Assembly: GCF_004328645.1 (NCBI RefSeq)
Contig: NZ_CP031395.1
Coordinates: 769,501-833,500 of the forward strand
Length of the DNA stretch: 64,000 nt
Direction of reading: 5' to 3'
Source: Hylemonella gracilis
GTDB lineage: Bacteria > Pseudomonadota > Gammaproteobacteria > Burkholderiales > Burkholderiaceae_C
This document shows, piece after piece, positions 1 to 64,000 of this stretch. The stretch's first letter is position 1; each line of letters starts with the position of its first letter. The notes below the pieces were generated by a model. It had not been told where the DNA came from, searched no databases, and saw only the letters and a list, made by a program, of their open reading frames with translations. Position numbers and translations under genes: made by a program.

Positions 1-944
1 AGGACATCCAGGTCGTCTCCACCGGCAGTCTGGGCTTGGACATCGCCCTGGGCGTCGGCGGTTTGCCGCGTGGCCGCGTGATCGAAATCTATGGCCCGGA
101 ATCGTCAGGCAAAACCACGCTGACCCTGCAGGTCATCGCCGAAATGCAGAAAATGGACGGCACCTGTGCGTTCGTTGATGCCGAACACGCCCTGGACACC
201 CAGTACGCGCAGAAGCTGGGCGTGAATTTGCAGGATTTGCTCATCAGCCAGCCGGACACAGGCGAGCAGGCACTGGAAATCGTGGACAGCCTCGTGCGCT
301 CCGGTGCGGTGGACCTGATCGTGATTGACTCGGTGGCCGCGCTCACGCCCAAGGCCGAAATCGAAGGTGAAATGGGCGACAGCCTCCCCGGTCTGCAAGC
401 GCGCCTGATGAGCCAGGCCCTGCGCAAGCTGACGGCCACCATCAAGAAGACCAACACCACCGTCATCTTCATCAACCAGATCCGCATGAAGATCGGCGTG
501 ATGTTCGGCAGCCCCGAAACGACGACCGGCGGCAATGCGCTCAAGTTCTACGCCTCGGTGCGCCTGGACATCCGCCGCACCGGCACCATCAAGAAGGGGG
601 AGGAAGCCATCGGCAACGAAACCAAGGTCAAAGTGGTGAAGAACAAGGTCAGCCCACCCTTCAAGAGCGCTGAATTCGACATCCTGTTCGGTGAAGGGGT
701 CAGCCGCGAGGGCGAAGTGATTGATATGGGGGTGACCGCTCACATCATCGACAAGTCAGGTGCTTGGTACGCCTATAACGGTGAAAAAATCGGCCAAGGC
801 CGTGACAACGCCCGTGAATTCCTGCGTGAGAACCCGGAATTGGCTTTGGAAATCGAGAACAAGGTGCGTGAATCCCTGGGCATTCCGCTGCGCGGCGAGG
901 ATGTGTCCGTAGCGGTTGCGGGACCCGGTGACGCGCAAGCCTGA
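1..944 (+). CDS. recA: Recombinase RecA, 5'-truncated by window edge
   Basis: RecA is the DNA-dependent ATPase that forms filaments on single-stranded DNA, performs strand exchange and triggers LexA self-cleavage. The reading frame is already open at position 3 and no start is present, so roughly the first 35-40 residues lie outside the window. The Walker A motif GPESSGKT is at about 93-116. It is followed by the central ATPase core with the [14 protein letters not shown] segment and the C-terminal lobe. The nearest in-frame start-like codon, TTG at 36, lies inside the conserved [12 protein letters not shown] stretch and cannot be the real start. recX follows directly, as is usual. The family assignment is not in doubt. 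Confidence 0.98.
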
Positions 945-969
945 AGCAGTCTCCGCATCGGCCGCCGAC

Positions 970-1479
970 ATGCCTGACCGATCCGAAGGCGAAGGCCAGG
1001 GGCGCAATCGCAAACTGGCTTTTCAACCCAGCCTGAAAGGTCGGGCGCTGCGCCTGCTGAGCCAGCGGGAACACACCCGGCGCGAACTGGAGCGCAAGCT
1101 CGCGCGCTTCGAGGAGGCGCCCGGGACCCTGGCCCAGGCCTTGGACGAGTTGCAGGCCCGGGGTTTGTTGGACGAACGCCGGGCGGCCGAATCACTGGCG
1201 CATCGCCGCGCCAGCCACCTGGGCGTGGCGCGCTTGCGGCAGGAGATGCAGGACAAGGGGCTGGACCGCGAACTGATCACCCAGACCTTGGCCAGCCTGC
1301 AGGACAGCGAGGAAATACGCGCCCGACAGGTCTGGCAGCGGCGTTTCGACGCCGCGCCCGTGGAGGCCAAGGAGCGCGCCCGGCAAGTCCGGTTTCTGCT
1401 GGCGCGCGGATTTTCCGGCGACGTGGTGCGTCGTGTGCTGGACGGCAAGGGCCTGGGCCTCGACGGCGAGGACGCTTGA
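970..1479 (+). CDS. recX: Regulatory protein RecX
   Basis: RecX binds RecA and limits filament growth and recombinase activity. The protein shows the RecX repeat pattern of short three-helix units. One begins LKGRALRLLSQREHTRRELE and a later one contains GLLDERRAAESLAHRRA. I chose the ATG at 970, which gives 169 residues and a 25-base gap after recA. A TTG at 916 would give 187 residues and overlap recA by 29 bases, but the extra N-terminus is low-complexity. The gene is probably cotranscribed with recA. No strong Shine-Dalgarno sequence is visible at either start, so the exact N-terminus is uncertain. Confidence 0.9.
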   Translation: MPDRSEGEGQGRNRKLAFQPSLKGRALRLLSQREHTRRELERKLARFEEAPGTLAQALDELQARGLLDERRAAESLAHRRASHLGVARLRQEMQDKGLDRELITQTLASLQDSEEIRARQVWQRRFDAAPVEAKERARQVRFLLARGFSGDVVRRVLDGKGLGLDGEDA

Positions 1480-1511
1480 AGCCTTGAAGTGCGGCCCTGG
1501 GCCTCGGGGTT

Positions 1512-2453
1512 TCAGAGCCCCAGCATCAGCTTGAGGTTCTGCACTGCGGCGCCGCTGGCGCCCTTGCCCAAGTTGTCGAAACGTGCCACCAGCACGGCCT
1601 GGCCCAGCGCATCGTTGCCGTAGACGCTGAGCTCCATCAAGTTCGTGTTGTTGAGCGCGGTGGGTTCCAGGCGGCCGCTGGGCTGGGGCGGCACGACGCT
1701 GACCCACTCGCTGCCCGCGTAGTGGGCGCGCAGCGCTTCTTCCAGCTGGTCGCTCTTGCGCACGTCCTTCATCAACTCGAACTGCAGGCCGATCTGATCG
1801 ATCATGCCCGCGTAATAGTTCGCCACGGCAGGCACGAAGATGGGCCGGCGCGTCAGACCCGCGTAGCGCTGGAACTCGGGCAGATGCTTGTGCGTCAGGC
1901 TCAGGCCGTAGACCTCCAGCGGCGGCGCGGTCTGGGTGACTTCGTAGGCTTCGATCATGCTGCGTCCACCGCCCGAGTAACCCGAGTAGCCCGACAGCAC
2001 GATCGGGTAGTCCGTGGGCAGCAACCCGGCGTCGATGAGCGGGCGCAGCAGCGCGATGCCCCCCGTTGGGTAGCAGCCGGGGTTGGCCACGCGCCGGGCC
2101 TGGGCCACGGTCTGGGCGTGGTCGCGGGTCAGCTCGGGGAAACCGTAGACCCAGCCCGGGGCCACGCGGTGCGCCGTCGAGGCATCGATGATGCGCGGAC
2201 CCGGCTTCGCGCCCAGCTCGCCCGAGGCCTCCAGCGCATCGACCAGCGCCACCGTTTCCACGGCGGCGTCATCATGAAGGCAGAGTATGGCCAGGTCGGC
2301 CATGGCGAGAATCTCGCGCTTGGCGGTGGGGTCCTTGCGTCGCTCGGGCGCGATGCTCAGCAATTCGACCTGTGGCATGGCCTGCAGGCGCTCTCGGATC
2401 TGCAGACCGGTGGTGCCGGCTTCGCCGTCGATGAAGATTTTTTTTCGAGACAT
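1512..2453 (-). CDS. argC: N-acetyl-gamma-glutamyl-phosphate reductase, type 2
   Basis: The enzyme reduces N-acetylglutamyl phosphate to the semialdehyde with NADPH, the third step of arginine synthesis in the cytoplasm. The 313-residue product starts [16 protein letters not shown], a nucleotide-binding loop of the short ArgC form. It carries the catalytic cysteine in the ANPGCYPTG motif (around residue 117) and the HKHLPEF segment of the substrate site. The length fits the shorter type-2 ArgC rather than the ~340-residue form. The same frame stays open for another 466 codons upstream, antisense to sucC, but the family homology begins at this ATG. It converges with recX and is divergent from sucC. 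No other arg gene is nearby. Confidence 0.95.
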
Positions 2454-2660
2454 GGTGGGCGGACAGACTGCTGGCAGCGGGCGGGGGCAGGTGTCACGAA
2501 CGGCGGCGTCAGGGCGCACCGCCGTTGTGCAGAGCAACATGATACATTTCGCGGCTGCGTCTGAACCGGCGCGAACCGCTGGCCGTGCCTGCCCCATCTG
2601 CAGCTTCGACGGCTTGCCGCTTCCGGCAACCGATAGAAACCATTTCCTGAGAGAGCCCTC

Positions 2661-3821
2661 ATGAAGATCCACGAATACCAAGGCAAGGAAATCTTGCGTC
2701 AGTTTGGTGTGCCTGTGCCCCGCGGCATTGCGGCCTTCACCGTTCAAGAGGCCGTTGAAGCCGCCCAGAAGCTGGGTGGCCCGGTCTGGGTCGTCAAGGC
2801 GCAGATCCACGCCGGTGGCCGTGGCAAGGGCGGTGGCGTCAAGGTCGCCAAGACCGTGGATGACGTGAAAACGCTGGCGGGCCAGATCCTGGGCATGCAA
2901 CTCAAGACCCACCAGACCGGCCCCGAGGGCCAGAAGGTGCGTCGCCTCTACATCGAGGAAGGCGCCGACATCCAGAAGGAGTACTACCTGTCCGCCGTGA
3001 CCGATCGCGGCACGCAGAAAGTGGCCTTCATCGCCTCCAGCGAAGGTGGCATGGACATTGAGGAAGTGGCGCACAGCACGCCCGAGAAGATCGTCAAGAT
3101 CTTCGTTGATCCACTCGTGGGTTTCACCGAAGCCAACGGCAAGGAATTGGCCAAGGGCATCAATTTGCCCGCCGACTCCTTGGCGCAGTTCATCGACATC
3201 TGCCAGAAGCTCTACAAGTGCTACATGGACACGGATGCTTCGCTGGTGGAAATCAACCCGCTGAACCGCGACGGCAAGGGCAACATCATCGCCCTGGACG
3301 CCAAGTTCAACTTCGACGCCAATGCCCTGTTCCGCCATCCCGAGATCGTCGCCTACCGCGATCTGGACGAGGAAGACGCGGCGGAAATCGAAGCCTCCAA
3401 GTTCGATCTGGCCTACATCAGCCTGGACGGCAACATCGGCTGCCTCGTGAATGGCGCCGGCCTGGCCATGGCGACCATGGACACCATCAAGCTCTTCGGC
3501 GGCGAGCCAGCCAACTTCCTGGACGTGGGTGGTGGCGCTACGCCAGAGAAGGTGACCGAAGCCTTCAAGATCATGCTCAAGAACCCCAAGGTCGAGGGCA
3601 TCCTGGTCAATATCTTCGGTGGCATCATGAAGTGCGACACCATCGCCACCGGCGTCATCACGGCCAGTCGCGCCGTGAGCCTGAAGGTGCCGCTGGTCGT
3701 GCGCATGAAGGGCACGAACGAGGAACTGGGCAAGAAGATGCTGGCCGAAAGCGGCCTGCCCATCATCAGCGCCGACACCATGGCCGAGGCAGCGACCAAG
3801 ATCGTCGCCGCCGTGAAGTAA
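2661..3821 (+). CDS. sucC: Succinate-CoA ligase [ADP-forming] subunit beta
   Basis: This is the beta subunit of the TCA-cycle enzyme that couples succinyl-CoA cleavage to ADP phosphorylation. The 386-residue protein begins [20 protein letters not shown] and contains the N-terminal ATP-grasp fold with [18 protein letters not shown]. The C-terminal CoA-ligase domain contains [18 protein letters not shown] and NIFGGI. Length is normal. A GAGAG-type ribosome site precedes the ATG. sucD begins 28 bases after the stop, so the two form an operon, with a hairpin terminator after sucD. Confidence 0.98.
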
Positions 3822-3849
3822 GCCCAGACCAGACGCGAAGGAATCCATC

Positions 3850-4743
3850 ATGTCGATTTACATCAACAAGAACACCAAGGTCATCACCCAGGGCATCACG
3901 GGCAAGACCGGTCAGTTCCACACCGAGAAGTGCCAGGAATACGCGAACGGCAAGAACTGCTTCGTCGCTGGCGTGAACCCGAAGAAGGCCGGTGAGTCGA
4001 TCTTCAACATCCCGATCTACGCCTCGGTGAAGGAAGCCGCCAAGCAGACCGGCGCCACCGTGTCGGTGATCTATGTGCCCCCGGCGGGTGCGGCCGATGC
4101 CATCTGGGAGGCCGTCGAGGCCGACCTGGATCTGGCCATCTGCATCACCGAAGGCATTCCGGTGCGTGACATGCTGGTCGTGCGCAACAAGATGAAGGAA
4201 AAAGAGGCCAAGGGCGGCAAGAAGACCTTGTTGCTGGGCCCGAACTGCCCCGGCCTGATCACGCCCGACGAAATCAAGATCGGCATCATGCCGGGTCACA
4301 TCCACAAGAAGGGGCGTGTCGGTGTCGTGTCTCGCTCGGGCACGCTGACCTATGAAGCCGTCGCACAGCTGTCGGAACTCGGCATCGGCCAATCCAGCGC
4401 CGTCGGCATCGGCGGTGACCCGATCAACGGCTTGAAGCACATCGACGTGATGAAGGCTTTCAACGACGATCCGGACACCGACGCCGTCATCATGATCGGT
4501 GAGATCGGTGGCCCCGACGAAGCCGAAGCCGCGCGCTGGTGCAAGGCCAACATGAAGAAGCCGATCGTCGGTTTCATCGCCGGCGTCACGGCGCCTCCCG
4601 GCAAGCGCATGGGCCACGCCGGCGCCCTGATCTCCGGCGGCGCCGACACGGCCGATGCCAAGCTGGCCATCATGGAAGAGTGCGGTTTCAAGGTCACGCG
4701 CAACCCCTCGGAAATGGGCAAGTTGCTCAAGGCGTTGCTCTGA
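3850..4743 (+). CDS. sucD: Succinate-CoA ligase [ADP-forming] subunit alpha
   Basis: This is the alpha subunit of succinyl-CoA synthetase, which carries the CoA-binding domain and the phosphorylated histidine. The 297-residue protein opens [20 protein letters not shown], the Rossmann CoA-binding loop. The active-site histidine lies in the GHAGAL motif (His256). Spacing of 28 bases from sucC and an AAGGA element before the ATG show translation as part of sucCD. No anomalies were seen. Confidence 0.98.
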
Positions 4744-4766
4744 GACGGCGGCGAGCGTTTGTCCTC

Positions 4767-4780
4767 TTGACTGCGGTCAA
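4767..4780. promoter_or_regulatory. FNR/DNR-type inverted repeat between sucD and terC
   Basis: TTGACTGCGGTCAA fits the CRP/FNR-superfamily pattern TTGAY-N4-RTCAA with perfect half-sites. It lies 97 bases before the terC ATG and 24 bases after sucD. A second site of the same form occurs at 7725-7738. Function is inferred from pattern only. Confidence 0.35.
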
Positions 4781-4805
4781 GAACTGACGTTTTCCTCTAT
4801 ATCTG

Positions 4806-4833
4806 GCCCGGTGATCCGCATGGATCATCGGGC
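4806..4833 (+). terminator. Hairpin after sucCD, probable terminator
   Basis: The two arms GCCCGGTGATCC and GGATCATCGGGC form a 12-base-pair stem with one G-T wobble and a GCAT loop. The pyrimidine-rich tract TTCATTCCTTCT follows. It sits 62 bases after sucD and 43 bases before terC. The T-run is interrupted, so it could also be a leader structure of terC. Confidence 0.55.
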
Positions 4834-4876
4834 TTCATTCCTTCTACTAGAAACCATAACAGCTAAGGAGTTTTCG

Positions 4877-5557
4877 ATGGAATTCTTGCAGGATGTCAAC
4901 TTCTGGATCGGTCTGCTCAAGATCATCTGGATCAACATCATTCTGTCCGGCGACAACGCCGTGGTCATTGCCTTGGCCGCGCGTTCCCTGCCACCGCACC
5001 AGCAGAAACGGGCCATCCTGTTCGGCTCCGGCGCGGCGGTGGTGTTGCGCGTGGCGCTGACCGTCGTGGCGGCGAAGCTGCTGGAGCTGTCTTTCCTGCA
5101 GATCGTGGGCGGCGTGCTGCTGCTCTGGATCGGGGTTCAGCTGCTGAGCGAGGACGACGAGGACGAGGGTGAGAGCAAGCAGGTCGGAGGTTTGATGACC
5201 GCCGTGCGCACCATTCTGATCGCCGATCTGGTGATGAGCCTGGACAACGTGATCGCTGTGGCCGCGGCTGCGCAGGGCAGCCTCGTGCTGCTGGTCCTGG
5301 GACTGGCGATCAGCATCCCCTTGGTGGTGTTCGGCAGCTCGCTCATGATCCACCTGATGGAGCGTTTCCCGATCATCGTGACACTGGGCGCGGCCTTGAT
5401 CGGCTGGGTGGGTGGCGAGACCATCATGAACGACAACATCCTCAAGCCAGTTCTCGCCGGTCAGCCGTGGTTGCATTACGTCGCGGCGGCACTGGGTGCG
5501 ATCCTGGTGGTCTTGCTGGGCAGGAGTTTGCAAAAGCGCGGCAAGACGGCGACTTGA
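4877..5557 (+). CDS. TerC family integral membrane protein (first copy)
   Basis: This is a TerC/Alx-type inner-membrane protein. Members are linked to tellurite resistance, manganese export and metal loading of secreted proteins, but the transported ion here is not known. The 226-residue product has about seven hydrophobic segments and the two family signatures: LSGDNAVVIALAARSLP near residue 22 and ADLVMSLDNVIAVAAAA near residue 116. An acidic loop EDDEDEGES lies between them. The ATG at 4877 follows a clear AAGGAG site (AGCTAAGGAG). The in-frame opening extends upstream to 4655 but only by running over sucD. A paralogue is encoded at 11113-11868. Confidence 0.93.
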   Translation: MEFLQDVNFWIGLLKIIWINIILSGDNAVVIALAARSLPPHQQKRAILFGSGAAVVLRVALTVVAAKLLELSFLQIVGGVLLLWIGVQLLSEDDEDEGESKQVGGLMTAVRTILIADLVMSLDNVIAVAAAAQGSLVLLVLGLAISIPLVVFGSSLMIHLMERFPIIVTLGAALIGWVGGETIMNDNILKPVLAGQPWLHYVAAALGAILVVLLGRSLQKRGKTAT

Positions 5558-5587
5558 GCATGCGGTTTACCGCGTCTTGATTCATTC

Positions 5588-5615
5588 AAAGCCATGCCCG
5601 TTCGGGCATGGCTTT
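5588..5615 (+). terminator. Terminator hairpin after terC
   Basis: A perfect 12-base-pair stem (AAAGCCATGCCC with GGGCATGGCTTT) has a GTTC tetraloop. The stem's own T residues are followed by GTTG. It lies 30 bases past the terC stop on an otherwise gene-free stretch. Confidence 0.75.
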
Positions 5616-5640
5616 GTTGCGATAGGCACCACATCGGTGT

Positions 5641-5659
5641 GTGCAAATGCAAATTGCAC
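5641..5659. repeat. Inverted repeat GTGCAA-N7-TTGCAC
   Basis: A perfect six-base inverted repeat with a seven-base centre lies 20 bases upstream of a possible -35 element for the PP2C gene. It could be an operator, but no regulator can be named. Confidence 0.25.
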
Positions 5660-5678
5660 GGCACAAAAGTGAGCCGGC

Positions 5679-5707
5679 TTGCGGGCCGTCTTGGGCTCTG
5701 CTAATGT
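5679..5707 (+). promoter_or_regulatory. Possible sigma-70 promoter for the PP2C gene
   Basis: TTGCGG (5679-5684) and TAATGT (5702-5707) are separated by exactly 17 bases. They stand 93 bases before the PP2C start in a gene-free region of 184 bases. The match is moderate and by eye. Confidence 0.3.
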
Positions 5708-5799
5708 CGGCGACATCGTCCCGCTTAAGGGCGATGCAATGAGTCCCGCGGCACTTCACGATTGGGTAGGCGTCTGGCGTGGCGGAGAAATGAAGAGCC

Positions 5800-6579
5800 A
5801 TGGCAGCAAGCAGTTTGAGCTACAAGTTTTGCGCGCGAACCGACCAGGGTCGAGTGCGCGGCAACAACGAGGATGCCTACGCCGTGGATGACGCGGCGGG
5901 TCTGGCGGTTCTGGCCGATGGCATGGGCGGCTACAACGCCGGTGAGGTGGCCAGCAGCATGGCCTGCACCAACATCCAGCGCGACCTCAGTGGATGGTTT
6001 CGTGCCGATGATGCTGGCACGCCGGTCACCTTGGACGACATCCGACGGGTCCTGGAGCGCAGTGTTGCGCAGGCCAATGCCGCCGTGCTGCAAGCGTCGC
6101 GCGAGCATTCCGAATACGCTGGCATGGGCACCACGCTGGTGGTGGGTGTCTTCCACGGGCGTGATCTGGTGCTGGGCCATATCGGAGATTCGCGCTGCTA
6201 CCGTTTGCGCGAAGGCCAGTTGGCGCGCGTCACCCGTGACCATTCGCTCCTGCAGGAGCAACTGGATGCCGGGCTGATCACGGCGGAACAGGCGGCGGTT
6301 TCAGTGCATCGCAACCTGGTAACCCGTGCCCTGGGCGTGGACCCCGCGGTCTTGCTGGAAGTGCATACGCATGCGGTCCAGGCCGACGATCTGTACCTCA
6401 TGTGCTCCGACGGCCTGTCCGACATGTTGCGCGACACGGACATCGCCAGATTGCTGCGCCTGCCCCTGAGCCTGGAGTTGCGGGCCCAGGCCTTGGTGGA
6501 CATGGCCAATGACCGCGGTGGTCGCGACAACATCACCGTGCTGCTGGTCCATGCGCAGGGGCAGCGGTCCGCGCTGTGA
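5800..6579 (+). CDS. PP2C-family serine/threonine phosphatase
   Basis: This is a PPM/PP2C protein phosphatase (Stp/PrpC-like) that hydrolyses phosphoserine or phosphothreonine with two Mn or Mg ions in the cytoplasm. All metal-binding motifs are present in the 259-residue protein: RGNNEDAY (20-27), LADGMGGYNAGE (38-49), GHIGDSRCYR (126-135), CSDGLSDM (202-209) and GGRDNITV (240-247). There is no transmembrane segment or extra regulatory domain. Such enzymes usually oppose a Hanks-type kinase, but no kinase gene is in this window, so the substrate is unknown. The next gene on the strand starts 199 bases downstream. Confidence 0.93.
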   Translation: MAASSLSYKFCARTDQGRVRGNNEDAYAVDDAAGLAVLADGMGGYNAGEVASSMACTNIQRDLSGWFRADDAGTPVTLDDIRRVLERSVAQANAAVLQASREHSEYAGMGTTLVVGVFHGRDLVLGHIGDSRCYRLREGQLARVTRDHSLLQEQLDAGLITAEQAAVSVHRNLVTRALGVDPAVLLEVHTHAVQADDLYLMCSDGLSDMLRDTDIARLLRLPLSLELRAQALVDMANDRGGRDNITVLLVHAQGQRSAL

Positions 6580-6778
6580 TTTTTCTCTCACCCTGAGGGC
6601 TTCCTTGCGCCGGTCTTGCCGACGATTGGGAATCGGCGGGTTATGCTTGCAGGATGTTGCGAAATGTTGCAGAAAAAAACGGCTTCGGGCATGATCGCGC
6701 GCGAACGGCCTCGGGTTTTTCTCCGCAAGTTTCTGTTTCAGGCAATTCAAGAGCGGGCTGATACGCGATGGAGCAAAC

Positions 6779-7624
6779 ATGAAGGTGCGGGTCTTGGGTT
6801 GTTCGGGCGCCATCGCGCGAGGTAGCCGCACCACTTCTTTCCTGGTCGACACGGACATCCTGGTGGATGCGGGCACCGGCGTCGGAGACCTGACAGTCGG
6901 TGAGATGTTGCGCATTGACCATGTCTTCATCACCCACGCACACCTGGACCACATCACGGCCCTGCCGCTGATGCTTGATGCCATGGGCGCACGACGGCGC
7001 GAGCCGGTGATGGTGCATGCCTTGCCCAAGACCATCGAAGCCTTGCGCGCGCACATCTTCAACAACCTCATCTGGCCTGACTTCAGTCGCATTCCCAGCG
7101 AGGCGGCGCCCTTCATGCGTTTCGCGCCCATCGAAACCGGCGAGGTGGTGGAAATTGGAGATCGACGTGTCGAGGCCTTGCCGGCCCAGCACACGGTGCC
7201 CGCCGTGGGTTACGCCGTGAGCGTGGACTCGGCTGGGCGCAAGGATGGCAGGGCAGCCACCTGGGTGTTCAGCGGTGACACCGGCCCCAATCCCGCGTTC
7301 TGGCGACGGGTCAATCAGTTGGACGATGTCCGCATGCTGGTGATCGAAACGGCTTTCAGCCGCCGGGAAAGCAAGCTGGCGGAGATCAGCCAGCATCTGG
7401 CGCCAGACACCCTGGCCCAGGAGCTGGCGCAGATCGCGCCTGGCAAGGACTATCCCATCTACATCACGCACACCAAGCCAACGGAAACGGTCCAGATCCT
7501 CGTGGAGCTGGGTGGACTCCAGAAGGATTCCGCCCAGAAATCTGGTGCGGCCGGCGCATTGGCGCGCGGCGGCCGTCTGTACGAATTGCATGGGTTGCAG
7601 GCCGGGCAAGAGTTCGATCTGTAG
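6779..7624 (+). CDS. Class II 3',5'-cyclic-nucleotide phosphodiesterase-like metallo-hydrolase
   Basis: This is a metallo-beta-lactamase-fold hydrolase of the PDEase_II type. Related enzymes cleave cAMP or cGMP using two metal ions. The 281-residue protein has the metal motif THAHLDHI (residues 52-59), a later histidine in PAQHTVPAVGY, the aspartate in FSGDTGPNPAF and the final histidine in ITHTKPTET. An MKVRVLGCSGAI start matches the family N-terminus and has GGAG ten bases upstream. No signal peptide is evident, so it is probably cytoplasmic. Cyclic nucleotide is the expected substrate by family, but related MBL proteins act on other phosphodiesters and specificity is not proven here. Confidence 0.75.
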   Translation: MKVRVLGCSGAIARGSRTTSFLVDTDILVDAGTGVGDLTVGEMLRIDHVFITHAHLDHITALPLMLDAMGARRREPVMVHALPKTIEALRAHIFNNLIWPDFSRIPSEAAPFMRFAPIETGEVVEIGDRRVEALPAQHTVPAVGYAVSVDSAGRKDGRAATWVFSGDTGPNPAFWRRVNQLDDVRMLVIETAFSRRESKLAEISQHLAPDTLAQELAQIAPGKDYPIYITHTKPTETVQILVELGGLQKDSAQKSGAAGALARGGRLYELHGLQAGQEFDL

Positions 7625-7724
7625 GCTGGGTGCTGATACCGGGCGCGAGGCCACAAAGCACGGACCTTGCCAGACAATCCAGGCATCCTGAAACAAAAAT
7701 CCACGATCCGATTCGCACCGTCGT

Positions 7725-7738
7725 TTGACGCGCGTCAA
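7725..7738. promoter_or_regulatory. FNR/DNR-type palindrome upstream of the pilin gene
   Basis: TTGACGCGCGTCAA is a perfect 14-base palindrome matching TTGAY-N4-RTCAA. It lies 149 bases before the pilin ATG and 101 bases after the phosphodiesterase-like gene. It is the second such site in the window (see 4767-4780). No -10/-35 pair can be assigned confidently beside it. Confidence 0.4.
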
Positions 7739-7886
7739 GCATCGACGCCAGTGGGTCCGTGAAGGTCCTGCTCATCGTGGAAGTCTTGGGGTATTCTTCG
7801 CCGCTTTCGTGGCACCGCAAACCGCCGTGCCATGCCTTGTACGGGTCCTCCCCATCACCATCACCATTGCTCAAGAAGGAGTATTC

Positions 7887-8365
7887 ATGAAGCACGCATT
7901 CCAAAAGGGGTTCACCCTGATCGAACTGATGATCGTCGTCGCGATCATCGGCATCCTGGCCGCCATCGCACTGCCCTGGTACCAGGACTATGCGGTGCGT
8001 GCCAAGATGTCGGAAGCGGTGCTGGCCGCGTCTCAATGCCGCACGGCGGTGAGCGAGGTCTACCAGGCCAAGGGTGGCACCGCCCTGCCCGCTGGTGGCG
8101 GCTGGGGTTGCGAATCGGCCAATCCGACAACCCAGTACGTCCGCGGCGTTCAAACGGATGAAAAAGGCGCCGTCCAGGTGACGGTGCACAACATCTCCGC
8201 CGACGTGGAGGACAAGACCCTGCTATTGGTCCCAGAGGTCAGCGACGGCAAGATCGTGGGCTGGAAATGCGGCCCCGGCACGGTGGACGCGAAGTACCTG
8301 CCTGGCGCCTGTCGCGAAACGGGCCTGACGGTGGGCACCCTCGCCCCCAGCTCGCCAACAACTGA
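7887..8365 (+). CDS. Type IV major pilin (PilA/PilE-like), 3' end apparently frameshifted
   Basis: This is a type IV pilin, assembled in the inner membrane into a fibre for adhesion, twitching and DNA uptake. After a short basic leader it has the prepilin peptidase site KG-FTLIELMIVVAIIGILAA with the glutamate at mature position 5. Two C-terminal cysteines in WKCGPG and PGACR form the usual disulfide loop. The ATG at 7887 follows AAGGAG. As read, the frame does not stop where pilins stop. It runs on to 8540 (217 residues), over a terminator-like hairpin and into antisense of moaC. One extra C in the run at 8344-8348 would give a stop at 8363-8365 and a normal 159-residue pilin, so I end the gene there. 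The tail beyond about residue 153 is therefore inferred. Confidence 0.85.
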
Positions 8366-8374
8366 AGCATCGGC

Positions 8375-8394
8375 GGCCGGTCCGGAGACTGGCC
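8375..8394 (+). terminator. Terminator-like hairpin inside the extended pilin frame
   Basis: GGCCGGTC pairs with GACTGGCC (one G-T wobble) around CGGA and is followed by TTT. It lies ten bases past the inferred pilin stop and 40 bases before the 3' end of the opposing moaC gene. Confidence 0.5.
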
Positions 8395-8433
8395 TTTCCG
8401 CATCCCACGCGCCTGGGCGATGGGGCGCCGCGA

Positions 8434-8916
8434 TCAGGCGGCCACGTAGCTGCCGGACTTCCCGCCGTGCTTCTCCAACAGACGCACATCGTGGATCTGC
8501 ATGCCCCGGTCCACGGCCTTGCACATGTCATAGATCGTGAGCAGGGCGATCTGGGTTGCGGTCAGCGCCTCCATTTCCACGCCCGTGGAGCCCACGGTTT
8601 CGGCGGTCACCGTACAACGCACGGATGAAATCGGGTTCGCTGGCAACAGCTCAAATGCCACCGCGACCCGCGTCAGCGCCAGGGGATGACACAGAGGGAT
8701 CAGGTCGCTGGTCTTTTTTGCGGCCAAGATGCCCGCGATCCGCGCCACGCCCAGTACATCGCCTTTTTTCGCGTTGCCCGATTCGATCAAGGCCAGCGTG
8801 CCGGCTTGCATGTCGATTCGGCCGGTCGCCACCGCCACGCGTCGTGTGGTGGCCTTGTCGCCGACATCGACCATATGTGCCTGTCCGCTGGCATCGAAAT
8901 GCGTCAAACCGTTCAT
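8434..8916 (-). CDS. moaC: Cyclic pyranopterin monophosphate synthase
   Basis: MoaC converts the 3',8-cyclo-GTP product of MoaA into cyclic pyranopterin monophosphate, the first stage of molybdenum cofactor synthesis. The 160-residue protein carries the family motifs [14 protein letters not shown], the DLIPLCHPL active-site segment and the C-terminal EKHGGKSG with the catalytic lysine. Length is normal. It is transcribed toward the pilin and divergent from the M48 protease, with only 48 bases between the starts. No other moa genes are nearby. Confidence 0.96.
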
Positions 8917-8964
8917 GGAAAAGGCTTTATCAAAACATTACCTGGATCACGCATCATACGGGCC

Positions 8965-10527
8965 ATGAGATTTGACGGTTTGAAGCGCAAGTTGCTGTGC
9001 CTGTCGCTCGCTTGCAGCGTCGGGGCCATGGCGCAGGGTAGCCCGAACGCCTTGCCTGCCCTGGGCGACGGACTGGAAATGAGCACGGGCGCGGAACGCC
9101 AGCTGGGTGATCGCATCGCGCGCGAGCTCTACCGCAGCAGCGCCTACGTGGATGACGCGGTTCTGGGCGACTATGTGGAAGGTCTCTGGTTGCGCCTCAT
9201 GGCCGCCGCGCGCCTGCGGGGTGAGCTGAGGCCGGAGATGGACGAACAGTACGCTTGGACCGTCTTGTTGGGACGCGATCGCAGCGTCAACGCGTTCGCC
9301 TTGCCCGGAGGTTACATGGGCGTGCATCTTGGGCTGATTGCCTCGGTCGACGACGCGGATGAGCTGGCCTCCGTGCTTGCACATGAACTCAGCCACATCA
9401 CGCAGCGCCATATCGCGCGCATGATCAGCCGTCAGGGACAGCAAGCCCCCTGGATGATTGCAGCGATGATTCTGGGCATCCTTGCCGCGTCATCGAGCCC
9501 GGACGCGGCCGGGGCTCTGATCGTGGGGGGACAGGCCGCCACCGTGCAGGGACAGCTGAACTTCTCGCGCGACATGGAGCGGGAAGCCGATCGCGTGGGT
9601 TATGGCGTGATGACGCAGGCGGGCTTCAACGGCCAGGGCTTCGCCAGCATGTTCCAGAAGTTGCTGCAGGCCAATCGCCACAACGACACGGGCGCTTTTC
9701 CTTACCTGCGCAGCCATCCCTTGACGACCGAGCGGATCGCCGACATGCAGGCGCGGCAACAGTTGCAAGCCAGCTCGGCCCAAGTGGCGGACACAGACAC
9801 TGCGATGGCCCATGCCATGTTGGCGGCGCGCGCCCGCGTGCTGGCCGATCCATCCGTCGATATGCTGCGCGCCGCCGTGGCGCAGGCGGAGGTTCAGCTG
9901 CCAGGGACAAGTGTTACGGACCCGCCGCAGCCCTCAGCACGGCAGGCTGCCGTGCTGTATGCCGCAGCCTGGGCCGCTGGTGAACTTCGCGACCCGATGA
10001 CGGCGCAAAAATGGTGGACCCGCTTGCAGGCCATGGCGCTTGCACGGCCGCAGGCGGCTTACCAGGTGCGCCTGTTGGGCGCGGAACTCGCCTTGTCGGC
10101 CGGTGACGCGCCGCGTGCCCTGGCGCTACTCGATCTGCCGGTTCCCACCGTTGCTGCTTCGGAAAAGATACCGCGGGCCCAGCGCCTGCTGCGCGCGCGC
10201 GCGCTGACGATGGCGGGCTTGGACGGTGCTGCACGCGCCGCGCAGATGCTGCAAGTCTGGCTGGCCGAACACCCGCGCGATGCGCAGGCCTGGCAACTGC
10301 TGTCGGCTGCCTGCACGGCGCAAGGGCAGACATTGCGCGCGGTGCGCGCAGACGCCGAAGCCTACGTTGTGCATTTTGACTATGCCGCCGCGCGTGATCG
10401 CTACGTCGCGGCGCAAGACCTGATCCGGCGCGGCGCGACCAGTAACGACTACATCGAGGCGTCAATCATCGAAACACGCAGCAAGCAGGTGGATGCCCTG
10501 CTGCGTGAACAGATGCGGGAACGTTGA
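8965..10527 (+). CDS. Periplasmic M48 metalloprotease, BepA-like, with TPR-like tail
   Basis: This is a zinc protease of the outer-membrane quality-control type (BepA/YfgC), which handles assembly of LptD and other outer-membrane proteins. The 520-residue product has a signal peptide ending near AMAQ (about residue 24). The zinc motif HELSH is at 140-144 and the third ligand lies in MEREADRVGYGVM. Past about residue 300 it is an alanine-rich helical region of the TPR type seen in BepA. A longer opening upstream is antisense to moaC and lacks the signal peptide logic. Substrate is inferred from family. Confidence 0.88.
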   Translation: MRFDGLKRKLLCLSLACSVGAMAQGSPNALPALGDGLEMSTGAERQLGDRIARELYRSSAYVDDAVLGDYVEGLWLRLMAAARLRGELRPEMDEQYAWTVLLGRDRSVNAFALPGGYMGVHLGLIASVDDADELASVLAHELSHITQRHIARMISRQGQQAPWMIAAMILGILAASSSPDAAGALIVGGQAATVQGQLNFSRDMEREADRVGYGVMTQAGFNGQGFASMFQKLLQANRHNDTGAFPYLRSHPLTTERIADMQARQQLQASSAQVADTDTAMAHAMLAARARVLADPSVDMLRAAVAQAEVQLPGTSVTDPPQPSARQAAVLYAAAWAAGELRDPMTAQKWWTRLQAMALARPQAAYQVRLLGAELALSAGDAPRALALLDLPVPTVAASEKIPRAQRLLRARALTMAGLDGAARAAQMLQVWLAEHPRDAQAWQLLSAACTAQGQTLRAVRADAEAYVVHFDYAAARDRYVAAQDLIRRGATSNDYIEASIIETRSKQVDALLREQMRER

Positions 10528-10528
10528 C

Positions 10529-10573
10529 GCAGAGACCGGTGGCCGGGGTTCAGCCCAGCCCACCGGTCTCTGC
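10529..10573. terminator. Strong bidirectional hairpin between convergent genes
   Basis: A perfect 14-base-pair stem (GCAGAGACCGGTGG with CCACCGGTCTCTGC) surrounds a 17-base loop. It begins two bases after the protease stop and ends five bases before the 3' end of the opposing gene. There is no long T-run on either side. Confidence 0.65.
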
Positions 10574-10577
10574 TGCC

Positions 10578-11039
10578 TCACTCGCTGGCGAGAACCAGGA
10601 ACGCCGCCATGCCTGCAACGGCACCCGGCACGGCCCAACGTGAATCCTGCCCCTGGGGCTGGTCGGGCGTGACGGGCTGCAGATCCTGACCGAACTTCGG
10701 ACGGCGCGCGTCCAGCACGCGGGCTGTTCCGTACTTGACCTGCAGTTCCTGCGTCATTTCCAGCAGCGGTCCACTGGACAGCAAGGCGATGACCTTGTCG
10801 CCGCGGACGTGCAGTCGGGGTGTGATGAGCTTGAACAGCTTGTCCGCCCACTTGTTGCGCCAGTTCTCACGTGCCGTGTGGTTGACCCACTTGTTGATGT
10901 GTCGCGACATGCGTGGCGGGCAGGCCACCAGGATCCACTGAGCGGGCTGGCGGCCGGCGCCGGATGCTTCGTTCAGCATCGGCGCCAACTGATGCAGCGC
11001 GTATTCAGCATCGTCCACGTACGCAATGATGTTGTCCAT
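10578..11039 (-). CDS. Conserved hypothetical protein beside terC
   Basis: I do not recognise a named family. The 153-residue product starts MDNIIAYVDDAEYALHQL with an excellent AAGGAG site seven bases before the ATG. A basic, aromatic-rich middle (HINKWVNHTARENWRNKWADK) is followed by a predicted alpha/beta stretch containing RGDKVIALLSSGP. The proline-rich linker PVTPDQPQGQ precedes a short hydrophobic C-terminus (AVPGAVAGMAAFLVLASE) that could touch the membrane. It lies 73 bases downstream of the second terC on the same strand and may be cotranscribed with it. Function is unknown. Confidence 0.8.
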   Translation of the reverse strand: MDNIIAYVDDAEYALHQLAPMLNEASGAGRQPAQWILVACPPRMSRHINKWVNHTARENWRNKWADKLFKLITPRLHVRGDKVIALLSSGPLLEMTQELQVKYGTARVLDARRPKFGQDLQPVTPDQPQGQDSRWAVPGAVAGMAAFLVLASE

Positions 11040-11112
11040 GATGTGCTCCTTGTGTTGACGAGGGACGGGGGGAAACTTCCTGGGTGATTCTTGTGTGCGT
11101 GACCCCTGAGGG

Positions 11113-11868
11113 TCAGGCCGTGTGGCTGCTGGGCTTGCCGGAGGCGGCGTGGGCAGCCTCCCCGCCACGACGGGTGGCGGCGTACTTGCCGATCAGCAAC
11201 ACCAGCAACGCGCCAACCACGCTCGCGCCATATCGCAGGATGTCGGACTGCGGCAACTTGAACACCCATTGCCATTGGTCAGGGTTGGCGAAGGCCGGGT
11301 CGGTCACGAGCATGCCACCCGCAATCCAGCCGAGCAGCATGCCGCCGGCCGTGATGATGGCGGGGAAACGCTCCATCAACTTGATCACGAGTTGGCTACC
11401 CCAGACGATGATGGGGATGGAGATCAACAGGCCCAGGATGACCAGCAGCAGCGAGTGCTCTCCCGCGTTCTGGGCTGCACCAGCGATGGCGATCACGTTA
11501 TCCACGCTCATGACCAAGTCGGCCACGACGATGGTCTTGATGGCTGCGAACAACCTGTCGCTGGCGGCGATATTGCCGTGGCCCTCCTCGTCCGGCGCCA
11601 ACAGCTTGACGCCGATCCAAATCAGCAGCAGTGCACCGACGAGTTTGAGGAAAGGCAGGTTCAACAGCGTCATCGCGAAAGCGATCAGAACGACGCGCAG
11701 CACGATGGCACCCGCGGTGCCCCAAATGATGCCTTTGGTGCGTTGTGCTGGAGGCAGCCGGCGGCAGGCCAGCGCGATGACGACGGCGTTGTCGCCGCCG
11801 AGCAGGATATCAATGATGATGATCTGGCCCAGAGCGACCCAGAACGCAGGTGATGACAGAAACTCCAT
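11113..11868 (-). CDS. TerC family integral membrane protein (second copy)
   Basis: This is the second TerC/Alx-type inner-membrane protein of the window, with 251 residues. Its two signature segments are LGGDNAVVIALACRRLP near residue 24 and ADLVMSVDNVIAIAGAAQ near residue 116, with seven or so hydrophobic helices and a hydrophilic C-terminal tail. It starts 26 residues longer overall than the copy at 4877 and differs in the central loop (EEGHG instead of an acidic run). A GGAG site precedes the ATG. Ion specificity is unknown; manganese export is the leading idea for this family. Confidence 0.92.
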   Translation of the reverse strand: MEFLSSPAFWVALGQIIIIDILLGGDNAVVIALACRRLPPAQRTKGIIWGTAGAIVLRVVLIAFAMTLLNLPFLKLVGALLLIWIGVKLLAPDEEGHGNIAASDRLFAAIKTIVVADLVMSVDNVIAIAGAAQNAGEHSLLLVILGLLISIPIIVWGSQLVIKLMERFPAIITAGGMLLGWIAGGMLVTDPAFANPDQWQWVFKLPQSDILRYGASVVGALLVLLIGKYAATRRGGEAAHAASGKPSSHTA

Positions 11869-12252
11869 GAGGAACTCCGAGTTGTAGTTCGATTTACAAC
11901 CTGGTCAGCTCAGTCGATGGAGGAAGAACCCGTGCTCGCCGGTGGACCGGGAGCGCCGAGAACGCGCACGCTTCGACGAAACCTGACTCAGGTTCCAATC
12001 GAAGGTCTTGCTCGGCGTGGAGTGGTAAAGAATGTGCCCAACAAGCCGGAAGTCATGCTTCGTAATGACGACTTGTTGATGTCAACCTCGACGACGTCAT
12101 TTTTGACGCCTCCCTGTGCCGGGGTTGATGGGAGCTACTCCCCTTCGTGGAACGCATTAGACCACGGATCGACGCGGCCCCACAAGCGGGCCGGTATGAT
12201 GGAAAACTCTGCCTTATCAAGCTCCCCGTTTTCTTTTCCAGGCTACGCCCCC
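11869..12252. other. 384-base gene-free stretch with several inverted repeats
   Basis: This is the longest non-coding stretch of the window, between divergent terC and the DUF3717-DUF1289 gene. It holds GTTGTA-N8-TACAAC (11881-11900), the near-palindrome AACCTGACTCAGGTT (11980-11994) and a nested pair. In that pair AATGACG (12064-12070) faces CGTCATT (12095-12101) around GTTGATGTCAAC (12075-12086). The open frame that crosses it on the plus strand is compositionally unlike coding sequence. I see no tRNA or known riboswitch here. The nested pair ends in five T and could be a small-RNA terminator or a leader. Confidence 0.45.
11881..11900. promoter_or_regulatory. Inverted repeat GTTGTA-N8-TACAAC upstream of second terC
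   Basis: Perfect six-base arms with an eight-base centre lie only 12 bases before the terC ATG on the minus strand. The position would suit an operator or a 5'-leader hairpin. No regulator can be named. Confidence 0.3.
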
Positions 12253-12708
12253 ATGGCAGGCATCCACGTCACCGACATTGAAGCGGCAATCAACTATTGG
12301 CGCGAACGCGAACCCGCGACCGATGGGGTGACGCTGTCCCCGCCACTGCGGGCGCTGGCCGAGGTGTACGCGCTCATGGTCTTCTTTCACGAGCAGGAAG
12401 CGGACGAGCTCAGCATGCCCGGGCCAGCGATGGAAGCCTGGCTGGCCTGGTATGAGCATACGCCGGACACGCCGTGCATCGCCATCTGCTCCACCAGTCA
12501 GGGTGATTCGGTCTGCAAGGGGTGTGGCCGCAGCTTCGACGAGGTACAGCACTGGACGCACATGCGTCCCGCGGAGAAACGCGAAACCTGGCGTCGCATC
12601 ACGCAACTGGGCGAGGCCTGGCGCTTCAACCGCTATGCGGAACGCGCAAGCGGCGCACAAGTCCAGGCGCGTCTGTTCGACGACGCCGACACGGCACCGA
12701 AAACCTGA
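12253..12708 (+). CDS. DUF3717-DUF1289 domain protein
   Basis: This is a small cytoplasmic protein joining two domains of unknown function. Residues 1-60 contain IHVTDIEAAINYWRERE, typical of DUF3717. Residues about 72-125 are a DUF1289 domain with four cysteines (75, 79, 88, 91) in the pattern C-x3-C-x8-C-x2-C, probably binding zinc or iron. The ATG at 12253 is preferred because homology begins there (151 residues). ATG codons at 12196 and 12199 would add about 18 residues. It converges with yaeQ. Biological role is not known. Confidence 0.78.
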   Translation: MAGIHVTDIEAAINYWREREPATDGVTLSPPLRALAEVYALMVFFHEQEADELSMPGPAMEAWLAWYEHTPDTPCIAICSTSQGDSVCKGCGRSFDEVQHWTHMRPAEKRETWRRITQLGEAWRFNRYAERASGAQVQARLFDDADTAPKT

Positions 12709-12748
12709 GCCGTGCTGCGCGAGCACTCAGGCCTGGGGTCGGTGTCGC

Positions 12749-13309
12749 TTACTTCCAGCGGACGGGTTCCACATGCACCTGCCTTGCGCCGTTGCCCAGC
12801 ATGAGCAGGCCTTCCTGGAGCGTGGCCTGCAATTGCATGCTGCGCTCGGCCAGGGCCGCTAACTCCTGAGCGGTCTCGGTCGGGATGCGCCAGACCTGCA
12901 GTTTGTCCAGGCGCGCGAGCTTGTGCTCGATGCCGCGCCACCAGACCTCGGCGGCATGACCGTAGGTATAGAGCAGCACGGCATCGGACCGGCTGCAGGC
13001 CTTGGCGATGGGCTTGTCCTCGGGCTGGCCGACTTCCACCCACAGGCGCGTCCGTCCGGTGTAGTCACGCAGCCAGACATCGGGTTCGTCGGGGTCGGAC
13101 AGACCCGCGCCGAAAGCCAGGGTTCCATCACCCTGGCAGTCGGCTTGCAGGCGGTGCGCCTGCAAGGCCAGCGCAACCAAGCGTGCCATCATGCGTTCAT
13201 CGGTCTCGCTCGGGTGGCGCGCCAGCGTCAACGCATGGTCCGCGTAGTACCCATGGTCGATGTCGGCGATCTGCAGGTTCGCCTTGTAAATGGTGGATTT
13301 CAGCGCCAT
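12749..13309 (-). CDS. yaeQ: YaeQ family protein
   Basis: This is a YaeQ-type protein of 186 residues with the PD-(D/E)XK nuclease-like fold. E. coli YaeQ was proposed to suppress RfaH loss, but its activity is unclear. The typical start MALKSTIYKANLQIADIDHGYY is present. So are the conserved LSDPDEPDVWLRDYTGRTRLWVEVG segment, where D, E and D/E residues match the nuclease-like core, and the C-terminal region ending VEPVRWK. Length is normal. It lies 99 bases downstream of purB on the same strand. Confidence 0.9.
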   Translation of the reverse strand: MALKSTIYKANLQIADIDHGYYADHALTLARHPSETDERMMARLVALALQAHRLQADCQGDGTLAFGAGLSDPDEPDVWLRDYTGRTRLWVEVGQPEDKPIAKACSRSDAVLLYTYGHAAEVWWRGIEHKLARLDKLQVWRIPTETAQELAALAERSMQLQATLQEGLLMLGNGARQVHVEPVRWK

Positions 13310-13408
13310 GGGTCGAGGTGTTTGACTATCGATGGGAGGGCACTCGCGGAATTGGCCATGTCCCGGCCGCTGCGCGCTTCCCCCTGCCACCGAAGGATGA
13401 TGAGTGGG

Positions 13409-15536
<2,128 letters not shown>

Positions 15537-15624
15537 AACGCGGCGACGCCCGGCGTTCGTTTCAAGTTCTTCGCATCCGTTGCCCGGCATGTCGCATGTG
15601 ATGGGCGGGTCCAGGATGAAAAAC

Positions 15625-15649
15625 GCCGCGGACCCAGAGGGGCCGCGGC
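15625..15649 (-). terminator. Rho-independent terminator of the HD-GYP-like gene
   Basis: GCCGCGG arms close around a C/G-rich loop. On the minus strand the stem is followed by GTTTTTC. It lies 39 bases beyond the stop of the minus-strand gene at 15689 and may also stop the converging GST transcript. Confidence 0.75.
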
Positions 15650-15688
15650 ATGCGCTGTCTGTGGCGGAGGCGCCTGACTGTCGGTGCC

Positions 15689-16915
15689 TCAGACCGTCAT
15701 GGACAGGATGCGCTGCAGGTTGATCTTGACCTTCACGTCCCGTGACTCGAGGCCGGCGGCGATGCGGTAGTCGCTCATGCCGGTGTCACGCAGGACCGGA
15801 TCCACGATCGCAACGCCGTCGCGATTGGTCAGCACCGCCACCTTGGGCGTGGTGGTGTTGGCGCCGCGCTTGACCACAATGGCGATCTCCTCCGTGACCA
15901 GCTTGACGAAGGAGCCGGGCGAATGGATGCCGACGGCCTTGATCAAGGCCGCGCCAGCCTGATCGACCTGCTGGTTTTCGTCGAAGTAGGTGGCCTTCAT
16001 GGCCATCGCCGCCGAGGAGGGTGTGCGGGTGGCGCGTGGCGAACGGCGTGCGCCGAAAGAGTCAGCCCGCTGGATCAGCCGGGCCATGCGGTCGCCCATG
16101 CTGTTGCGATCGGTCAGATTGCCCGACGCGGCCGCGTGGTGGTTGCGCACCGCTTCCAGCCAAGTCTTGTCGCGCACGCCAGCCTTGATCAACATCTCCA
16201 CCGAGCGCAGCGGGTGGTTGTTGACCAGCAGTCGCTGCTCCGGCGTGAGCGGGCCTTGCTGCTGTGTCAACTTGTCTTGCAGGTCCGTCATGCCCACGTT
16301 CATGGAAAGCGCGGCCAGGCTGACCGTCATTTCATCGGTTTCCGGCCAACCCAGCACATCACGGGCCGCCAGACCGCACATCACGCTCACCAGCATGGCG
16401 TGGGTGGAGCTGTACATGCGCACTTCATTGGTCGACAGATGGAAGAGCGCGAGCAGTGCGGCGTCGGGGTTGCGGATGGCGTGTTGACGCAGGCGCTTGT
16501 GCAGGTGGTTCAGGCGCCCCAGAAAGGTGGGGCCGTCGCCGTCGCGCAGGATGGTGTTGGCCTCAGATTGGTAATCCAGCCAGTCGGGCGGGCCGATCGG
16601 CACGTCCTCCTCGTCACGGACCAGAGCGGCGCTGGCGTCGGTGACGTGGGCATCGGCGATGCGACCGATCGAACGGTCGCGTTGCACCATGTCGTTGAGC
16701 ATGGCGCGGTAAGCACGGTTGTGCGCCTCGGCGTCCGCCTGGTCGATGCACAAGGACAGGCCACGACCCACCAGCCGGTGGATGGTGGCGCGGTCGGGAA
16801 TCGAATATCCCTTGTTGGCGATCACCGCGCCTTCGGAATCCATCAAGGGGAATGCCAGTGGATACCCGATGCGTATGGAGTCGATGCTGATGGGAACAAG
16901 TTTGCCGGTTGCCAT
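15689..16915 (-). CDS. HD-GYP-like protein with degenerate catalytic motifs
   Basis: This 408-residue protein is laid out like an HD-GYP cyclic-di-GMP protein. An N-terminal region (MATGKLVPISIDSIRIG) resembles the domain often preceding HD-GYP. The central helical domain contains HAMLVSVMCGLAARDVLGW, VNNHPLRSVEMLIKAG and VRNHHAAASG. The diagnostic residues are missing: where active enzymes have HD followed by GK it reads AALSMNVGMTDLQ, and there is no GYP loop. It is therefore probably a binding or scaffold protein rather than a phosphodiesterase. It stands alone, divergent from the heptose gene, with its own terminator. Confidence 0.75.
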   Translation of the reverse strand: MATGKLVPISIDSIRIGYPLAFPLMDSEGAVIANKGYSIPDRATIHRLVGRGLSLCIDQADAEAHNRAYRAMLNDMVQRDRSIGRIADAHVTDASAALVRDEEDVPIGPPDWLDYQSEANTILRDGDGPTFLGRLNHLHKRLRQHAIRNPDAALLALFHLSTNEVRMYSSTHAMLVSVMCGLAARDVLGWPETDEMTVSLAALSMNVGMTDLQDKLTQQQGPLTPEQRLLVNNHPLRSVEMLIKAGVRDKTWLEAVRNHHAAASGNLTDRNSMGDRMARLIQRADSFGARRSPRATRTPSSAAMAMKATYFDENQQVDQAGAALIKAVGIHSPGSFVKLVTEEIAIVVKRGANTTTPKVAVLTNRDGVAIVDPVLRDTGMSDYRIAAGLESRDVKVKINLQRILSMTV

Positions 16916-17163
16916 AGATTGTCGATTATGCAGGCTTATAGGATGGCCACCAAGGTGGAAATTGCCGCCAACCGCTGGTTCCGCGTGCTGATTTCGGCGC
17001 TTGTAACCGCATCATGTGGGTGGCAAGGTCCCGGATTGCCCGGGATATACCATGCATGGGGTATGCCAGGTCGACGCTGACCGGGTCGGGAGCTGCATTG
17101 TGCCCGGCTTCCTTCCCGTTAGGATCGAGCCGCACGCGCAGACCTGCCGATGACCTGCCAACC

Positions 17164-17667
17164 ATGCCCACTCCTCTTGCGCCCTCCGCGCCGTCGCCCG
17201 CCTTCCTGGACAAGCTCTGTCCGCGCGCGGAACTGCCTGTTCGCCTGGCCGGGTTGCCGCGTCCGCTGGTTTTCACGAATGGGGTCTTTGACCTGATGCA
17301 TCGGGGCCATGCCATTTACCTGGCCCAGGCGCGGGCGCTGGGCGTCAGCCTGCTGGTGGCACTGAATACGGATGCATCGGCGCGACGTCTGGGCAAGGGG
17401 CCGGAACGCCCGCTCAACAACGAGCAGGACCGAGCGGTCCTGTTGGCTGCGCTGGGCGTGGTCGACCTCGTGACCTGGTTCGACGAAGACACCCCCCAAG
17501 CCTTGATCGCCGAGATCCGGCCCGACATCCTGGTCAAAGGGGGTGACTACGACATGCGCAAGTTGCCTGAGGCCGCCCTGGTCGAATCCTGGGGCGGCCG
17601 GACCGTGTCCCTGCCCTTCGTGGATGGCTACTCGTCTACCGCGTTGGTGAGAAAGATCCGGGGCTGA
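17164..17667 (+). CDS. rfaE2: D-glycero-beta-D-manno-heptose 1-phosphate adenylyltransferase
   Basis: The enzyme activates heptose 1-phosphate to ADP-heptose for the lipopolysaccharide inner core. It is the stand-alone version of the HldE C-terminal domain. The 167-residue protein shows the nucleotidyltransferase motif TNGVFDLMHRGH (HxGH) and NTDASARRLGKG. ILVKGGDYD and the family ending VDGYSSTALVRKI are also present. The ATG at 17164 was chosen because homology begins shortly after it; upstream codons are not conserved-looking. It converges with glnE. Confidence 0.9.
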   Translation: MPTPLAPSAPSPAFLDKLCPRAELPVRLAGLPRPLVFTNGVFDLMHRGHAIYLAQARALGVSLLVALNTDASARRLGKGPERPLNNEQDRAVLLAALGVVDLVTWFDEDTPQALIAEIRPDILVKGGDYDMRKLPEAALVESWGGRTVSLPFVDGYSSTALVRKIRG

Positions 17668-17703
17668 GAAAAACGTTCACGGGGCGGATGCGGCTCCCGG
17701 ATT

Positions 17704-17720
17704 GGCCCGCAGAGCGGGCC
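17704..17720. terminator. Hairpin between convergent rfaE2 and glnE
   Basis: GGCCCGC and GCGGGCC form a perfect seven-base-pair stem with an AGA loop, 37 bases past the rfaE2 stop and a few bases before the end of glnE. There is no clear T-run. Confidence 0.4.
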
Positions 17721-17724
17721 GCCC

Positions 17725-20625
17725 TCAGGGCTGAGTTCTGGTCTCGAACACCGCCGCCCACAGCGCCAGCACGGTCGCGCGTTCGCTGCCGACTTGGTCG
17801 AGGGGCAACTGGGGCGGGGTTTCATCCAACCGAGCCTGGTGCTGGATGCGACGCAATTCGCGGTAGGCGTTGGCCGCTGCGGTGCCCAGCGGCGCGGACA
17901 GGAGTCCCGCGGCCTCGGCGGCGCGCAGCAGGGCAATGTTGCCGCTGTTGCGGCGGAGCTCGGGATGGTTCGCAGCCTGCGAAAGCACCAGGTACTGAAC
18001 GGCAAACTCCGCGTCCATCATGCCGCCCGCGCTCTGCTTCACGTCGAACAGGCCCTGGGGCGTCGGGTGCGCCTGTCGCACCCGCTCGCGCATGCCCAGG
18101 ATTTCTTCCCGCAGGGCGACCGGATCGCGCTGCGCGCAGATGACAGCTTCACGCACTGCGTCGAAACGCTGGCGCAGGGCATCGGCGCCCAGCACGAAAC
18201 GGGCGCGTGTCATGGCCTGGTGTTCCCAGGTCCAGGCGGTGTTGCTGCCTCTTTGTTGCTGGTAGTTGGCGTAGGCGTCGAAGGTGGTGATCAGCAGGCC
18301 GGAGTTGCCGTTGGGCCGTAGCGCCGTGTCGATCTCGTAGAGGTCGCCTTCGCCGGTCTTCACCGTCAGCCAATTGACGAGCTTGCGCACCAGCAGGGCG
18401 TAGACCTCGGGCGCGTCTTCGTGGGCGTCTTCATAGACGAACACAATGTCCAGGTCGCTGCCGTAACCCAGTTCCTTGCCCCCCAGCTTGCCGTAGCCGA
18501 TGATGCCGATTTGGGGTCCGTCGCCAGGCTCGGTGCGGTGCTTCTTGCGCAGCGCGTCCCAGCACCAGCGAGTGCTGACGCGCAACACGGCGTCGGCCAG
18601 GGCACTCAAGTCGTCGGCCACCTCCTCGACGCTGAGGCGGCCTTCCACATCCCGCGCCAGGGTACGGAAAACCTCGGCATGGTGGGCGCGGCGTAGCAGG
18701 TTGAGCAGCGCTTCCTCGTCGCCGTCCCCCGTGGCGCGCAGCGCCCTGCGGCGCGTTTCCAACTCGCGCTCGAACGCGGCGGGGTCAAACCGCGCGGCCA
18801 GCAACTCGCGCCCGGCCAGTTCGTCGATCACGCCCGGGTGCAGGAGCAGGTAACGCGCCGGCCAGCGTGCCGCTCCCAGCAGGCGCAGCAGCCGTTCATG
18901 CACGGCGGGGCGTTCCAGCAGGAGGGCAAGGTAGCTTTCGCGGCGCAGCAGCGGTTCCAGCCAGTCCAGCAGACGGGTGTAGGCCAGGGTGGCGGTGGGC
19001 TCCGGCGTCGGCACGGTTTCCGCGCCCTGCGGCGGCAGCAGATTCAGCATGCGCCCACTGCGTTCCAGCAGTCGCAGCAATCGCGTCTGGGCGGCTTCGC
19101 TCAGCGCTTGAACCCGGGGCTGCGCGCGCCAGAGGTCGTAACGTTCGTGCAAGGCGGGCGGCAGATGCGCTCGCAAGGTGTCGAAGCTCGGTGCCGCGTC
19201 GGCCTGGCGACTACAGCGCCGGCATTCCTTGTCAGGCGCAGGGGCGCTGTTGCCCAGCAGAGTGTCGAACTCCTGGGCCACGATTTCGCGGTGTGCATCC
19301 AACTGGCTCAGGAAGTCACAGATGTCGGAGCCAGCGCCCCGGCTACCCAGGTAACCGAGGCTGCGCGCCATCCAGGTCAGGTCGGCGTCCTGGGTGGGCA
19401 GCACGTGGGTCTGCTGGTCGTCCAAGTATTGGATGCGGTGCTCAACCCGGCGCAGGAAGATATACGCTTCGGCCAGCGCGCCCGCCGTCGTCGCTGGCAT
19501 CAGGCCGGCTGTGACCAGGCGTTGCAAAGCGGTCAGCGTGGGGCGCGTGCGCAGCTCGGGGAACTGGCCCCCCCGCACCACCTGCAGCAACTGCACGATG
19601 AATTCGATTTCGCGGATACCGCCGCGCGAAAGCTTGACGTCATTGCTGCGTTCGGGCCGGCCCGCGCTGCGCTTGTTGGCGTGTTCACGGATCTGGCGGT
19701 GCAGCACACGCAGGGCCTCGAAGACGTTGTAGTCCAGGTAGCGCCGGAACACGAAGGGGGTCACCAGGGCGCGCAGCGCCATGACGGAGTCATCCCGTTT
19801 GCCTACACCGTCCTCGATGCGCGCGCGTGGCGCGACCACGCGACTCTTGAGCCAGGCCAGCCGCTCCCACTCGCGACCGTGGGCGTGGAAGTACGCCTCG
19901 AGCGCGTCCAGGGAGCAGGCCATAGGGCCCGAGTTGCCGTTGGGGCGCAGCGCCAGATCGACGCGGAACACAAAACCATGTTCCGTCACATCCGCCAGCA
20001 GGCCACCGATGGCGCGCACGGCCTTGGCAAAGTACTCGTGGTTGGAAATTCGCTGCCGGCCTTGGGCGTCTCCCGCCGTTTCCCCGTCTTCCTCGTAGAC
20101 GTAGATCAGGTCGATGTCACTGGAGACATTGAGTTCGCGTGCCCCCAGCTTGCCCATGCCCAGTACCCAGAACTTGCAGGACGTGCCATCGGCCTTGCAG
20201 GCCGGGCCGTGGCTGGCGTCGAGCATGGCTTGCGCTTCGGCGCAGGCGGTCTCGAGCGCGAACTCGGCCAGCGCGGTCATGCCCTGGCAGATGGTCTGCA
20301 GCGGGGTCTGGTGCTCAATGTCCAGCACGGCCAGACGTTCCAGAACCAACTGGCGCAGGATGCGCAGGGCCGAGCCCGCGTCATGGCCGCCCAGCGCGGG
20401 TTCGCGCAGTCGGCGATAGGCCTGACGCAGCGTTTCGAAGTCGGGGGCAATCGCCAGGGCGTCGGGGGGGCTTGGCAAGGTGGGCAGCAGGCCCAATAGA
20501 TCGGCGTAGCGGCGGCGCACCCGTTGGACATACCGGGAATGGTCGGCCCCGGAGCCTGCCTCATCGCGCGCTGAAACGCCACATGCGTTGTCCGGTTGGC
20601 TGGGCGTGGCCGCGTTGCGGGTCAT
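17725..20625 (-). CDS. glnE: Bifunctional glutamine synthetase adenylyltransferase/adenylyl-removase
   Basis: GlnE attaches and removes AMP on glutamine synthetase in response to glutamine and PII, setting nitrogen assimilation. The 966-residue protein has the expected two nucleotidyltransferase domains. The N-terminal one has MGKLGARELNVSSDIDLIYV and the C-terminal one has GKLGGKELGYGSDLDIVFVY, each followed by a helical regulatory region. The same frame remains open 711 codons further upstream as antisense of yhdP. The ATG at 20625 matches the family start region. Only 27 bases separate it from the divergent yhdP start. Confidence 0.96.
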   Translation of the reverse strand: MTRNAATPSQPDNACGVSARDEAGSGADHSRYVQRVRRRYADLLGLLPTLPSPPDALAIAPDFETLRQAYRRLREPALGGHDAGSALRILRQLVLERLAVLDIEHQTPLQTICQGMTALAEFALETACAEAQAMLDASHGPACKADGTSCKFWVLGMGKLGARELNVSSDIDLIYVYEEDGETAGDAQGRQRISNHEYFAKAVRAIGGLLADVTEHGFVFRVDLALRPNGNSGPMACSLDALEAYFHAHGREWERLAWLKSRVVAPRARIEDGVGKRDDSVMALRALVTPFVFRRYLDYNVFEALRVLHRQIREHANKRSAGRPERSNDVKLSRGGIREIEFIVQLLQVVRGGQFPELRTRPTLTALQRLVTAGLMPATTAGALAEAYIFLRRVEHRIQYLDDQQTHVLPTQDADLTWMARSLGYLGSRGAGSDICDFLSQLDAHREIVAQEFDTLLGNSAPAPDKECRRCSRQADAAPSFDTLRAHLPPALHERYDLWRAQPRVQALSEAAQTRLLRLLERSGRMLNLLPPQGAETVPTPEPTATLAYTRLLDWLEPLLRRESYLALLLERPAVHERLLRLLGAARWPARYLLLHPGVIDELAGRELLAARFDPAAFERELETRRRALRATGDGDEEALLNLLRRAHHAEVFRTLARDVEGRLSVEEVADDLSALADAVLRVSTRWCWDALRKKHRTEPGDGPQIGIIGYGKLGGKELGYGSDLDIVFVYEDAHEDAPEVYALLVRKLVNWLTVKTGEGDLYEIDTALRPNGNSGLLITTFDAYANYQQQRGSNTAWTWEHQAMTRARFVLGADALRQRFDAVREAVICAQRDPVALREEILGMRERVRQAHPTPQGLFDVKQSAGGMMDAEFAVQYLVLSQAANHPELRRNSGNIALLRAAEAAGLLSAPLGTAAANAYRELRRIQHQARLDETPPQLPLDQVGSERATVLALWAAVFETRTQP

Positions 20626-20652
20626 AATTCTCGGGAAGTTTCCATTTGCACA

Positions 20653-23600
20653 ATGAATGCCCTGCCGCATCGCCTGAATCTGCGTCCAACTCTGTCGCTC
20701 CAGGCACTGGTCTGGTTGACCCGCGTGGTGTGGTGGCTGGTCTTGCTGCTTGGACTGCTGGGTTGCGCCGTCTGGGCGGGGCTGAATTTCTTCATTGTGC
20801 CCCGAATCGACAGCCTGCGTCCGATGCTGGAATTGCAGGCCACCCAGATGCTGGGGCGACCCCTGCGCATCGGCGCTATTCGCGCCGAAACCGAGGGCCG
20901 GCTGCTGCCCTCCTTCGAACTGCACGAGGTGGTGCTGTACGAGCGGGCGCAGACCACCGGTCCTGGTGGTGCCGCCGACGGCGAGGCCAGCGGCGACACT
21001 ACCGCGGTCCCGGCTTTGTCCCTGCCCCGTGTGCGGGTGGAATTGTCCTTGTCGGCCCTGCTGCGTCTGGGTTTTGACCAACTCGTGATCGAGCAGCCTG
21101 ATTTGACGGTGCGCCGCACCGTCGACGGGCGACTCTTCATCGCCGGCATCGAGGTGCCGCAACAGTCCGAGGGCGATGGGCGGCTGGCGGATTGGGTGCT
21201 GTCCCAGACCGAATGGCGCGTCACGGGCGGACGCGTGCACTGGATCGATGAAACACGCCCAGTCCCTGCGGTCGAGTTGCATGGCTTGGAGTTTCGCCTG
21301 CGCAACGGCGCGCGCACGCACGAATGGCGGCTGGACGCGCAGGCGCCCGCCGACCTGGGTGGACGTGTCAGCCTGCGCGGTCGTTTTCGCGAACCGTTGT
21401 TCTTCGCCCGCGCGGGCGAGTGGCAGCGCTGGGACGGATTGTTGTATGCCGAGCTCGAGCGTGTCGACCTGGACGTCCTGAAGCAGCGCGTGGTGTGGCC
21501 CGCGGAGCTGGCGCACATCCATGCCGAAGGCGGCACGGGCGCCTTGCGCGCCTGGGTGGATGTCGAGGAAGGGCGCATCAATACGATGACGCTGGATGTG
21601 GCGCTGCGCCAGTTGCTGCTCAAACTGGGGCCCGAGCTGCCGGCGCTGGAATTGAACCGTTTCGCTGGCCGCATCGGCGCGCGCTGGGGCGCCAGTCTCG
21701 GTGGGGCGTTGCAGGACGGTAGCTATGAGATCTACACCGAGGGCATGCGCTTTGACAGCCGAGATGGTCTGGTTTGGTCCGGCGGTGATGCCCGCGTGAG
21801 CCTGGCCGAATACCGGCCTGGTCAGACCCTCGGCGCCCTGCGCTTGCAGGACATCGACATAGCCGTGCTCGCCGAGCTGGCCCGCTACCTCCCGCTGTCT
21901 GCGCAAGCGCACCAAGCCTTGCGCGGGTATGCGCCCCATGGACGCATCGAGCGTCTGCAGGCGAACTGGCAAGGGGTATCCGGCGCCATGCCCGAGCGCT
22001 ACGAAGCCGAAGGTAGCCTGGTGGGCTTGGAGGTGGCGGCGCAAATGGCCTCCGAGCTTGCAACAGGAGCCACCCCGGGTCGAAGCACGCCAGGGGTGGC
22101 GGGGCTCAGCGTTGATTTCGACATGAACCAGGACGGCGGTAACGCCAAGGTTCAGTTGCGCCAAGGCTTCCTGGAACTGCCCGGCCTGTTCGAGCCCGCG
22201 CGCCTCGCGCTGGACCCACTCAGCGCCGATCTGCGCTGGCGTGTCAAGGGGGGAGGGCTGGACAGCGTGCAGATCAGCAATGCCAGGGTCGCCAACGCCG
22301 ATCTGCAGGGCGATTTCCAGGGCGAATGGAAAGCGTCCCGGGTTGGCGCCAAGGGAGCGGCGCCCTCCGCCGGCCTGGGCCAGCTGGACCTGCAAGGCAG
22401 TCTCAGCCGGATGGATCTGGCGAAACTGCATCGTTACCTGCCTTTGTCCCTGCCTGAGGACGCGCGCCGCTACCTGCGCGACGCCCTGCCCCGTGGCCAG
22501 GCCAGCCAAGTTCGCTTGCGGCTGCGGGGCGACCTGGACCAGTTCCCTTTCCGCCAGGGTGGGGGGGAATTCCGCGTCACGGCCCAGGTTCAGGACACGA
22601 CCTTCGTCTATTTGCCGCCCTCGCTGCAGACCGAGGGCCAGTTGCCCTGGCCGGCCCTGCAGGACCTGCGTGGTGAGTTCGTGATGGAGCGCGCCAGCCT
22701 GCAATTGCGCAACGTCAGTGCGGCGATCGCGGGCGCGCCGCGCGTACAGCTCACGCAAAGCCAGGTCCAGATCCCCGAGTTGGGGACCGGCCTGCGCGTG
22801 CAGACCGATCTCAACTTCACCGGTGCGCTGGACGAGATGCTGCAGCGCATGGTGGCTGCGTCACCCATGGACGTCCTGCGCATGAGCGCGCTGGGGCAGG
22901 CCCGTGCGACTGGCGACGCGGCCCTGCGCTTGCGGCTGGACCTGCCGTTGGCGGACCTCAAGGCCAGCACGGTCCAGGGCCAGCTGCTGCTGGCGGGCAA
23001 CACGCTGCGGCCCGCGCCCGGCCTGCCCGTCTTGACCCAGGCGCGCGGCCTCGTGCATTTCAGCGAGCAGGGCTTCGCCTTGAGCGCGGTGCATGCCCGC
23101 GTGCTGGGGGGCGAAGTTCAGGCCGAGGGTGGCACCATGCCCGTGCCGGGCGCGCTGACGCTGCAATCCACGTTCAAGTCCGCCTTGGTGCCCGTGCCGG
23201 CCACGCCGTTGCCGACGGTCCAGCCGCGCCTGCGCGTGCAGGGGCAGTTCACGGCCCAGGGCCTGCGGCAGGCGGCGCAGGATGACCGCAGCGGTGAGGG
23301 TCTGCACAAGCTGGCCGCGCTGGCGCGGCAAATGGAAGGCAGCGCCCGCTACGAAGCCGAGTTCGGCCTGAACGAGGGTGCCCCAGAGTTCTCCCTGCGC
23401 ACCGACTTGCGGGGCCTGGCCCTCAGCCTGCCCGCGCCCTTGCGCAAATCCGCCGATCAAACGCTGCCAGTGCGTGTGCAGCTGGAGCGGCGGTCCCCAC
23501 GCGACGAGGGCGAGGTCAGCCAGGCGATGCCGGACGTCGCGACGGCTGGAGCGCGACGCGGCTGGCACGACCGGCTCAGCCTGGAGATTGGGCGCTTGCT

Positions 23601-25209
23601 GCAGCTACGCTACGAACGCGTGCACCTGGCGGAGCAGGAACGGCCACGCGTGCTGAGAGGCCTGTTCCAGCTTGATCTGGCCACCCAGGACGCGGCGCAG
23701 TCACCACGCGATGCTCTGGCCTTGCCGGACACGGGCGTGCGCGCCCTGCTGCGCCTGGGCACGCTCGATGTGAACGCCTGGCTGGACGCGGTCCAACAGG
23801 GCACGGACACGCGCAGCGACGCCGTCCATGTGCCACGCGGCGCCAGTGCGGATGCGACACGAGACGCCACAGACCCGGTCTGGCTGGATTACCTGCCCAC
23901 GCAACTGCGCGTGCTGGGCGACCGTGTGCAAATCGGCAAGCAAAGCCTGCACGGCCTGGAGGTCGATGTCACCCGTGACCGCGGCACCTGGCGGGCCCAG
24001 CTGACGGCGCAGGAAGCCAGTGGCGAACTGAGTTACCGCATGCCCCTGGTCGCGGTGCCAGACGCTGGCGCGCGCGCCACGGACGATGGCGGGGCCGCCG
24101 ACAAGGCCGGGTACCTGCACGCGCGCTTGGCTCGATTGGCATTGAGCATGACGGCGGCCGAGGTCGACCCTCTCCGCGCCGTGGACCCCGTCGGCCAGTC
24201 CGCCGAGGAAAACCGCGACATCGCCTCGCTCAACGCCCTGGACCTGCCGGCATTGGACGTGGTGATCGAGCAACTGCGCCTGGGTGATCAGTCTCTGGGT
24301 CGGGTGGAGGTGGAAGCCGGCCACGTGCCAGCGGCGACCGCGCAGAATGCCAGCGCCCAGACGGGCCCGTCTTGGGTCTGGCAGCTGCGGCGCCTGCGCA
24401 TCGTGCTGCCGGAAGCCGACTTCACGGCGCAGGGCCAGTGGCCTGCCGTGCCCACGGAGGCCCCGAGGCCGGGGTCCGCGCCCTCCCCAACTCGGCGCAG
24501 CACGATGGATTTCCAGCTGGCGATCAAGGATGGCGGGGGCCTGCTTGCCCGCCTGGGCAAGCCCGGGCTGATCGAGGGGGGTGCGGGGCGCATGCAGGGC
24601 CAATTGGCCTGGGATGGCCTGCCCTGGCGGCCTTCCGTCGCCGTGCTGGACGGTTCGCTCAAGATCAGCATCGAGCGTGGCCAGTTCCTCAAGGTCGAGC
24701 CGGGCGCGGCCCGGCTGCTGGGCGTGCTGAGTTTGCAATCCCTGCCGCGGCGCCTGCTGTTCGATTTTCGCGACTTCTTCTCCGACGGTTTCTCCTTCGA
24801 CTTTGTGCGTGGCAATGTCAAGCTGACCGACGGCGTGGCGCGCACCAACAACCTGCAGATGAAAGGCGTGGTCGCCGCCGTGCTGATGAGCGGGCAGGCC
24901 AACCTGGCTCAGGAGACACAGGACCTGCGGGTCGTCATCGTGCCGGAGATCAACGCTGGCACGGCTTCGCTGATCGCGGCCTGGATCAACCCCGCCGTGG
25001 GCCTGACCACCTTCCTGGCCCAGGCCATCCTGCGCCGTCCCGCCATCGCGGCAGCCACGCAGGAATACCACGTCACCGGAAGCTGGGCCAACCCGCAGAT
25101 GGAGAAAGTGGACCGGCAGAAAGACGATGGCAAGGCGTCTCCGAGCCAGGAGGCGCAGCCGGATGCCGATCCGGGTGCGTCCTCGCCCGCGAACGCCGAG
25201 CAGCCGTGA
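20653..25209 (+). CDS. yhdP: YhdP family AsmA-like protein
   Basis: This giant envelope protein has 1518 residues. An N-terminal transmembrane helix (about residues 21-48, rich in V, W and L) is followed by a very long periplasmic region with DUF3971 and an AsmA-like C-terminal domain (conserved LLGVLSLQSLPRRLLFDFRD). YhdP with TamB and YdbH forms the set of inner-to-outer-membrane bridges thought to move phospholipids. The C-terminus is hydrophilic. Alanine and arginine richness and high GC produce long open frames on the opposite strand, which are not genes. The role is inferred from E. coli YhdP. Confidence 0.9.
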   Translation: MNALPHRLNLRPTLSLQALVWLTRVVWWLVLLLGLLGCAVWAGLNFFIVPRIDSLRPMLELQATQMLGRPLRIGAIRAETEGRLLPSFELHEVVLYERAQTTGPGGAADGEASGDTTAVPALSLPRVRVELSLSALLRLGFDQLVIEQPDLTVRRTVDGRLFIAGIEVPQQSEGDGRLADWVLSQTEWRVTGGRVHWIDETRPVPAVELHGLEFRLRNGARTHEWRLDAQAPADLGGRVSLRGRFREPLFFARAGEWQRWDGLLYAELERVDLDVLKQRVVWPAELAHIHAEGGTGALRAWVDVEEGRINTMTLDVALRQLLLKLGPELPALELNRFAGRIGARWGASLGGALQDGSYEIYTEGMRFDSRDGLVWSGGDARVSLAEYRPGQTLGALRLQDIDIAVLAELARYLPLSAQAHQALRGYAPHGRIERLQANWQGVSGAMPERYEAEGSLVGLEVAAQMASELATGATPGRSTPGVAGLSVDFDMNQDGGNAKVQLRQGFLELPGLFEPARLALDPLSADLRWRVKGGGLDSVQISNARVANADLQGDFQGEWKASRVGAKGAAPSAGLGQLDLQGSLSRMDLAKLHRYLPLSLPEDARRYLRDALPRGQASQVRLRLRGDLDQFPFRQGGGEFRVTAQVQDTTFVYLPPSLQTEGQLPWPALQDLRGEFVMERASLQLRNVSAAIAGAPRVQLTQSQVQIPELGTGLRVQTDLNFTGALDEMLQRMVAASPMDVLRMSALGQARATGDAALRLRLDLPLADLKASTVQGQLLLAGNTLRPAPGLPVLTQARGLVHFSEQGFALSAVHARVLGGEVQAEGGTMPVPGALTLQSTFKSALVPVPATPLPTVQPRLRVQGQFTAQGLRQAAQDDRSGEGLHKLAALARQMEGSARYEAEFGLNEGAPEFSLRTDLRGLALSLPAPLRKSADQTLPVRVQLERRSPRDEGEVSQAMPDVATAGARRGWHDRLSLEIGRLLQLRYERVHLAEQERPRVLRGLFQLDLATQDAAQSPRDALALPDTGVRALLRLGTLDVNAWLDAVQQGTDTRSDAVHVPRGASADATRDATDPVWLDYLPTQLRVLGDRVQIGKQSLHGLEVDVTRDRGTWRAQLTAQEASGELSYRMPLVAVPDAGARATDDGGAADKAGYLHARLARLALSMTAAEVDPLRAVDPVGQSAEENRDIASLNALDLPALDVVIEQLRLGDQSLGRVEVEAGHVPAATAQNASAQTGPSWVWQLRRLRIVLPEADFTAQGQWPAVPTEAPRPGSAPSPTRRSTMDFQLAIKDGGGLLARLGKPGLIEGGAGRMQGQLAWDGLPWRPSVAVLDGSLKISIERGQFLKVEPGAARLLGVLSLQSLPRRLLFDFRDFFSDGFSFDFVRGNVKLTDGVARTNNLQMKGVVAAVLMSGQANLAQETQDLRVVIVPEINAGTASLIAAWINPAVGLTTFLAQAILRRPAIAAATQEYHVTGSWANPQMEKVDRQKDDGKASPSQEAQPDADPGASSPANAEQP

Positions 25210-25249
25210 CGCAGGGATGTGACGATGCGGGGCTGGGGCGAGGCCTGGC

Positions 25250-25405
25250 TCAGTGCTTGCGCGTCGGCTCCTGCTCCCCGGCATCCCCGGTTTCTTGCGT
25301 GTTCTGATCCAGCTCGCCGCGCCTGCGGCCCGAGAACATCGTCCACCAGATGATGAAGAGCAGGATCAACAAGGCGCCCAGGGCTTCAAGCAAAATCAAC
25401 CACAT
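25250..25405 (-). CDS. Small single-pass membrane protein (51 residues)
   Basis: A 51-residue protein starts MWLILLEALGALLILLFI, giving one strong hydrophobic helix with a WW pair. A basic patch (GRRRGEL) and an acidic and polar tail (DQNTQETGDAGEQEPTRKH) follow. No family is recognised. It is divergent from mltA with 79 bases between the starts, and its stop lies 41 bases past that of yhdP. The frame extends upstream to 25480 but the helix-first start is the most plausible. A weak ribosome site makes expression uncertain. Confidence 0.55.
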   Translation of the reverse strand: MWLILLEALGALLILLFIIWWTMFSGRRRGELDQNTQETGDAGEQEPTRKH

Positions 25406-25484
25406 GAAACGATTCCCGACCAGAACAAGAGAAGAAGAAAAAAACGGCCCGCGCATTGTAGAAACGCCGCGGCGTATCACGCGA

Positions 25485-26669
25485 ATGACCCGATGGGCGC
25501 TGGTGCCGCTGCTTTCGACGGTGCTGGCCGCTTGCGGTGACCTGTCGGTCTATCGCGCGCCGCCGCCGGTGCAGGATGCGTCCCGCCCCGACCTGACCCG
25601 CGCCGCCGAAGGCATGGGTCCGCCAGGCACCGAAACCGGTGCGCCGACCATCGACTACCCGAGCAATGGCCGCATGCTGCAGCAGTCCCGCAGCCGCTGG
25701 ATTCCAGTGGACTGGGCCGAGTTGCCAGGTTTTGGCGGCGACACGCTGGGCGAGGCGTGGGCGGCCTGGCTGCGCAGCTGCGAGCGTCCCGGCACCCTGG
25801 TGGTCGTTTGCGCCGACGTGAAACGCCTGGCCAGTGCCAGCGACGACGAACGTCGCGCCTGGATGCAGGCGCGCTTGCAGCCTTACCGCATCGAAAATCT
25901 CGAAGGCGAGTCGCAGGGCATGCTCACCGGCTATTACGAGCCCGTGGCCGACGCGCGGCGCTTGCCCGACGCCCGCTTCAAGACGCCGCTTTATCGCGTG
26001 CCCGGGCCGCCCGCGCCGCTGGGCTCACGCAAACCCTGGTACAGCCGCGAGGAGATCGACACGCTGTCCGAGCCGCAGGCAGCCCTGCGGGGGCGCGAAA
26101 TCGCCTGGCTCGAAGACCCGGTGTCCGTGCTCAACCTGCAGATTCAGGGCTCGGGCCGCCTGCGCATCACGGAGGCCGATGGGCGCGAGCGCATGGTGCG
26201 CGTCGCCTACGCGGCCACCAATGACCAGCCCTACCGCAGCGTGGGCAGCTGGCTGCTGCAAAAAGGCGAGGTGAGGGACGCCTCCTGGGCCGGCATCCGC
26301 CAGTGGGTCGCGGCCAATCCCGCGCGTGTGCAGGAAATGCTCTGGGTCAACCCGCGCGTGGTCTTTTTCCAGGAGCAGATGCTGACCGAGGCCGACACCT
26401 TCGTCGGTCCCAAGGGCGCGCAGGGCGTGCCGCTGACGGCGGGGCGCTCCATCGCGGTCGATCCGCAGAGCATTCCCTACGGCGCGCCGGTCTGGCTGAC
26501 CAGCAGCGGCTACCTGCCGCTGCAGCGCCTGGTGCTGGCGCAGGATACGGGCAGCGCCATTACCGGCGCGGTGCGCGCCGACTACTTCGTCGGCACGGGC
26601 CCCGAAGCCTCGGCGGTGGCCGGCAGGGTCAAGCAGCCGCTGCGCCTTTGGGTGCTCTGGCCCAAATAG
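25485..26669 (+). CDS. mltA: Membrane-bound lytic murein transglycosylase A
   Basis: MltA cleaves the MurNAc-GlcNAc bond of peptidoglycan with formation of anhydromuramic acid and is anchored in the outer membrane as a lipoprotein. The ATG at 25485 gives a lipoprotein signal MTRWALVPLLSTVLAAC with the modified cysteine at residue 17. The MltA domain has GYYEPVADARR and LQIQGSGRLRI. The C-terminal 3D domain has SIAVDPQSIPYG and LAQDTGSAITGAVRADYFVG, which contains the catalytic aspartate and the domain's DxD-type motifs. Upstream in-frame starts would bury the signal peptide. Total 394 residues. Confidence 0.94.
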   Translation: MTRWALVPLLSTVLAACGDLSVYRAPPPVQDASRPDLTRAAEGMGPPGTETGAPTIDYPSNGRMLQQSRSRWIPVDWAELPGFGGDTLGEAWAAWLRSCERPGTLVVVCADVKRLASASDDERRAWMQARLQPYRIENLEGESQGMLTGYYEPVADARRLPDARFKTPLYRVPGPPAPLGSRKPWYSREEIDTLSEPQAALRGREIAWLEDPVSVLNLQIQGSGRLRITEADGRERMVRVAYAATNDQPYRSVGSWLLQKGEVRDASWAGIRQWVAANPARVQEMLWVNPRVVFFQEQMLTEADTFVGPKGAQGVPLTAGRSIAVDPQSIPYGAPVWLTSSGYLPLQRLVLAQDTGSAITGAVRADYFVGTGPEASAVAGRVKQPLRLWVLWPK

Positions 26670-26873
26670 GCCAGGGGAGAGGGGGGCGTGCGGGCGGCGG
26701 GAAAACCCGGCTGCATGAAGCGCCAGCGTTCGGACATAGTGGCTCCAGGCCCTGCGTGTGGACTCGCGACCTTCGCGAGACCGTGAGCAGGCGCCGCGGC
26801 CCGCCCACAAGGCGGTTCACGTTCACCGCCTCCCGGCCACCCCGGGGCGTGCCCATCATGGAGAACCCGCGTC

Positions 26874-29800
26874 ATGAACGCTCCCCTGCCCGAACACGTG
26901 CGCCGCGCGCTCGAGACCGTCACGCTTGACGACAAATACAGCCTGGAGCGTGGCCGCGCATTCATGAGTGGCGTGCAAGCCCTCGTGCGCTTGCCCATGC
27001 TGCAACGCCAGCGCGACTCGGCGGCAGGGCGTAACACGGCGGGTTTCATCAGCGGCTACCGAGGCTCCCCGCTGGGCACCTACGACCAGGCGCTGTGGAA
27101 GGCCAAGGCGCATTTGCAGGCGCAGCACATCGTCTTTCAGCCCGGCGTCAATGAAGAGTTGGCCGCCACCGCGCTCTGGGGCACGCAACAGCTCGGTTTT
27201 GCCCCGCCGGGCAGCAACCGTTTCGAAGGGGTGTTCGGCCTCTGGTATGGCAAGGGCCCGGGCGCGGACCGCTGCGCCGATGTGTTCAAGCACGCCAACA
27301 TGGCGGGCACCACCCCCTGGGGTGGCGTGATCGCGGTGGCGGGCGACGACCACGTGGCCAAGAGCAGCACGGCCGCGCACCAGAGTGACCACTTGTTCAA
27401 GGCCTGCGGCCTGCCGGTGTTCTTCCCGGCCAATGTGCAGGAGATCCTGGACCTGGGCATTCACGCCTGGGCCCTGAGCCGCTACGCAGGCGTGTGGTCG
27501 GGCATGAAGACCATCCAGGAAATCGTGGAGTCCAGCGCCGCGGTGGAGGTCGACCCCGGGCGCGTGCGCATCCTTTTGCCCGAAGACTTCCAGCTGCCAC
27601 CGGGCGGCGTGCACATCCGCTGGCCCGACGCGCCGCTGGACCAGGAGGCGCGGCTCTACGACAGCAAGTGGTACGCGGCCCTGGCCTACGTGCGGGCCAA
27701 CCGCCTCAACCACAACGTGATCGAAGGGCCCGCCGATGTGTTCGGCCTCATCGCCAGCGGCAAGGCCTACAACGACACCCGCCAGGCCCTGCTGGACCTG
27801 GGGCTGGACGAGGCGACCTGCCGACGAATCGGCATCCGCCTGCACAAGGTGGGTGTGGTCTGGCCGCTGGAGGCGCAGCTCACACGCGAATTCGCCCAGG
27901 GCCTGCGCGAAATCCTGGTGGTGGAAGAAAAGCGCCAGGTCATCGAGTACCAGCTCAAGGAAGAGCTCTACAACTGGCGCTCCGACGTGCGACCCAACGT
28001 GCTGGGCAAGTTCGACGAGGGCGACGACGTGGCGGGCAGCCATTTCGGTGGGGAATGGTCCTTGCCCAACCCCGCGGCGCACACCCTGCTGCGCGCCAAT
28101 GCCGATCTGTCGCCGGCCCTGATCGCGCGCGCCATCGCGCGGCGCCTCAAGAAGCTGGGCCTGGCGCCCGCAGGCAGCGACGCCGCGGCGCGCATGGACG
28201 CGCACCTGGCCGTGCTCGACGCCAAAGAGCGCGCGATGCAGGCGTTGGACCTGCGCACGAGCGGTTCGAAAGCGGCTGAGCGCCAGCCCTGGTTCTGCGC
28301 CGGTTGTCCGCACAACACCAGCACCCGGGTGCCCGAAGGTTCGCGCGCGATGGCGGGCATCGGCTGCCATTACATGGCGCTGTGGATGGACCGCGCCACG
28401 CTGGGTTTCACGCAGATGGGGGGCGAGGGCGTGCCCTGGGTGGGTCAGCAGCCGTTCACGCACGAGCAGCATGTCTTCGCCAACCTGGGCGACGGCACTT
28501 ATTTCCACAGCGGCATCCTCGCCATCCGACAGGCCATCGCCGCGGGCGTGAACATCACCTACAAGATCCTCTACAACGACGCGGTGGCAATGACGGGCGG
28601 TCAGCAGATCGGCGAACGACCCGAGGGACACAGCGTGCTGCAGATCATGAACAGCCTGCTGTCTGAAGGCGTGTCCCGGCTCGTCATCGTGAGCGACGAG
28701 CCCGGAAAGTACCGGGGTCTCCCGATCGCGCCCGGCGTGGGGGTGCACCACCGTGACGAGCTGGACCGTCTGCAGCGCGAGTTCCGTGAGATCAAGGGCA
28801 CCAGCGTCATCGTCTACGAGCAGACCTGCGCGACGGAGAAGCGCCGCCGCCGCAAGCGCGGCACGCTGCGCGAACCCGCCGTGCGCGTGTTGATCAACGA
28901 AGCGGTCTGCGAAGGCTGCGGCGACTGTGGCGTGCAAAGCAATTGCCTCGCGGTGGAGCCGCTGGAGACGGAGTTTGGCCGCAAACGCCAGATCAACCAG
29001 AGCAGCTGCAACAAGGACCTGAGCTGCCTCCAGGGCTTTTGCCCCAGCTTCGTCACGGTCGAGGGCGGGACCCTGAAAAAGAAAGCCCAGCCTTTCGTGC
29101 CCGCCGTGGACCGCCTGGACGAGCTACCGGAGCCGGTCATTCCGCAACTGGCGCCGGACGCGACCGGTGTGTGGGGCATCGTCGTCGCGGGAGTCGGTGG
29201 CACGGGCGTCATCACCATCGGCCAGTTGCTGGGCATGGCTGCGCACCTGGAGGGCAAGGGCATCGTGACCCAGGACGCAGCCGGGCTGGCACAGAAAGGC
29301 GGCGCGACCTGGAGCCATGTGCTGATCGCCGCGCGGCAGGAGTCCGTGCACGTCACGCGCGTGGGCATGGCCGCGGCCGATCTGGTCATCGCCTGTGATC
29401 CCATCGTGGCGGTGGGCAAGGAAACCCTGCTGCGCATGCGCCCCGGGCGCACGCGCGTGGCGCTCAACAGCCACGGCGCGCCCACGGCCGCTTTCGTGCG
29501 GGATGCCGACTGGCAGAACCCCGCCGCGGCCTGTGCGAGCGAGGTGGCCCGGGCCGTGAGCGAGGCTGGCGTCGCGGACCTGGGCGGCGACACGGGCGCC
29601 CGTCTGGGTGCGTTCGATGCCGACAGTGCCGCCCTGCGCCTGATGGGCGATAGCCTCTACGCCAATCCCATGATGCTGGGCTACGCCTGGCAACGGGGCT
29701 GGGTGCCGTTGCGGCTGGAATCCCTGCTGCGGGCGATCGAACTCAACGGCGTGGCGGTGGCGCAGAACAAGGCGGCCTTCGACTGGGGCCGCCGCGCGGC

Positions 29801-30515
29801 CCATGCGCCCCAGGACCTGGAACAGCGGCTTGAACCGGCAGGGCGCGCGCCGCACACCGTGGTGTTCCACAAGCCGCTCACGCTGGATCAAGTCGTGGCG
29901 CGCCGCGTCGAATTCCTGACGGCCTACCAGAACGCGGCCTATGCCGAGCGTTACCGGGACTTCATCGAGCGCGTGCGGCAAGCCGAAGCGGCCTGCGGCA
30001 AGACGCAGCTGAGCGAGGCCGTGGCCCGTGGCCTGTTCAAGCTCATGGCCTACAAGGACGAGTACGAAGTCGCGCGCCTGCACAGCGATCCGGCCTTTCT
30101 CGCGCGCATCGGGGCGCAATTCGAGGGCAAGTTCAAGCTGCACTACCACCTGGCGCCGCCCCTGCTGGCGCGGCGCAACGCGCGCGGTGAGTTGCAGAAA
30201 CGCAAGTTCGGCGCCTTCACGCTCACGCTCTTCAAGGGACTGGCCCGCCTGAAGGGCTTGCGCGGCACACCCTTCGATCCCTTCGGTCGTACCGAAGAGC
30301 GCAAGACCGAGCGCGCCCTGGTGGGTGAATACCGGACTTGCATCGAAGAGCTGCTGGCCGGCCTGTCGGCGGAGAATCTTGCGGCTGCCACCGAGATCGC
30401 GCGTGTGCCCGAGCAGATCCGGGGCTACGGCCATGTGAAAGCCCGGCAGCTGGCGGCTGTGCGTCCGGTCTGGGCGACCAAGATGGCGGCTTGGCGGGCT
30501 CAGGTCAGGTCTTAG
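26874..30515 (+). CDS. Indolepyruvate ferredoxin oxidoreductase, fused single-chain form
   Basis: This is a 1213-residue enzyme that oxidatively decarboxylates aryl or branched 2-oxo acids to acyl-CoA, passing electrons to ferredoxin. Segments appear in order. First is a pyrimidine-like TPP domain (RGSPLGTYDQALW, HIVFQPGVNEELAAT). Next is a TPP-binding domain with GMAGIGCHYMALWMDRAT and the TYFHSG region. Then comes an iron-sulfur-like stretch CEGCGDCGVQSNC near residue 681. Last is the gamma domain with VAGVGGTGVITIGQLLG. The single-chain fusion of alpha and beta parts is typical of proteobacterial long forms. It stands alone with 204 bases upstream and 138 downstream, so its substrate is inferred only. 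Confidence 0.9.
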   Translation: MNAPLPEHVRRALETVTLDDKYSLERGRAFMSGVQALVRLPMLQRQRDSAAGRNTAGFISGYRGSPLGTYDQALWKAKAHLQAQHIVFQPGVNEELAATALWGTQQLGFAPPGSNRFEGVFGLWYGKGPGADRCADVFKHANMAGTTPWGGVIAVAGDDHVAKSSTAAHQSDHLFKACGLPVFFPANVQEILDLGIHAWALSRYAGVWSGMKTIQEIVESSAAVEVDPGRVRILLPEDFQLPPGGVHIRWPDAPLDQEARLYDSKWYAALAYVRANRLNHNVIEGPADVFGLIASGKAYNDTRQALLDLGLDEATCRRIGIRLHKVGVVWPLEAQLTREFAQGLREILVVEEKRQVIEYQLKEELYNWRSDVRPNVLGKFDEGDDVAGSHFGGEWSLPNPAAHTLLRANADLSPALIARAIARRLKKLGLAPAGSDAAARMDAHLAVLDAKERAMQALDLRTSGSKAAERQPWFCAGCPHNTSTRVPEGSRAMAGIGCHYMALWMDRATLGFTQMGGEGVPWVGQQPFTHEQHVFANLGDGTYFHSGILAIRQAIAAGVNITYKILYNDAVAMTGGQQIGERPEGHSVLQIMNSLLSEGVSRLVIVSDEPGKYRGLPIAPGVGVHHRDELDRLQREFREIKGTSVIVYEQTCATEKRRRRKRGTLREPAVRVLINEAVCEGCGDCGVQSNCLAVEPLETEFGRKRQINQSSCNKDLSCLQGFCPSFVTVEGGTLKKKAQPFVPAVDRLDELPEPVIPQLAPDATGVWGIVVAGVGGTGVITIGQLLGMAAHLEGKGIVTQDAAGLAQKGGATWSHVLIAARQESVHVTRVGMAAADLVIACDPIVAVGKETLLRMRPGRTRVALNSHGAPTAAFVRDADWQNPAAACASEVARAVSEAGVADLGGDTGARLGAFDADSAALRLMGDSLYANPMMLGYAWQRGWVPLRLESLLRAIELNGVAVAQNKAAFDWGRRAAHAPQDLEQRLEPAGRAPHTVVFHKPLTLDQVVARRVEFLTAYQNAAYAERYRDFIERVRQAEAACGKTQLSEAVARGLFKLMAYKDEYEVARLHSDPAFLARIGAQFEGKFKLHYHLAPPLLARRNARGELQKRKFGAFTLTLFKGLARLKGLRGTPFDPFGRTEERKTERALVGEYRTCIEELLAGLSAENLAAATEIARVPEQIRGYGHVKARQLAAVRPVWATKMAAWRAQVRS

Positions 30516-30598
30516 GACCACTCCCGCCGGCTGATCCCACAAGGCGGCATGGGACACCGCAGCCATGCCCGATGGCCCCCGTACAATCAGCGGCTTTC

Positions 30599-30629
30599 CG
30601 CACAGGCGGCCTTGTGGGCCGCCTGTGCG
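30599..30629 (+). repeat. Perfect hairpin in the yajC upstream region
   Basis: CGCACAGGCGGCC and GGCCGCCTGTGCG form a 13-base-pair stem with a five-base TTGTG loop. It ends 24 bases before the yajC GTG start and has no T-run after it. It probably lies in the yajC-secDF leader; whether it is regulatory is unknown. Confidence 0.5.
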
Positions 30630-30653
30630 CTTCACAACCGCCAGGAGTCCACT

Positions 30654-30986
30654 GTGTTCATTTCCACCGCTTACGCCCAGACCGCGCCCGCCGCCGCCGC
30701 CGAAGGCGGCCTGCAATCGTCGCTGATGAGCATGCTGCCCATCGTGCTGATGTTCGTGGTGCTGTACTTCATCATGATCCGTCCGCAGATGAAAAAGCAG
30801 AAGGAGCATCGCTCCATGGTCGAAGCCCTGGCCAAGGGTGACGAAGTGGTGACCGTTGGTGGCATGCTGGGCCGCGTGAGCAGTGTCGGCGACAACCAGC
30901 TGGGTCTGGAAATCGCCTCCGGCGTGGAAGTGCAGATCCAGCGCCATGCCGTGGCCCAAGTGCTGCCCAAGGGCACGCTGAAGTAA
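30654..30986 (+). CDS. yajC: Preprotein translocase accessory subunit YajC
   Basis: YajC is a small inner-membrane partner of SecDF in the Sec holotranslocon. The family start is the GTG at 30654 (reading MFISTAYAQ) and the CAGGAG site eight bases before it supports it. A longer opening back to 30549 is not conserved-like. The 110-residue protein has one transmembrane helix (LPIVLMFVVLYFIMIRP) followed by a basic cytoplasmic domain with KGDEVVTVGGMLGRV. It is the first gene of yajC-secD-secF. Confidence 0.95.
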   Translation: MFISTAYAQTAPAAAAEGGLQSSLMSMLPIVLMFVVLYFIMIRPQMKKQKEHRSMVEALAKGDEVVTVGGMLGRVSSVGDNQLGLEIASGVEVQIQRHAVAQVLPKGTLK

Positions 30987-31079
30987 GTCCTCCGGAAGAA
31001 CGCCGGGCTGACGCAGCTCGTTCTCCCGGCGCTCCGACCCCGTCCCTTCTCTCGTGTCCTCGTCCGGCGCGATCCCGCC

Positions 31080-32990
31080 ATGAACCGTTACCCGCTGTGG
31101 AAATACGCGATCATCGTGATCGCCTTGCTGGTGGGCGCCATTTATACGGCGCCCAATTTCTTTGGTGAAGCCCCGGCGGTGCAGGTGTCGCCCGCTCGCG
31201 CCAGCCAGAAAGTGGACCTGGGCGTGCAGGCGCGCGTCGAGGAAGCGCTGAAGCAGGCTGGCTTGTCGCCGCTGGCCGTGCAGCTGGACACCGGTGGAGC
31301 GGGCGGATCGTTGCGCGTGCGCTTCGATTCGCCGGATGCGCAACTGCGGGCCAAGGACGCGATCAACCACGCGCTCAACCCCGATCCGGCCGCCTCGGCC
31401 TACATCGTGGCGCTCAACCTGATCTCCAACACGCCTGCCTGGCTCAGCTCGCTGCGCGCCGCGCCCATGTACCTGGGGTTGGACCTGCGCGGCGGCGTGC
31501 ACTTCATGCTGCAGGTAGACATGCAGGCCGCGCTGACCAAGAAAGCCGAGTCACTGGCCGGTGATTTGCGCACCACCCTGCGTGAGAAGAACATCCGGCA
31601 CGGCGGCATCGCGCGCAATGGCGAGACGATCGAAATCCGCCTGCGTGGCACAGGCGCTGACGCCGCCGCCACGCTGGACGCCACCCGGCGCGTGCTGCTG
31701 GACCAATTCGGTGATCTGCAACTCGCCGAGAGCAGCGACGGCGCCGACACCAAGCTGAGTCTGGGCCTCAAGCCTGCGGCCATGCGGCTGGTGCAGGAGC
31801 AGGCGCTCAAGCAGAACATCACCACCCTGCACAACCGCATCAACGAACTCGGCGTGGCCGAGCCGGTGATCCAGCAGCAGGGCGCCGACCGCATCGTCGT
31901 GCAGCTGCCCGGCGTGCAGGACACGGCCAAGGCCAAGGACATCCTGGGCCGCACCGCCACGCTGGAACTGCGCATGGTGGACGAGAGCACGGAAGGCCGC
32001 GCCGCCGAGCTGGGCACCGGTCCGGTGCCCTTCACGTCCGAGCGCTACCTCGAGCGCAATGGCCAGCCCGTCATCGTCAGGAAGCAGGTGGTCCTGACCG
32101 GTGAGAACCTGACCGACGCGCAGCCAGGCTTTGACAGCCAGACCCATGAGCCGACCGTCAACCTGGTGCTGGACGCCAAGGGCGCGCGCATCTTCAAGGA
32201 TGTGACGCGCGAGAACATCGGCAAGCGCATGGCCATCATCCTGTTCGAGAAGGGCCAGGGCGAGGTCGTGACCGCGCCGGTCATCCGGGGTGAGATCGGG
32301 GGTGGTCGGGTGCAGATCTCTGGTCGCATGAGCACGACCGAGGCGGCCGATACCGCCCTGCTGCTGCGCGCCGGCTCGCTGGCCGCGCCGATGGAGATCA
32401 TCGAGGAACGCACCATCGGCCCCAGCCTGGGCGCCGACAACATCAGCAAGGGTTTTGCCAGCGTGACCTGGGGCTTCGTCGCCGTGGCGGCCTTCATGTG
32501 CGTCTACTACATGCTGTTTGGCGTGTTCTCCGCCGTGGCCCTGGCGGTCAACCTGCTGCTGCTGGTGGCCGTGCTGTCCATGCTGCAGGCCACGCTGACC
32601 CTGCCGGGCATGGCGGCCATGGCCCTGGTGCTGGGCATGGCCATCGACGCCAACGTGCTGGTCAACGAGCGGGTGCGCGAGGAGCTGCGCAATGGGGCCT
32701 CGCCTCAGGCGGCCATCCAGACGGGCTACGAGCGTGCCTGGGCCACGATCCTCGACTCCAATGTCACCACGCTGATCGCGGGCCTGGCCTTGTTGGCCTT
32801 TGGCACGGGGCCGGTGCGGGGTTTCGCCGTCGTGCACTGCCTGGGCATCGTGACCAGCATGTTCTCCGCCGTGTTCTTCTCGCGCGGGCTGGTCAACCTC
32901 TGGTACGGCAGCCGCAAGAAGCTCAAGAGCGTGTCCATCGGGACGGTCTGGCGGCCGGAGGGTCACGCGACTGGGAAGACGGAGCAGTAA
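31080..32990 (+). CDS. secD: Protein translocase subunit SecD
   Basis: SecD with SecF uses the proton gradient to complete protein export through SecYEG. The 636-residue protein has an N-terminal helix (WKYAIIVIALLVGAIYTAPNFFG) and the conserved GLDLRGGVHF motif near residue 131. A large periplasmic P1/P4 region and a C-terminal five-helix bundle follow, with VLGMAIDANVLVNERVREEL near residue 520. Length is normal. It follows yajC after 93 bases and precedes secF by 82 bases. Confidence 0.97.
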   Translation: MNRYPLWKYAIIVIALLVGAIYTAPNFFGEAPAVQVSPARASQKVDLGVQARVEEALKQAGLSPLAVQLDTGGAGGSLRVRFDSPDAQLRAKDAINHALNPDPAASAYIVALNLISNTPAWLSSLRAAPMYLGLDLRGGVHFMLQVDMQAALTKKAESLAGDLRTTLREKNIRHGGIARNGETIEIRLRGTGADAAATLDATRRVLLDQFGDLQLAESSDGADTKLSLGLKPAAMRLVQEQALKQNITTLHNRINELGVAEPVIQQQGADRIVVQLPGVQDTAKAKDILGRTATLELRMVDESTEGRAAELGTGPVPFTSERYLERNGQPVIVRKQVVLTGENLTDAQPGFDSQTHEPTVNLVLDAKGARIFKDVTRENIGKRMAIILFEKGQGEVVTAPVIRGEIGGGRVQISGRMSTTEAADTALLLRAGSLAAPMEIIEERTIGPSLGADNISKGFASVTWGFVAVAAFMCVYYMLFGVFSAVALAVNLLLLVAVLSMLQATLTLPGMAAMALVLGMAIDANVLVNERVREELRNGASPQAAIQTGYERAWATILDSNVTTLIAGLALLAFGTGPVRGFAVVHCLGIVTSMFSAVFFSRGLVNLWYGSRKKLKSVSIGTVWRPEGHATGKTEQ

Positions 32991-33072
32991 AACAAACCTG
33001 GAGTTTTTGACTACGGCTCACACGCGCTGCGCGCAAATGTGACCCCGTGCAGAAAATCCCGAAGGAAAAAGC

Positions 33073-34029
33073 ATGGAGTTCTTCAAGATCAAACGCGACA
33101 TTCCCTTCATGCGCCACGCGTTGGTGCTGAATGTCGTTTCCACTGTCACCTTCCTGCTGGCGGTGTTCTTCCTGGTCACGCGCGGGCTGCATCTGTCGGT
33201 CGAGTTCACCGGCGGCACGCTCATGGAGGTGAGCTACACCCAGGCCGCCGATCTGGAGGCCATCCGCGGCGGCATCGCCAAGCTGGGCTACACCGACGTG
33301 CAGGTGCAGAACTTCGGCACGGCACGCGATGTGCTGATTCGCCTGCCCGCCCTCAAGGGCGTGACGTCGAGTGAGCAGAGCGCCCAGGTGCTGGGCGTGT
33401 TGCAGGCCGTGGATGCGGGTGCCACCTTGCGGCGCAGCGAATTCGTCGGTCCGCAGGTCGGCGACGAACTGGCACTGGACGGGCTCAAGGCGCTGGCTTT
33501 CGTGGTGATCGGCATCGTGATCTACCTGGCCTTGCGCTTCGAGTGGAAGTTCGGTGTCGCCGGCATCATCGCCAACCTGCACGATGTGGTCATCATCCTC
33601 GGCTTCTTCGCCTTCTTCCAGTGGGAGTTCTCGCTGCCCGTGCTGGCGGCGGTGCTGGCCGTTCTGGGGTATTCGGTCAACGAATCGGTCGTGATCTTCG
33701 ACCGCATCCGCGAGAGTTTCCGGCGTCAGCGCAAGATGGACGTGAAGGCTACCATCGATCACGCCATCACCAGCACCATCAGCCGCACCATCATCACGCA
33801 CGGCAGCACGCAGCTGGTGGTGCTGTCCATGCTGATTTTCGGCGGCCCCACCCTGCACTACTTCGCCATGGCGCTGACCATCGGCATCTGCTTCGGCATC
33901 TACTCGTCCGTCTTCGTGGCGGCCTCGATCGCCATGTGGCTGGGCGTCAAGCGAGAAGACCTGGTCAAGGCCGTGCCTGACAAGGCCAAGCTCGATCCCA
34001 AGGATCCGAACTCCGGGGCCGTGGTCTGA
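33073..34029 (+). CDS. secF: Protein translocase subunit SecF
   Basis: SecF pairs with SecD in the inner membrane. The 318-residue protein shows an N-terminal helix (LVLNVVSTVTFLLAVFFLV), the family motif SVEFTGGTLMEV and five C-terminal helices. The conserved segment LGYSVNESVVIFDRIRE is at about residues 197-213, with TTIGxx-type residues replaced by ISRTIITHGSTQLVVL. An AAGGAAAAAGC element precedes the ATG. No anomalies were seen. Confidence 0.97.
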   Translation: MEFFKIKRDIPFMRHALVLNVVSTVTFLLAVFFLVTRGLHLSVEFTGGTLMEVSYTQAADLEAIRGGIAKLGYTDVQVQNFGTARDVLIRLPALKGVTSSEQSAQVLGVLQAVDAGATLRRSEFVGPQVGDELALDGLKALAFVVIGIVIYLALRFEWKFGVAGIIANLHDVVIILGFFAFFQWEFSLPVLAAVLAVLGYSVNESVVIFDRIRESFRRQRKMDVKATIDHAITSTISRTIITHGSTQLVVLSMLIFGGPTLHYFAMALTIGICFGIYSSVFVAASIAMWLGVKREDLVKAVPDKAKLDPKDPNSGAVV

Positions 34030-34111
34030 GGCTGAAGGACGGGCGCGGCATCGCGCAAGGTGTCGCTCCGCCCGCCCAGGGCTTGCATTCCCTCGTGGAA
34101 TCGTCACACTG

Positions 34112-34132
34112 ACGGCATGGTCTTCATGCCGT
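34112..34132 (+). terminator. Hairpin after secF
   Basis: ACGGCATG and CATGCCGT form a perfect eight-base-pair stem around GTCTT, 82 bases past the secF stop. There is no T-run, so it could equally be part of the cytochrome b561 leader. Confidence 0.35.
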
Positions 34133-34178
34133 GGTATTCGCCATCGGTGCAGGGCCTGATCTTCGTGGGAGTTCTTCC

Positions 34179-34757
34179 ATGGGCACATCTTCCTCGTCTC
34201 CTTATGACGCGCTGAGCCGCGTCCTGCACTGGCTCACGGCCCTGGCCGTGCTCGTGGCCTTCATCCTGGGGCCGGAGGGTTTCGGTCGCCTGATGCGTCA
34301 GGGTGTGGACCCGGCCACCCGCATCGGCATCGTCTGGCACGAAAGCCTGGGCCTGTTGGTGCTCGGGCTGACCCTGATCCGCCTGATCTGGGTGGCGCTG
34401 CGCCCGCGGGCGCCCGAGTTCCCGATGCCGACCTGGATGCGCCTCGCCTCCAAGGCCGTCCATGGCCTGCTCTGGCTGCTGCTATTGGCCTTGCCGGTCA
34501 CGGCCTTGCTGACCCTGGGCGGAGAAGGTCACCCGCTGACCTTGCTCGGAGGCGTGCGGGTGGAGCAGCTGCCGTGGATCACGGGTTCCGCGTTGGCGCG
34601 GATGGTGGATTGGGGCGACCTGCACGGGGCCCTGGGTGACACCATCGTGTGGCTGGCCGGTTTGCATGCTCTGGCCGCGCTCTACCACCATGCCGTGCTC
34701 AAGGACGGCGTGCTCGCGGCCATGCTGCCCTGGCTGGCGCGGCGTGGCGCCCGCTGA
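34179..34757 (+). CDS. Cytochrome b561 family protein
   Basis: This is a four-helix di-heme cytochrome b of the prokaryotic b561 type, which passes electrons from the quinone pool in the inner membrane (in E. coli CybB oxidises superoxide). The 192-residue protein has four hydrophobic segments with candidate heme histidines in SRVLHWLTAL, IVWHESLGLL, SKAVHGLLWL and LAGLHALAALYHH. The ATG at 34179 follows GGGAGTTCTTCC. Upstream in-frame codons are not convincing. The redox partner is not known. Confidence 0.87.
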   Translation: MGTSSSSPYDALSRVLHWLTALAVLVAFILGPEGFGRLMRQGVDPATRIGIVWHESLGLLVLGLTLIRLIWVALRPRAPEFPMPTWMRLASKAVHGLLWLLLLALPVTALLTLGGEGHPLTLLGGVRVEQLPWITGSALARMVDWGDLHGALGDTIVWLAGLHALAALYHHAVLKDGVLAAMLPWLARRGAR

Positions 34758-34842
34758 TCGAGGCACCGCCTGGCTCGCGCATGCCCCCTTGGCCACATCC
34801 ATCCGAGCCAAGGCCTGAACCGGCGCCGCGCAACAGAAGAGG

Positions 34843-35772
34843 TCAAGGCGTGCGCCGGCTCTCGCGCTGGCCCAGGCCCCAAATGCTGGCGAGCAGAAAC
34901 GCGCCACCCAGCCATTGCGACAGGCTCAGCTGCTCGCCGAGCAGCCAGGCGGCCAGCAGCACGGTGGTGAGCGGCTCCATCAGGACCGCGATGGTCAGCA
35001 GCGTCGGCGACAGGCGCGCCGCCCCCCAGCTGAAAGCCAGCAGGGCCAGCGCCGCGGTGACGATGCCCAGGTACAGAAACCAGGCTTGTGGCGGCACATC
35101 GGTCGGCCATTGCAAGGGGCGGTGCAGGGCAGACAGGCCCATGACGGCGGCAGCCACCACGGTCAGACCCAAGGTGGCCGGACCGGCCCCCAGCGTGCTC
35201 GAAAGCCTGCCACTGACCAGCGTGAAGCCCGTGTAGAGCAAGGCCGAGCCGACCGCGAAGCCCACGCCCAGCGCCAGTTGCCAGCGGTCGGTGGTTGACG
35301 CTGCAGGCCCGTTGGCGCCAGCGTCGTGCGGCAGCACCAGCAGCAAAGTGCCCAGCAAAGACAGCCCCAGCAACCCCAGCAGCGGCCAGCTCGCGCGCTC
35401 CTGGCCGCGCACCAACGCCACCAGGGTGACCAGCACCGGCGGCAGGCACAGCGCGATCAAGGTCGGGATGGCCGCGCCGATGCGCTCGATGCCATAGAAC
35501 CACAGCAGCACATAACCCGCCATGGCCGCGCCCGCGGCCAGCAGGGTGACCAGCATTGGACGCAACGTTCGCCAGAACCCGGGCCATTGCGCGGGGCGGC
35601 CGAAGACGGCCAGCAACACGACGGCACCCACGACAAAACGCCAGAAGGAGATGTTTTCGGGCGTGAAGCCGTGGCGCTGGATCAGCACCTGCACGACGAG
35701 CGCGCCCGTGCCCCAGAGGAAGCCGGCGCCGCAGGCGGCGGCCAGAGCGAGATGGGTGGGTTTCTTTTGCAT
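34843..35772 (-). CDS. EamA/DMT family transporter
   Basis: This is a ten-helix drug/metabolite transporter of 309 residues with two EamA repeats. The first begins LAAACGAGFLWGTGALVV and the second LGVGFAVGSALLYTGFTLV. It lies 36 bases downstream of the Lrp-type gene on the same strand, so the pair is likely a transcription unit. Lrp-linked EamA proteins are often amino-acid exporters, so a role in exporting an amino acid or amine made by the adjacent polyamine genes is a reasonable inference. The substrate is not shown by sequence. Confidence 0.88.
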   Translation of the reverse strand: MQKKPTHLALAAACGAGFLWGTGALVVQVLIQRHGFTPENISFWRFVVGAVVLLAVFGRPAQWPGFWRTLRPMLVTLLAAGAAMAGYVLLWFYGIERIGAAIPTLIALCLPPVLVTLVALVRGQERASWPLLGLLGLSLLGTLLLVLPHDAGANGPAASTTDRWQLALGVGFAVGSALLYTGFTLVSGRLSSTLGAGPATLGLTVVAAAVMGLSALHRPLQWPTDVPPQAWFLYLGIVTAALALLAFSWGAARLSPTLLTIAVLMEPLTTVLLAAWLLGEQLSLSQWLGGAFLLASIWGLGQRESRRTP

Positions 35773-35808
35773 GAGGTTGGGGAGGAGGCGGGGGGCCGTC
35801 GCTGGGGC

Positions 35809-36303
35809 TTATTCCAGTGGCAGCGCCGTGGTCTTCTTGACGGTGCGCAGCACCAGCATGGAATTGACCCGCGCCACGCCCGGCAGGCGCATCAGCACCT
35901 CGCGGTGCAGGCGCTCCAGGTCCTCGGCGTCGCGGTAGCTGAAGCGGATGAGGTAATCGTTGCTGCCGGCCACGTAGTGGCAGTCCAGGATTTCCGGCTG
36001 GTCCAGTACCGCTTGCTCGAAAGCCTCGATCCGCGCCTGCGCGGTGCTCTCGAGGTTGACGATGGTGAAGCTGGCGCCGCTCTTGCCGATGGCACGCGGG
36101 TTCAGCAGGGCCACGTAGCGGGCGATGACACCCGCATCTTCCAGGGTTTTGACGCGCCGCAGGCAGGCCGAGGGCGACAGGTGGACGCGCTGCGCCAGCT
36201 CCAGATTGGAGCAGCGCCCGTCCGCCTGCAGCTCTCGCAGGATGGCGCGATCGATGGCGTCCAGCGTGGCATCATGTGCGTTCGCGGCCGACTTATTTCG
36301 CAT
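35809..36303 (-). CDS. Lrp/AsnC family transcriptional regulator
   Basis: This is a 164-residue feast/famine regulator. A winged helix-turn-helix lies at about residues 15-60 (LDAIDRAILRELQADGR, then CSNLELAQRVHLSPSACLRRV). A C-terminal RAM ligand-binding domain contains DCHYVAGSNDYLIRF. Proteins of this group sense amino acids. The gene is divergent from the aminotransferase-puuB-puuD unit, and two inverted repeats one helical face apart lie in the shared upstream region, next to its own start. It is therefore the obvious candidate local regulator of polyamine or amino-acid use. No PuuR-like repressor was found. Confidence 0.92.
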   Translation of the reverse strand: MRNKSAANAHDATLDAIDRAILRELQADGRCSNLELAQRVHLSPSACLRRVKTLEDAGVIARYVALLNPRAIGKSGASFTIVNLESTAQARIEAFEQAVLDQPEILDCHYVAGSNDYLIRFSYRDAEDLERLHREVLMRLPGVARVNSMLVLRTVKKTTALPLE

Positions 36304-36329
36304 GAAAATTTCCCAGAAAGAAAATCAAC

Positions 36330-36342
36330 GCAATCTTATTGC
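36330..36342. promoter_or_regulatory. Inverted repeat GCAAT-CTT-ATTGC next to the Lrp gene
   Basis: A perfect 13-base inverted repeat is centred at 36336, 27 bases upstream of the Lrp-type start. Together with 36371-36385 it forms a pair whose centres are 42 bases apart, that is four helical turns. It is a candidate operator for the adjacent Lrp-type protein. Confidence 0.45.
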
Positions 36343-36370
36343 ATGGCCTCGGGCTGCTCCCGAGCGATTG

Positions 36371-36385
36371 CGCAAGCACATTGCG
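36371..36385. promoter_or_regulatory. Inverted repeat CGCAA-GCACA-TTGCG
   Basis: This is the second member of the pair described at 36330-36342, with perfect five-base arms, centred at 36378. It lies upstream of the possible -24/-12 promoter of the aminotransferase unit. Confidence 0.42.
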
Positions 36386-36433
36386 TCCGGCTTTCTCTAG
36401 ACTGCCGGTATCCGAGATGCCTCGCCTTCCAAG

Positions 36434-36447
36434 GGCAGATTTCTTGC
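36434..36447 (+). promoter_or_regulatory. Possible sigma-54 promoter for the aminotransferase-puuB-puuD unit
   Basis: GG at 36434-36435 and GC at 36446-36447 are separated by exactly ten bases, in GGGCAGATTTCTTGCT. The -12 part TTGCT is consensus, while the -24 part matches GGCA but not the following CG. The start codon lies 46 bases further on. This is weaker than the site at 43201. Confidence 0.35.
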
Positions 36448-36493
36448 TTGAACCTGAAGCATCCGCCCCGGTATCCACACTTCTTCTTCGATC

Positions 36494-37852
36494 ATGAACC
36501 AAGCCATCGACGCCTCCCTGCTGGCCCAGACGACCGCCCACGCGACGGCCATGGACGCCTTCTGGATGCCCTTCACCGCCAGCCGTCAGTTCAAAAGCGC
36601 GCCGCGTCTGCTGGCCAAGGCCAAGGACATGCATTTCTGGACCCCCGAGGGCCGCCAGATCCTGGACGGCATCGCCGGCCTCTGGTGTGTGAATGCGGGT
36701 CATGCGCGCCCGAAGATCGTCGAGGCCGTGCAGAAACAGGTGGCCGAGCTGGATTTCGCGCCGCCCTTCAACATGGCGCATCCCAAGGCCTTCGAGTTGG
36801 CCGAGCGTCTGACCCAGATCACGCCCAAGGGTTTGAATCGTGTGTTCTTCACCAACTCCGGTTCGGAATCGGTGGACACCGCGCTCAAGATGGCCGTGGC
36901 CTATCACCGCGCGCGCGGTCAGGGCACGCGCACGCGCTTCATCGGGCGCGAACGTGGCTACCACGGCGTCAATTTCGGCGGCATCTCGGTGGGGGGCATC
37001 GTGGGCAACCGCAAGGCCTTCGGCCCACTGCTCACGGGCGTGGACCACCTGCGCCACACGTATGACTCGGCGCGCAACGGCTACAGCCGCGGCGTGCCCC
37101 TGCACGGCGGCCCCGAATTCGCCGAGGACCTGGAGCGCATCGTGGCACTGCACGACGCCAGCACCATCGCCGCCGTGATCGTCGAGCCCGTGGCCGGCTC
37201 CACGGGCGTCGTGCTGCCGCCCGAGGGGTATCTCCAGCGCCTGCGCGAGATCTGCGACAAGCACGGCATCCTGCTGATCTTCGACGAGGTCATCACCGGC
37301 TTCGGCCGTCTGGGCGCGCCCTTTGGCGCCACGCGCTTCGGTGTCACGCCTGACCTGATGACCACGGCCAAGGGCATCAGCAACGGCACGGTGCCCATGG
37401 GCGCGGTGTTCGCGCGCCAGACCATCCACGAGACGCTGACCGACGTTGACAGCGCACCCCATGTCATCGAGTTCGCGCATGGTTACACCTACTCGGCCCA
37501 TCCTCTGGCCTGCGCGGCGGCTTTGGCCACGCTGGACACGTACGCCGAGGAAGGGCTGCTTACGCGCGGTGCCGAACTCGAAAGCTATTTCGCCGATGCC
37601 CTGCACGCCTTGAAGGGCCTGCCGAATGTGATCGACATCCGCAACATCGGCTTGGTGGGCGCGGTGGAGTTGACCCCGCTCGCCGGCTTGCCGGGCAAGC
37701 GCGCCTTCGATGTCTTCCTCCAGTGTTTCGACCAGGGGGTGCTGATTCGCACCACGGGCGACACCATCGCCATGTCGCCGCCGCTGATCATCTCGAAGGC
37801 GCAGATCGACCAGCTGGTCGGCACGCTGGCCGACGTGTTGAAACGGTCCTGA
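36494..37852 (+). CDS. Omega-amino acid--pyruvate aminotransferase (class III)
   Basis: This is a PLP aminotransferase of fold type I, subgroup III. Related enzymes move the amino group of beta-alanine or another omega-amine to pyruvate. The 452-residue protein has the motif IFDEVITGFGR (262-272), with the aspartate contacting the PLP nitrogen. The Schiff-base lysine is Lys293 in TTAKGISNG, and the substrate-loop motif GLWCVNAGHARPKI is near the start. The next gene, a PuuB-like oxidase, begins 31 bases later, so it heads a short operon. In this setting beta-alanine, GABA or a diamine is a plausible donor, but the sequence does not settle which. Confidence 0.88.
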   Translation: MNQAIDASLLAQTTAHATAMDAFWMPFTASRQFKSAPRLLAKAKDMHFWTPEGRQILDGIAGLWCVNAGHARPKIVEAVQKQVAELDFAPPFNMAHPKAFELAERLTQITPKGLNRVFFTNSGSESVDTALKMAVAYHRARGQGTRTRFIGRERGYHGVNFGGISVGGIVGNRKAFGPLLTGVDHLRHTYDSARNGYSRGVPLHGGPEFAEDLERIVALHDASTIAAVIVEPVAGSTGVVLPPEGYLQRLREICDKHGILLIFDEVITGFGRLGAPFGATRFGVTPDLMTTAKGISNGTVPMGAVFARQTIHETLTDVDSAPHVIEFAHGYTYSAHPLACAAALATLDTYAEEGLLTRGAELESYFADALHALKGLPNVIDIRNIGLVGAVELTPLAGLPGKRAFDVFLQCFDQGVLIRTTGDTIAMSPPLIISKAQIDQLVGTLADVLKRS

Positions 37853-37883
37853 TCCGGAAATCTTCGGCGCGGCCCGCATTCCT

Positions 37884-39236
37884 ATGTCCCTGCTCAAGAC
37901 CGACCAGGAGCTGACCCGGAACTCGTATTACGCCGCGACCGCCCCGCGCACGCAGCGCCACGCCCCCCTGCAGGATGACGTGAGCGCCGACGTCGCCGTG
38001 GTTGGCGGGGGCCTGGCCGGCCTGTCGGCCGCGCTGGAACTGAGCGCAAGAGGCTACAGCGTGGTGCTGCTGGAAGCGCGCGAGGTGGGCTGGGGGGCTT
38101 CGGGTCGCAATGGGGGGCAGGTCATCGCCGGGCTTGCGAGCGACATCGCCGTGATCGAGGAGCAGCTCGGCGCCGCCGTGGCCCGTCGCGTCTGGGACAT
38201 GACGGTCGAGGCCGTGAATCTGGTGCACGAACGTCGCGCCCGCCACGCCATCGAATGCGAATGGCAGTCCGGTTACCTGACTCTGGCCGTCAATGCACGC
38301 AAGGCCAAGGCCCTGCGCGCCTGGCAGGAGGAGATGCGCCAGCGCTACGACTTTCACAGCCGCTGGATCGAGCCCAGGGACATGCCGCGCTGGATCGCCA
38401 GCCCGCGCTTTCACAGCGGCGTCCACGACGATTTCAACGGGCATCTGCATCCGCTCAAGTACACGCTCGGGCTGGCGGCCGCGGTGGCGCAGGCGGGTGT
38501 GCGCATCCACGAGAACACCGCCGTGACGGCCCTAGAGGCGCAGGCCGAGGGCGCGTTTACCACGCTACGCACCACGGCGCGGGTCGCGGGTCGAGATGCC
38601 GTCCCGGGCAGCGTGCGCGCCCGGCACGTGTTGCTCGCCGGCAATGTCTACCTGCAGGAGGTGGCCCGCGCACTGGAGGCGCGGATCATGCCGGTGGGCA
38701 CCTACATCATCGCCTCCGAGCCCATGGACCCAGCCTTGGCCGGCTCGCTGATCCCCAGTGGCGCTGCGGTCTGCGACACCAACTTTGTGCTGGATTACTT
38801 CCGCCCCATGCAGGACCACCGCATGCTCTACGGCGGGCGCGTCAGCTACAGCACGGCCACGCCCATGAACCTGGCCGAAAGCATGCGCAAGCGCATGCTG
38901 CTGTCTTTCCCGCAGCTGACGAATGTGAAGGCTGAATATGCCTGGGGTGGCTTCGTGGACATCTCGATGAACCGTGCGCCGGACTTCGGTCGCCTGTCCG
39001 AGCGCACGGGTGAAAACAGGCACGCCAATATTTATTATCTTCAAGGCTTTTCCGGCCATGGCTTGGCGTTGACCGGTTTGGCGGGTAAGCTGGTGTCCGA
39101 AGCCATCGCGGGGCAGGCCGAGCGCTTCGACATCTTCTCGCGCATTCAGCACCGCGCCTTTCCCGGTGGGCGCTGGCTGCGCACCCCGGCGCTGGTGCTG
39201 GGCATGGCCTACTACCGCATCAAGGATCTGCTGTGA
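37884..39236 (+). CDS. puuB: FAD-dependent oxidoreductase, PuuB-like gamma-glutamylputrescine oxidase
   Basis: By family and context this oxidises gamma-glutamylputrescine to gamma-glutamyl-gamma-aminobutyraldehyde with release of ammonia and hydrogen peroxide. The 450-residue DAO-fold protein has the typical NSYYAATA N-terminus. The FAD-binding GGGLAGLSAALEL loop is at about residues 41-53, followed by the SGRNGGQVIAGLASDI segment of the PuuB group. The C-terminus has YLQGFSGHGLALTGLAGKL. Its stop overlaps the next gene's GTG start by four bases, so translation of puuD is coupled. Substrate is inferred from the cluster. Confidence 0.86.
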   Translation: MSLLKTDQELTRNSYYAATAPRTQRHAPLQDDVSADVAVVGGGLAGLSAALELSARGYSVVLLEAREVGWGASGRNGGQVIAGLASDIAVIEEQLGAAVARRVWDMTVEAVNLVHERRARHAIECEWQSGYLTLAVNARKAKALRAWQEEMRQRYDFHSRWIEPRDMPRWIASPRFHSGVHDDFNGHLHPLKYTLGLAAAVAQAGVRIHENTAVTALEAQAEGAFTTLRTTARVAGRDAVPGSVRARHVLLAGNVYLQEVARALEARIMPVGTYIIASEPMDPALAGSLIPSGAAVCDTNFVLDYFRPMQDHRMLYGGRVSYSTATPMNLAESMRKRMLLSFPQLTNVKAEYAWGGFVDISMNRAPDFGRLSERTGENRHANIYYLQGFSGHGLALTGLAGKLVSEAIAGQAERFDIFSRIQHRAFPGGRWLRTPALVLGMAYYRIKDLL

Positions 39237-40096
39237 ACGCGCCCATGCCTTTGTCCGTCCGGTCCCTCGTCGCGAGCGAGGGGGCGAAGCCACTGGAAAG
39301 AAAGCCCTTGGTTCTGGTGCCCTCCTGCAACCGACAGGTCGGGGACTTTCCCTTCCACATCGCTGGCAAGAAGTACATCGACGCGGTGCGTCTGGCCGGC
39401 TGCCAGCCGCTGGTCGTGCCGGGTGCGGAGGATGCGCAGGAAATGCAGGCACTGTTGGACCTCGCCGATGGCGTGTTCCTGACGGGCTCGCCGTCCAACG
39501 TTCATCCCAGTCATTTCGGCGAAGCGGTGCACGACCTCGGCCTGCCGCTCGACCCCGCGCGCGATGCCTGGACCTTGCCCTTCATCCGCGCCGCGTTGGA
39601 GCGTGGCATCCCCTTGTTCGCGATCTGCCGTGGTTTCCAGGAAACCAATGTGGCGCTCGGCGGCAGCCTGCACCAGGCGGTGCAGGAGGTCGAGGGCAAG
39701 AATGACCATCGCGGCGCACCCCATGATCCGAAAGCGCCGCCCGAGGTGGTCTATGCACTCGCGCATCCGGTGCGGGTGCAGTCTGGCGGCCGGCTCGCGG
39801 GCATCGTCGGGCAGGAGGAATTCCAGGTCAATTCCGTGCATGGCCAGGGCGTGAACCGGCTGGCGCCCGGGCTGCGCGTGGAAGCTCGCGCACCCGATGG
39901 CATGGTCGAAGCTTTCTCCGCCGAGGTGGTCGCCGGCCGACCCGTGCCAGGGTTCAATCTGTGCGTGCAGTGGCACCCCGAGTGGATGGCCGCGCACAAC
40001 CCCATTTCACTCAAGCTGTTCCGCGCCTTCGGTGAGGCCTGTGTGCTCTACCGGGACCGGCACCGCGCCCCTCAGCCAGCGACTCTCAGTGCCTGA
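39233..40096 (+). CDS. puuD: Gamma-glutamyl-gamma-aminobutyrate hydrolase
   Basis: PuuD is a class I glutamine-amidotransferase-like hydrolase that frees GABA and glutamate from gamma-glutamyl-GABA. The 287-residue protein carries the nucleophile Cys132 in FAICRGFQETNVALGG and the His248/Glu250 pair in QWHPEW, completing the triad. The GTG at 39233 overlaps the puuB stop as GTGA. An ATG four codons later (39245) is an alternative start. It ends the aminotransferase-puuB-puuD unit. puuA starts 120 bases downstream. Confidence 0.9.
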   Translation: MNAPMPLSVRSLVASEGAKPLERKPLVLVPSCNRQVGDFPFHIAGKKYIDAVRLAGCQPLVVPGAEDAQEMQALLDLADGVFLTGSPSNVHPSHFGEAVHDLGLPLDPARDAWTLPFIRAALERGIPLFAICRGFQETNVALGGSLHQAVQEVEGKNDHRGAPHDPKAPPEVVYALAHPVRVQSGGRLAGIVGQEEFQVNSVHGQGVNRLAPGLRVEARAPDGMVEAFSAEVVAGRPVPGFNLCVQWHPEWMAAHNPISLKLFRAFGEACVLYRDRHRAPQPATLSA

Positions 40097-40216
40097 AGTC
40101 CGCCGCCCGACCTGAATCGATGGGGGCGCGCGACGAATCTGGTCAGGACGCGGAGTGCCAGCCTTTGCGTTTCGCGTGTTCCGACCGCTTTGCAAACAGA
40201 ACAGTGAGAAATTTTC

Positions 40217-41581
40217 ATGGTTGAGAAAAACAATTTCGGCTTCGCCGAACTCGAACAGTGGTTGAACGAACGCCGCGTGACGGAGATCGAGTGCCTGGTG
40301 CCCGATCTGACCGGCGTGGCGCGCGGCAAGATCCTGCCGCGCGAGAAGTTCACCGAAGACCGCGGCATGCGCCTGCCGCAGGTGACGGTGGCCATGAGCG
40401 TGACGGGGCAGTTTCCGGAGGATGGTCCCTATTACGAGGTCATCGATCCGACCGATCGCGACATGCAGCTGCGGCCCGATCCGAGCACCGTCCGCATCGT
40501 GCCCTGGGCCATCGACCCCACGGCCCAGGTCATTCACGACTGCTTTGACCACGATGGCAAGCTCATTCCCTACGCGCCGCGCAGCGTGCTGCGCAAGGTC
40601 TGCGATCTGTACGCCGCCGAAGGCTGGAACCCCGTGGTCGCGCCCGAGCTGGAGTTTTACCTGACGGCGCGCAACACCGACGCCAACACGCCTTTGCGTC
40701 CCCCGATCGGTCGCAGCGGCCGGGCCGAAACCTCGCGCCAGGCCTACAGCATCGACGCGGTCAATGAGTTCGATCCCTTGTTCGAGGACATCTATGCCTA
40801 CTGCGAGCAGATGGGCCTGAACGTGGACACGCTGATCCACGAGGTGGGCGCGGGCCAGATGGAGATCAACTTCTTTCACGCCCATCCCCTTGGCCTGGCT
40901 GACGAGGTGTTCTTCTTCAAGCGCACGGTGCGCGAGGCCGCGATGCGGCACGACATGTACGCCACGTTCATGGCCAAGCCCATCGCCGGCGAGCCCGGCA
41001 GCGCCATGCACATCCACCAGAGCGTGGTGGACAAGGCGGGACGCAATATCTTCAGCAAACCGGATGGCACGCCCTCGGACGCCTTCTACCACTACATCGG
41101 CGGCCTGCAGAAATACACGCCGGCCGCGATGGCGCTGCTCGCGCCCTACGTGAACAGCTACCGGCGCCTGTCGCGCTTCACGGCGGCACCCATCAACATC
41201 GAATGGGGTTATGACAACCGCACGGTCGGTATCCGCTCGCCGATTTCCACGCCCGAGGCTCGGCGCCTGGAGAACCGCGTGATCGGCGCCGATGCCAACC
41301 CCTACATCGCCATGGCCGTCACCCTGGCCTGCGGCTACCTCGGCATGAAGAACAAGATCAAGCCCAAGGACGAGATGAAGGGCGACGCCTACCTCACGCC
41401 CTTTTCCTTGCCGCGTGGCCAGAGCGATGCGCTGGACCTGTTGCGCAAGGAAACCGATCTGCACGAGGTGCTGGGCAAGGAATTCGTGACCGTATACAGC
41501 GAGATCAAGGAGATCGAGTTCGACGAGTACATGAAGGTCATCTCGCCCTGGGAACGTGAGCACCTGCTGCTCCACGTCTGA
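40217..41581 (+). CDS. puuA: Glutamine-synthetase-like gamma-glutamylputrescine synthetase
   Basis: This is an ATP-dependent ligase of the GS family that in this setting joins glutamate to putrescine. The 454-residue protein has the GS beta-grasp region with DLTGVARGKILPREKF and the catalytic-domain motifs PELEFYLTARN, EVGAGQMEINFFHA and MAKPIAGEPGSAMHIHQSV. NRTVGIRSP and the glutamate-binding ADANPYIAMA are also present. The tyrosine-adenylylation loop of true GlnA is not evident, consistent with a PuuA-type role. It is closer to PuuA than the paralogue at 52004. A CAGTGAGAAATTTTC leader gives a moderate ribosome site. Confidence 0.87.
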   Translation: MVEKNNFGFAELEQWLNERRVTEIECLVPDLTGVARGKILPREKFTEDRGMRLPQVTVAMSVTGQFPEDGPYYEVIDPTDRDMQLRPDPSTVRIVPWAIDPTAQVIHDCFDHDGKLIPYAPRSVLRKVCDLYAAEGWNPVVAPELEFYLTARNTDANTPLRPPIGRSGRAETSRQAYSIDAVNEFDPLFEDIYAYCEQMGLNVDTLIHEVGAGQMEINFFHAHPLGLADEVFFFKRTVREAAMRHDMYATFMAKPIAGEPGSAMHIHQSVVDKAGRNIFSKPDGTPSDAFYHYIGGLQKYTPAAMALLAPYVNSYRRLSRFTAAPINIEWGYDNRTVGIRSPISTPEARRLENRVIGADANPYIAMAVTLACGYLGMKNKIKPKDEMKGDAYLTPFSLPRGQSDALDLLRKETDLHEVLGKEFVTVYSEIKEIEFDEYMKVISPWEREHLLLHV

Positions 41582-41647
41582 AATGACTTCCCTCCGAAGC
41601 GCCGAATGCCCCGTGTCACTGCAAGAAGCGGTGACTCTTTGGGCTGT

Positions 41648-41671
41648 CCAAGCCTGCGCAGGCAGGCTTGG
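41648..41671. repeat. Perfect hairpin after puuA
   Basis: CCAAGCCTGC and GCAGGCTTGG form a ten-base-pair stem with a GCAG loop, 66 bases past the puuA stop. It lies directly before the dispersed repeat at 41687 and could act as a terminator or an mRNA stabiliser. Confidence 0.5.
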
Positions 41672-41686
41672 AGCCGCAGCCCGCAG

Positions 41687-41732
41687 CCCCTCAAGGGGGC
41701 GCACTCAGTGGCCCGGCAAAACCGGTTCCACG
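41687..41732. repeat. Dispersed palindromic repeat, copy A
   Basis: A 46-base unit contains CCCCT-CAA-GGGGG and CCGG-CAAAA-CCGG stems. It aligns with 50633-50676 at 37 of 46 positions by hand, and a related but more distant unit lies inside fmt (59690-59732). It sits in the gap between puuA and the putrescine aminotransferase. Confidence 0.6.
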
Positions 41733-41758
41733 AGTGCCCCTGAAGGAAGGCTTGGTCA

Positions 41759-43168
41759 ATGAATGCACGCATGAAACCTGTAGCGCAACGTACCACGGCC
41801 GAATGGCAGCAGGCCGATTCGGCCCACTACCTGCACCCCTTCACCGACCACACGGCGCTGGCGCAGAAAGGCGCGCGCATCATCACCCGCGCCGACGACA
41901 TCTACCTCTGGGACAGCGAGGGCAACAAGATCCTCGATGCGATGAGCGGTCTGTGGTGCGTCAATGTGGGGTATGGCCGCCAGGAACTGATCGACGCCGC
42001 GACGCAGCAGCTGCAGACGCTGCCTTTCTACAACAGCTTCTTCAACACCGCGACGCCCCCCGCCATCGAGCTGGCCGAGCTGTTGGCGCAGATCACGCCG
42101 CCGCAGTTCCAGCATGTCTTCTTCGGTGGTTCGGGCTCCGAAAGCAACGACACGGTCGTGCGTCTGGTGCGGCGCTACTGGGACCTGCAAGGCCAGCCCG
42201 AGCGCAAGGTCATCATCAGCCGCAGGAACGCCTACCACGGCTCCACCATGGCCGGTGCTTCGCTGGGCGGCATGCACGAGATGCACCAACAAGGGGGTCT
42301 GCCCATTCCCGATATCGTGCACATCGAACAGCCATTCTGGTTTGCACTGGGGCGAGATGAAAAGGGACTGCGACTGAGCCGTGACGATTTCGGCAAGAAA
42401 GCTGCGGGCTGGCTCGAAGACAAGATCAAGGCCATCGGCCCGGATCGCGTGGCCGCCTTCATCGGCGAGCCGGTGCAAGGCGCAGGCGGGGTGATCGTGC
42501 CACCTGCCACCTACTGGCCCGAGATCCAGCGCATCTGCGACCAATACGGCATCTTGCTGGTGTCTGACGAGGTGATCACCGGCTTCGGTCGCACGGGCCA
42601 ATGGTTCGGCTGTGAAACCATGGGCACGAAACCTGACCTGATGACCTTCGCCAAGGGCGTGACCAGCGGCTACATCCCCCTGGGGGGCGTGATGGTGGGC
42701 GAGCGCGTGGCCAGCGTTCTGGCCACGGGCGGTGAATTCGCCCACGGCTACACCTACAGCGGCCATCCCGTGGCCTGCGCGGTGGCCTTGGCGAACATCC
42801 GCCTGATCCAGCGCGAAGGGCTGGTCGAGCGCGTGCGCGAGGACACCGGGCCCTACCTGGCGCAACGGTATGCCGAGCTGGCCGACCATCCCCTGGTGGG
42901 TGAGGCCCAGACCTGTGGCCTCATGGCGGCCTTGCAATTGGTGCGTGACAAAACCAGCGGTTCGGCTTTCCCGTCTGAGCTGGCGGTGGGCATGATGTGC
43001 CGGGCGCACTGCTTCCGTGTCGGGCTCATCATGCGCGCCGTGGGCGACCGCATGATCATCGCGCCGCCGCTGTCCATGAGCCGCGCGCAGATCGACGAGA
43101 TGGTGGCGCTGATCCGCCGCTGCCTGGACCTGACCCTGGCCGAACTCCAGCAGAAAGGCGTTTTCTGA
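41759..43168 (+). CDS. spuC: Putrescine--pyruvate aminotransferase (SpuC-like, class III)
   Basis: This class III PLP aminotransferase has 469 residues and by similarity to SpuC moves an amino group from putrescine or cadaverine to pyruvate, a second entry route alongside puuA. Motifs are MSGLWCVNVGYGR, the PLP-phosphate segment GGSGSESNDTVVRLVR, VSDEVITGFGRTGQW (268-282) and the Schiff-base Lys299 in FAKGVTSGYIPLGG. An AAGGAAGG site stands before the ATG. Sequence alone does not separate putrescine from other omega-amines. The next gene starts 192 bases later behind a sigma-54 promoter. Confidence 0.86.
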   Translation: MNARMKPVAQRTTAEWQQADSAHYLHPFTDHTALAQKGARIITRADDIYLWDSEGNKILDAMSGLWCVNVGYGRQELIDAATQQLQTLPFYNSFFNTATPPAIELAELLAQITPPQFQHVFFGGSGSESNDTVVRLVRRYWDLQGQPERKVIISRRNAYHGSTMAGASLGGMHEMHQQGGLPIPDIVHIEQPFWFALGRDEKGLRLSRDDFGKKAAGWLEDKIKAIGPDRVAAFIGEPVQGAGGVIVPPATYWPEIQRICDQYGILLVSDEVITGFGRTGQWFGCETMGTKPDLMTFAKGVTSGYIPLGGVMVGERVASVLATGGEFAHGYTYSGHPVACAVALANIRLIQREGLVERVREDTGPYLAQRYAELADHPLVGEAQTCGLMAALQLVRDKTSGSAFPSELAVGMMCRAHCFRVGLIMRAVGDRMIIAPPLSMSRAQIDEMVALIRRCLDLTLAELQQKGVF

Positions 43169-43171
43169 TGT

Positions 43172-43201
43172 ACCCGGCGCGGCCAGGCAGGCCCGCCGGG
43201 T
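43172..43201 (+). terminator. Hairpin after spuC
   Basis: ACCCGGCG and CGCCGGGT enclose an inner GGCC-AGGCA-GGCC stem. It starts three bases after the spuC stop and its last base is the first base of the sigma-54 element that follows. There is no T-run. Confidence 0.5.
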
Positions 43202-43216
43202 GGCACGGACTTTGCC
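43201..43216 (+). promoter_or_regulatory. Sigma-54 (-24/-12) promoter of the polyamine ABC transporter
   Basis: TGGCACGGACTTTGCC contains GG at 43202-43203 and GC at 43214-43215 with ten bases between. It matches the consensus TGGCACG-N4-TTGC exactly. It is 144 bases before the potF-like start, leaving a leader of about 130 bases. RpoN-dependent promoters need an activator bound upstream; I could not identify an NtrC site. Confidence 0.78.
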
Positions 43217-43360
43217 TTTTCCACCTCCATGCGCCTGGGGCGGATTCCGACCCGCCGATTACCCGAAAATCCGCCCAGAATCGCGTGTTCGAGTTTCCAC
43301 CCCCCGTCCTCAAGACTTGATCGTTCCTGCATCACTCTTCGGCATTAGGAGGCCATCGTC

Positions 43361-44497
43361 ATGAAGCTGAATTTCCGTCCCTGCTCCGCGCTCGCCACGG
43401 TGGCCGCGGCCCTGCTGTCTTCGGCCACCCTGCTCTGGGCGGTGAGCGCCTCGGCCCAGGAAGCGAAGGTCTTGAACGTCTACAACTGGTCAGATTACAT
43501 CGGGGACGAAACGATCGCCAATTTCGAGAAGGAAACCGGCATCAAGGTCCGCTACGACAACTTCGACAACAACGAAATCCTGCATGCCAAGCTGGTGGCG
43601 GGCAAGACGGGGTATGACATCGTGGTGCCGTCGTCCAACTGGGCGGCGTTGCAGCTCACGGCTGGCCTGTTCACGCCGCTCGACCGCAGCAAGATCCCGA
43701 ACCTCAAGAACCTGGACGCCCCCCTGATGGCCCAGCTGGCCACGATCGACCCCGGCAACCAGTACGTCGTGCCCTGGTTGTGGGGATACACGACGCTGGG
43801 CATCAATGTGGACAAGGTCAAGAAGGCCATCGGCGGCGAACTGCCGGCCAATGTCTGGGACCTGCTCTTCAAGCCCGAGTACGTGAACAAGTTGAAGTCT
43901 TGCGGCGTTTCCGTGCTGGACTCGGCCGACGAAGTGGTGCCCGCCGCCCTGCACTACCTGGGCAAACCCCGGGTGTCCAAGAGCGCGGCCGACTACAACG
44001 CGGCCCTGGCCCTGCTCAAGAGCATCCGCCCCTCCGTCACGCTGTTCAGTTCCTCGGGGTACATCAATGACATGGCCAGCGGTTCCATCTGCCTGGCGCT
44101 GGGTTGGTCCGGTGACATCAACATCGCCCGTCAACGCGCCATCGACGGCAAGACCGGGCAAAACATCCAGGCCCTGGTGCCCTCCACCGGCGGGCTGCTG
44201 TTCTTCGACGTGATGGCCGTCCCCGCGGACGCCCCGCACATCGAGAACGCCTACAAGTTCATCGACTTCATCCTGCGTCCCCAGGTCAATGCCGGGCTGA
44301 CCAACAAGGTCTTCTACCCGAACGGCACCTATGGCGTGTCCAAGCCCTACATCAACCCGACGGTGGCCAACAACAGCACCGTGTTCCTCTCGGCCGCCGA
44401 CATGGGCAAGATGGTCGGCTACTCCGACCAGCAACTGACCAACGACATCCGCCGCAACCAGAACCGGGTCTACACCGCGTTCAAGACGGGCATGTAA
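43361..44497 (+). CDS. potF: Polyamine ABC transporter substrate-binding protein (PotF/SpuD-like)
   Basis: This is the periplasmic receptor for putrescine or spermidine. The 378-residue precursor has a signal peptide (hydrophobic residues about 10-32, probable cleavage after VSASA) and the PotF-type mature start EAKVLNVYNWSDYIGDETIANFEKETG. Ligand-site aromatic and acidic residues typical of the family appear in YNWSDYIG, SSNWAAL and ALGWSGDINIARQRA. It begins after GGAGG and is followed after 58 bases by the ATPase. Putrescine is the likeliest ligand from the adjacent pathway; spermidine cannot be excluded. Confidence 0.92.
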   Translation: MKLNFRPCSALATVAAALLSSATLLWAVSASAQEAKVLNVYNWSDYIGDETIANFEKETGIKVRYDNFDNNEILHAKLVAGKTGYDIVVPSSNWAALQLTAGLFTPLDRSKIPNLKNLDAPLMAQLATIDPGNQYVVPWLWGYTTLGINVDKVKKAIGGELPANVWDLLFKPEYVNKLKSCGVSVLDSADEVVPAALHYLGKPRVSKSAADYNAALALLKSIRPSVTLFSSSGYINDMASGSICLALGWSGDINIARQRAIDGKTGQNIQALVPSTGGLLFFDVMAVPADAPHIENAYKFIDFILRPQVNAGLTNKVFYPNGTYGVSKPYINPTVANNSTVFLSAADMGKMVGYSDQQLTNDIRRNQNRVYTAFKTGM

Positions 44498-44555
44498 GGC
44501 GGGGGTCCGGGATCAGATAATCGCCCCTTTTTCAACCTGAGTCTCAAGGCGAAGA

Positions 44556-45665
44556 ATGAGCAGCCCAAAGAGCAGCCATAACGCGAAATTCCTGCAGATC
44601 AAGAGCGTGGTCAAGGAGTTTGGCGGTTACAAGGCCGTCAACAATGTCAGCATCGATATCGCCAAGGGCGAGATCTTCGCCTTGCTGGGCCCCTCGGGCT
44701 GCGGCAAGACGACCCTGCTGCGCATGCTGGCGGGGTTCGAGACGCCCACGGCGGGCAGCATCGTGCTGGACGGGGTCGATCTCGTGGGGTTGCCGCCCTA
44801 TGAGCGCCCGCTCAACATGATGTTCCAGTCCTACGCCCTGTTTCCGCACCTGACGGTGTGGGACAACATCGCCTTTGGTCTGCGCCGCGAAGGCATGGCC
44901 AAGGCCGAGGTGGCCGAGCGGGTCGACGCCATGCTCAAACTGGTGCAACTGGGCAAGTTCGCCCAGCGCAAGCCGCATCAGCTTTCAGGCGGGCAGCAGC
45001 AGCGGGTGGCGCTGGCGCGCAGCCTGGCCAAGCAGCCGCAGTTGTTGCTGCTGGACGAGCCGCTGGGTGCGCTGGACAAAAAGCTGCGCGAGCAGACCCA
45101 GATCGAGCTGGTCAACATCATCGAACAGGTGGGCGTGACCTGCGTGATGGTCACGCACGACCAGGAAGAGGCCATGACCATGGCCTCGCGCCTGGCCGTC
45201 ATGAGCGAAGGGCGCTTCCTGCAGGTGGGTGCGCCGTCGGAAATCTACGAAACACCGCAGTCGCGCTTCGTCGCCGACTTCATCGGCAACGTCAACCTGA
45301 TGGAAGGCACGCTGGACGTCGACGACGCGGCCCATTGCGAGATCGCCTGTGCCGACGTGCGGCACTACGTGGGCCACGGCATCACCGGCACCGAAGACAT
45401 GCCGGTCACAGTCGCGCTGCGGCCGGAGAAGATCAAGCTCTCGCGTCAGGCACCCGAGGACACGCGCTACAACGCGGTCAAGGGCAAGGTCAAGGAATTG
45501 TCCTATTTCGGCGGCCTCACGATCTACCGCGTGAAGCTCGCCAGTGGCGCGATGCTCAAGGTCAGCATGGCCAACACGGAGCGGCATCCGGACGATATCT
45601 TCACCTGGGACGACGAGGTCTGGGCGCATTGGAGCCCGCAGGCCCAGGTCGTGCTCACGCAGTAA
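44556..45665 (+). CDS. potG: Polyamine ABC transporter ATP-binding protein
   Basis: This is the cytoplasmic ATPase of the polyamine importer, 369 residues. The Walker A motif GPSGCGKT is at 45-52, the Q-loop is in MMFQSYALFPH, the signature LSGGQQQR is at 142-149, and Walker B LLLLDEPLGALD follows. A C-terminal TOBE-type domain has VALRPEKIKL. This matches PotA/PotG-type proteins. It lies between the receptor and the first permease in one transcription unit. Confidence 0.94.
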   Translation: MSSPKSSHNAKFLQIKSVVKEFGGYKAVNNVSIDIAKGEIFALLGPSGCGKTTLLRMLAGFETPTAGSIVLDGVDLVGLPPYERPLNMMFQSYALFPHLTVWDNIAFGLRREGMAKAEVAERVDAMLKLVQLGKFAQRKPHQLSGGQQQRVALARSLAKQPQLLLLDEPLGALDKKLREQTQIELVNIIEQVGVTCVMVTHDQEEAMTMASRLAVMSEGRFLQVGAPSEIYETPQSRFVADFIGNVNLMEGTLDVDDAAHCEIACADVRHYVGHGITGTEDMPVTVALRPEKIKLSRQAPEDTRYNAVKGKVKELSYFGGLTIYRVKLASGAMLKVSMANTERHPDDIFTWDDEVWAHWSPQAQVVLTQ

Positions 45666-45698
45666 CAACGAGGTGCCGCAGGCAAACAGGTCCCCGCC

Positions 45699-46673
45699 AT
45701 GAGCAGTGTCATCTCCCCCTCTTCCTCCACGCCCGACCCGGGCACGGGTTACGTGCGATTCCGCCCCGCCTGGTGGCGCGGACGCAGTGCAGTCATCGGC
45801 ATTCCCTATGTCTGGCTGCTGTTGTTCTTCTTCGCGCCTTTTCTGATCGTCCTCAACTACTCGGTGTCCGAGATGGGGGCGGTCATGGCCAAGGAGCTCA
45901 TGAACGTCTCGGACGGCGTGGTGAACCTGAGCTTCAAGTACGCCAACTACGTCTTTCTTTTCAGCGATGACCTATACGTCAAGGCCTATCTTTCCAGCCT
46001 GAAGTACGCGGCCGTCACCACGGCCTGCTGCCTGTTCATCGGCTACCCCTTCGCCTATTTCATGGCGCGGGCCCGCGCCACGGTGCAGCCCTTGCTGCTG
46101 ATGCTGCTGATGCTGCCCTTCTGGACCTCGTTCCTGCTGCGCGTCTACGCCTGGAAGGGATTGCTCAGCGAAGGTGGCTGGGGTGCGTCGGTGCTGAATT
46201 TCCTGGGCCTGGACCATCTGCTGATGGCGATGGGGGCCATCAACGCGCCGGGCATGTACCTGTACACGCCGTTTTCGCTGATCATCGGCATGACCTACAC
46301 CTACCTGCCCTTCATGATCCTGCCGCTCTACGCCAACTTGGCCAAGATGGATCTGCGCCTGCTCGAAGCGGCGGCGGACCTGGGTGCGACGCCCTGGACC
46401 GCGTTCTGGAAAGTGACCGTGCCCTTGTCCAAGGCCGGCATCATCGCTGGCTCCATGCTGGTCTTCATTCCCTGCATCGGCGAATTCGTCATCCCCGAAC
46501 TGCTGGGCGGCGCGCGCACGCTGATGATCGGCCGGGTGCTGTGGGACGAGTTCTTCAGCAACAACGACTGGCCCATGGCTTCCACCGTGGCCGTGGTGCT
46601 GGTGCTGCTGATCGTCGTGCCCCTGGCGATCTTCAATAAATACCAGGCCGAGGCCCAGGAGAAGGTGAAATGA
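45699..46673 (+). CDS. potH: Polyamine ABC transporter permease (PotH-like)
   Basis: This is the first inner-membrane permease of the importer, 324 residues with about six helices and a longer N-terminus typical of PotH/PotB. The ABC permease EAA loop lies near ADLGATPWTAFWKVTVPLSK (about residues 226-245). The preceding segment begins IGIPYVWLLLFFFAPFLIVL. It starts 33 bases after the ATPase stop and ends 76 bases before the second permease. Confidence 0.93.
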   Translation: MSSVISPSSSTPDPGTGYVRFRPAWWRGRSAVIGIPYVWLLLFFFAPFLIVLNYSVSEMGAVMAKELMNVSDGVVNLSFKYANYVFLFSDDLYVKAYLSSLKYAAVTTACCLFIGYPFAYFMARARATVQPLLLMLLMLPFWTSFLLRVYAWKGLLSEGGWGASVLNFLGLDHLLMAMGAINAPGMYLYTPFSLIIGMTYTYLPFMILPLYANLAKMDLRLLEAAADLGATPWTAFWKVTVPLSKAGIIAGSMLVFIPCIGEFVIPELLGGARTLMIGRVLWDEFFSNNDWPMASTVAVVLVLLIVVPLAIFNKYQAEAQEKVK

Positions 46674-46749
46674 GCGCAGCGCAGAGCAATACCGTGCCGA
46701 TTCGTCAAGCATGCCCGCTCCACAACGCGAAGCGCGGAGGTGTTTCACG

Positions 46750-47604
46750 ATGAGCAAAGCCTTGTTCAGTTCGCGCTTCGCCGCCGGATTTGGCAAGGGC
46801 TGGCTGGTCGCTGGCCTGCTGTTCCTGTACCTGCCGATGGTGGCGCTGGTCATTTTTTCCTTCAACAAGTCGCCCTTGCCGACCCACTGGGAAGGTTTCA
46901 CGCTGGACTGGTACGTCAAGCTGGCGAGGGACAAGGAAATCCTCAACGGCCTCTGGCTCTCGCTCAAGATCGCCTTCCTGTCGGCCTGCCTGTCCGTCAC
47001 CTTCGGCACGCTGGCGGCCTTTGCCTTGGTGAAGTACAGGCGCTTCCGTGGGCGCACCTTCTTCTCGGGCATGGTCAACGCGCCCCTGGTCATGCCCGAG
47101 GTCATCCAGGGCCTGTCCTTGCTGCTGCTGCTGGTGGCCGTGCAGCGCGCCATCGGCATCCCCGAGCGTGGCCTGGTCACCATCTTGCTTGGTCACATGA
47201 TGATGGGGCTGGCCTACGCGACCGTGGTCATCGCCGCGCGCTTGCAGGCCATCAACCCGCAGCTGGAAGAGGCGGCCATGGACCTGGGTGCCAAGCCCTG
47301 GCAGGTCTTCACCCTCGTCACGCTGCCTTCGATTTCTCAGGCATTGGTCTCGGCCTGGCTGCTGACCTTCAGCCTCTCGCTGGACGACGTGGTGATCTCC
47401 GCCTTTCTCTCGGGTCCCGGCGCGACCACCATGCCGCTCATCATCTTCTCGCGCGCGCGCCTGGGGCTCAACCCCACGGTGAACGCGGTGGCCACAGTGA
47501 TCATCGTCGTGGTGGCCATTTGTGTCACCGTGGCCAGCATCCTGGTGGCGCGCGCTGAAAGGCGACGCGCCGCGGAAGTCAGCGCGGCGTCGCGCAACGA
47601 ATAA
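46750..47604 (+). CDS. potI: Polyamine ABC transporter permease (PotI-like)
   Basis: This is the second inner-membrane permease, 284 residues with six predicted helices. The EAA loop lies in MDLGAKPWQVFTLVTLPSIS (about residues 177-196). The first helix contains GWLVAGLLFLYLPMVALVIFSFN. I chose the ATG at 46750 because GGAGG stands eight bases before it. An upstream in-frame start at 46711 lacks such a site. It closes the potFGHI unit; the outer-membrane gene follows after 108 bases. Confidence 0.93.
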   Translation: MSKALFSSRFAAGFGKGWLVAGLLFLYLPMVALVIFSFNKSPLPTHWEGFTLDWYVKLARDKEILNGLWLSLKIAFLSACLSVTFGTLAAFALVKYRRFRGRTFFSGMVNAPLVMPEVIQGLSLLLLLVAVQRAIGIPERGLVTILLGHMMMGLAYATVVIAARLQAINPQLEEAAMDLGAKPWQVFTLVTLPSISQALVSAWLLTFSLSLDDVVISAFLSGPGATTMPLIIFSRARLGLNPTVNAVATVIIVVVAICVTVASILVARAERRRAAEVSAASRNE

Positions 47605-47712
47605 GAAAAAATCCAAGGAAGAACTCGCTCCCGGTTGCCCGTTCCGCGTTGAAAGACAAGCCGCCTGCACAGGATCTGTCCACCCGATACCACTTCACAC
47701 AAGGAGAAGCCG

Positions 47713-49031
47713 ATGAGAGTCAACCACCGCACCATCCTCGCTCAAGTCGCCGCGCTCGCACTCGGCCTTGCGACGGGGGGACAGGTCGCCGCCCAGCAGA
47801 ATCGCATGGGTCTGACGCCCGACCAGATGCAGGACATCAACCGCACCATCATCAAGACCGAGGCGATGGAAGATGCGTGGGAGACCGCTGGCCTCAAGGG
47901 CCTCAAGATTTCGGGCTACATGGACCCGACCTACATCTACGACCAGAACGCCAATCGCGCGGGTTTCCAGTTCCTGAGTTCCGACTTCACCGGCTATTCC
48001 GACACGCCTTTCTTTGGCAATGCCACGATCGCCTTCGCCAAGGAAATGGACGATGGCACCCTCTATAACCTCCAGCTTCAGCCGCTGAACGGCAACATGG
48101 ACATCACGGCGGCCTCGGTGTCCATTCCCTTGTCGGATCGCCAGACCCGACTGATCGCGGGCAAGGTGCTGGACTGGTCGGGTTATGAATACGCGGATCC
48201 GGTGAAATCGTCCCTGATCACGCACAACCTGCTGTTCGATTTCACGCTGCCGGTGGCCTACACCGGTGCGGGGCTGGATGTTTCCACCGGCAGTTGGCAG
48301 CTGCGCACCATGCTGGCCAATGTGGACAGCGCCAAGGCGGCCGAGGGCAAGGGGCGCCGGCCTGGGTCTACCGCTTTGACTACTGGCCGGAAGAGTTCTG
48401 GGGCGTGGGTTTCGCGGGCTTGGTCGGCAAGGCCGACAACTGGAACAAAACCATTGACGACGATGGCGAAGTGGCCGACAAGAGCACAGCTGTGTTGTTC
48501 GAGATGGACGGCTATTACAACCGTGGCAACTGGACCTTGGGTGGCCAGCTCTCCTACGGGACGCAGAAGGACGCAGCCAATGACAGCGTCAGCGATGCCA
48601 AGTGGGCAGGCGCGTCCACCACGGTCGGGTACTTCGTCACACCGCGTCTGCAATTCCTGGTGCGTGGCGACTACATCAATAACGAGAAGAATGGTGGTGG
48701 GCTGTTCACCTACACCGGTTACGGGGAAGAAGTCGATCCTGACGGCACTCCCGACAGTGGCGATGAATATTGGCTGCCCGGTGCGGACGGCATCAATGGC
48801 ATAGGCATGGATGCGGCGGCGGCTGAGAAATGTGCTGCGGGTGGCGAGTGCAAGGGTGCCAACCGCTACGCTGTCTCTCTGGGCCTCAAGTACGCGCTCA
48901 ATCCCAATGCCTGGCTCAAGTTCGAGTACCGTTATGACGGTGCGAATCAGGACGTTTTCTACGACGTGAAGAACGACGAATACAAAAAGAACAACAACCT
49001 CGTTGGCGCCGCTCTCGTGGTGTTTTTCTGA
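47713..49031 (+). pseudogene. Outer-membrane porin-like protein resembling DUF3138, frameshifted at a G run
   Basis: This is a beta-barrel-like outer-membrane protein. A signal peptide ending near QVAAQQ precedes MGLTPDQMQDINRTIIKTEAMED, then GLKISGYMDPTYIYDQN. Long amphipathic strands follow to a terminal phenylalanine (ALVVFF), as in porins. As read, the first frame (from 47713) loses similarity after about residue 213 and runs to 48804. The continuation WVYRFDYWPEEFWGVGF lies in another frame to 49031. One extra G in the run 48351-48354 would join them into about 438 residues. Standing between the polyamine importer and puuC, it may be the matching outer-membrane channel, but this is inferred. 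DUF3138 membership is by recognition, not by search. Confidence 0.72.
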
Positions 49032-49065
49032 ACGCGATCTTTCATTCGCATCCATCTGATCGGAA

Positions 49066-49090
49066 GGGAAGCCGCGGCAAGCGGCTTCCC
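49066..49090 (+). terminator. Rho-independent terminator after the porin-like gene
   Basis: GGGAAGCCGC and GCGGCTTCCC make a perfect ten-base-pair stem with a GGCAA loop, followed by TTTCT. It lies 34 bases past the stop of the frameshifted gene and 25 bases before the puuC start. Confidence 0.82.
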
Positions 49091-49114
49091 TTTCTCACCT
49101 AGGGAATCTTTGCC

Positions 49115-50617
49115 ATGAACAAGCCCGCACCCGATTGGCATGCCGTCGCCAAGACCGTCAGGATGGATGGCCGCGCGCTCATCAATGGCCTGCGTGTTGC
49201 GGCCGTCAACGGCGAAAGCTTCGCCAAGCATTCGCCCATCGATGGCCGGCCCCTGACCGAGGTCGCGCGTGGGCGTGAGGCCGATGTGGACGCCGCCGTG
49301 AAAAGCGCGCGCGCCGCTTTCGAGGAGAGCCGTTGGGCCGGCCAGGCGCCCGCCGCGCGCAAGAAGGTGCTGCGTGCTTTCGCCGACAAGCTGCTGGCCG
49401 CGCGTGAAGAGCTGGCGGTGCTGGAGTCGCTGGACATGGGCAAGCCCGTGCAACAGGCGCTGGCCGTGGACGTAGGCAGCAGCGCGCGCACCATCGCCTG
49501 GTACGCCGAGGCCGTGGACAAGATTTACGATGAGGTCGCGCCCACGCCACAGACCGCGCTGGCGCTCATCACGCGCGAACCCATGGGTGTGATCGGCGCC
49601 ATCGTGCCCTGGAACTACCCGATGCTGATGGCGTCGTGGAAACTGGGGCCCGCGCTGGCCGCGGGCAATTCGGTGGTGCTCAAGCCCAGCGAGAAATCCC
49701 CGCTGACCGCCCTGCGCATGGCCGAGCTGGCCTTGGACGCCGGTCTGCCGCCCGGCGTGTTCAATGTGGTGCCGGGCTACGGGCATGAAGCCGGTGAAGC
49801 ACTGGCCTTGCACATGGACGTGGACGCCATTGGCTTCACGGGCAGCACCCGCGTGGGCCGCCGCATGCTGGACTACGCAGGCCGCAGCAACCTCAAGCGC
49901 GTCTACAACGAACTTGGCGGCAAGTCGGCCTTTGTGGTCTTCGACGACTACGCCGACATCCAGCGCGCCGCCCAGACTGCGGCGGGCAGCATCTTCTACA
50001 ACCAGGGCGAGAGCTGCAACGCGCCCTCGCGCGTGTTCGTGCACGAGAAGATCGCCGACGCCTTCTGCGCCTGCCTGCAGGCCGAGGCGCCCAAGTACCA
50101 GCCGCTGGACCCGCTGTCCGGCAAGGCCGAGATGGGCGCACTGGTGGACGAAGGCCAGCTCAAGACTGTGCTCGGCTACATCGACGCCGGCGCCAGCGAA
50201 GGCGCGACGCTGCTGGCGGGCGGCAAGCGCGCGCGGGTGGAAACGGGGGGCTATTACGTCGAACCCACGGTGTTCATCGACGTGACCAATCAGATGAAAA
50301 TCGCGCGTGAGGAAATCTTCGGGCCGGTGCTGTCCGTGATTCGCTTCAAGACGGAAGAGGAAGCCATCCGCCTGGCCAATGATTCATCCTATGGCTTGCA
50401 GGCCAGCGTCTGGAGCGACAACCTCAGCCGCGCCCATCGCGTCGCGCGTGCCTTGCGCGCTGGCACCGTGCATGTGAACCAGTACGACGAAGACGACATC
50501 ACCGTGCCCTTCGGTGGCTACAAACAGAGTGGTAATGGGCGTGACAAGTCTTTGCACGCCTTCGACAAATACACCGAGTTGAAGACCACCTGGATCAGGA
50601 TAGATGCCCACCCCTGA
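49115..50617 (+). CDS. puuC: Aldehyde dehydrogenase, PuuC-like
   Basis: This is an NAD(P)-dependent aldehyde dehydrogenase of 500 residues which, by family and place, oxidises gamma-glutamyl-gamma-aminobutyraldehyde to gamma-glutamyl-GABA. The catalytic pair is Glu266 (in NELGGKSAF) and Cys301 (in YNQGESCNAPSRV). The cofactor loop has FTGSTRVGRRML, and the C-terminal PFGGYKQSGNGRDKSLHAFDKYTE is typical of PuuC-type enzymes. It starts right after the terminator of the porin-like gene, so it may have its own promoter. The ribosome site is weak. Confidence 0.9.
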   Translation: MNKPAPDWHAVAKTVRMDGRALINGLRVAAVNGESFAKHSPIDGRPLTEVARGREADVDAAVKSARAAFEESRWAGQAPAARKKVLRAFADKLLAAREELAVLESLDMGKPVQQALAVDVGSSARTIAWYAEAVDKIYDEVAPTPQTALALITREPMGVIGAIVPWNYPMLMASWKLGPALAAGNSVVLKPSEKSPLTALRMAELALDAGLPPGVFNVVPGYGHEAGEALALHMDVDAIGFTGSTRVGRRMLDYAGRSNLKRVYNELGGKSAFVVFDDYADIQRAAQTAAGSIFYNQGESCNAPSRVFVHEKIADAFCACLQAEAPKYQPLDPLSGKAEMGALVDEGQLKTVLGYIDAGASEGATLLAGGKRARVETGGYYVEPTVFIDVTNQMKIAREEIFGPVLSVIRFKTEEEAIRLANDSSYGLQASVWSDNLSRAHRVARALRAGTVHVNQYDEDDITVPFGGYKQSGNGRDKSLHAFDKYTELKTTWIRIDAHP

Positions 50618-50631
50618 GCGCCTTCGGCGCT
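50617..50631. repeat. Small hairpin directly after puuC
   Basis: AGCGCC-TTC-GGCGCT is a perfect six-base-pair stem with a three-base loop that begins on the last base of the puuC stop codon. Together with the repeat that follows it gives three stems in a row before gabT. Confidence 0.45.
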
Positions 50632-50632
50632 T

Positions 50633-50676
50633 CCCCTAAGGGGCGCGGCCAGTGGACCGGCAAAGCCGGCCCCACG
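50633..50676. repeat. Dispersed palindromic repeat, copy B
   Basis: A 44-base unit contains CCCC-TAA-GGGG and CCGG-CAAAG-CCGG stems. It aligns with 41687-41732 at 37 of 46 positions and ends in CCACG as copy A does. It lies in the puuC-gabT gap. Confidence 0.6.
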
Positions 50677-50719
50677 GCCGCCACGTTTGGAAGTTAGCTT
50701 CTTGCAAGGAGTCATCAGC

Positions 50720-52003
50720 ATGAACCACTCGAAGAACGAACAGCTCATGGCCCGCAAGGCCGCCGCCACGCCGCGCGGTGTGGGCGTGATGGCCAGCTTC
50801 TTCGCCGAGCGCGCGGACAATGCCGAGCTCTGGGACGTGGAAGGCCGTCGCTTCCTGGACTTCGCGGGCGGCATCGCCGTGATGAACAGCGGGCATGGGC
50901 ACCCGAAGATTGTCCGGGCCATCCAGGAGCAACTCAACCGCTTCACCCACACCTGCTACCAGGTGGTGCCCTACGAGAGCTACATCGCCCTGGCCGAGAA
51001 GCTGAACCAGCTCACGCCTGGCACGCACGCCAAGAAGACCGCCCTGTTCTCCACCGGCGCCGAGGCGATCGAGAACGCCATCAAGATCGCGCGTGCCCAC
51101 ACCCGGCGCGCGGGCGTCATCGCCTTCAGCGGTGCTTTCCATGGCCGCAGCCTGTTCGCCGTGGCGCTGACTGGCAAGGTGGCACCCTATAAGCTCGGCT
51201 TCGGTCCCTTCCCGCCCGAGATTTACCACGCGCCCTACCCCGACGCGAATACGCCGTTGGAGGACGTGAAAAAGGCCGTCCACCACATCTTCAAGGCCGA
51301 CATCGAGCCCAGCCGGGTCGCGGCCATCGTTTTCGAGCCCGTGCAGGGTGAAGGCGGCTTCAACGTGATCCAGGCCGAGGCCGTGCGCTGGTTGCGCCAA
51401 CTCTGTGACGAGCATGGCATTGTGTTGATCGCCGACGAAATCCAGAGCGGCTTCGGCCGCACCGGCACCTTGTTCGCCATGGAGCAGTTCCTGGCGCAGA
51501 CCGGCGTGGTGCCCGACCTGATGACCATCGCCAAGTCCTTGGCCAACGGCGTGCCCTTGTCGGCGGTGACGGGCAAGGCCGAGATCATGGATGCGCCCGC
51601 GCCGGGTGGCCTGGGCGGTACTTATGCGGGCAACCCGCTGGCCATCGCCGCCGCGCACGCCGTCATCGACCTGATGCGCGATGAGCAGTTGCCCCAGCGC
51701 GGCAAGATGTTGGGCGATCGCCTCAAGGTCACGCTGGACCAGATGCGCCAGGAGGTGCCCCAGATCACGGACGTGCGCGGCCTGGGGGCCATGGTGGCGG
51801 TCGAGTTTCGCAAGACCGATGGTTCAGCGGACGCCGAGGTCACGAAGAAGGTGCAGGCCGAGGCCTTGCAACGCGGCCTGATCCTGCTGACTTGCGGCGT
51901 GGACGGCAACGTCATCCGTTTCCTCTTTCCGCTCACCATCCCCGAAGCGCACTTCGAGGAAGCCTTGGGCATCCTGCGCGAGGCGCTGAAAGCCGCCCGC
52001 TGA
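50720..52003 (+). CDS. gabT: 4-aminobutyrate aminotransferase (GabT/PuuE-like)
   Basis: This class III PLP aminotransferase (427 residues) moves the amino group of GABA to 2-oxoglutarate, giving succinate semialdehyde. Motifs are FSTGAEAIENAIKIAR, FSGAFHGRS, LIADEIQSGFGRTG (236-249) and Lys272 in TIAKSLANGVPLSA. The GabT-type GMLFVFELVxx part reads LGAMVAVEF. The ATG at 50720 follows AAGGAG. The GS-like gene starts on the very next base after its stop, a sign of cotranslation. Confidence 0.9.
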   Translation: MNHSKNEQLMARKAAATPRGVGVMASFFAERADNAELWDVEGRRFLDFAGGIAVMNSGHGHPKIVRAIQEQLNRFTHTCYQVVPYESYIALAEKLNQLTPGTHAKKTALFSTGAEAIENAIKIARAHTRRAGVIAFSGAFHGRSLFAVALTGKVAPYKLGFGPFPPEIYHAPYPDANTPLEDVKKAVHHIFKADIEPSRVAAIVFEPVQGEGGFNVIQAEAVRWLRQLCDEHGIVLIADEIQSGFGRTGTLFAMEQFLAQTGVVPDLMTIAKSLANGVPLSAVTGKAEIMDAPAPGGLGGTYAGNPLAIAAAHAVIDLMRDEQLPQRGKMLGDRLKVTLDQMRQEVPQITDVRGLGAMVAVEFRKTDGSADAEVTKKVQAEALQRGLILLTCGVDGNVIRFLFPLTIPEAHFEEALGILREALKAAR

Positions 52004-53332
52004 ATGCACGCCGACCATCTGGCCCTGCAGGAGCGCCTGGCCGCCGAGGGCGTGCACACGCTGCTTGCGCAGTTCACCGATATCCACGGGGTTGCCAAGG
52101 GTAAGTTCGTTCCGCTGGCGCAGCTGTCGACCCTGGTCGACACCGGCGCCGGTTTCGCGGGTCCGTCCATCGCGGGCACGGGTTTGCCGCGCACCGGCCC
52201 ACGCTCCGAGTACTACGGCCGCGCCGATCTGTCCACCGTCGCCCCGATGCCCTGGATGCCGGGCTACGCGCGCGTGGTCTGCGACGGCTACGTGGCGAAT
52301 GCACCCTTCGACGCCTGTCCACGCCAGGTCCTGCGCCGCCAGCTGGCGCGGCTGAGCGAACGCGGCTGGCATCTGCAAACCGGCATCGAGCCCGAGTTCT
52401 TCCTGTTGCGCAGGACGGAGGAGGGCGGCATAGCCGCCGCCGATGCGCAAGACGGACTGGACAAACCTTCCTACGACCTCAAGAGCCTGCCGCGCCAGCG
52501 TGATCTGCTCAATGAGTTGAGTTATGGCCTGCAGGCATGCGGTCTGGACGTGTTCCAGACCGACCACGAGGATGCGCACGGCCAGTACGAGCTGAACTTC
52601 CTGCACGCCGACGCATTGCGCAGCGCGGACAACCTCATGCTGTTCAAGCTGGCCGCGCAGGCGATCGCGGAGCAATATGGGGTGTTGTTCTCCATGATGC
52701 CCAAGCCCTTCGCCAATCAGCCGGGGAGTGGGATGCACTTCCACGTGTCACTCTGGCAAGGTGAAGGACAAGGTGCACACTGCCTGTTCGACGATGAAAA
52801 GCAGATGGGGCATTTCATCGCGGGCGTGCTCGCGCATTCGACGGGTCTGGCCGCCTTGGCCGCGCCCACCGTCAATTCCTACAAGCGCCTGGTGGTGGGC
52901 GAGTCACTGTCCGGCACCAGTTGGGCGCCGGCCTACATCGCCCACGGTCCGAACAACCGGACGGCGCTGGTGCGTACCTTGCCCGGCCGGTTTGAATGGC
53001 GCCTGCCCGACGCGGCGGCCAATCCTTACCTCGCCACGGCGGGCCTGGTCGCGGCGGGTCTGGATGGCATGGAACGACAGCTTGATCCCGGTGTGGCCTG
53101 CACCGATGACCTGTTTGAACTGTCGCTGGTGCAATTGCGTGAGCGCCAGATCGGTCTATTGCCGCAGAGCCTGGGCGACGCCGTCGATGCGTTCGAGGCC
53201 GACAACGTGCTGCGCTCGGCCCTGGGCGAGACCTTGAGTGAACAGTTCGTCCGGCTCAAGCGCGCGGAGTGGATCGAGTACGCCCGCCATGTCAGCGATT
53301 GGGAAGTCCAGCGCTACGCCACCTTGTTCTGA
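52004..53332 (+). CDS. Second glutamine-synthetase-like ligase (GlnT/type III-like)
   Basis: This is a GS-fold ligase of 442 residues with AQFTDIHGVAKGKFVPL, GIEPEFFLLRR, EDAHGQYELNFLHADAL, PGSGMHFHVSLWQG and a C-terminal AAANPYLATAGLVAAGL. It belongs to the GlnT/GS-III-like branch that often works on substrates other than ammonia, such as amines or methylamine. It starts on the base after the gabT stop (ATGA overlap absent, zero spacing), implying a functional link. It differs clearly from puuA at 40217, so the locus has two ligases. Substrate unknown. Confidence 0.84.
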   Translation: MHADHLALQERLAAEGVHTLLAQFTDIHGVAKGKFVPLAQLSTLVDTGAGFAGPSIAGTGLPRTGPRSEYYGRADLSTVAPMPWMPGYARVVCDGYVANAPFDACPRQVLRRQLARLSERGWHLQTGIEPEFFLLRRTEEGGIAAADAQDGLDKPSYDLKSLPRQRDLLNELSYGLQACGLDVFQTDHEDAHGQYELNFLHADALRSADNLMLFKLAAQAIAEQYGVLFSMMPKPFANQPGSGMHFHVSLWQGEGQGAHCLFDDEKQMGHFIAGVLAHSTGLAALAAPTVNSYKRLVVGESLSGTSWAPAYIAHGPNNRTALVRTLPGRFEWRLPDAAANPYLATAGLVAAGLDGMERQLDPGVACTDDLFELSLVQLRERQIGLLPQSLGDAVDAFEADNVLRSALGETLSEQFVRLKRAEWIEYARHVSDWEVQRYATLF

Positions 53333-53369
53333 GCCCTCGCTCTTTCACCTCCTCTCCGATTTCTCCATC

Positions 53370-54308
53370 ATGTCTTCCTTGCAAACCGGGCTGCCCTGGC
53401 TGGCCTATCTTTGTCTGAGCGCCAGCATGGCCCTGGTCGGCAGCTACGTGGGCCTGTCCAAGCTGCTGGTCACGATCTTCCCGGTGTTCCTGCTGGCGTG
53501 GCTGCGCTTCGGCATCGCGGCTGTGGCGATGGTGTCGTGGACGCGGCGTGGGGCCGAAGAAGCACCTTTGACCGGGCACGACAAGGGCCTGCTCTTTCTC
53601 GAGTCCTTCCTGGGCAACTTCCTGTTTTCGATCTGCATGCTGTTTGGCGTGGCGCTGAGTTCGGCGCTGGCCGCGGGCGTGATCATGGCCGCGCTGCCGG
53701 GCGTGACGGCGCTGCTGTCGCGCATCGTGCTCAAGGAGCAGATCAAAAAACGCGTCTGGGCCGGCATCGCTTGCGCGGTGGGCGGTATCGCGCTGGTGAC
53801 CTTGAGCAAGCAGGGCGTGGCGACGCATGGCGGCGCCGCAGGTACCGAGGGGTATTCGCTGCTTGGCATCGCTCTGCTGATCGGCGCGGTGTTCTGCGAG
53901 GCCAGTTATGTGGTGATTGGCAAGAAGCTCAGCGGCAAGCTGTCACCCAAGCGCATCAGCGCGCTGATCAACCTCTGGGGGCTGCTGCTGGTCACGCCGT
54001 TCGGCGTCTGGCAGGCGCTGCAGTTTGACTTCGGTGCCGTGAAGCTGGAGATCTGGGGCCTGCTGCTGTTCTATGCGCTGGCCGCCAGCATGTGGACGGT
54101 CTGGCTCTGGATGACGGGCCTCAAGCGCGTGCCCGCCGTGCAAGCGGGCGTGTTCACCGTGATGCTGCCCATCAGCGCGGCGCTGGTGGGCGTGGTGTTC
54201 CTGGGTGAGCATGTGAGTCACGTGCAGGCGGCGGCGTTTGGCCTGGCCTTGGCTGGGGTGGTGTTGGCGACTTGGCCTTCAAAATCTTCTGGCCAGGTAT
54301 TGCGCTGA
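53370..54308 (+). CDS. EamA/DMT family transporter (second in polyamine locus)
   Basis: A 312-residue transporter with ten hydrophobic segments and two EamA repeats. The first contains LVGSYVGLSKLLVTIFPVFLLAWLRFGIAAVAM and the second LLGIALLIGAVFCEASYVVIGKK. It follows the GS-like gene after 37 bases and is probably in the same unit. It could export an end product such as an amino acid or toxic amine. The start at 53370 is not preceded by a strong ribosome site, and an upstream in-frame opening overlaps the GS-like gene. Confidence 0.85.
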   Translation: MSSLQTGLPWLAYLCLSASMALVGSYVGLSKLLVTIFPVFLLAWLRFGIAAVAMVSWTRRGAEEAPLTGHDKGLLFLESFLGNFLFSICMLFGVALSSALAAGVIMAALPGVTALLSRIVLKEQIKKRVWAGIACAVGGIALVTLSKQGVATHGGAAGTEGYSLLGIALLIGAVFCEASYVVIGKKLSGKLSPKRISALINLWGLLLVTPFGVWQALQFDFGAVKLEIWGLLLFYALAASMWTVWLWMTGLKRVPAVQAGVFTVMLPISAALVGVVFLGEHVSHVQAAAFGLALAGVVLATWPSKSSGQVLR

Positions 54309-54387
54309 AGTGCGAAGAGCACGCGGACGGCTTACCCACGACCCGCGCGGCCAGGAAGCAGGGTGCGAATGAACCACGTATTGCACA

Positions 54388-54951
54388 ATGCACCGCATGG
54401 AGCTGATGAACCGATATCTACCGCAATACCAGTTCGCGGAAGAACACAGTCGCTATGTCCCAGCCTCGCCGGCTCGCGTGCTTGATGTGGTGGGGCGACC
54501 TGATGTCGTGGATGATCCGATCGCCCGCAAGCTGATCGCTTTGCGTGAATTACCCGCTCGTTTGGCGGGCCGGCTGGGTTATGCATCCGCCTTGCGAGGT
54601 CGCCCCTCGTTCGGACTCGCCAACTTCACTTTCCTGGGGCGAGACGGCGACGGTGAGATGGCATTCGGTCTGGCTGGGCGCTTCTGGCGGGCTGACTATG
54701 GTCTTGTGGAGGTAGCGGACGCACAGGCTTTTCTCGCACTGGACGCGGTGGGTATTGCCAAGCTGGTCATGAATTTCACGGTCGAGACGGAAGGATCAGG
54801 CACGCGACTGACGACTCGGACACGCGTCTGGTGTGGCGATGATGCAGCGCGACGCAGCTTCAAACCCTACTGGTTGTTGATCAGGCCAGCCAGTGGCCTG
54901 ATCCGGCGACGCCTGCTTCGGCGTGCATACGACGCGGCGCTGCGCCGTTGA
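54388..54951 (+). CDS. Hypothetical protein, SRPBCC-like
   Basis: The 187-residue protein has no recognised named function. It shows features seen in small SRPBCC-type proteins: an N-terminal region on binding or processing (PASPARVLDVVGRPDVVDDPIAR), a central strand-rich part (FTFLGRDGDGEMAFGLAGRFWRADYG) and a C-terminus with ARRSFKPYWLLIRPASGLIRRRLLRRAYDA. Two in-frame ATGs (54388 and 54397) are possible. It converges with pyk. Base composition is less GC-rich in the first third than in neighbours. Function unknown. Confidence 0.7.
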   Translation: MHRMELMNRYLPQYQFAEEHSRYVPASPARVLDVVGRPDVVDDPIARKLIALRELPARLAGRLGYASALRGRPSFGLANFTFLGRDGDGEMAFGLAGRFWRADYGLVEVADAQAFLALDAVGIAKLVMNFTVETEGSGTRLTTRTRVWCGDDAARRSFKPYWLLIRPASGLIRRRLLRRAYDAALRR

Positions 54952-54966
54952 CGCCGACAGAGAAAT

Positions 54967-56400
54967 TCAGGCCACGCGGCAGATCTTGAGCATGTTGGTG
55001 CCGCCGGGCGCGCCCATGGGCTCGCCGCAGGTGATGACGTAGATGTCGCCGCTTTGCACGATGCCGCGCGCTTTGAGGTGCTTCTCGGCCTGCTCCAGCG
55101 CCGTGTCACGGTCGGCGCTGGTGTCCATGAGCAGGGGCGTGACGTTGCGGTACAGCGCCATCTTGCGCTGTGTTGTTACCCGCGGCGTGAGCGCATAGAT
55201 CGGGATGTGAATGCGGTGGCGGCTCATCCAGAGCGCGGTGGAGCCGGAATCGGTCAGCGCCACCAGGGCCTTGGCGCCCAGGTGGTAGGCCGTGAACAGT
55301 GCGCCCATGGCGATGGACTGGTCGATGCGCGCGAAGGTCATGCCCGAGAAGTCGGCATCGAGCTTCACCTCCTCGGCGCCTTCAGCCGCCAGGCAGATGG
55401 CGGCCATCTCGTTCACGGTTTCAAGCGGGAATTTGCCACTGGCGGTCTCGGCCGAGGTCATCACCGCGTCGCTGCCGTCGAGCACGGCGTTGGCCACGTC
55501 GCTGACCTCCGCGCGCGTGGGCATGGGGTTGTTGATCATGGACTCCATCATGTGGGTGGCCGTGATCACGGTCTTGTCCATCTCGCGCGCCAGCTTGATC
55601 ATGCGCTTCTGCAAGGCCGGCACCGCCGCATTGCCCACCTCGATGGCCAGGTCGCCGCGCGCCACCATGATGCTGTCGCTGGCGCGCAGAATCTCTTCCA
55701 GGTTCGGGATCGCCTCGGCGCGCTCGATCTTGGCGATCAGGTGCGGCTTGTGTTTGTATTCGGCTGCGGCGACGTTGCAGAGCCGGCGTGCCAGTTCCAT
55801 GTCGGCGGCGTTCTGCGGGAAACTCACGGCCACATAGTCGGCCTGGAAGCTCATGGCGGTCTTGATGTCCTCCATGTCCTTGGCCGTCAGGGCAGGCGCG
55901 GTCAGGCCGCCGCCTTTCTTGTTGATGCCCTTGTTGTTGGACAACTCCCCGCCTTGCACCACCTTGCAATGCACGGCTTGGCCCTTGACGGCTTCGACCT
56001 CCATGACGATCAGGCCGTCGGCCAGCAGGAGCACGTCACCCACTTTCACGTCCTGCGGCAGTTCCTTGTAGTCCAGTCCCACGGCGTTGCCGTCGCCTGG
56101 TTCGGTGAGGCTGGCGTCGAGCACGAACTTCTGCCCGTTCTGGAGCTGCACCTTGTTCCCGGCGAACTTGCCGACGCGGATCTTCGGGCCTTGCAGGTCG
56201 GCCATGACGCCCACCTCGCACCCGGCACGGGCCGCTGCCTCGCGCACCAAGCGCGCCCGGTCAATGTGGTCCTGTGCCGTGCCGTGGCTGAAATTGAGGC
56301 GAACGACACTGACCCCGGAACGGATCATCTGTTCGAGCAGGCCCGGGTCGCTGGACGCGGGGCCGAGGGTGGCGACAATCTTGGTCGCGCGACGTGTCAT
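54967..56400 (-). CDS. pyk: Pyruvate kinase
   Basis: This enzyme transfers phosphate from phosphoenolpyruvate to ADP in glycolysis. The 477-residue protein starts MTRRATKIVATLGPASSDPG and has VRLNFSHGTAQDH, ADLQGPKIRVG and the K+ and Mg2+ binding motif IERAEAIPNLEEIL. The family signature IMVARGDLAIEVG and a C-terminal regulatory domain follow. It lies downstream of pgk on the same strand, separated by 120 bases holding a terminator. Confidence 0.97.
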   Translation of the reverse strand: MTRRATKIVATLGPASSDPGLLEQMIRSGVSVVRLNFSHGTAQDHIDRARLVREAAARAGCEVGVMADLQGPKIRVGKFAGNKVQLQNGQKFVLDASLTEPGDGNAVGLDYKELPQDVKVGDVLLLADGLIVMEVEAVKGQAVHCKVVQGGELSNNKGINKKGGGLTAPALTAKDMEDIKTAMSFQADYVAVSFPQNAADMELARRLCNVAAAEYKHKPHLIAKIERAEAIPNLEEILRASDSIMVARGDLAIEVGNAAVPALQKRMIKLAREMDKTVITATHMMESMINNPMPTRAEVSDVANAVLDGSDAVMTSAETASGKFPLETVNEMAAICLAAEGAEEVKLDADFSGMTFARIDQSIAMGALFTAYHLGAKALVALTDSGSTALWMSRHRIHIPIYALTPRVTTQRKMALYRNVTPLLMDTSADRDTALEQAEKHLKARGIVQSGDIYVITCGEPMGAPGGTNMLKICRVA

Positions 56401-56471
56401 GGTGTTTGTCTCCTGATGGGTTTGCCTCGCGATTCTTTCACGAAGCGGGTGGATCGGTACGACAAGACGAA

Positions 56472-56500
56472 AACGGCCCCGTGATAACCACGGGGCCGTT
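56472..56500 (-). terminator. Rho-independent terminator of pgk
   Basis: A perfect 12-base-pair stem (AACGGCCCCGTG with CACGGGGCCGTT) surrounds ATAAC. On the minus strand it is followed by TTCGTCTTGT after the stem's own T residues. It lies 20 bases beyond the pgk stop and about 70 bases upstream of the pyk start. Confidence 0.85.
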
Positions 56501-56520
56501 GACCTTGGACGCGCCGAAGC

Positions 56521-57714
56521 TCAGCCGAGTGCCCGTTTGCCCAGGATCTCGAATGCCGGGAGCGTCTTGCCTTCCAGCACCTCCAGGAAGGCGCCGCCGC
56601 CCGTGGAGATGTAGCCCACATCCTTCTCGATGCCGTACTTGGCGATCGCGGCCAAGGTGTCGCCACCGCCCGCGATGCTGAAGGCGCTGGATTCGGCGAT
56701 CGCGCGCGCGATGGTCTCGGTACCGTGGGCAAAGGCATCGAACTCGAATACACCGACCGGGCCGTTCCAGACAATGGTGCCTGCGGACTTGAGTTGGGCG
56801 GCCAATTGCTTCGCGGTTTCCGGACCGATGTCGAGGATCAAGTCGTCGTCGGCAACGCCGGTCGCCTTCTTGATCGTGGCCACGGCGTCGGCCTTGAACT
56901 CCTTGGCCGTCACCACATCCACGGGAATGGGCACGGCCGCGCCACGGGCCTTCATGGCCTCGATCACCGCCTTGGCTTCGTTGACGAGGTCGGGCTCGGC
57001 CAGGGACTTGCCGATCTTCAGCCCGGCAGCCAGCATGAAGGTGTTGGCGATGCCGCCGCCCACGATCAGCTGGTCCACGTTCTTCGCGAGGGATTGCAGG
57101 ATGGTCAGCTTGGTGCTGACCTTGCTGCCCGCGACGATGGCGGCCAGCGGGCGCTTGGGCGCGGCGAGGGCTTTTCCGATGGCGTCCATTTCGGCGGCGA
57201 GCAGTGGGCCGGCGCTGGCAATCTTGGCGTGTTGCGCGATGCCGTAGGTCGAGGCTTCGGCACGGTGCGCGGTGCCGAAGGCGTCATGCACGAAGATGTC
57301 GCAAAGCGCGGCCAGCTTCTGCGCCAGCGCGGGGTCGTTCTTCTTTTCGCCCTTGTTCAGACGCACGTTCTCCAGCATCACGAGCTGGCCGGGCGCGACC
57401 TGAACGCCATCCACCCAATTGGCGACCAGAGGCACGTCACGGCCCAGCAGTTCGCCCAGGCGTTGGGCCACCGGCGCCAGCGAGTCTTCAGGCTTGAATT
57501 CACCTTCCGTCGGGCGACCCAGGTGGGAGGTGACCATGACTGCTGCGCCGGCGTCCAGTGCCATACGAATGCAGGGAATGGACGCGCGGATGCGGGTGTC
57601 TTCCGTGATGCGGCCAGCGTCGTCCTGCGGCACATTGAGGTCCGCGCGGATGAAGACGCGCTGGTTCTTGACCCGACCCTGGGCACAGAGATCGGAGAAG
57701 CGGATGAAATTCAT
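56521..57714 (-). CDS. pgk: Phosphoglycerate kinase
   Basis: The enzyme makes ATP and 3-phosphoglycerate from 1,3-bisphosphoglycerate. The 397-residue monomer has [23 protein letters not shown] near the N-terminus, [11 protein letters not shown], the hinge region [11 protein letters not shown], and the C-terminal nucleotide site WNGPVGVFE and [11 protein letters not shown]. Length normal. It is followed by its own terminator and pyk, forming a glycolytic pair. Confidence 0.97.
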
Positions 57715-57804
57715 GGCATTGGTCCGGCTTGGGCGCCTGGCGCGGCGCGTGGGTGGTGTGAGGTCAGCCCAAGATTTTAAGGGCCCGACTTCACCGGCTC
57801 GGCC

Positions 57805-58134
57805 TCACCAGCCCAGGCCGATGTGCAGCGGCAGGTAGATCACCATGCCAGTGACGATGGTGCCGAGCACGCCCCGTTGCCAGAAATAGTAGACCGCCGC
57901 TCCGACGATGGCGGGCAGACGCGCGTCCTGCCAGGTGCGCAGGAACTCGCCCTGCGTCATCAGGATCTCGGGCGCGATCACGGCCACCAAAGCGGCCAGG
58001 GGCGCGTACTTCAGGCCGCGCTTGAGCCAGCTCGGCATCGGCAGCTCGCGTTCGGAAATCATGAAGAAGGCCCGGGTGACCACGGTGATCACGGTCAGGC
58101 CGATGACTGCGATGATGATCTCGAGCGTGCTCAT
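57805..58134 (-). CDS. azlD: AzlD family membrane protein
   Basis: This is the small partner (109 residues, about four hydrophobic helices) of AzlC in the branched-chain amino acid exporter of the AzlCD/YgaZH type. It contains VITVVTRAFFMI, KYAPLAALVAVIAPEIL and the C-terminal GTIVTGMVIYLPLHI. It begins 10 bases after the azlC stop, so the two are cotranscribed and probably form the transporter. Confidence 0.9.
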   Translation of the reverse strand: MSTLEIIIAVIGLTVITVVTRAFFMISERELPMPSWLKRGLKYAPLAALVAVIAPEILMTQGEFLRTWQDARLPAIVGAAVYYFWQRGVLGTIVTGMVIYLPLHIGLGW

Positions 58135-58144
58135 GCGGGCATTC

Positions 58145-59002
58145 TCATGGATGACGCTCCTCGCGCAGCGGGACTTCGTCGCCCGACTTGATGCGCTGGC
58201 GCTCCTCGGGTGGCAGGCGGCTGTTCGCCGGCACGAGCACGACCTCGGGCATCTGGCGGTGCTTTTCCATCGCCTCGATCAAGAGGCCCACGGCCACGGC
58301 GGCGGCGATGGCCACCAGGATGTTGAGTTTGAGTGGCAGCGCGAAAGCGGCCACCGCTGCCGTGGCGGCCACGCCCGCCGATATCCAGCTCGCGCGGTCG
58401 AACAGCATGGACAGCAGCACGCCCAGCAAGGCCAGCGTGCCCGCGAAGCCCAGGCCCCAGGACAAGGGAACCTCGTTCGCCAGCAGGATGCCGGTGATGG
58501 AAAAGCCCTGCCAGGCCAGCCAGTTCGTGGATGCCGCGCCGCAGAAAAAAGGCAGCTGGTCGGGCACCGGGCGCTGGTCCGGATAGCGCTTCATGAAGGC
58601 GGCGAAAATCACGTCACCGCTGAAATAGGCCAGCCACAGACGCTGGCGGCGCGGTAGCCAGGAGAAGTAGGTACGCCAGAGGCTGCTGAAGATCACGAAG
58701 CGCAGATTCACGCAACTGGCCGTGAGCCAGACTACCCACAGCGGCGCGCCCGCCATGATGAGTGGCAGCGTGGCCAGCTGAGCGCTGCCAGCGTACACCA
58801 GCAGGGACATGAAGACCGCCATCCCGACGCCCATGCCGCTCTTGACCATGGCCACGCCCGTGACCAAGCCCCAGGCACCCACGCCCAGCGCGGTGCCGAA
58901 CATCTCGCGCATGCCGTCGCGGAAAGCGGGATGGCGTGTGGTGGTTGCAACCGTCTGGCGCAGGCGACGGACGGTGGACGAAGAATCGGCGTGAGAACGC
59001 AT
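58145..59002 (-). CDS. azlC: AzlC family ABC-independent amino acid exporter subunit
   Basis: This is the large subunit of a branched-chain amino acid exporter (AzlC/YgaZ). The 285-residue protein has about eight hydrophobic segments, including LGVGAWGLVTGVAMVKSGMG, MSLLVYAGSAQLATLPLI and LTASCVNLRFVIFSSLW, typical of the family. The C-terminal tail is hydrophilic. The ATG at 59002 lies two bases past the frame-corrected fmt stop, suggesting coupling to fmt. Family role is export of leucine-type amino acids or azaleucine. Confidence 0.9.
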   Translation of the reverse strand: MRSHADSSSTVRRLRQTVATTTRHPAFRDGMREMFGTALGVGAWGLVTGVAMVKSGMGVGMAVFMSLLVYAGSAQLATLPLIMAGAPLWVVWLTASCVNLRFVIFSSLWRTYFSWLPRRQRLWLAYFSGDVIFAAFMKRYPDQRPVPDQLPFFCGAASTNWLAWQGFSITGILLANEVPLSWGLGFAGTLALLGVLLSMLFDRASWISAGVAATAAVAAFALPLKLNILVAIAAAVAVGLLIEAMEKHRQMPEVVLVPANSRLPPEERQRIKSGDEVPLREERHP

Positions 59003-59004
59003 GG

Positions 59005-60092
59005 TCAGGTGGCACCCAGCAGGGCACCGATGCGCAGGTGCGTGCCGCGCAGGAAGTTGGCTGCGGTCAGGCGCTTGCCGCCTGCGCGTTGCAGTTCTGT
59101 GATCTGCAGCAGGCCTTGCCCGCATTGCACGGTGATGCCTTCGGCGCCGAGCGCGATAACCTGGCCGGGAATCGGCTCGGCTTGCGCAGGGGGGCCTCGG
59201 TCGTGACGGCTGCCTGCACTGTGTGAGCCCGCCAGAGTTTGAGCACCTCGGCGCCGTGTTCGCCATCGAGCAGGGTCTGCGCACCGGGCGCGGGGTTGAA
59301 GGCATGGATGCGCCGCGCGATCAATACTGCGGAGTTGGACCAATCGATCTGGGCCTCGGCCTTGTCGATCTTGTGTGCGTAGGTAATGCCTTGTTCGGGC
59401 TGCGGCGTGGCGCGCAGTTCCCCGCGCGCCGCCAAGGCCAGGGTGCGCACGATCAGTTCGCCGCCCAAGGCGGCCAGCTTGTCGTGCAGGCTGCCGGTGC
59501 TGTCGTCCGGAGTGATGGGCAGGCGCTCCATGAGCAGCATGTTGCCCGTGTCCAGGCCGGCATCCATCTGCATGATGGTCACGCCGGTTTCGCGGTCACC
59601 GGCCTCGATGGCACGGTGGATGGGTGCCGCGCCGCGCCAGCGCGGCAACAACGATGCGTGGATGTTCAGGCACCCGAATTTGTGGGCCCCCACGCTTCCC
59701 GCTGCGCGTGGTTCGCTGCCCCCCGAGGGGGCGCTTTGCGCATTCGCGCCTTGGGACGGCCCGGCGGCGCTCATGCCATCGAGGACCCACTGCGGCAAGA
59801 TCAGGCCGTAAGCCGCGACCACCATCACGTCGGCCTGTGCCGCTTCCAGCGCGGCACGGGCGGCCGCCGCGTCTTCGGGGTACTTGCCGTCCAGGCGCAG
59901 GCTGCGCGGCTGCGCGACGGGGATGCCGTGCTCCAGCGCGAACTGCTTGACCGGCGAGGCCTGTAGTTTCATGCCTCGTCCTGCGGGCCGGTCAGGCTGG
60001 GTCAGCACCAAGACAATCTCGTGCCCCGCCTGGTGCAGGGCCTGCAGAGCCACCCGGGCGAACTCGGGCGTCCCCGCGTAAACAACTCTCAT
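59005..60092 (-). pseudogene. fmt: Methionyl-tRNA formyltransferase with internal insertion, frameshifted near the 3' end
   Basis: Fmt formylates initiator methionyl-tRNA. The N-terminal part is clear: [30 protein letters not shown] and [18 protein letters not shown]. Residues 106-138 (59679-59777) are a low-complexity insertion of about 30 residues where other Fmt proteins have about five, made of repeat-like DNA. The frame then holds until about residue 301. From there similarity continues in another frame to a stop at 59005 ([31 protein letters not shown]). One extra G in the run 59189-59194 would repair it, giving about 361 residues. Since fmt is nearly essential, a base-call error is likely; if real it would cost about 60 residues. 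Confidence 0.85.
59690..59732. repeat. Repeat-like palindromic DNA inside fmt
   Basis: CCACGC faces GCGTGG (59690-59711), then GCCCCC faces GGGGGC (59718-59732). The second stem resembles the CCCC/GGGG part of the dispersed repeat at 41687 and 50633. This lies in the stretch coding for the extra residues of fmt, suggesting that an intergenic palindrome entered the gene in frame. Confidence 0.5.
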
Positions 60093-60103
60093 CGAATTCC
60101 CGT

Positions 60104-60628
60104 TCAGGCCCGCGCGCCTTCGCGCTCGTTTTCGCGTTGCAGTTTCTGCATCTTGGTCTTGATGCGGTTGCGCTTGAGCGGGGACAGGTACTCGACGAAG
60201 ACCTTGCCCATCAGGTGGTCCATCTCATGCTGGATGCAGATGGCCAGCAGGCCCTCGCACTCGACCGTGCGGGACTGACCCTCACCGTCCAGGGCGCGCA
60301 CATGCACGCGCTCGTGCCGCTCCACGCCGTCGTAGATGCCGGGCACGGACAGGCAACCTTCCTCGTTGACCTTCGTTTCGGGGCTGGCCCAGACGATTTC
60401 CGGGTTGATGAAGACCAGCGGCTGCTCGCGTCCCTCGGACACGTCGATGACGACCAGCCGCTCGTGCACATTGATCTGGGTGGCGGCCAGGCCAATGCCA
60501 TTCATGTCGTACATGGTGTCGAACATGTCGGCAATGAGCTGTTTGATGCGCGCATCCACGGCCTGCACGGGCTGTGCCACGGTGTGCAGGCGGGGATCTG
60601 GGTAAGTCAGGATGGGCAGCAAAGCCAT
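60104..60628 (-). CDS. def: Peptide deformylase
   Basis: This metal-dependent hydrolase removes the formyl group from new proteins. The 174-residue protein has all three motifs: GIGLAATQ (44-51), EGCLSVP (90-96) with the metal ligand Cys92, and QHEMDHL (133-139) with the catalytic glutamate and two ligand histidines. The ATG at 60628 begins [14 protein letters not shown]. fmt starts 11 bases after its stop, the usual def-fmt operon. It is divergent from dprA. Confidence 0.97.
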
Positions 60629-60827
60629 GGTGTGATTCCTCCGAACCCGATATTTTCCGCGCTTTTTGCACTGCATTGCCGCCATGGGGGCTTGCGCGCA
60701 CACTGAGACGCATGAACACGCATGACCTGTCGACTCAGGGCCGAGCCTGGCGCGCAGGCTCTGGTGTGCCTGGCCAGGGCCTGCGTCTGCCGGGAGCGGG
60801 TGGCCACCGAGCCCGGGGCGACGGAAG

Positions 60828-62018
60828 ATGGAACACGAGGAGCTGAGTGCCTGGCTGCGCCTGTCCCTGGCTCCCGGACTGGGGCCGGTCAGCACGCGCC
60901 GCCTCCTGGCGGCCTTTGGTTCCCCCGAGGCCGTGCTGGCGCAAAGCCCGGCGGCTTTGCGCGCCGTGGTCAATACCCGGCAGGCCGAGGCGCTGCGGGG
61001 CGGCGCGAACCCCGCGCCCGTAGGCTGGGTCGAGCTGCTGGCCGACAGCTGGGCCTGGTTGCATGCGGTCGATGCGTCGGAGCAACGCGCCATCGTCGCG
61101 CTGGGGGAGCCGGGCTACCCCGTTGCCTTGCTGCAGATGGAAGACCCGCCCCTCCTGCTGTACCTGATGGGGCGACTCGAGGGCCTGCATGAGGGCCGTC
61201 TCTGGACAGGCCCTCTGGCCGAACGCCGTTGCCTGGCGGTGGTGGGCAGCCGCAATCCTACGCCCCAGGGGGCCTTGAATGCCCAGCAGTTCGCGCGCAG
61301 CCTGGCCGAGGCGGGTCTGGTCATCCTGTCTGGCCTGGCCCTGGGCGTGGATGGCGCGGCCCACGAGGGCGCGCTCGACGCACATGCCACCGACCCGGCG
61401 CGGCCGGCGACCGTGGCCGTCGTGGGCACCGGGTTGGACCAGGTCTACCCCAAGCGGCACACGGCCCTGGCCCGGCGCGTCGCCGCGCGGGGGGTCATCG
61501 TCAGCGAATATCCCTTGGGCACGCCACCGCTGGCCGAGAACTTCCCGCGTCGCAACCGGCTGATCGCCGGCCTGTCCTGCGCCACCCTGGTGGTGGAGGC
61601 CGCGCCGCAGTCCGGTTCGTTGATCACGGCGCGGCTGGCCGTGGAGCTGGGCAAGGAGGTTTTGGCCATCCCTGGCTCCATCCACAACCCGCAGTCCCGG
61701 GGCTGCCACGCACTGATCCGGCAAGGCGCGAAGTTGGTGGAGTCAGCGCAGGATGTGCTGGAAGAACTGCCCGCCTGGGCGGGCGCGCCGGCGGGAACGA
61801 TCGCCGTGGCCAGTGCGACCGAAGCCGACGTTCATCCGTCCGAATCCGAGGAGGCCCTGCGCACGGCCCTGGGCGCCGACCCCGTGAGCCTGGACGCGTT
61901 GCAGGCCCGTACAGGCTGGCCGACCGCGCAATTGCAGGCGCGCCTGATGGCCCTGGAGCTGGGGGGCGAGGTGACGCGTCTGCCCGGCGGTCTGCTGCAG
62001 CGCTTGGTGCGGGGCTGA
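60828..62018 (+). CDS. dprA: DNA processing protein DprA/Smf
   Basis: DprA loads RecA on incoming single-stranded DNA in natural transformation. The 396-residue protein has an N-terminal SAM-like helix region and the Rossmann core with [26 protein letters not shown] and [44 protein letters not shown] and a C-terminal winged helix follow. A type IV pilin is also in the window. It is divergent from def with 199 bases between starts, and smg follows. Confidence 0.95.
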
Positions 62019-62246
62019 TCTGCCGGTCGTGGCCGGTGCACTGTCAGGCGCACCAGCGGTTCGCACCTGGGCGACGTACCCGGAGCGGATGTAGGAAAAA
62101 GCCTGACAAGCTTGTCTCCCGAAACCCTGCAAGCTGCTGTCTCCGAAACTCTGTAAAGAAATCCGAAAAAAGATGGGGGAAAAGAACGGGAAAACAGCCT
62201 CATTACCCGTTGTCACACTTCGGGGTTCTTGAATACAGTCCCTCAC

Positions 62247-62711
62247 ATGTTCGATGTGCTTGTCTACGTCTACGAAAATTACTGGCAGGGCGATGCCTGC
62301 CCGGAGTGGTCTCAGCTTGAACGCACGCTGAGCACGCTGGGTTTCGAGCCCGAGGAGATCGAGGGGGCCCTGTACTGGCTCGACGGCCTGTATGACGCAG
62401 TGCAGGGCCAGCTGGAGCATCCCGAGCTTCAGCATCCGGCCAGCATGCGGGTGTATTTGCCGCGCGAGCAGGAACACCTGGGTGAGGAATGCCTGGGCTA
62501 CCTGGGTTTTCTGGAGGCCTCCGGCCTGTTGCCCCCCTTCATGCGTGAAGTGGTGGTGGACCGTGCCATGGTGCTGCCCTCCGAGTACCTGTCGCGGGAG
62601 ATGCTGCGCCTGATCTTGCGCATGGCCTACTGGAGCTTCGGCACCGAGCCGCAGGACCATCTGGTGCTCAACGAACTGTCCAACGACGGCGTGCTGCGCG
62701 TGCTGCACTGA
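62247..62711 (+). CDS. smg: Smg family protein (DUF494)
   Basis: This 154-residue Smg/DUF494 protein is commonly found next to dprA; its role is unknown. The start [20 protein letters not shown] is the family one (ATG 62247); a TTG at 62229 would add six residues. The conserved segments [36 protein letters not shown] and [13 protein letters not shown] are present. The 228 bases upstream hold an A-rich tract and no gene; a perfect small inverted repeat AACGGG/CCCGTT lies at about 62186-62212. Confidence 0.88.
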
Positions 62712-62826
62712 GTCCGCCTGGGCCGCTTTCCAGCGGGATCAAGGGAATGGCGTCCGTGGGGCCGAGGTGGGCCGGATAAAATCGGAGGCTGTCCGAATCT
62801 GTCAACCATCTCCCCAGGGGAACCCC

Positions 62827-63891
62827 ATGCCGCTCGTTTCCATGCGCGAACTGCTGGACCATGCCGCCGAAAACGGCTATGGCATTCCGGCCTTCAACGT
62901 CAACAACCTGGAGCAGGTGCAAGCCGTGATGGCCGCCGCGGATGAAGTGGGCGCTCCCGTCATCCTGCAGGCCAGCGCTGGCGCGCGCAAGTACGCGGGC
63001 GAGCCCTTCATCAAGCACCTGATCCAGGCGGCCATGGAAGCCTATCCGCATATCCCCCTGGTGATGCACCAGGACCATGGCACCACGCCCAAGGTCTGCG
63101 AAGGTGCTATTTCCCTGGGCTTCGGCTCGGTCATGATGGACGGTTCGCTCAAGGAAGACGGCAAGACCCCGGCCGACTTCGCCTACAACGTGGACGTGAC
63201 CCGCAAGGTCGTGGCCATGGCGCACCAGGTCGGCGTCACCGTCGAAGGTGAGCTCGGTTGCCTGGGCAATCTGGAAACCGGCGAAGCTGGCGAGGAAGAC
63301 GGTATCGGCGCCGAAGGCAAGCTGGACCACAGCCAGATGCTGACCGACCCCGAAGAGGCCGCCCAGTTCGTCAAGGCCACCCAGCTTGACGCCCTTGCCA
63401 TCGCCATCGGCACCAGCCATGGCGCCTACAAGTTCAGCCGCCCACCCACCGGTGACATCCTGGCCATCAGCCGCGTGAAGGAAATCCACCGGCGCATTCC
63501 CAATACCCACCTGGTGATGCACGGTTCTTCCTCCGTGCCGCAGGAACTGCTGGCCATCATCAACCAGTACGGCGGCAAGATGAAAGAAACCTACGGCGTG
63601 CCCGTGGCCGAGATCCAGGAAGCCATCAAGCACGGCGTGCGCAAGATCAACATCGACACCGACATCCGCCTGGCCATGACCGGCGCGGTGCGTAAGTTCC
63701 TGGCCGAGAACCCGGACAAGTTCGATGCCCGTGAATGGCTCAAGCCCGCGCGCGAAGCCGCCAAGCTGGTCTGCAAGGCGCGTTACCTGGAGTTCGGCTG
63801 CGAAGGCCAGGGCGCCAGGGTCAAGAGTCAGGGCCTGGCCATGATGGCGCAGAAGTACGCCAAGGGCGAGCTGGCACAGGTCGTGCATTGA
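62827..63891 (+). CDS. fba: Fructose-bisphosphate aldolase, class II (Calvin-cycle type)
   Basis: This zinc-dependent aldolase splits fructose 1,6-bisphosphate and, in the Calvin subtype, also handles sedoheptulose bisphosphate. The 354-residue protein starts [20 protein letters not shown] with the zinc histidines in [11 protein letters not shown] and the later [10 protein letters not shown], plus [13 protein letters not shown]. The ATG follows CCAGGGGAACCCC. A longer opening to 62767 has no ribosome site. It is followed by a strong terminator and probably purC, as in many Burkholderiales. Confidence 0.96.
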
Positions 63892-63929
63892 GCGTCGGCC
63901 TTGAGCCAACGCAGCTTGCGATAATCCAC

Positions 63930-63950
63930 AGCCCGGCGACGCGCCGGGCT
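63930..63950 (+). terminator. Rho-independent terminator of fba
   Basis: AGCCCGGCG and CGCCGGGCT form a perfect nine-base-pair stem with an ACG loop, followed by a run of T (63950-63955). It lies 38 bases past the fba stop. Confidence 0.88.
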
Positions 63951-63973
63951 TTTTCTTTTCCGGGAACCTGTTC

Positions 63974-64000
63974 ATGACCAGCGCCCTGCACACTTCCAGC
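63974..64000 (+). CDS. purC: Start of a gene, probably purC (cut by window edge)
   Basis: An ATG at 63974 opens MTSALHTSS, nine codons to the window end. The N-terminus MTxALHTS and the place right after fba match SAICAR synthetase (purC) in related bacteria as I remember them. Too short to confirm. Confidence 0.4.

Follow-up and report, generated by a model that had tools for sequence, protein, structure and literature searches.

The stretch analysed here, which we call the window, comprises 64,000 nucleotides of the Hylemonella gracilis NS1 genome (contig NZ_CP031395.1, positions 769,501 to 833,500), and it contains a polyamine locus whose genes all lie on the plus strand. On the upstream side there is a glutamine-synthetase-like gene (40217..41581; PF00120, 361 bits), a candidate gamma-glutamylpolyamine synthetase for which no NCBIfam equivalog exceeds its cut-off, and a class-III aminotransferase (41759..43168; PRK07480, 782 bits against a cut-off of 510) that we take to be spuC-like. 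Then come the genes of an ABC transporter: a potF-like periplasmic polyamine-binding protein (43361..44497; SBP_bac_8, with PotF as the best NCBIfam model at 392 bits, below its equivalog cut-off of 636), a potG-like ATPase (44556..45665; above the cut-off of TIGR01187, polyamine ABC ATP-binding, with 415 against 355.6 bits, the best model being PotG, below its own cut-off), and two permeases, potH-like (45699..46673) and potI-like (46711..47604), both with PF00528 and with PotH and PotI, respectively, as their best NCBIfam models below cut-off. The binding protein, the ATPase and the two permeases are found together in one operon, whose co-transcription is suggested by gene order and common strand. 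Immediately downstream of potI is the porin gene, followed by a puuC-like aldehyde dehydrogenase (49115..50617; PF00171, 562 bits; best NCBIfam model PuuC, 662 bits, below the cut-off of 850), a second class-III aminotransferase with an uncertain start codon (50687..52003; PF00202, 418 bits) and a second glutamine-synthetase-like protein (52004..53332; TIGR03105, 498.5 bits, above the cut-off of 469.6). The position of the porin between potFGHI and puuC, as given by an earlier sequence-only reading of this DNA, thus agrees with the neighbours by best match.

In the deposited sequence the porin gene is split. Its first frame begins with an ATG at 47713 and stays open until 48804 (363 aa); the Pfam similarity in this frame fades at about residues 205-213 and then continues in a second frame (48294-49031), which holds the remainder of the protein and ends, as had been claimed, with a C-terminal phenylalanine. 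The coding frame switches at a run of four G (48351-48354, plus strand), where the assembly is one base short relative to the intact relatives. The N-terminal part (47713..48353, plus strand), identified by Pfam, by 92% amino acid identity to H. gracilis ATCC 19624 and by its dN/dS, has a signal-like N terminus, judged by eye, and would include an N-terminal helix and the first barrel strands, both read from a predicted model of the ATCC 19624 protein. The C-terminal part (48354..49031, plus strand) is in the other frame, within an open frame of 48189-49031 whose first start codon is at 48294. In a Pfam profile search each half alone exceeds the gathering cut-offs of both PF11336 (27.3) and PF07642 (26.2), the N part with 78.4 and 32.1 bits and the C part with 58.1 and 53.9 bits; the families are DUF3138 and BBP2, the former being one that had been suggested for the joined protein. 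Moreover, when each half is compared in its own frame with ATCC 19624 the dN/dS is low (N 0.113, C 0.069; the four adjoining genes have 0.044-0.083). These scores and ratios confirm that the similarity does change frame at 48351-48354 and that this is no chance effect: the deposited sequence does contain a frame change. The synonymous divergence of the C half (48357-49028) from ATCC 19624 is twice that of the N half (dS 0.96 versus 0.47), possibly a sign of mosaicism or of fast-evolving loops.

The closest relatives of this gene are intact. The porin of ATCC 19624 (426 aa) and that of Niagara R (405 aa, 76% amino acid identity over the N half) are each encoded in a single open frame, and an intact database protein of 439 aa (P0005) shares 92% identity with the N half and has, by eye, a long C-terminal loop nearly identical to that of the window porin. 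Since the nearest intact relatives thus measure 405-439 aa, the restored length of about 438 residues proposed earlier is plausible. The best 120 of 2033 porin matches are 374-498 aa long, in a search that took only proteins of 0.55-1.75 times the query length. No second assembly of NS1 was found among the matches listed, the best match to the N half of the window porin being at 92%. Across the 12.5 kb around the porin, its frameshift is the only uncompensated one common to the alignments with both relatives: an insertion of 8+1 bases within the porin relative to ATCC 19624 sums to 9, and two other gaps, at 53339-53359 and 50708, are close to where genes begin. Taken alone, the isolation of the frameshift in this neighbourhood would argue for a real mutation, but the wider genome survey described below overturned that argument.

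The sequence-only reading had left two explanations, a base-call error or a phase-variable switch in which slippage in the four-G run would toggle polyamine uptake. That the frame changes at a G run speaks for such a switch. However, the run is only 4 long, and it is one of 1174 G/C runs of that length in 245 kb. Phase-variable genes usually need a long repeat tract. Nor has the tract been kept: it is absent at this site from both relatives aligned as DNA (ATCC 19624 and Niagara R), and the same defect occurs at many unrelated sites in NS1. On account of the tract length, the lack of conservation and the wider pattern of shortfalls we have rejected phase variation, which we consider highly improbable. 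The same three grounds dispose of a programmed ribosomal frameshift that would join the two porin frames. Although both halves are under selection, as this mechanism would require, the intact relatives need no frameshift, and the zero-frame codons at the run (AAG GGG CGC) do not, by eye, make a heptamer of the X XXY YYZ pattern typical of programmed frameshifts; we see next to no chance that it operates here.

The history of the assembly offers an account of the split. NS1, a soil isolate, was sequenced on the PacBio RS II with P6-C4 chemistry, assembled with HGAP3 into one contig of 3,822,245 bases (CP031395) and annotated with Prokka; in the available text of that report Illumina is named only for RNA sequencing (PRJNA483535), and short-read polishing is not mentioned there (PMC9948732). 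We have compared NS1 with Niagara R in three sets of alignments of at least 80% identity that together span 485.8 kb (some of the alignments overlap, each site being counted once), recording only clean single-base length differences and G/C runs of 4 or more. Within such runs NS1 is one base short at 22 sites and Niagara R at 4, with 15 of the 22 and one of the 4 falling inside orthologous frames, some of which, especially near 80% identity, may not be genes; by comparison, 24 of the 84 other single-base indels are within orthologous frames. The single-base differences outside runs are evenly divided (NS1 short at 33, Niagara R at 34). The porin and fmt sites are not themselves among these counts, because their flanks fail the clean-alignment filter. 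Relative to Niagara R, the shortfall amounts to about 1 G/C run per 22 kb in the sampled parts of NS1. The three sets contribute unevenly, with 16 such sites over 245 kb, a single one over the 123.5 kb that surround rpoB and the ftsZ cluster, and 5 over 117 kb (chi-square p=0.051).

A published case is closely comparable. The genome of Streptomyces albus SM254, obtained with P6-C4/HGAP3 at 262-fold coverage, retained 205 indels, almost every one in a homopolymer of G or C, before Illumina reads were used to polish it (PMC4832174). The chemistry, the assembler and the class of error are the same as for NS1, with densities of 1 per 35 kb in SM254 and 1 per 22 kb in NS1, whereas the Illumina correction applied there is not mentioned in the available text on NS1. 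Long-read errors are mainly short indels associated with homopolymers, and in a nanopore assembly A/T runs are hit more than G/C runs (PMC12007338), so that the G/C bias in NS1 agrees with PacBio data such as those of SM254, not with long-read data at large. Because the G/C-run shortfall is one-sided and matches the published residual error of P6-C4/HGAP3, the porin split is probably a consensus error. We therefore regard the gene as an ordinary and probably intact member of DUF3138 that carries a residual PacBio/HGAP error, and the NS1 reads would be expected to hold the full G run. Of the two earlier explanations, the base-call error is thus supported by the shortfall in the sampled parts of the genome and the switch is not.

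The defect extends to other genes. Under the rule that every piece have at least 82% identity, NS1 has 8 out of 178 Niagara R frames in pieces (a terC-like one being doubtful at its start), as against none of 176 in the reverse direction; the porin was excluded from this survey by its 75% identity filter. A wider survey, in one direction and by the same rule, found further splits, some of them short or at gene starts. The genes split in NS1 include uvrA, fmt, flgG and genes for an acyl-CoA dehydrogenase, a response-regulator protein, a membrane transport protein and a methyltransferase; further sites of this kind were seen close to the beginning of cheZ and the end of hemE, as well as within flhA and a D-Ala-D-Ala carboxypeptidase gene. 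The losses are of about the last 62 residues in fmt and about the last 22 in hemE, while cheZ is affected only near its start, and among the split genes found there is no strictly essential gene that is broken beyond doubt, a point against the error reading. Searched genome-wide, flgG yields only two pieces and no match over the cut-off, the best fmt is fragmented, its end being shifted to a different frame, alongside a weaker formyltransferase, and uvrA is present once in pieces together with a second, longer UvrA-like frame. The fmt gene itself (methionyl-tRNA formyltransferase; window 59002-60107, minus strand) is split near 59187-59199 at a G run. As for the terC-like gene (window 11116-12157, minus strand), its start region lies in frames other than that of Niagara R, which may be a start artefact. 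The longer UvrA-like frame is open for 2053 aa (chromosome positions 1076922-1082861) and consists of two tandem UvrA-like halves.

In addition, mutS appears split at a C run (genome about 3,496,900, at about 6900-6930 of the extracted stretch L130; judged by eye, with no relative alongside), and in the whole NS1 genome no mutS match exceeds the family cut-off. It follows that a real mutator stays a rival: NS1 could be a mismatch-repair mutant, its lineage having truly and recently lost bases in G/C runs, the porin included, since such mutants do lose bases in runs. The scarcity of shortfalls around rpoB and the ftsZ cluster can be set to its credit, an uneven spread being expected too from real loss under selection, while mutL, which is intact in NS1, speaks neither for nor against it. 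However, there is no NS1 excess in A/T runs (NS1 short at 4, Niagara R at 9), though the Niagara R sequence that was aligned offered 328 A/T runs of at least 5, beside 629 G/C runs; the losses are one-sided, with the rate and the G/C specificity of the published residual P6-C4/HGAP3 error; and many conserved genes (uvrA, fmt, flgG, mutS and the flhA site) would have to have been broken at once. All told, a mutator lineage seems to us unlikely, though not negligibly so, and the split gene, or switch, is very probably an artefact. A probable false pseudogene and a false claim of phase variation are thereby removed. With about 1 G/C run short in every 22 kb of the sampled parts, any other apparent gene loss in NS1 calls for a look at the reads before it is taken as a sign of genome streamlining.

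The identification of the product as a porin of the polyamine locus is supported. Both halves score above the gathering threshold of DUF3138 (PF11336), as noted, and several intact relatives are labelled DUF3138 family protein by their sources. Pfam, however, gives this family no function, and the copy in the window is the one split in its assembly; the best PF11336 matches of the window's clade (72-151 bits) are also well below those of typical DUF3138 members (425-960 bits). The second family matched by both halves over its cut-off, BBP2 (PF07642), is described as a putative beta-barrel porin-2, OmpL-like. Modelled with AlphaFold2 (pLDDT 77.7, pTM 0.74), the intact protein of ATCC 19624 is predicted to form a barrel, with a terminal phenylalanine, and the structural matches listed for the model are outer-membrane barrels, mostly porins, the best being OprP and OprO (Z 27.3 over 306-320 residues, 14-15% identity). 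OprP and OprO are the phosphate and pyrophosphate porins of Pseudomonas aeruginosa, whereas the DUF3138 operon serves polyamines and the intact relative is acidic (pI 4.55); a sequence search of the PDB gave no match to either of them and nothing else of use. Similarly, the DcaP channel of Acinetobacter baumannii differs from the DUF3138 porin in substrate and operon. Both the family matches and the OprP-like predicted fold uphold the earlier assignment as a porin, and the DUF3138/BBP2 protein is predicted to be a 16-strand outer-membrane barrel of the porin type with an N-terminal helix.

Our set for the genomic linkage of DUF3138 has 35 stretches, including the window, made up of fetched DUF3138 neighbourhoods and three named loci; it leaves out matches below the cut-off, except that in genome G170, and the C-terminal fragment matches over the cut-off in G520 and G524. 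In 31 of these stretches there are 32 full-length DUF3138 genes, and all 32 lie on the same strand as, and just downstream of, a potI-like (24) or potF-like (8) gene, with 108-543 bp between the match ends. The remaining 4 stretches, which have partial matches (genomes G058, G112, G068 and G170; L082-L085), contain neither a full-length porin nor a pot gene. As background, of 33 stretches drawn from just NS1 and Niagara R, none contains a PotF-like gene and 2 contain a PotG-like one. Within the genus, DUF3138 is present in 3 of 26 genomes, NS1 included, and these same 3 have a PotF orthologue of at least 90% identity; among 399 genomes of the Burkholderiales it is matched in 25 (17 over the cut-off), and a phylum-wide search revealed no further full-length DUF3138 outside the genomes already found. 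Two annotated Burkholderia plasmids repeat this gene order, with a binding protein, two permeases and DUF3138 followed by an FAD oxidoreductase and, farther on, an aldehyde dehydrogenase, with an ATPase listed in one of the two.

Given how regularly DUF3138 accompanies polyamine importers, it probably serves as their entrance through the outer membrane, and the 32 cases bear out its earlier nomination as a candidate outer-membrane channel for polyamines. We suggest that it probably is the outer-membrane channel of PotFGHI-type uptake, its substrate being deduced from this linkage, and somewhat more tentatively we favour the view that the DUF3138 proteins as a whole are outer-membrane channels dedicated to polyamines and to PotF-type uptake in Burkholderiales, encoded behind potI or potF. 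Polyamines would pass the outer membrane via the DUF3138 barrel and then be bound in the periplasm by PotF; PotGHI would carry them across the inner membrane, after which enzymes of the Puu/Spu type encoded in the locus (glutamine-synthetase-like, aminotransferase and PuuC-like) would degrade them. An argument from charge for polyamine selectivity failed: the 33 aligned proteins are acidic overall (median pI 5.12 with the first 28 residues removed), but their invariant charged columns are a mixture of acidic and basic and not plainly acidic.

Another role has been proposed. In Chromobacterium subtsugae the expression of DUF3138 and of the polyamine ABC genes beside it is raised in quorum-sensing-positive early stationary phase, most strongly for DUF3138, and the authors of this study, the one paper found that names DUF3138, predict a coupling role for it (PMC12114271). 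DUF3138 might then couple the ABC transporter to its ATPase or, alternatively, be a general porin and not a polyamine channel. However, an outer-membrane barrel ending in phenylalanine, as is predicted for DUF3138, does not suit a partner of a cytoplasmic ATPase, and there would be no reason to expect a general porin next to pot genes in every one of the 32 cases, so that we judge either of these roles to be rather improbable, albeit worth keeping in mind. Some porins do interact with polyamines: those of E. coli bind them (PMC11998418), and OmpM1 of Veillonella passes putrescine as a general porin (PMC10628300). No outer-membrane polyamine porin is described in the titles and opening lines of abstracts of the literature that we found on polyamine porins and channels. 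As a by-product of this analysis, a porin gene behind polyamine ABC genes in all full-length cases examined gives DUF3138 a testable function, and the wider family merits a direct functional test.

Two loci depart from the usual arrangement. The DUF3138 gene that occupies this operon position in genome G082 appears degenerate, with frames of 216 and 103 aa and the middle parts missing (L080:8970-10095). Genome G411, finally, has two DUF3138 genes in a single pot cluster, one behind potF and the other behind potI (L061:8881-15157).
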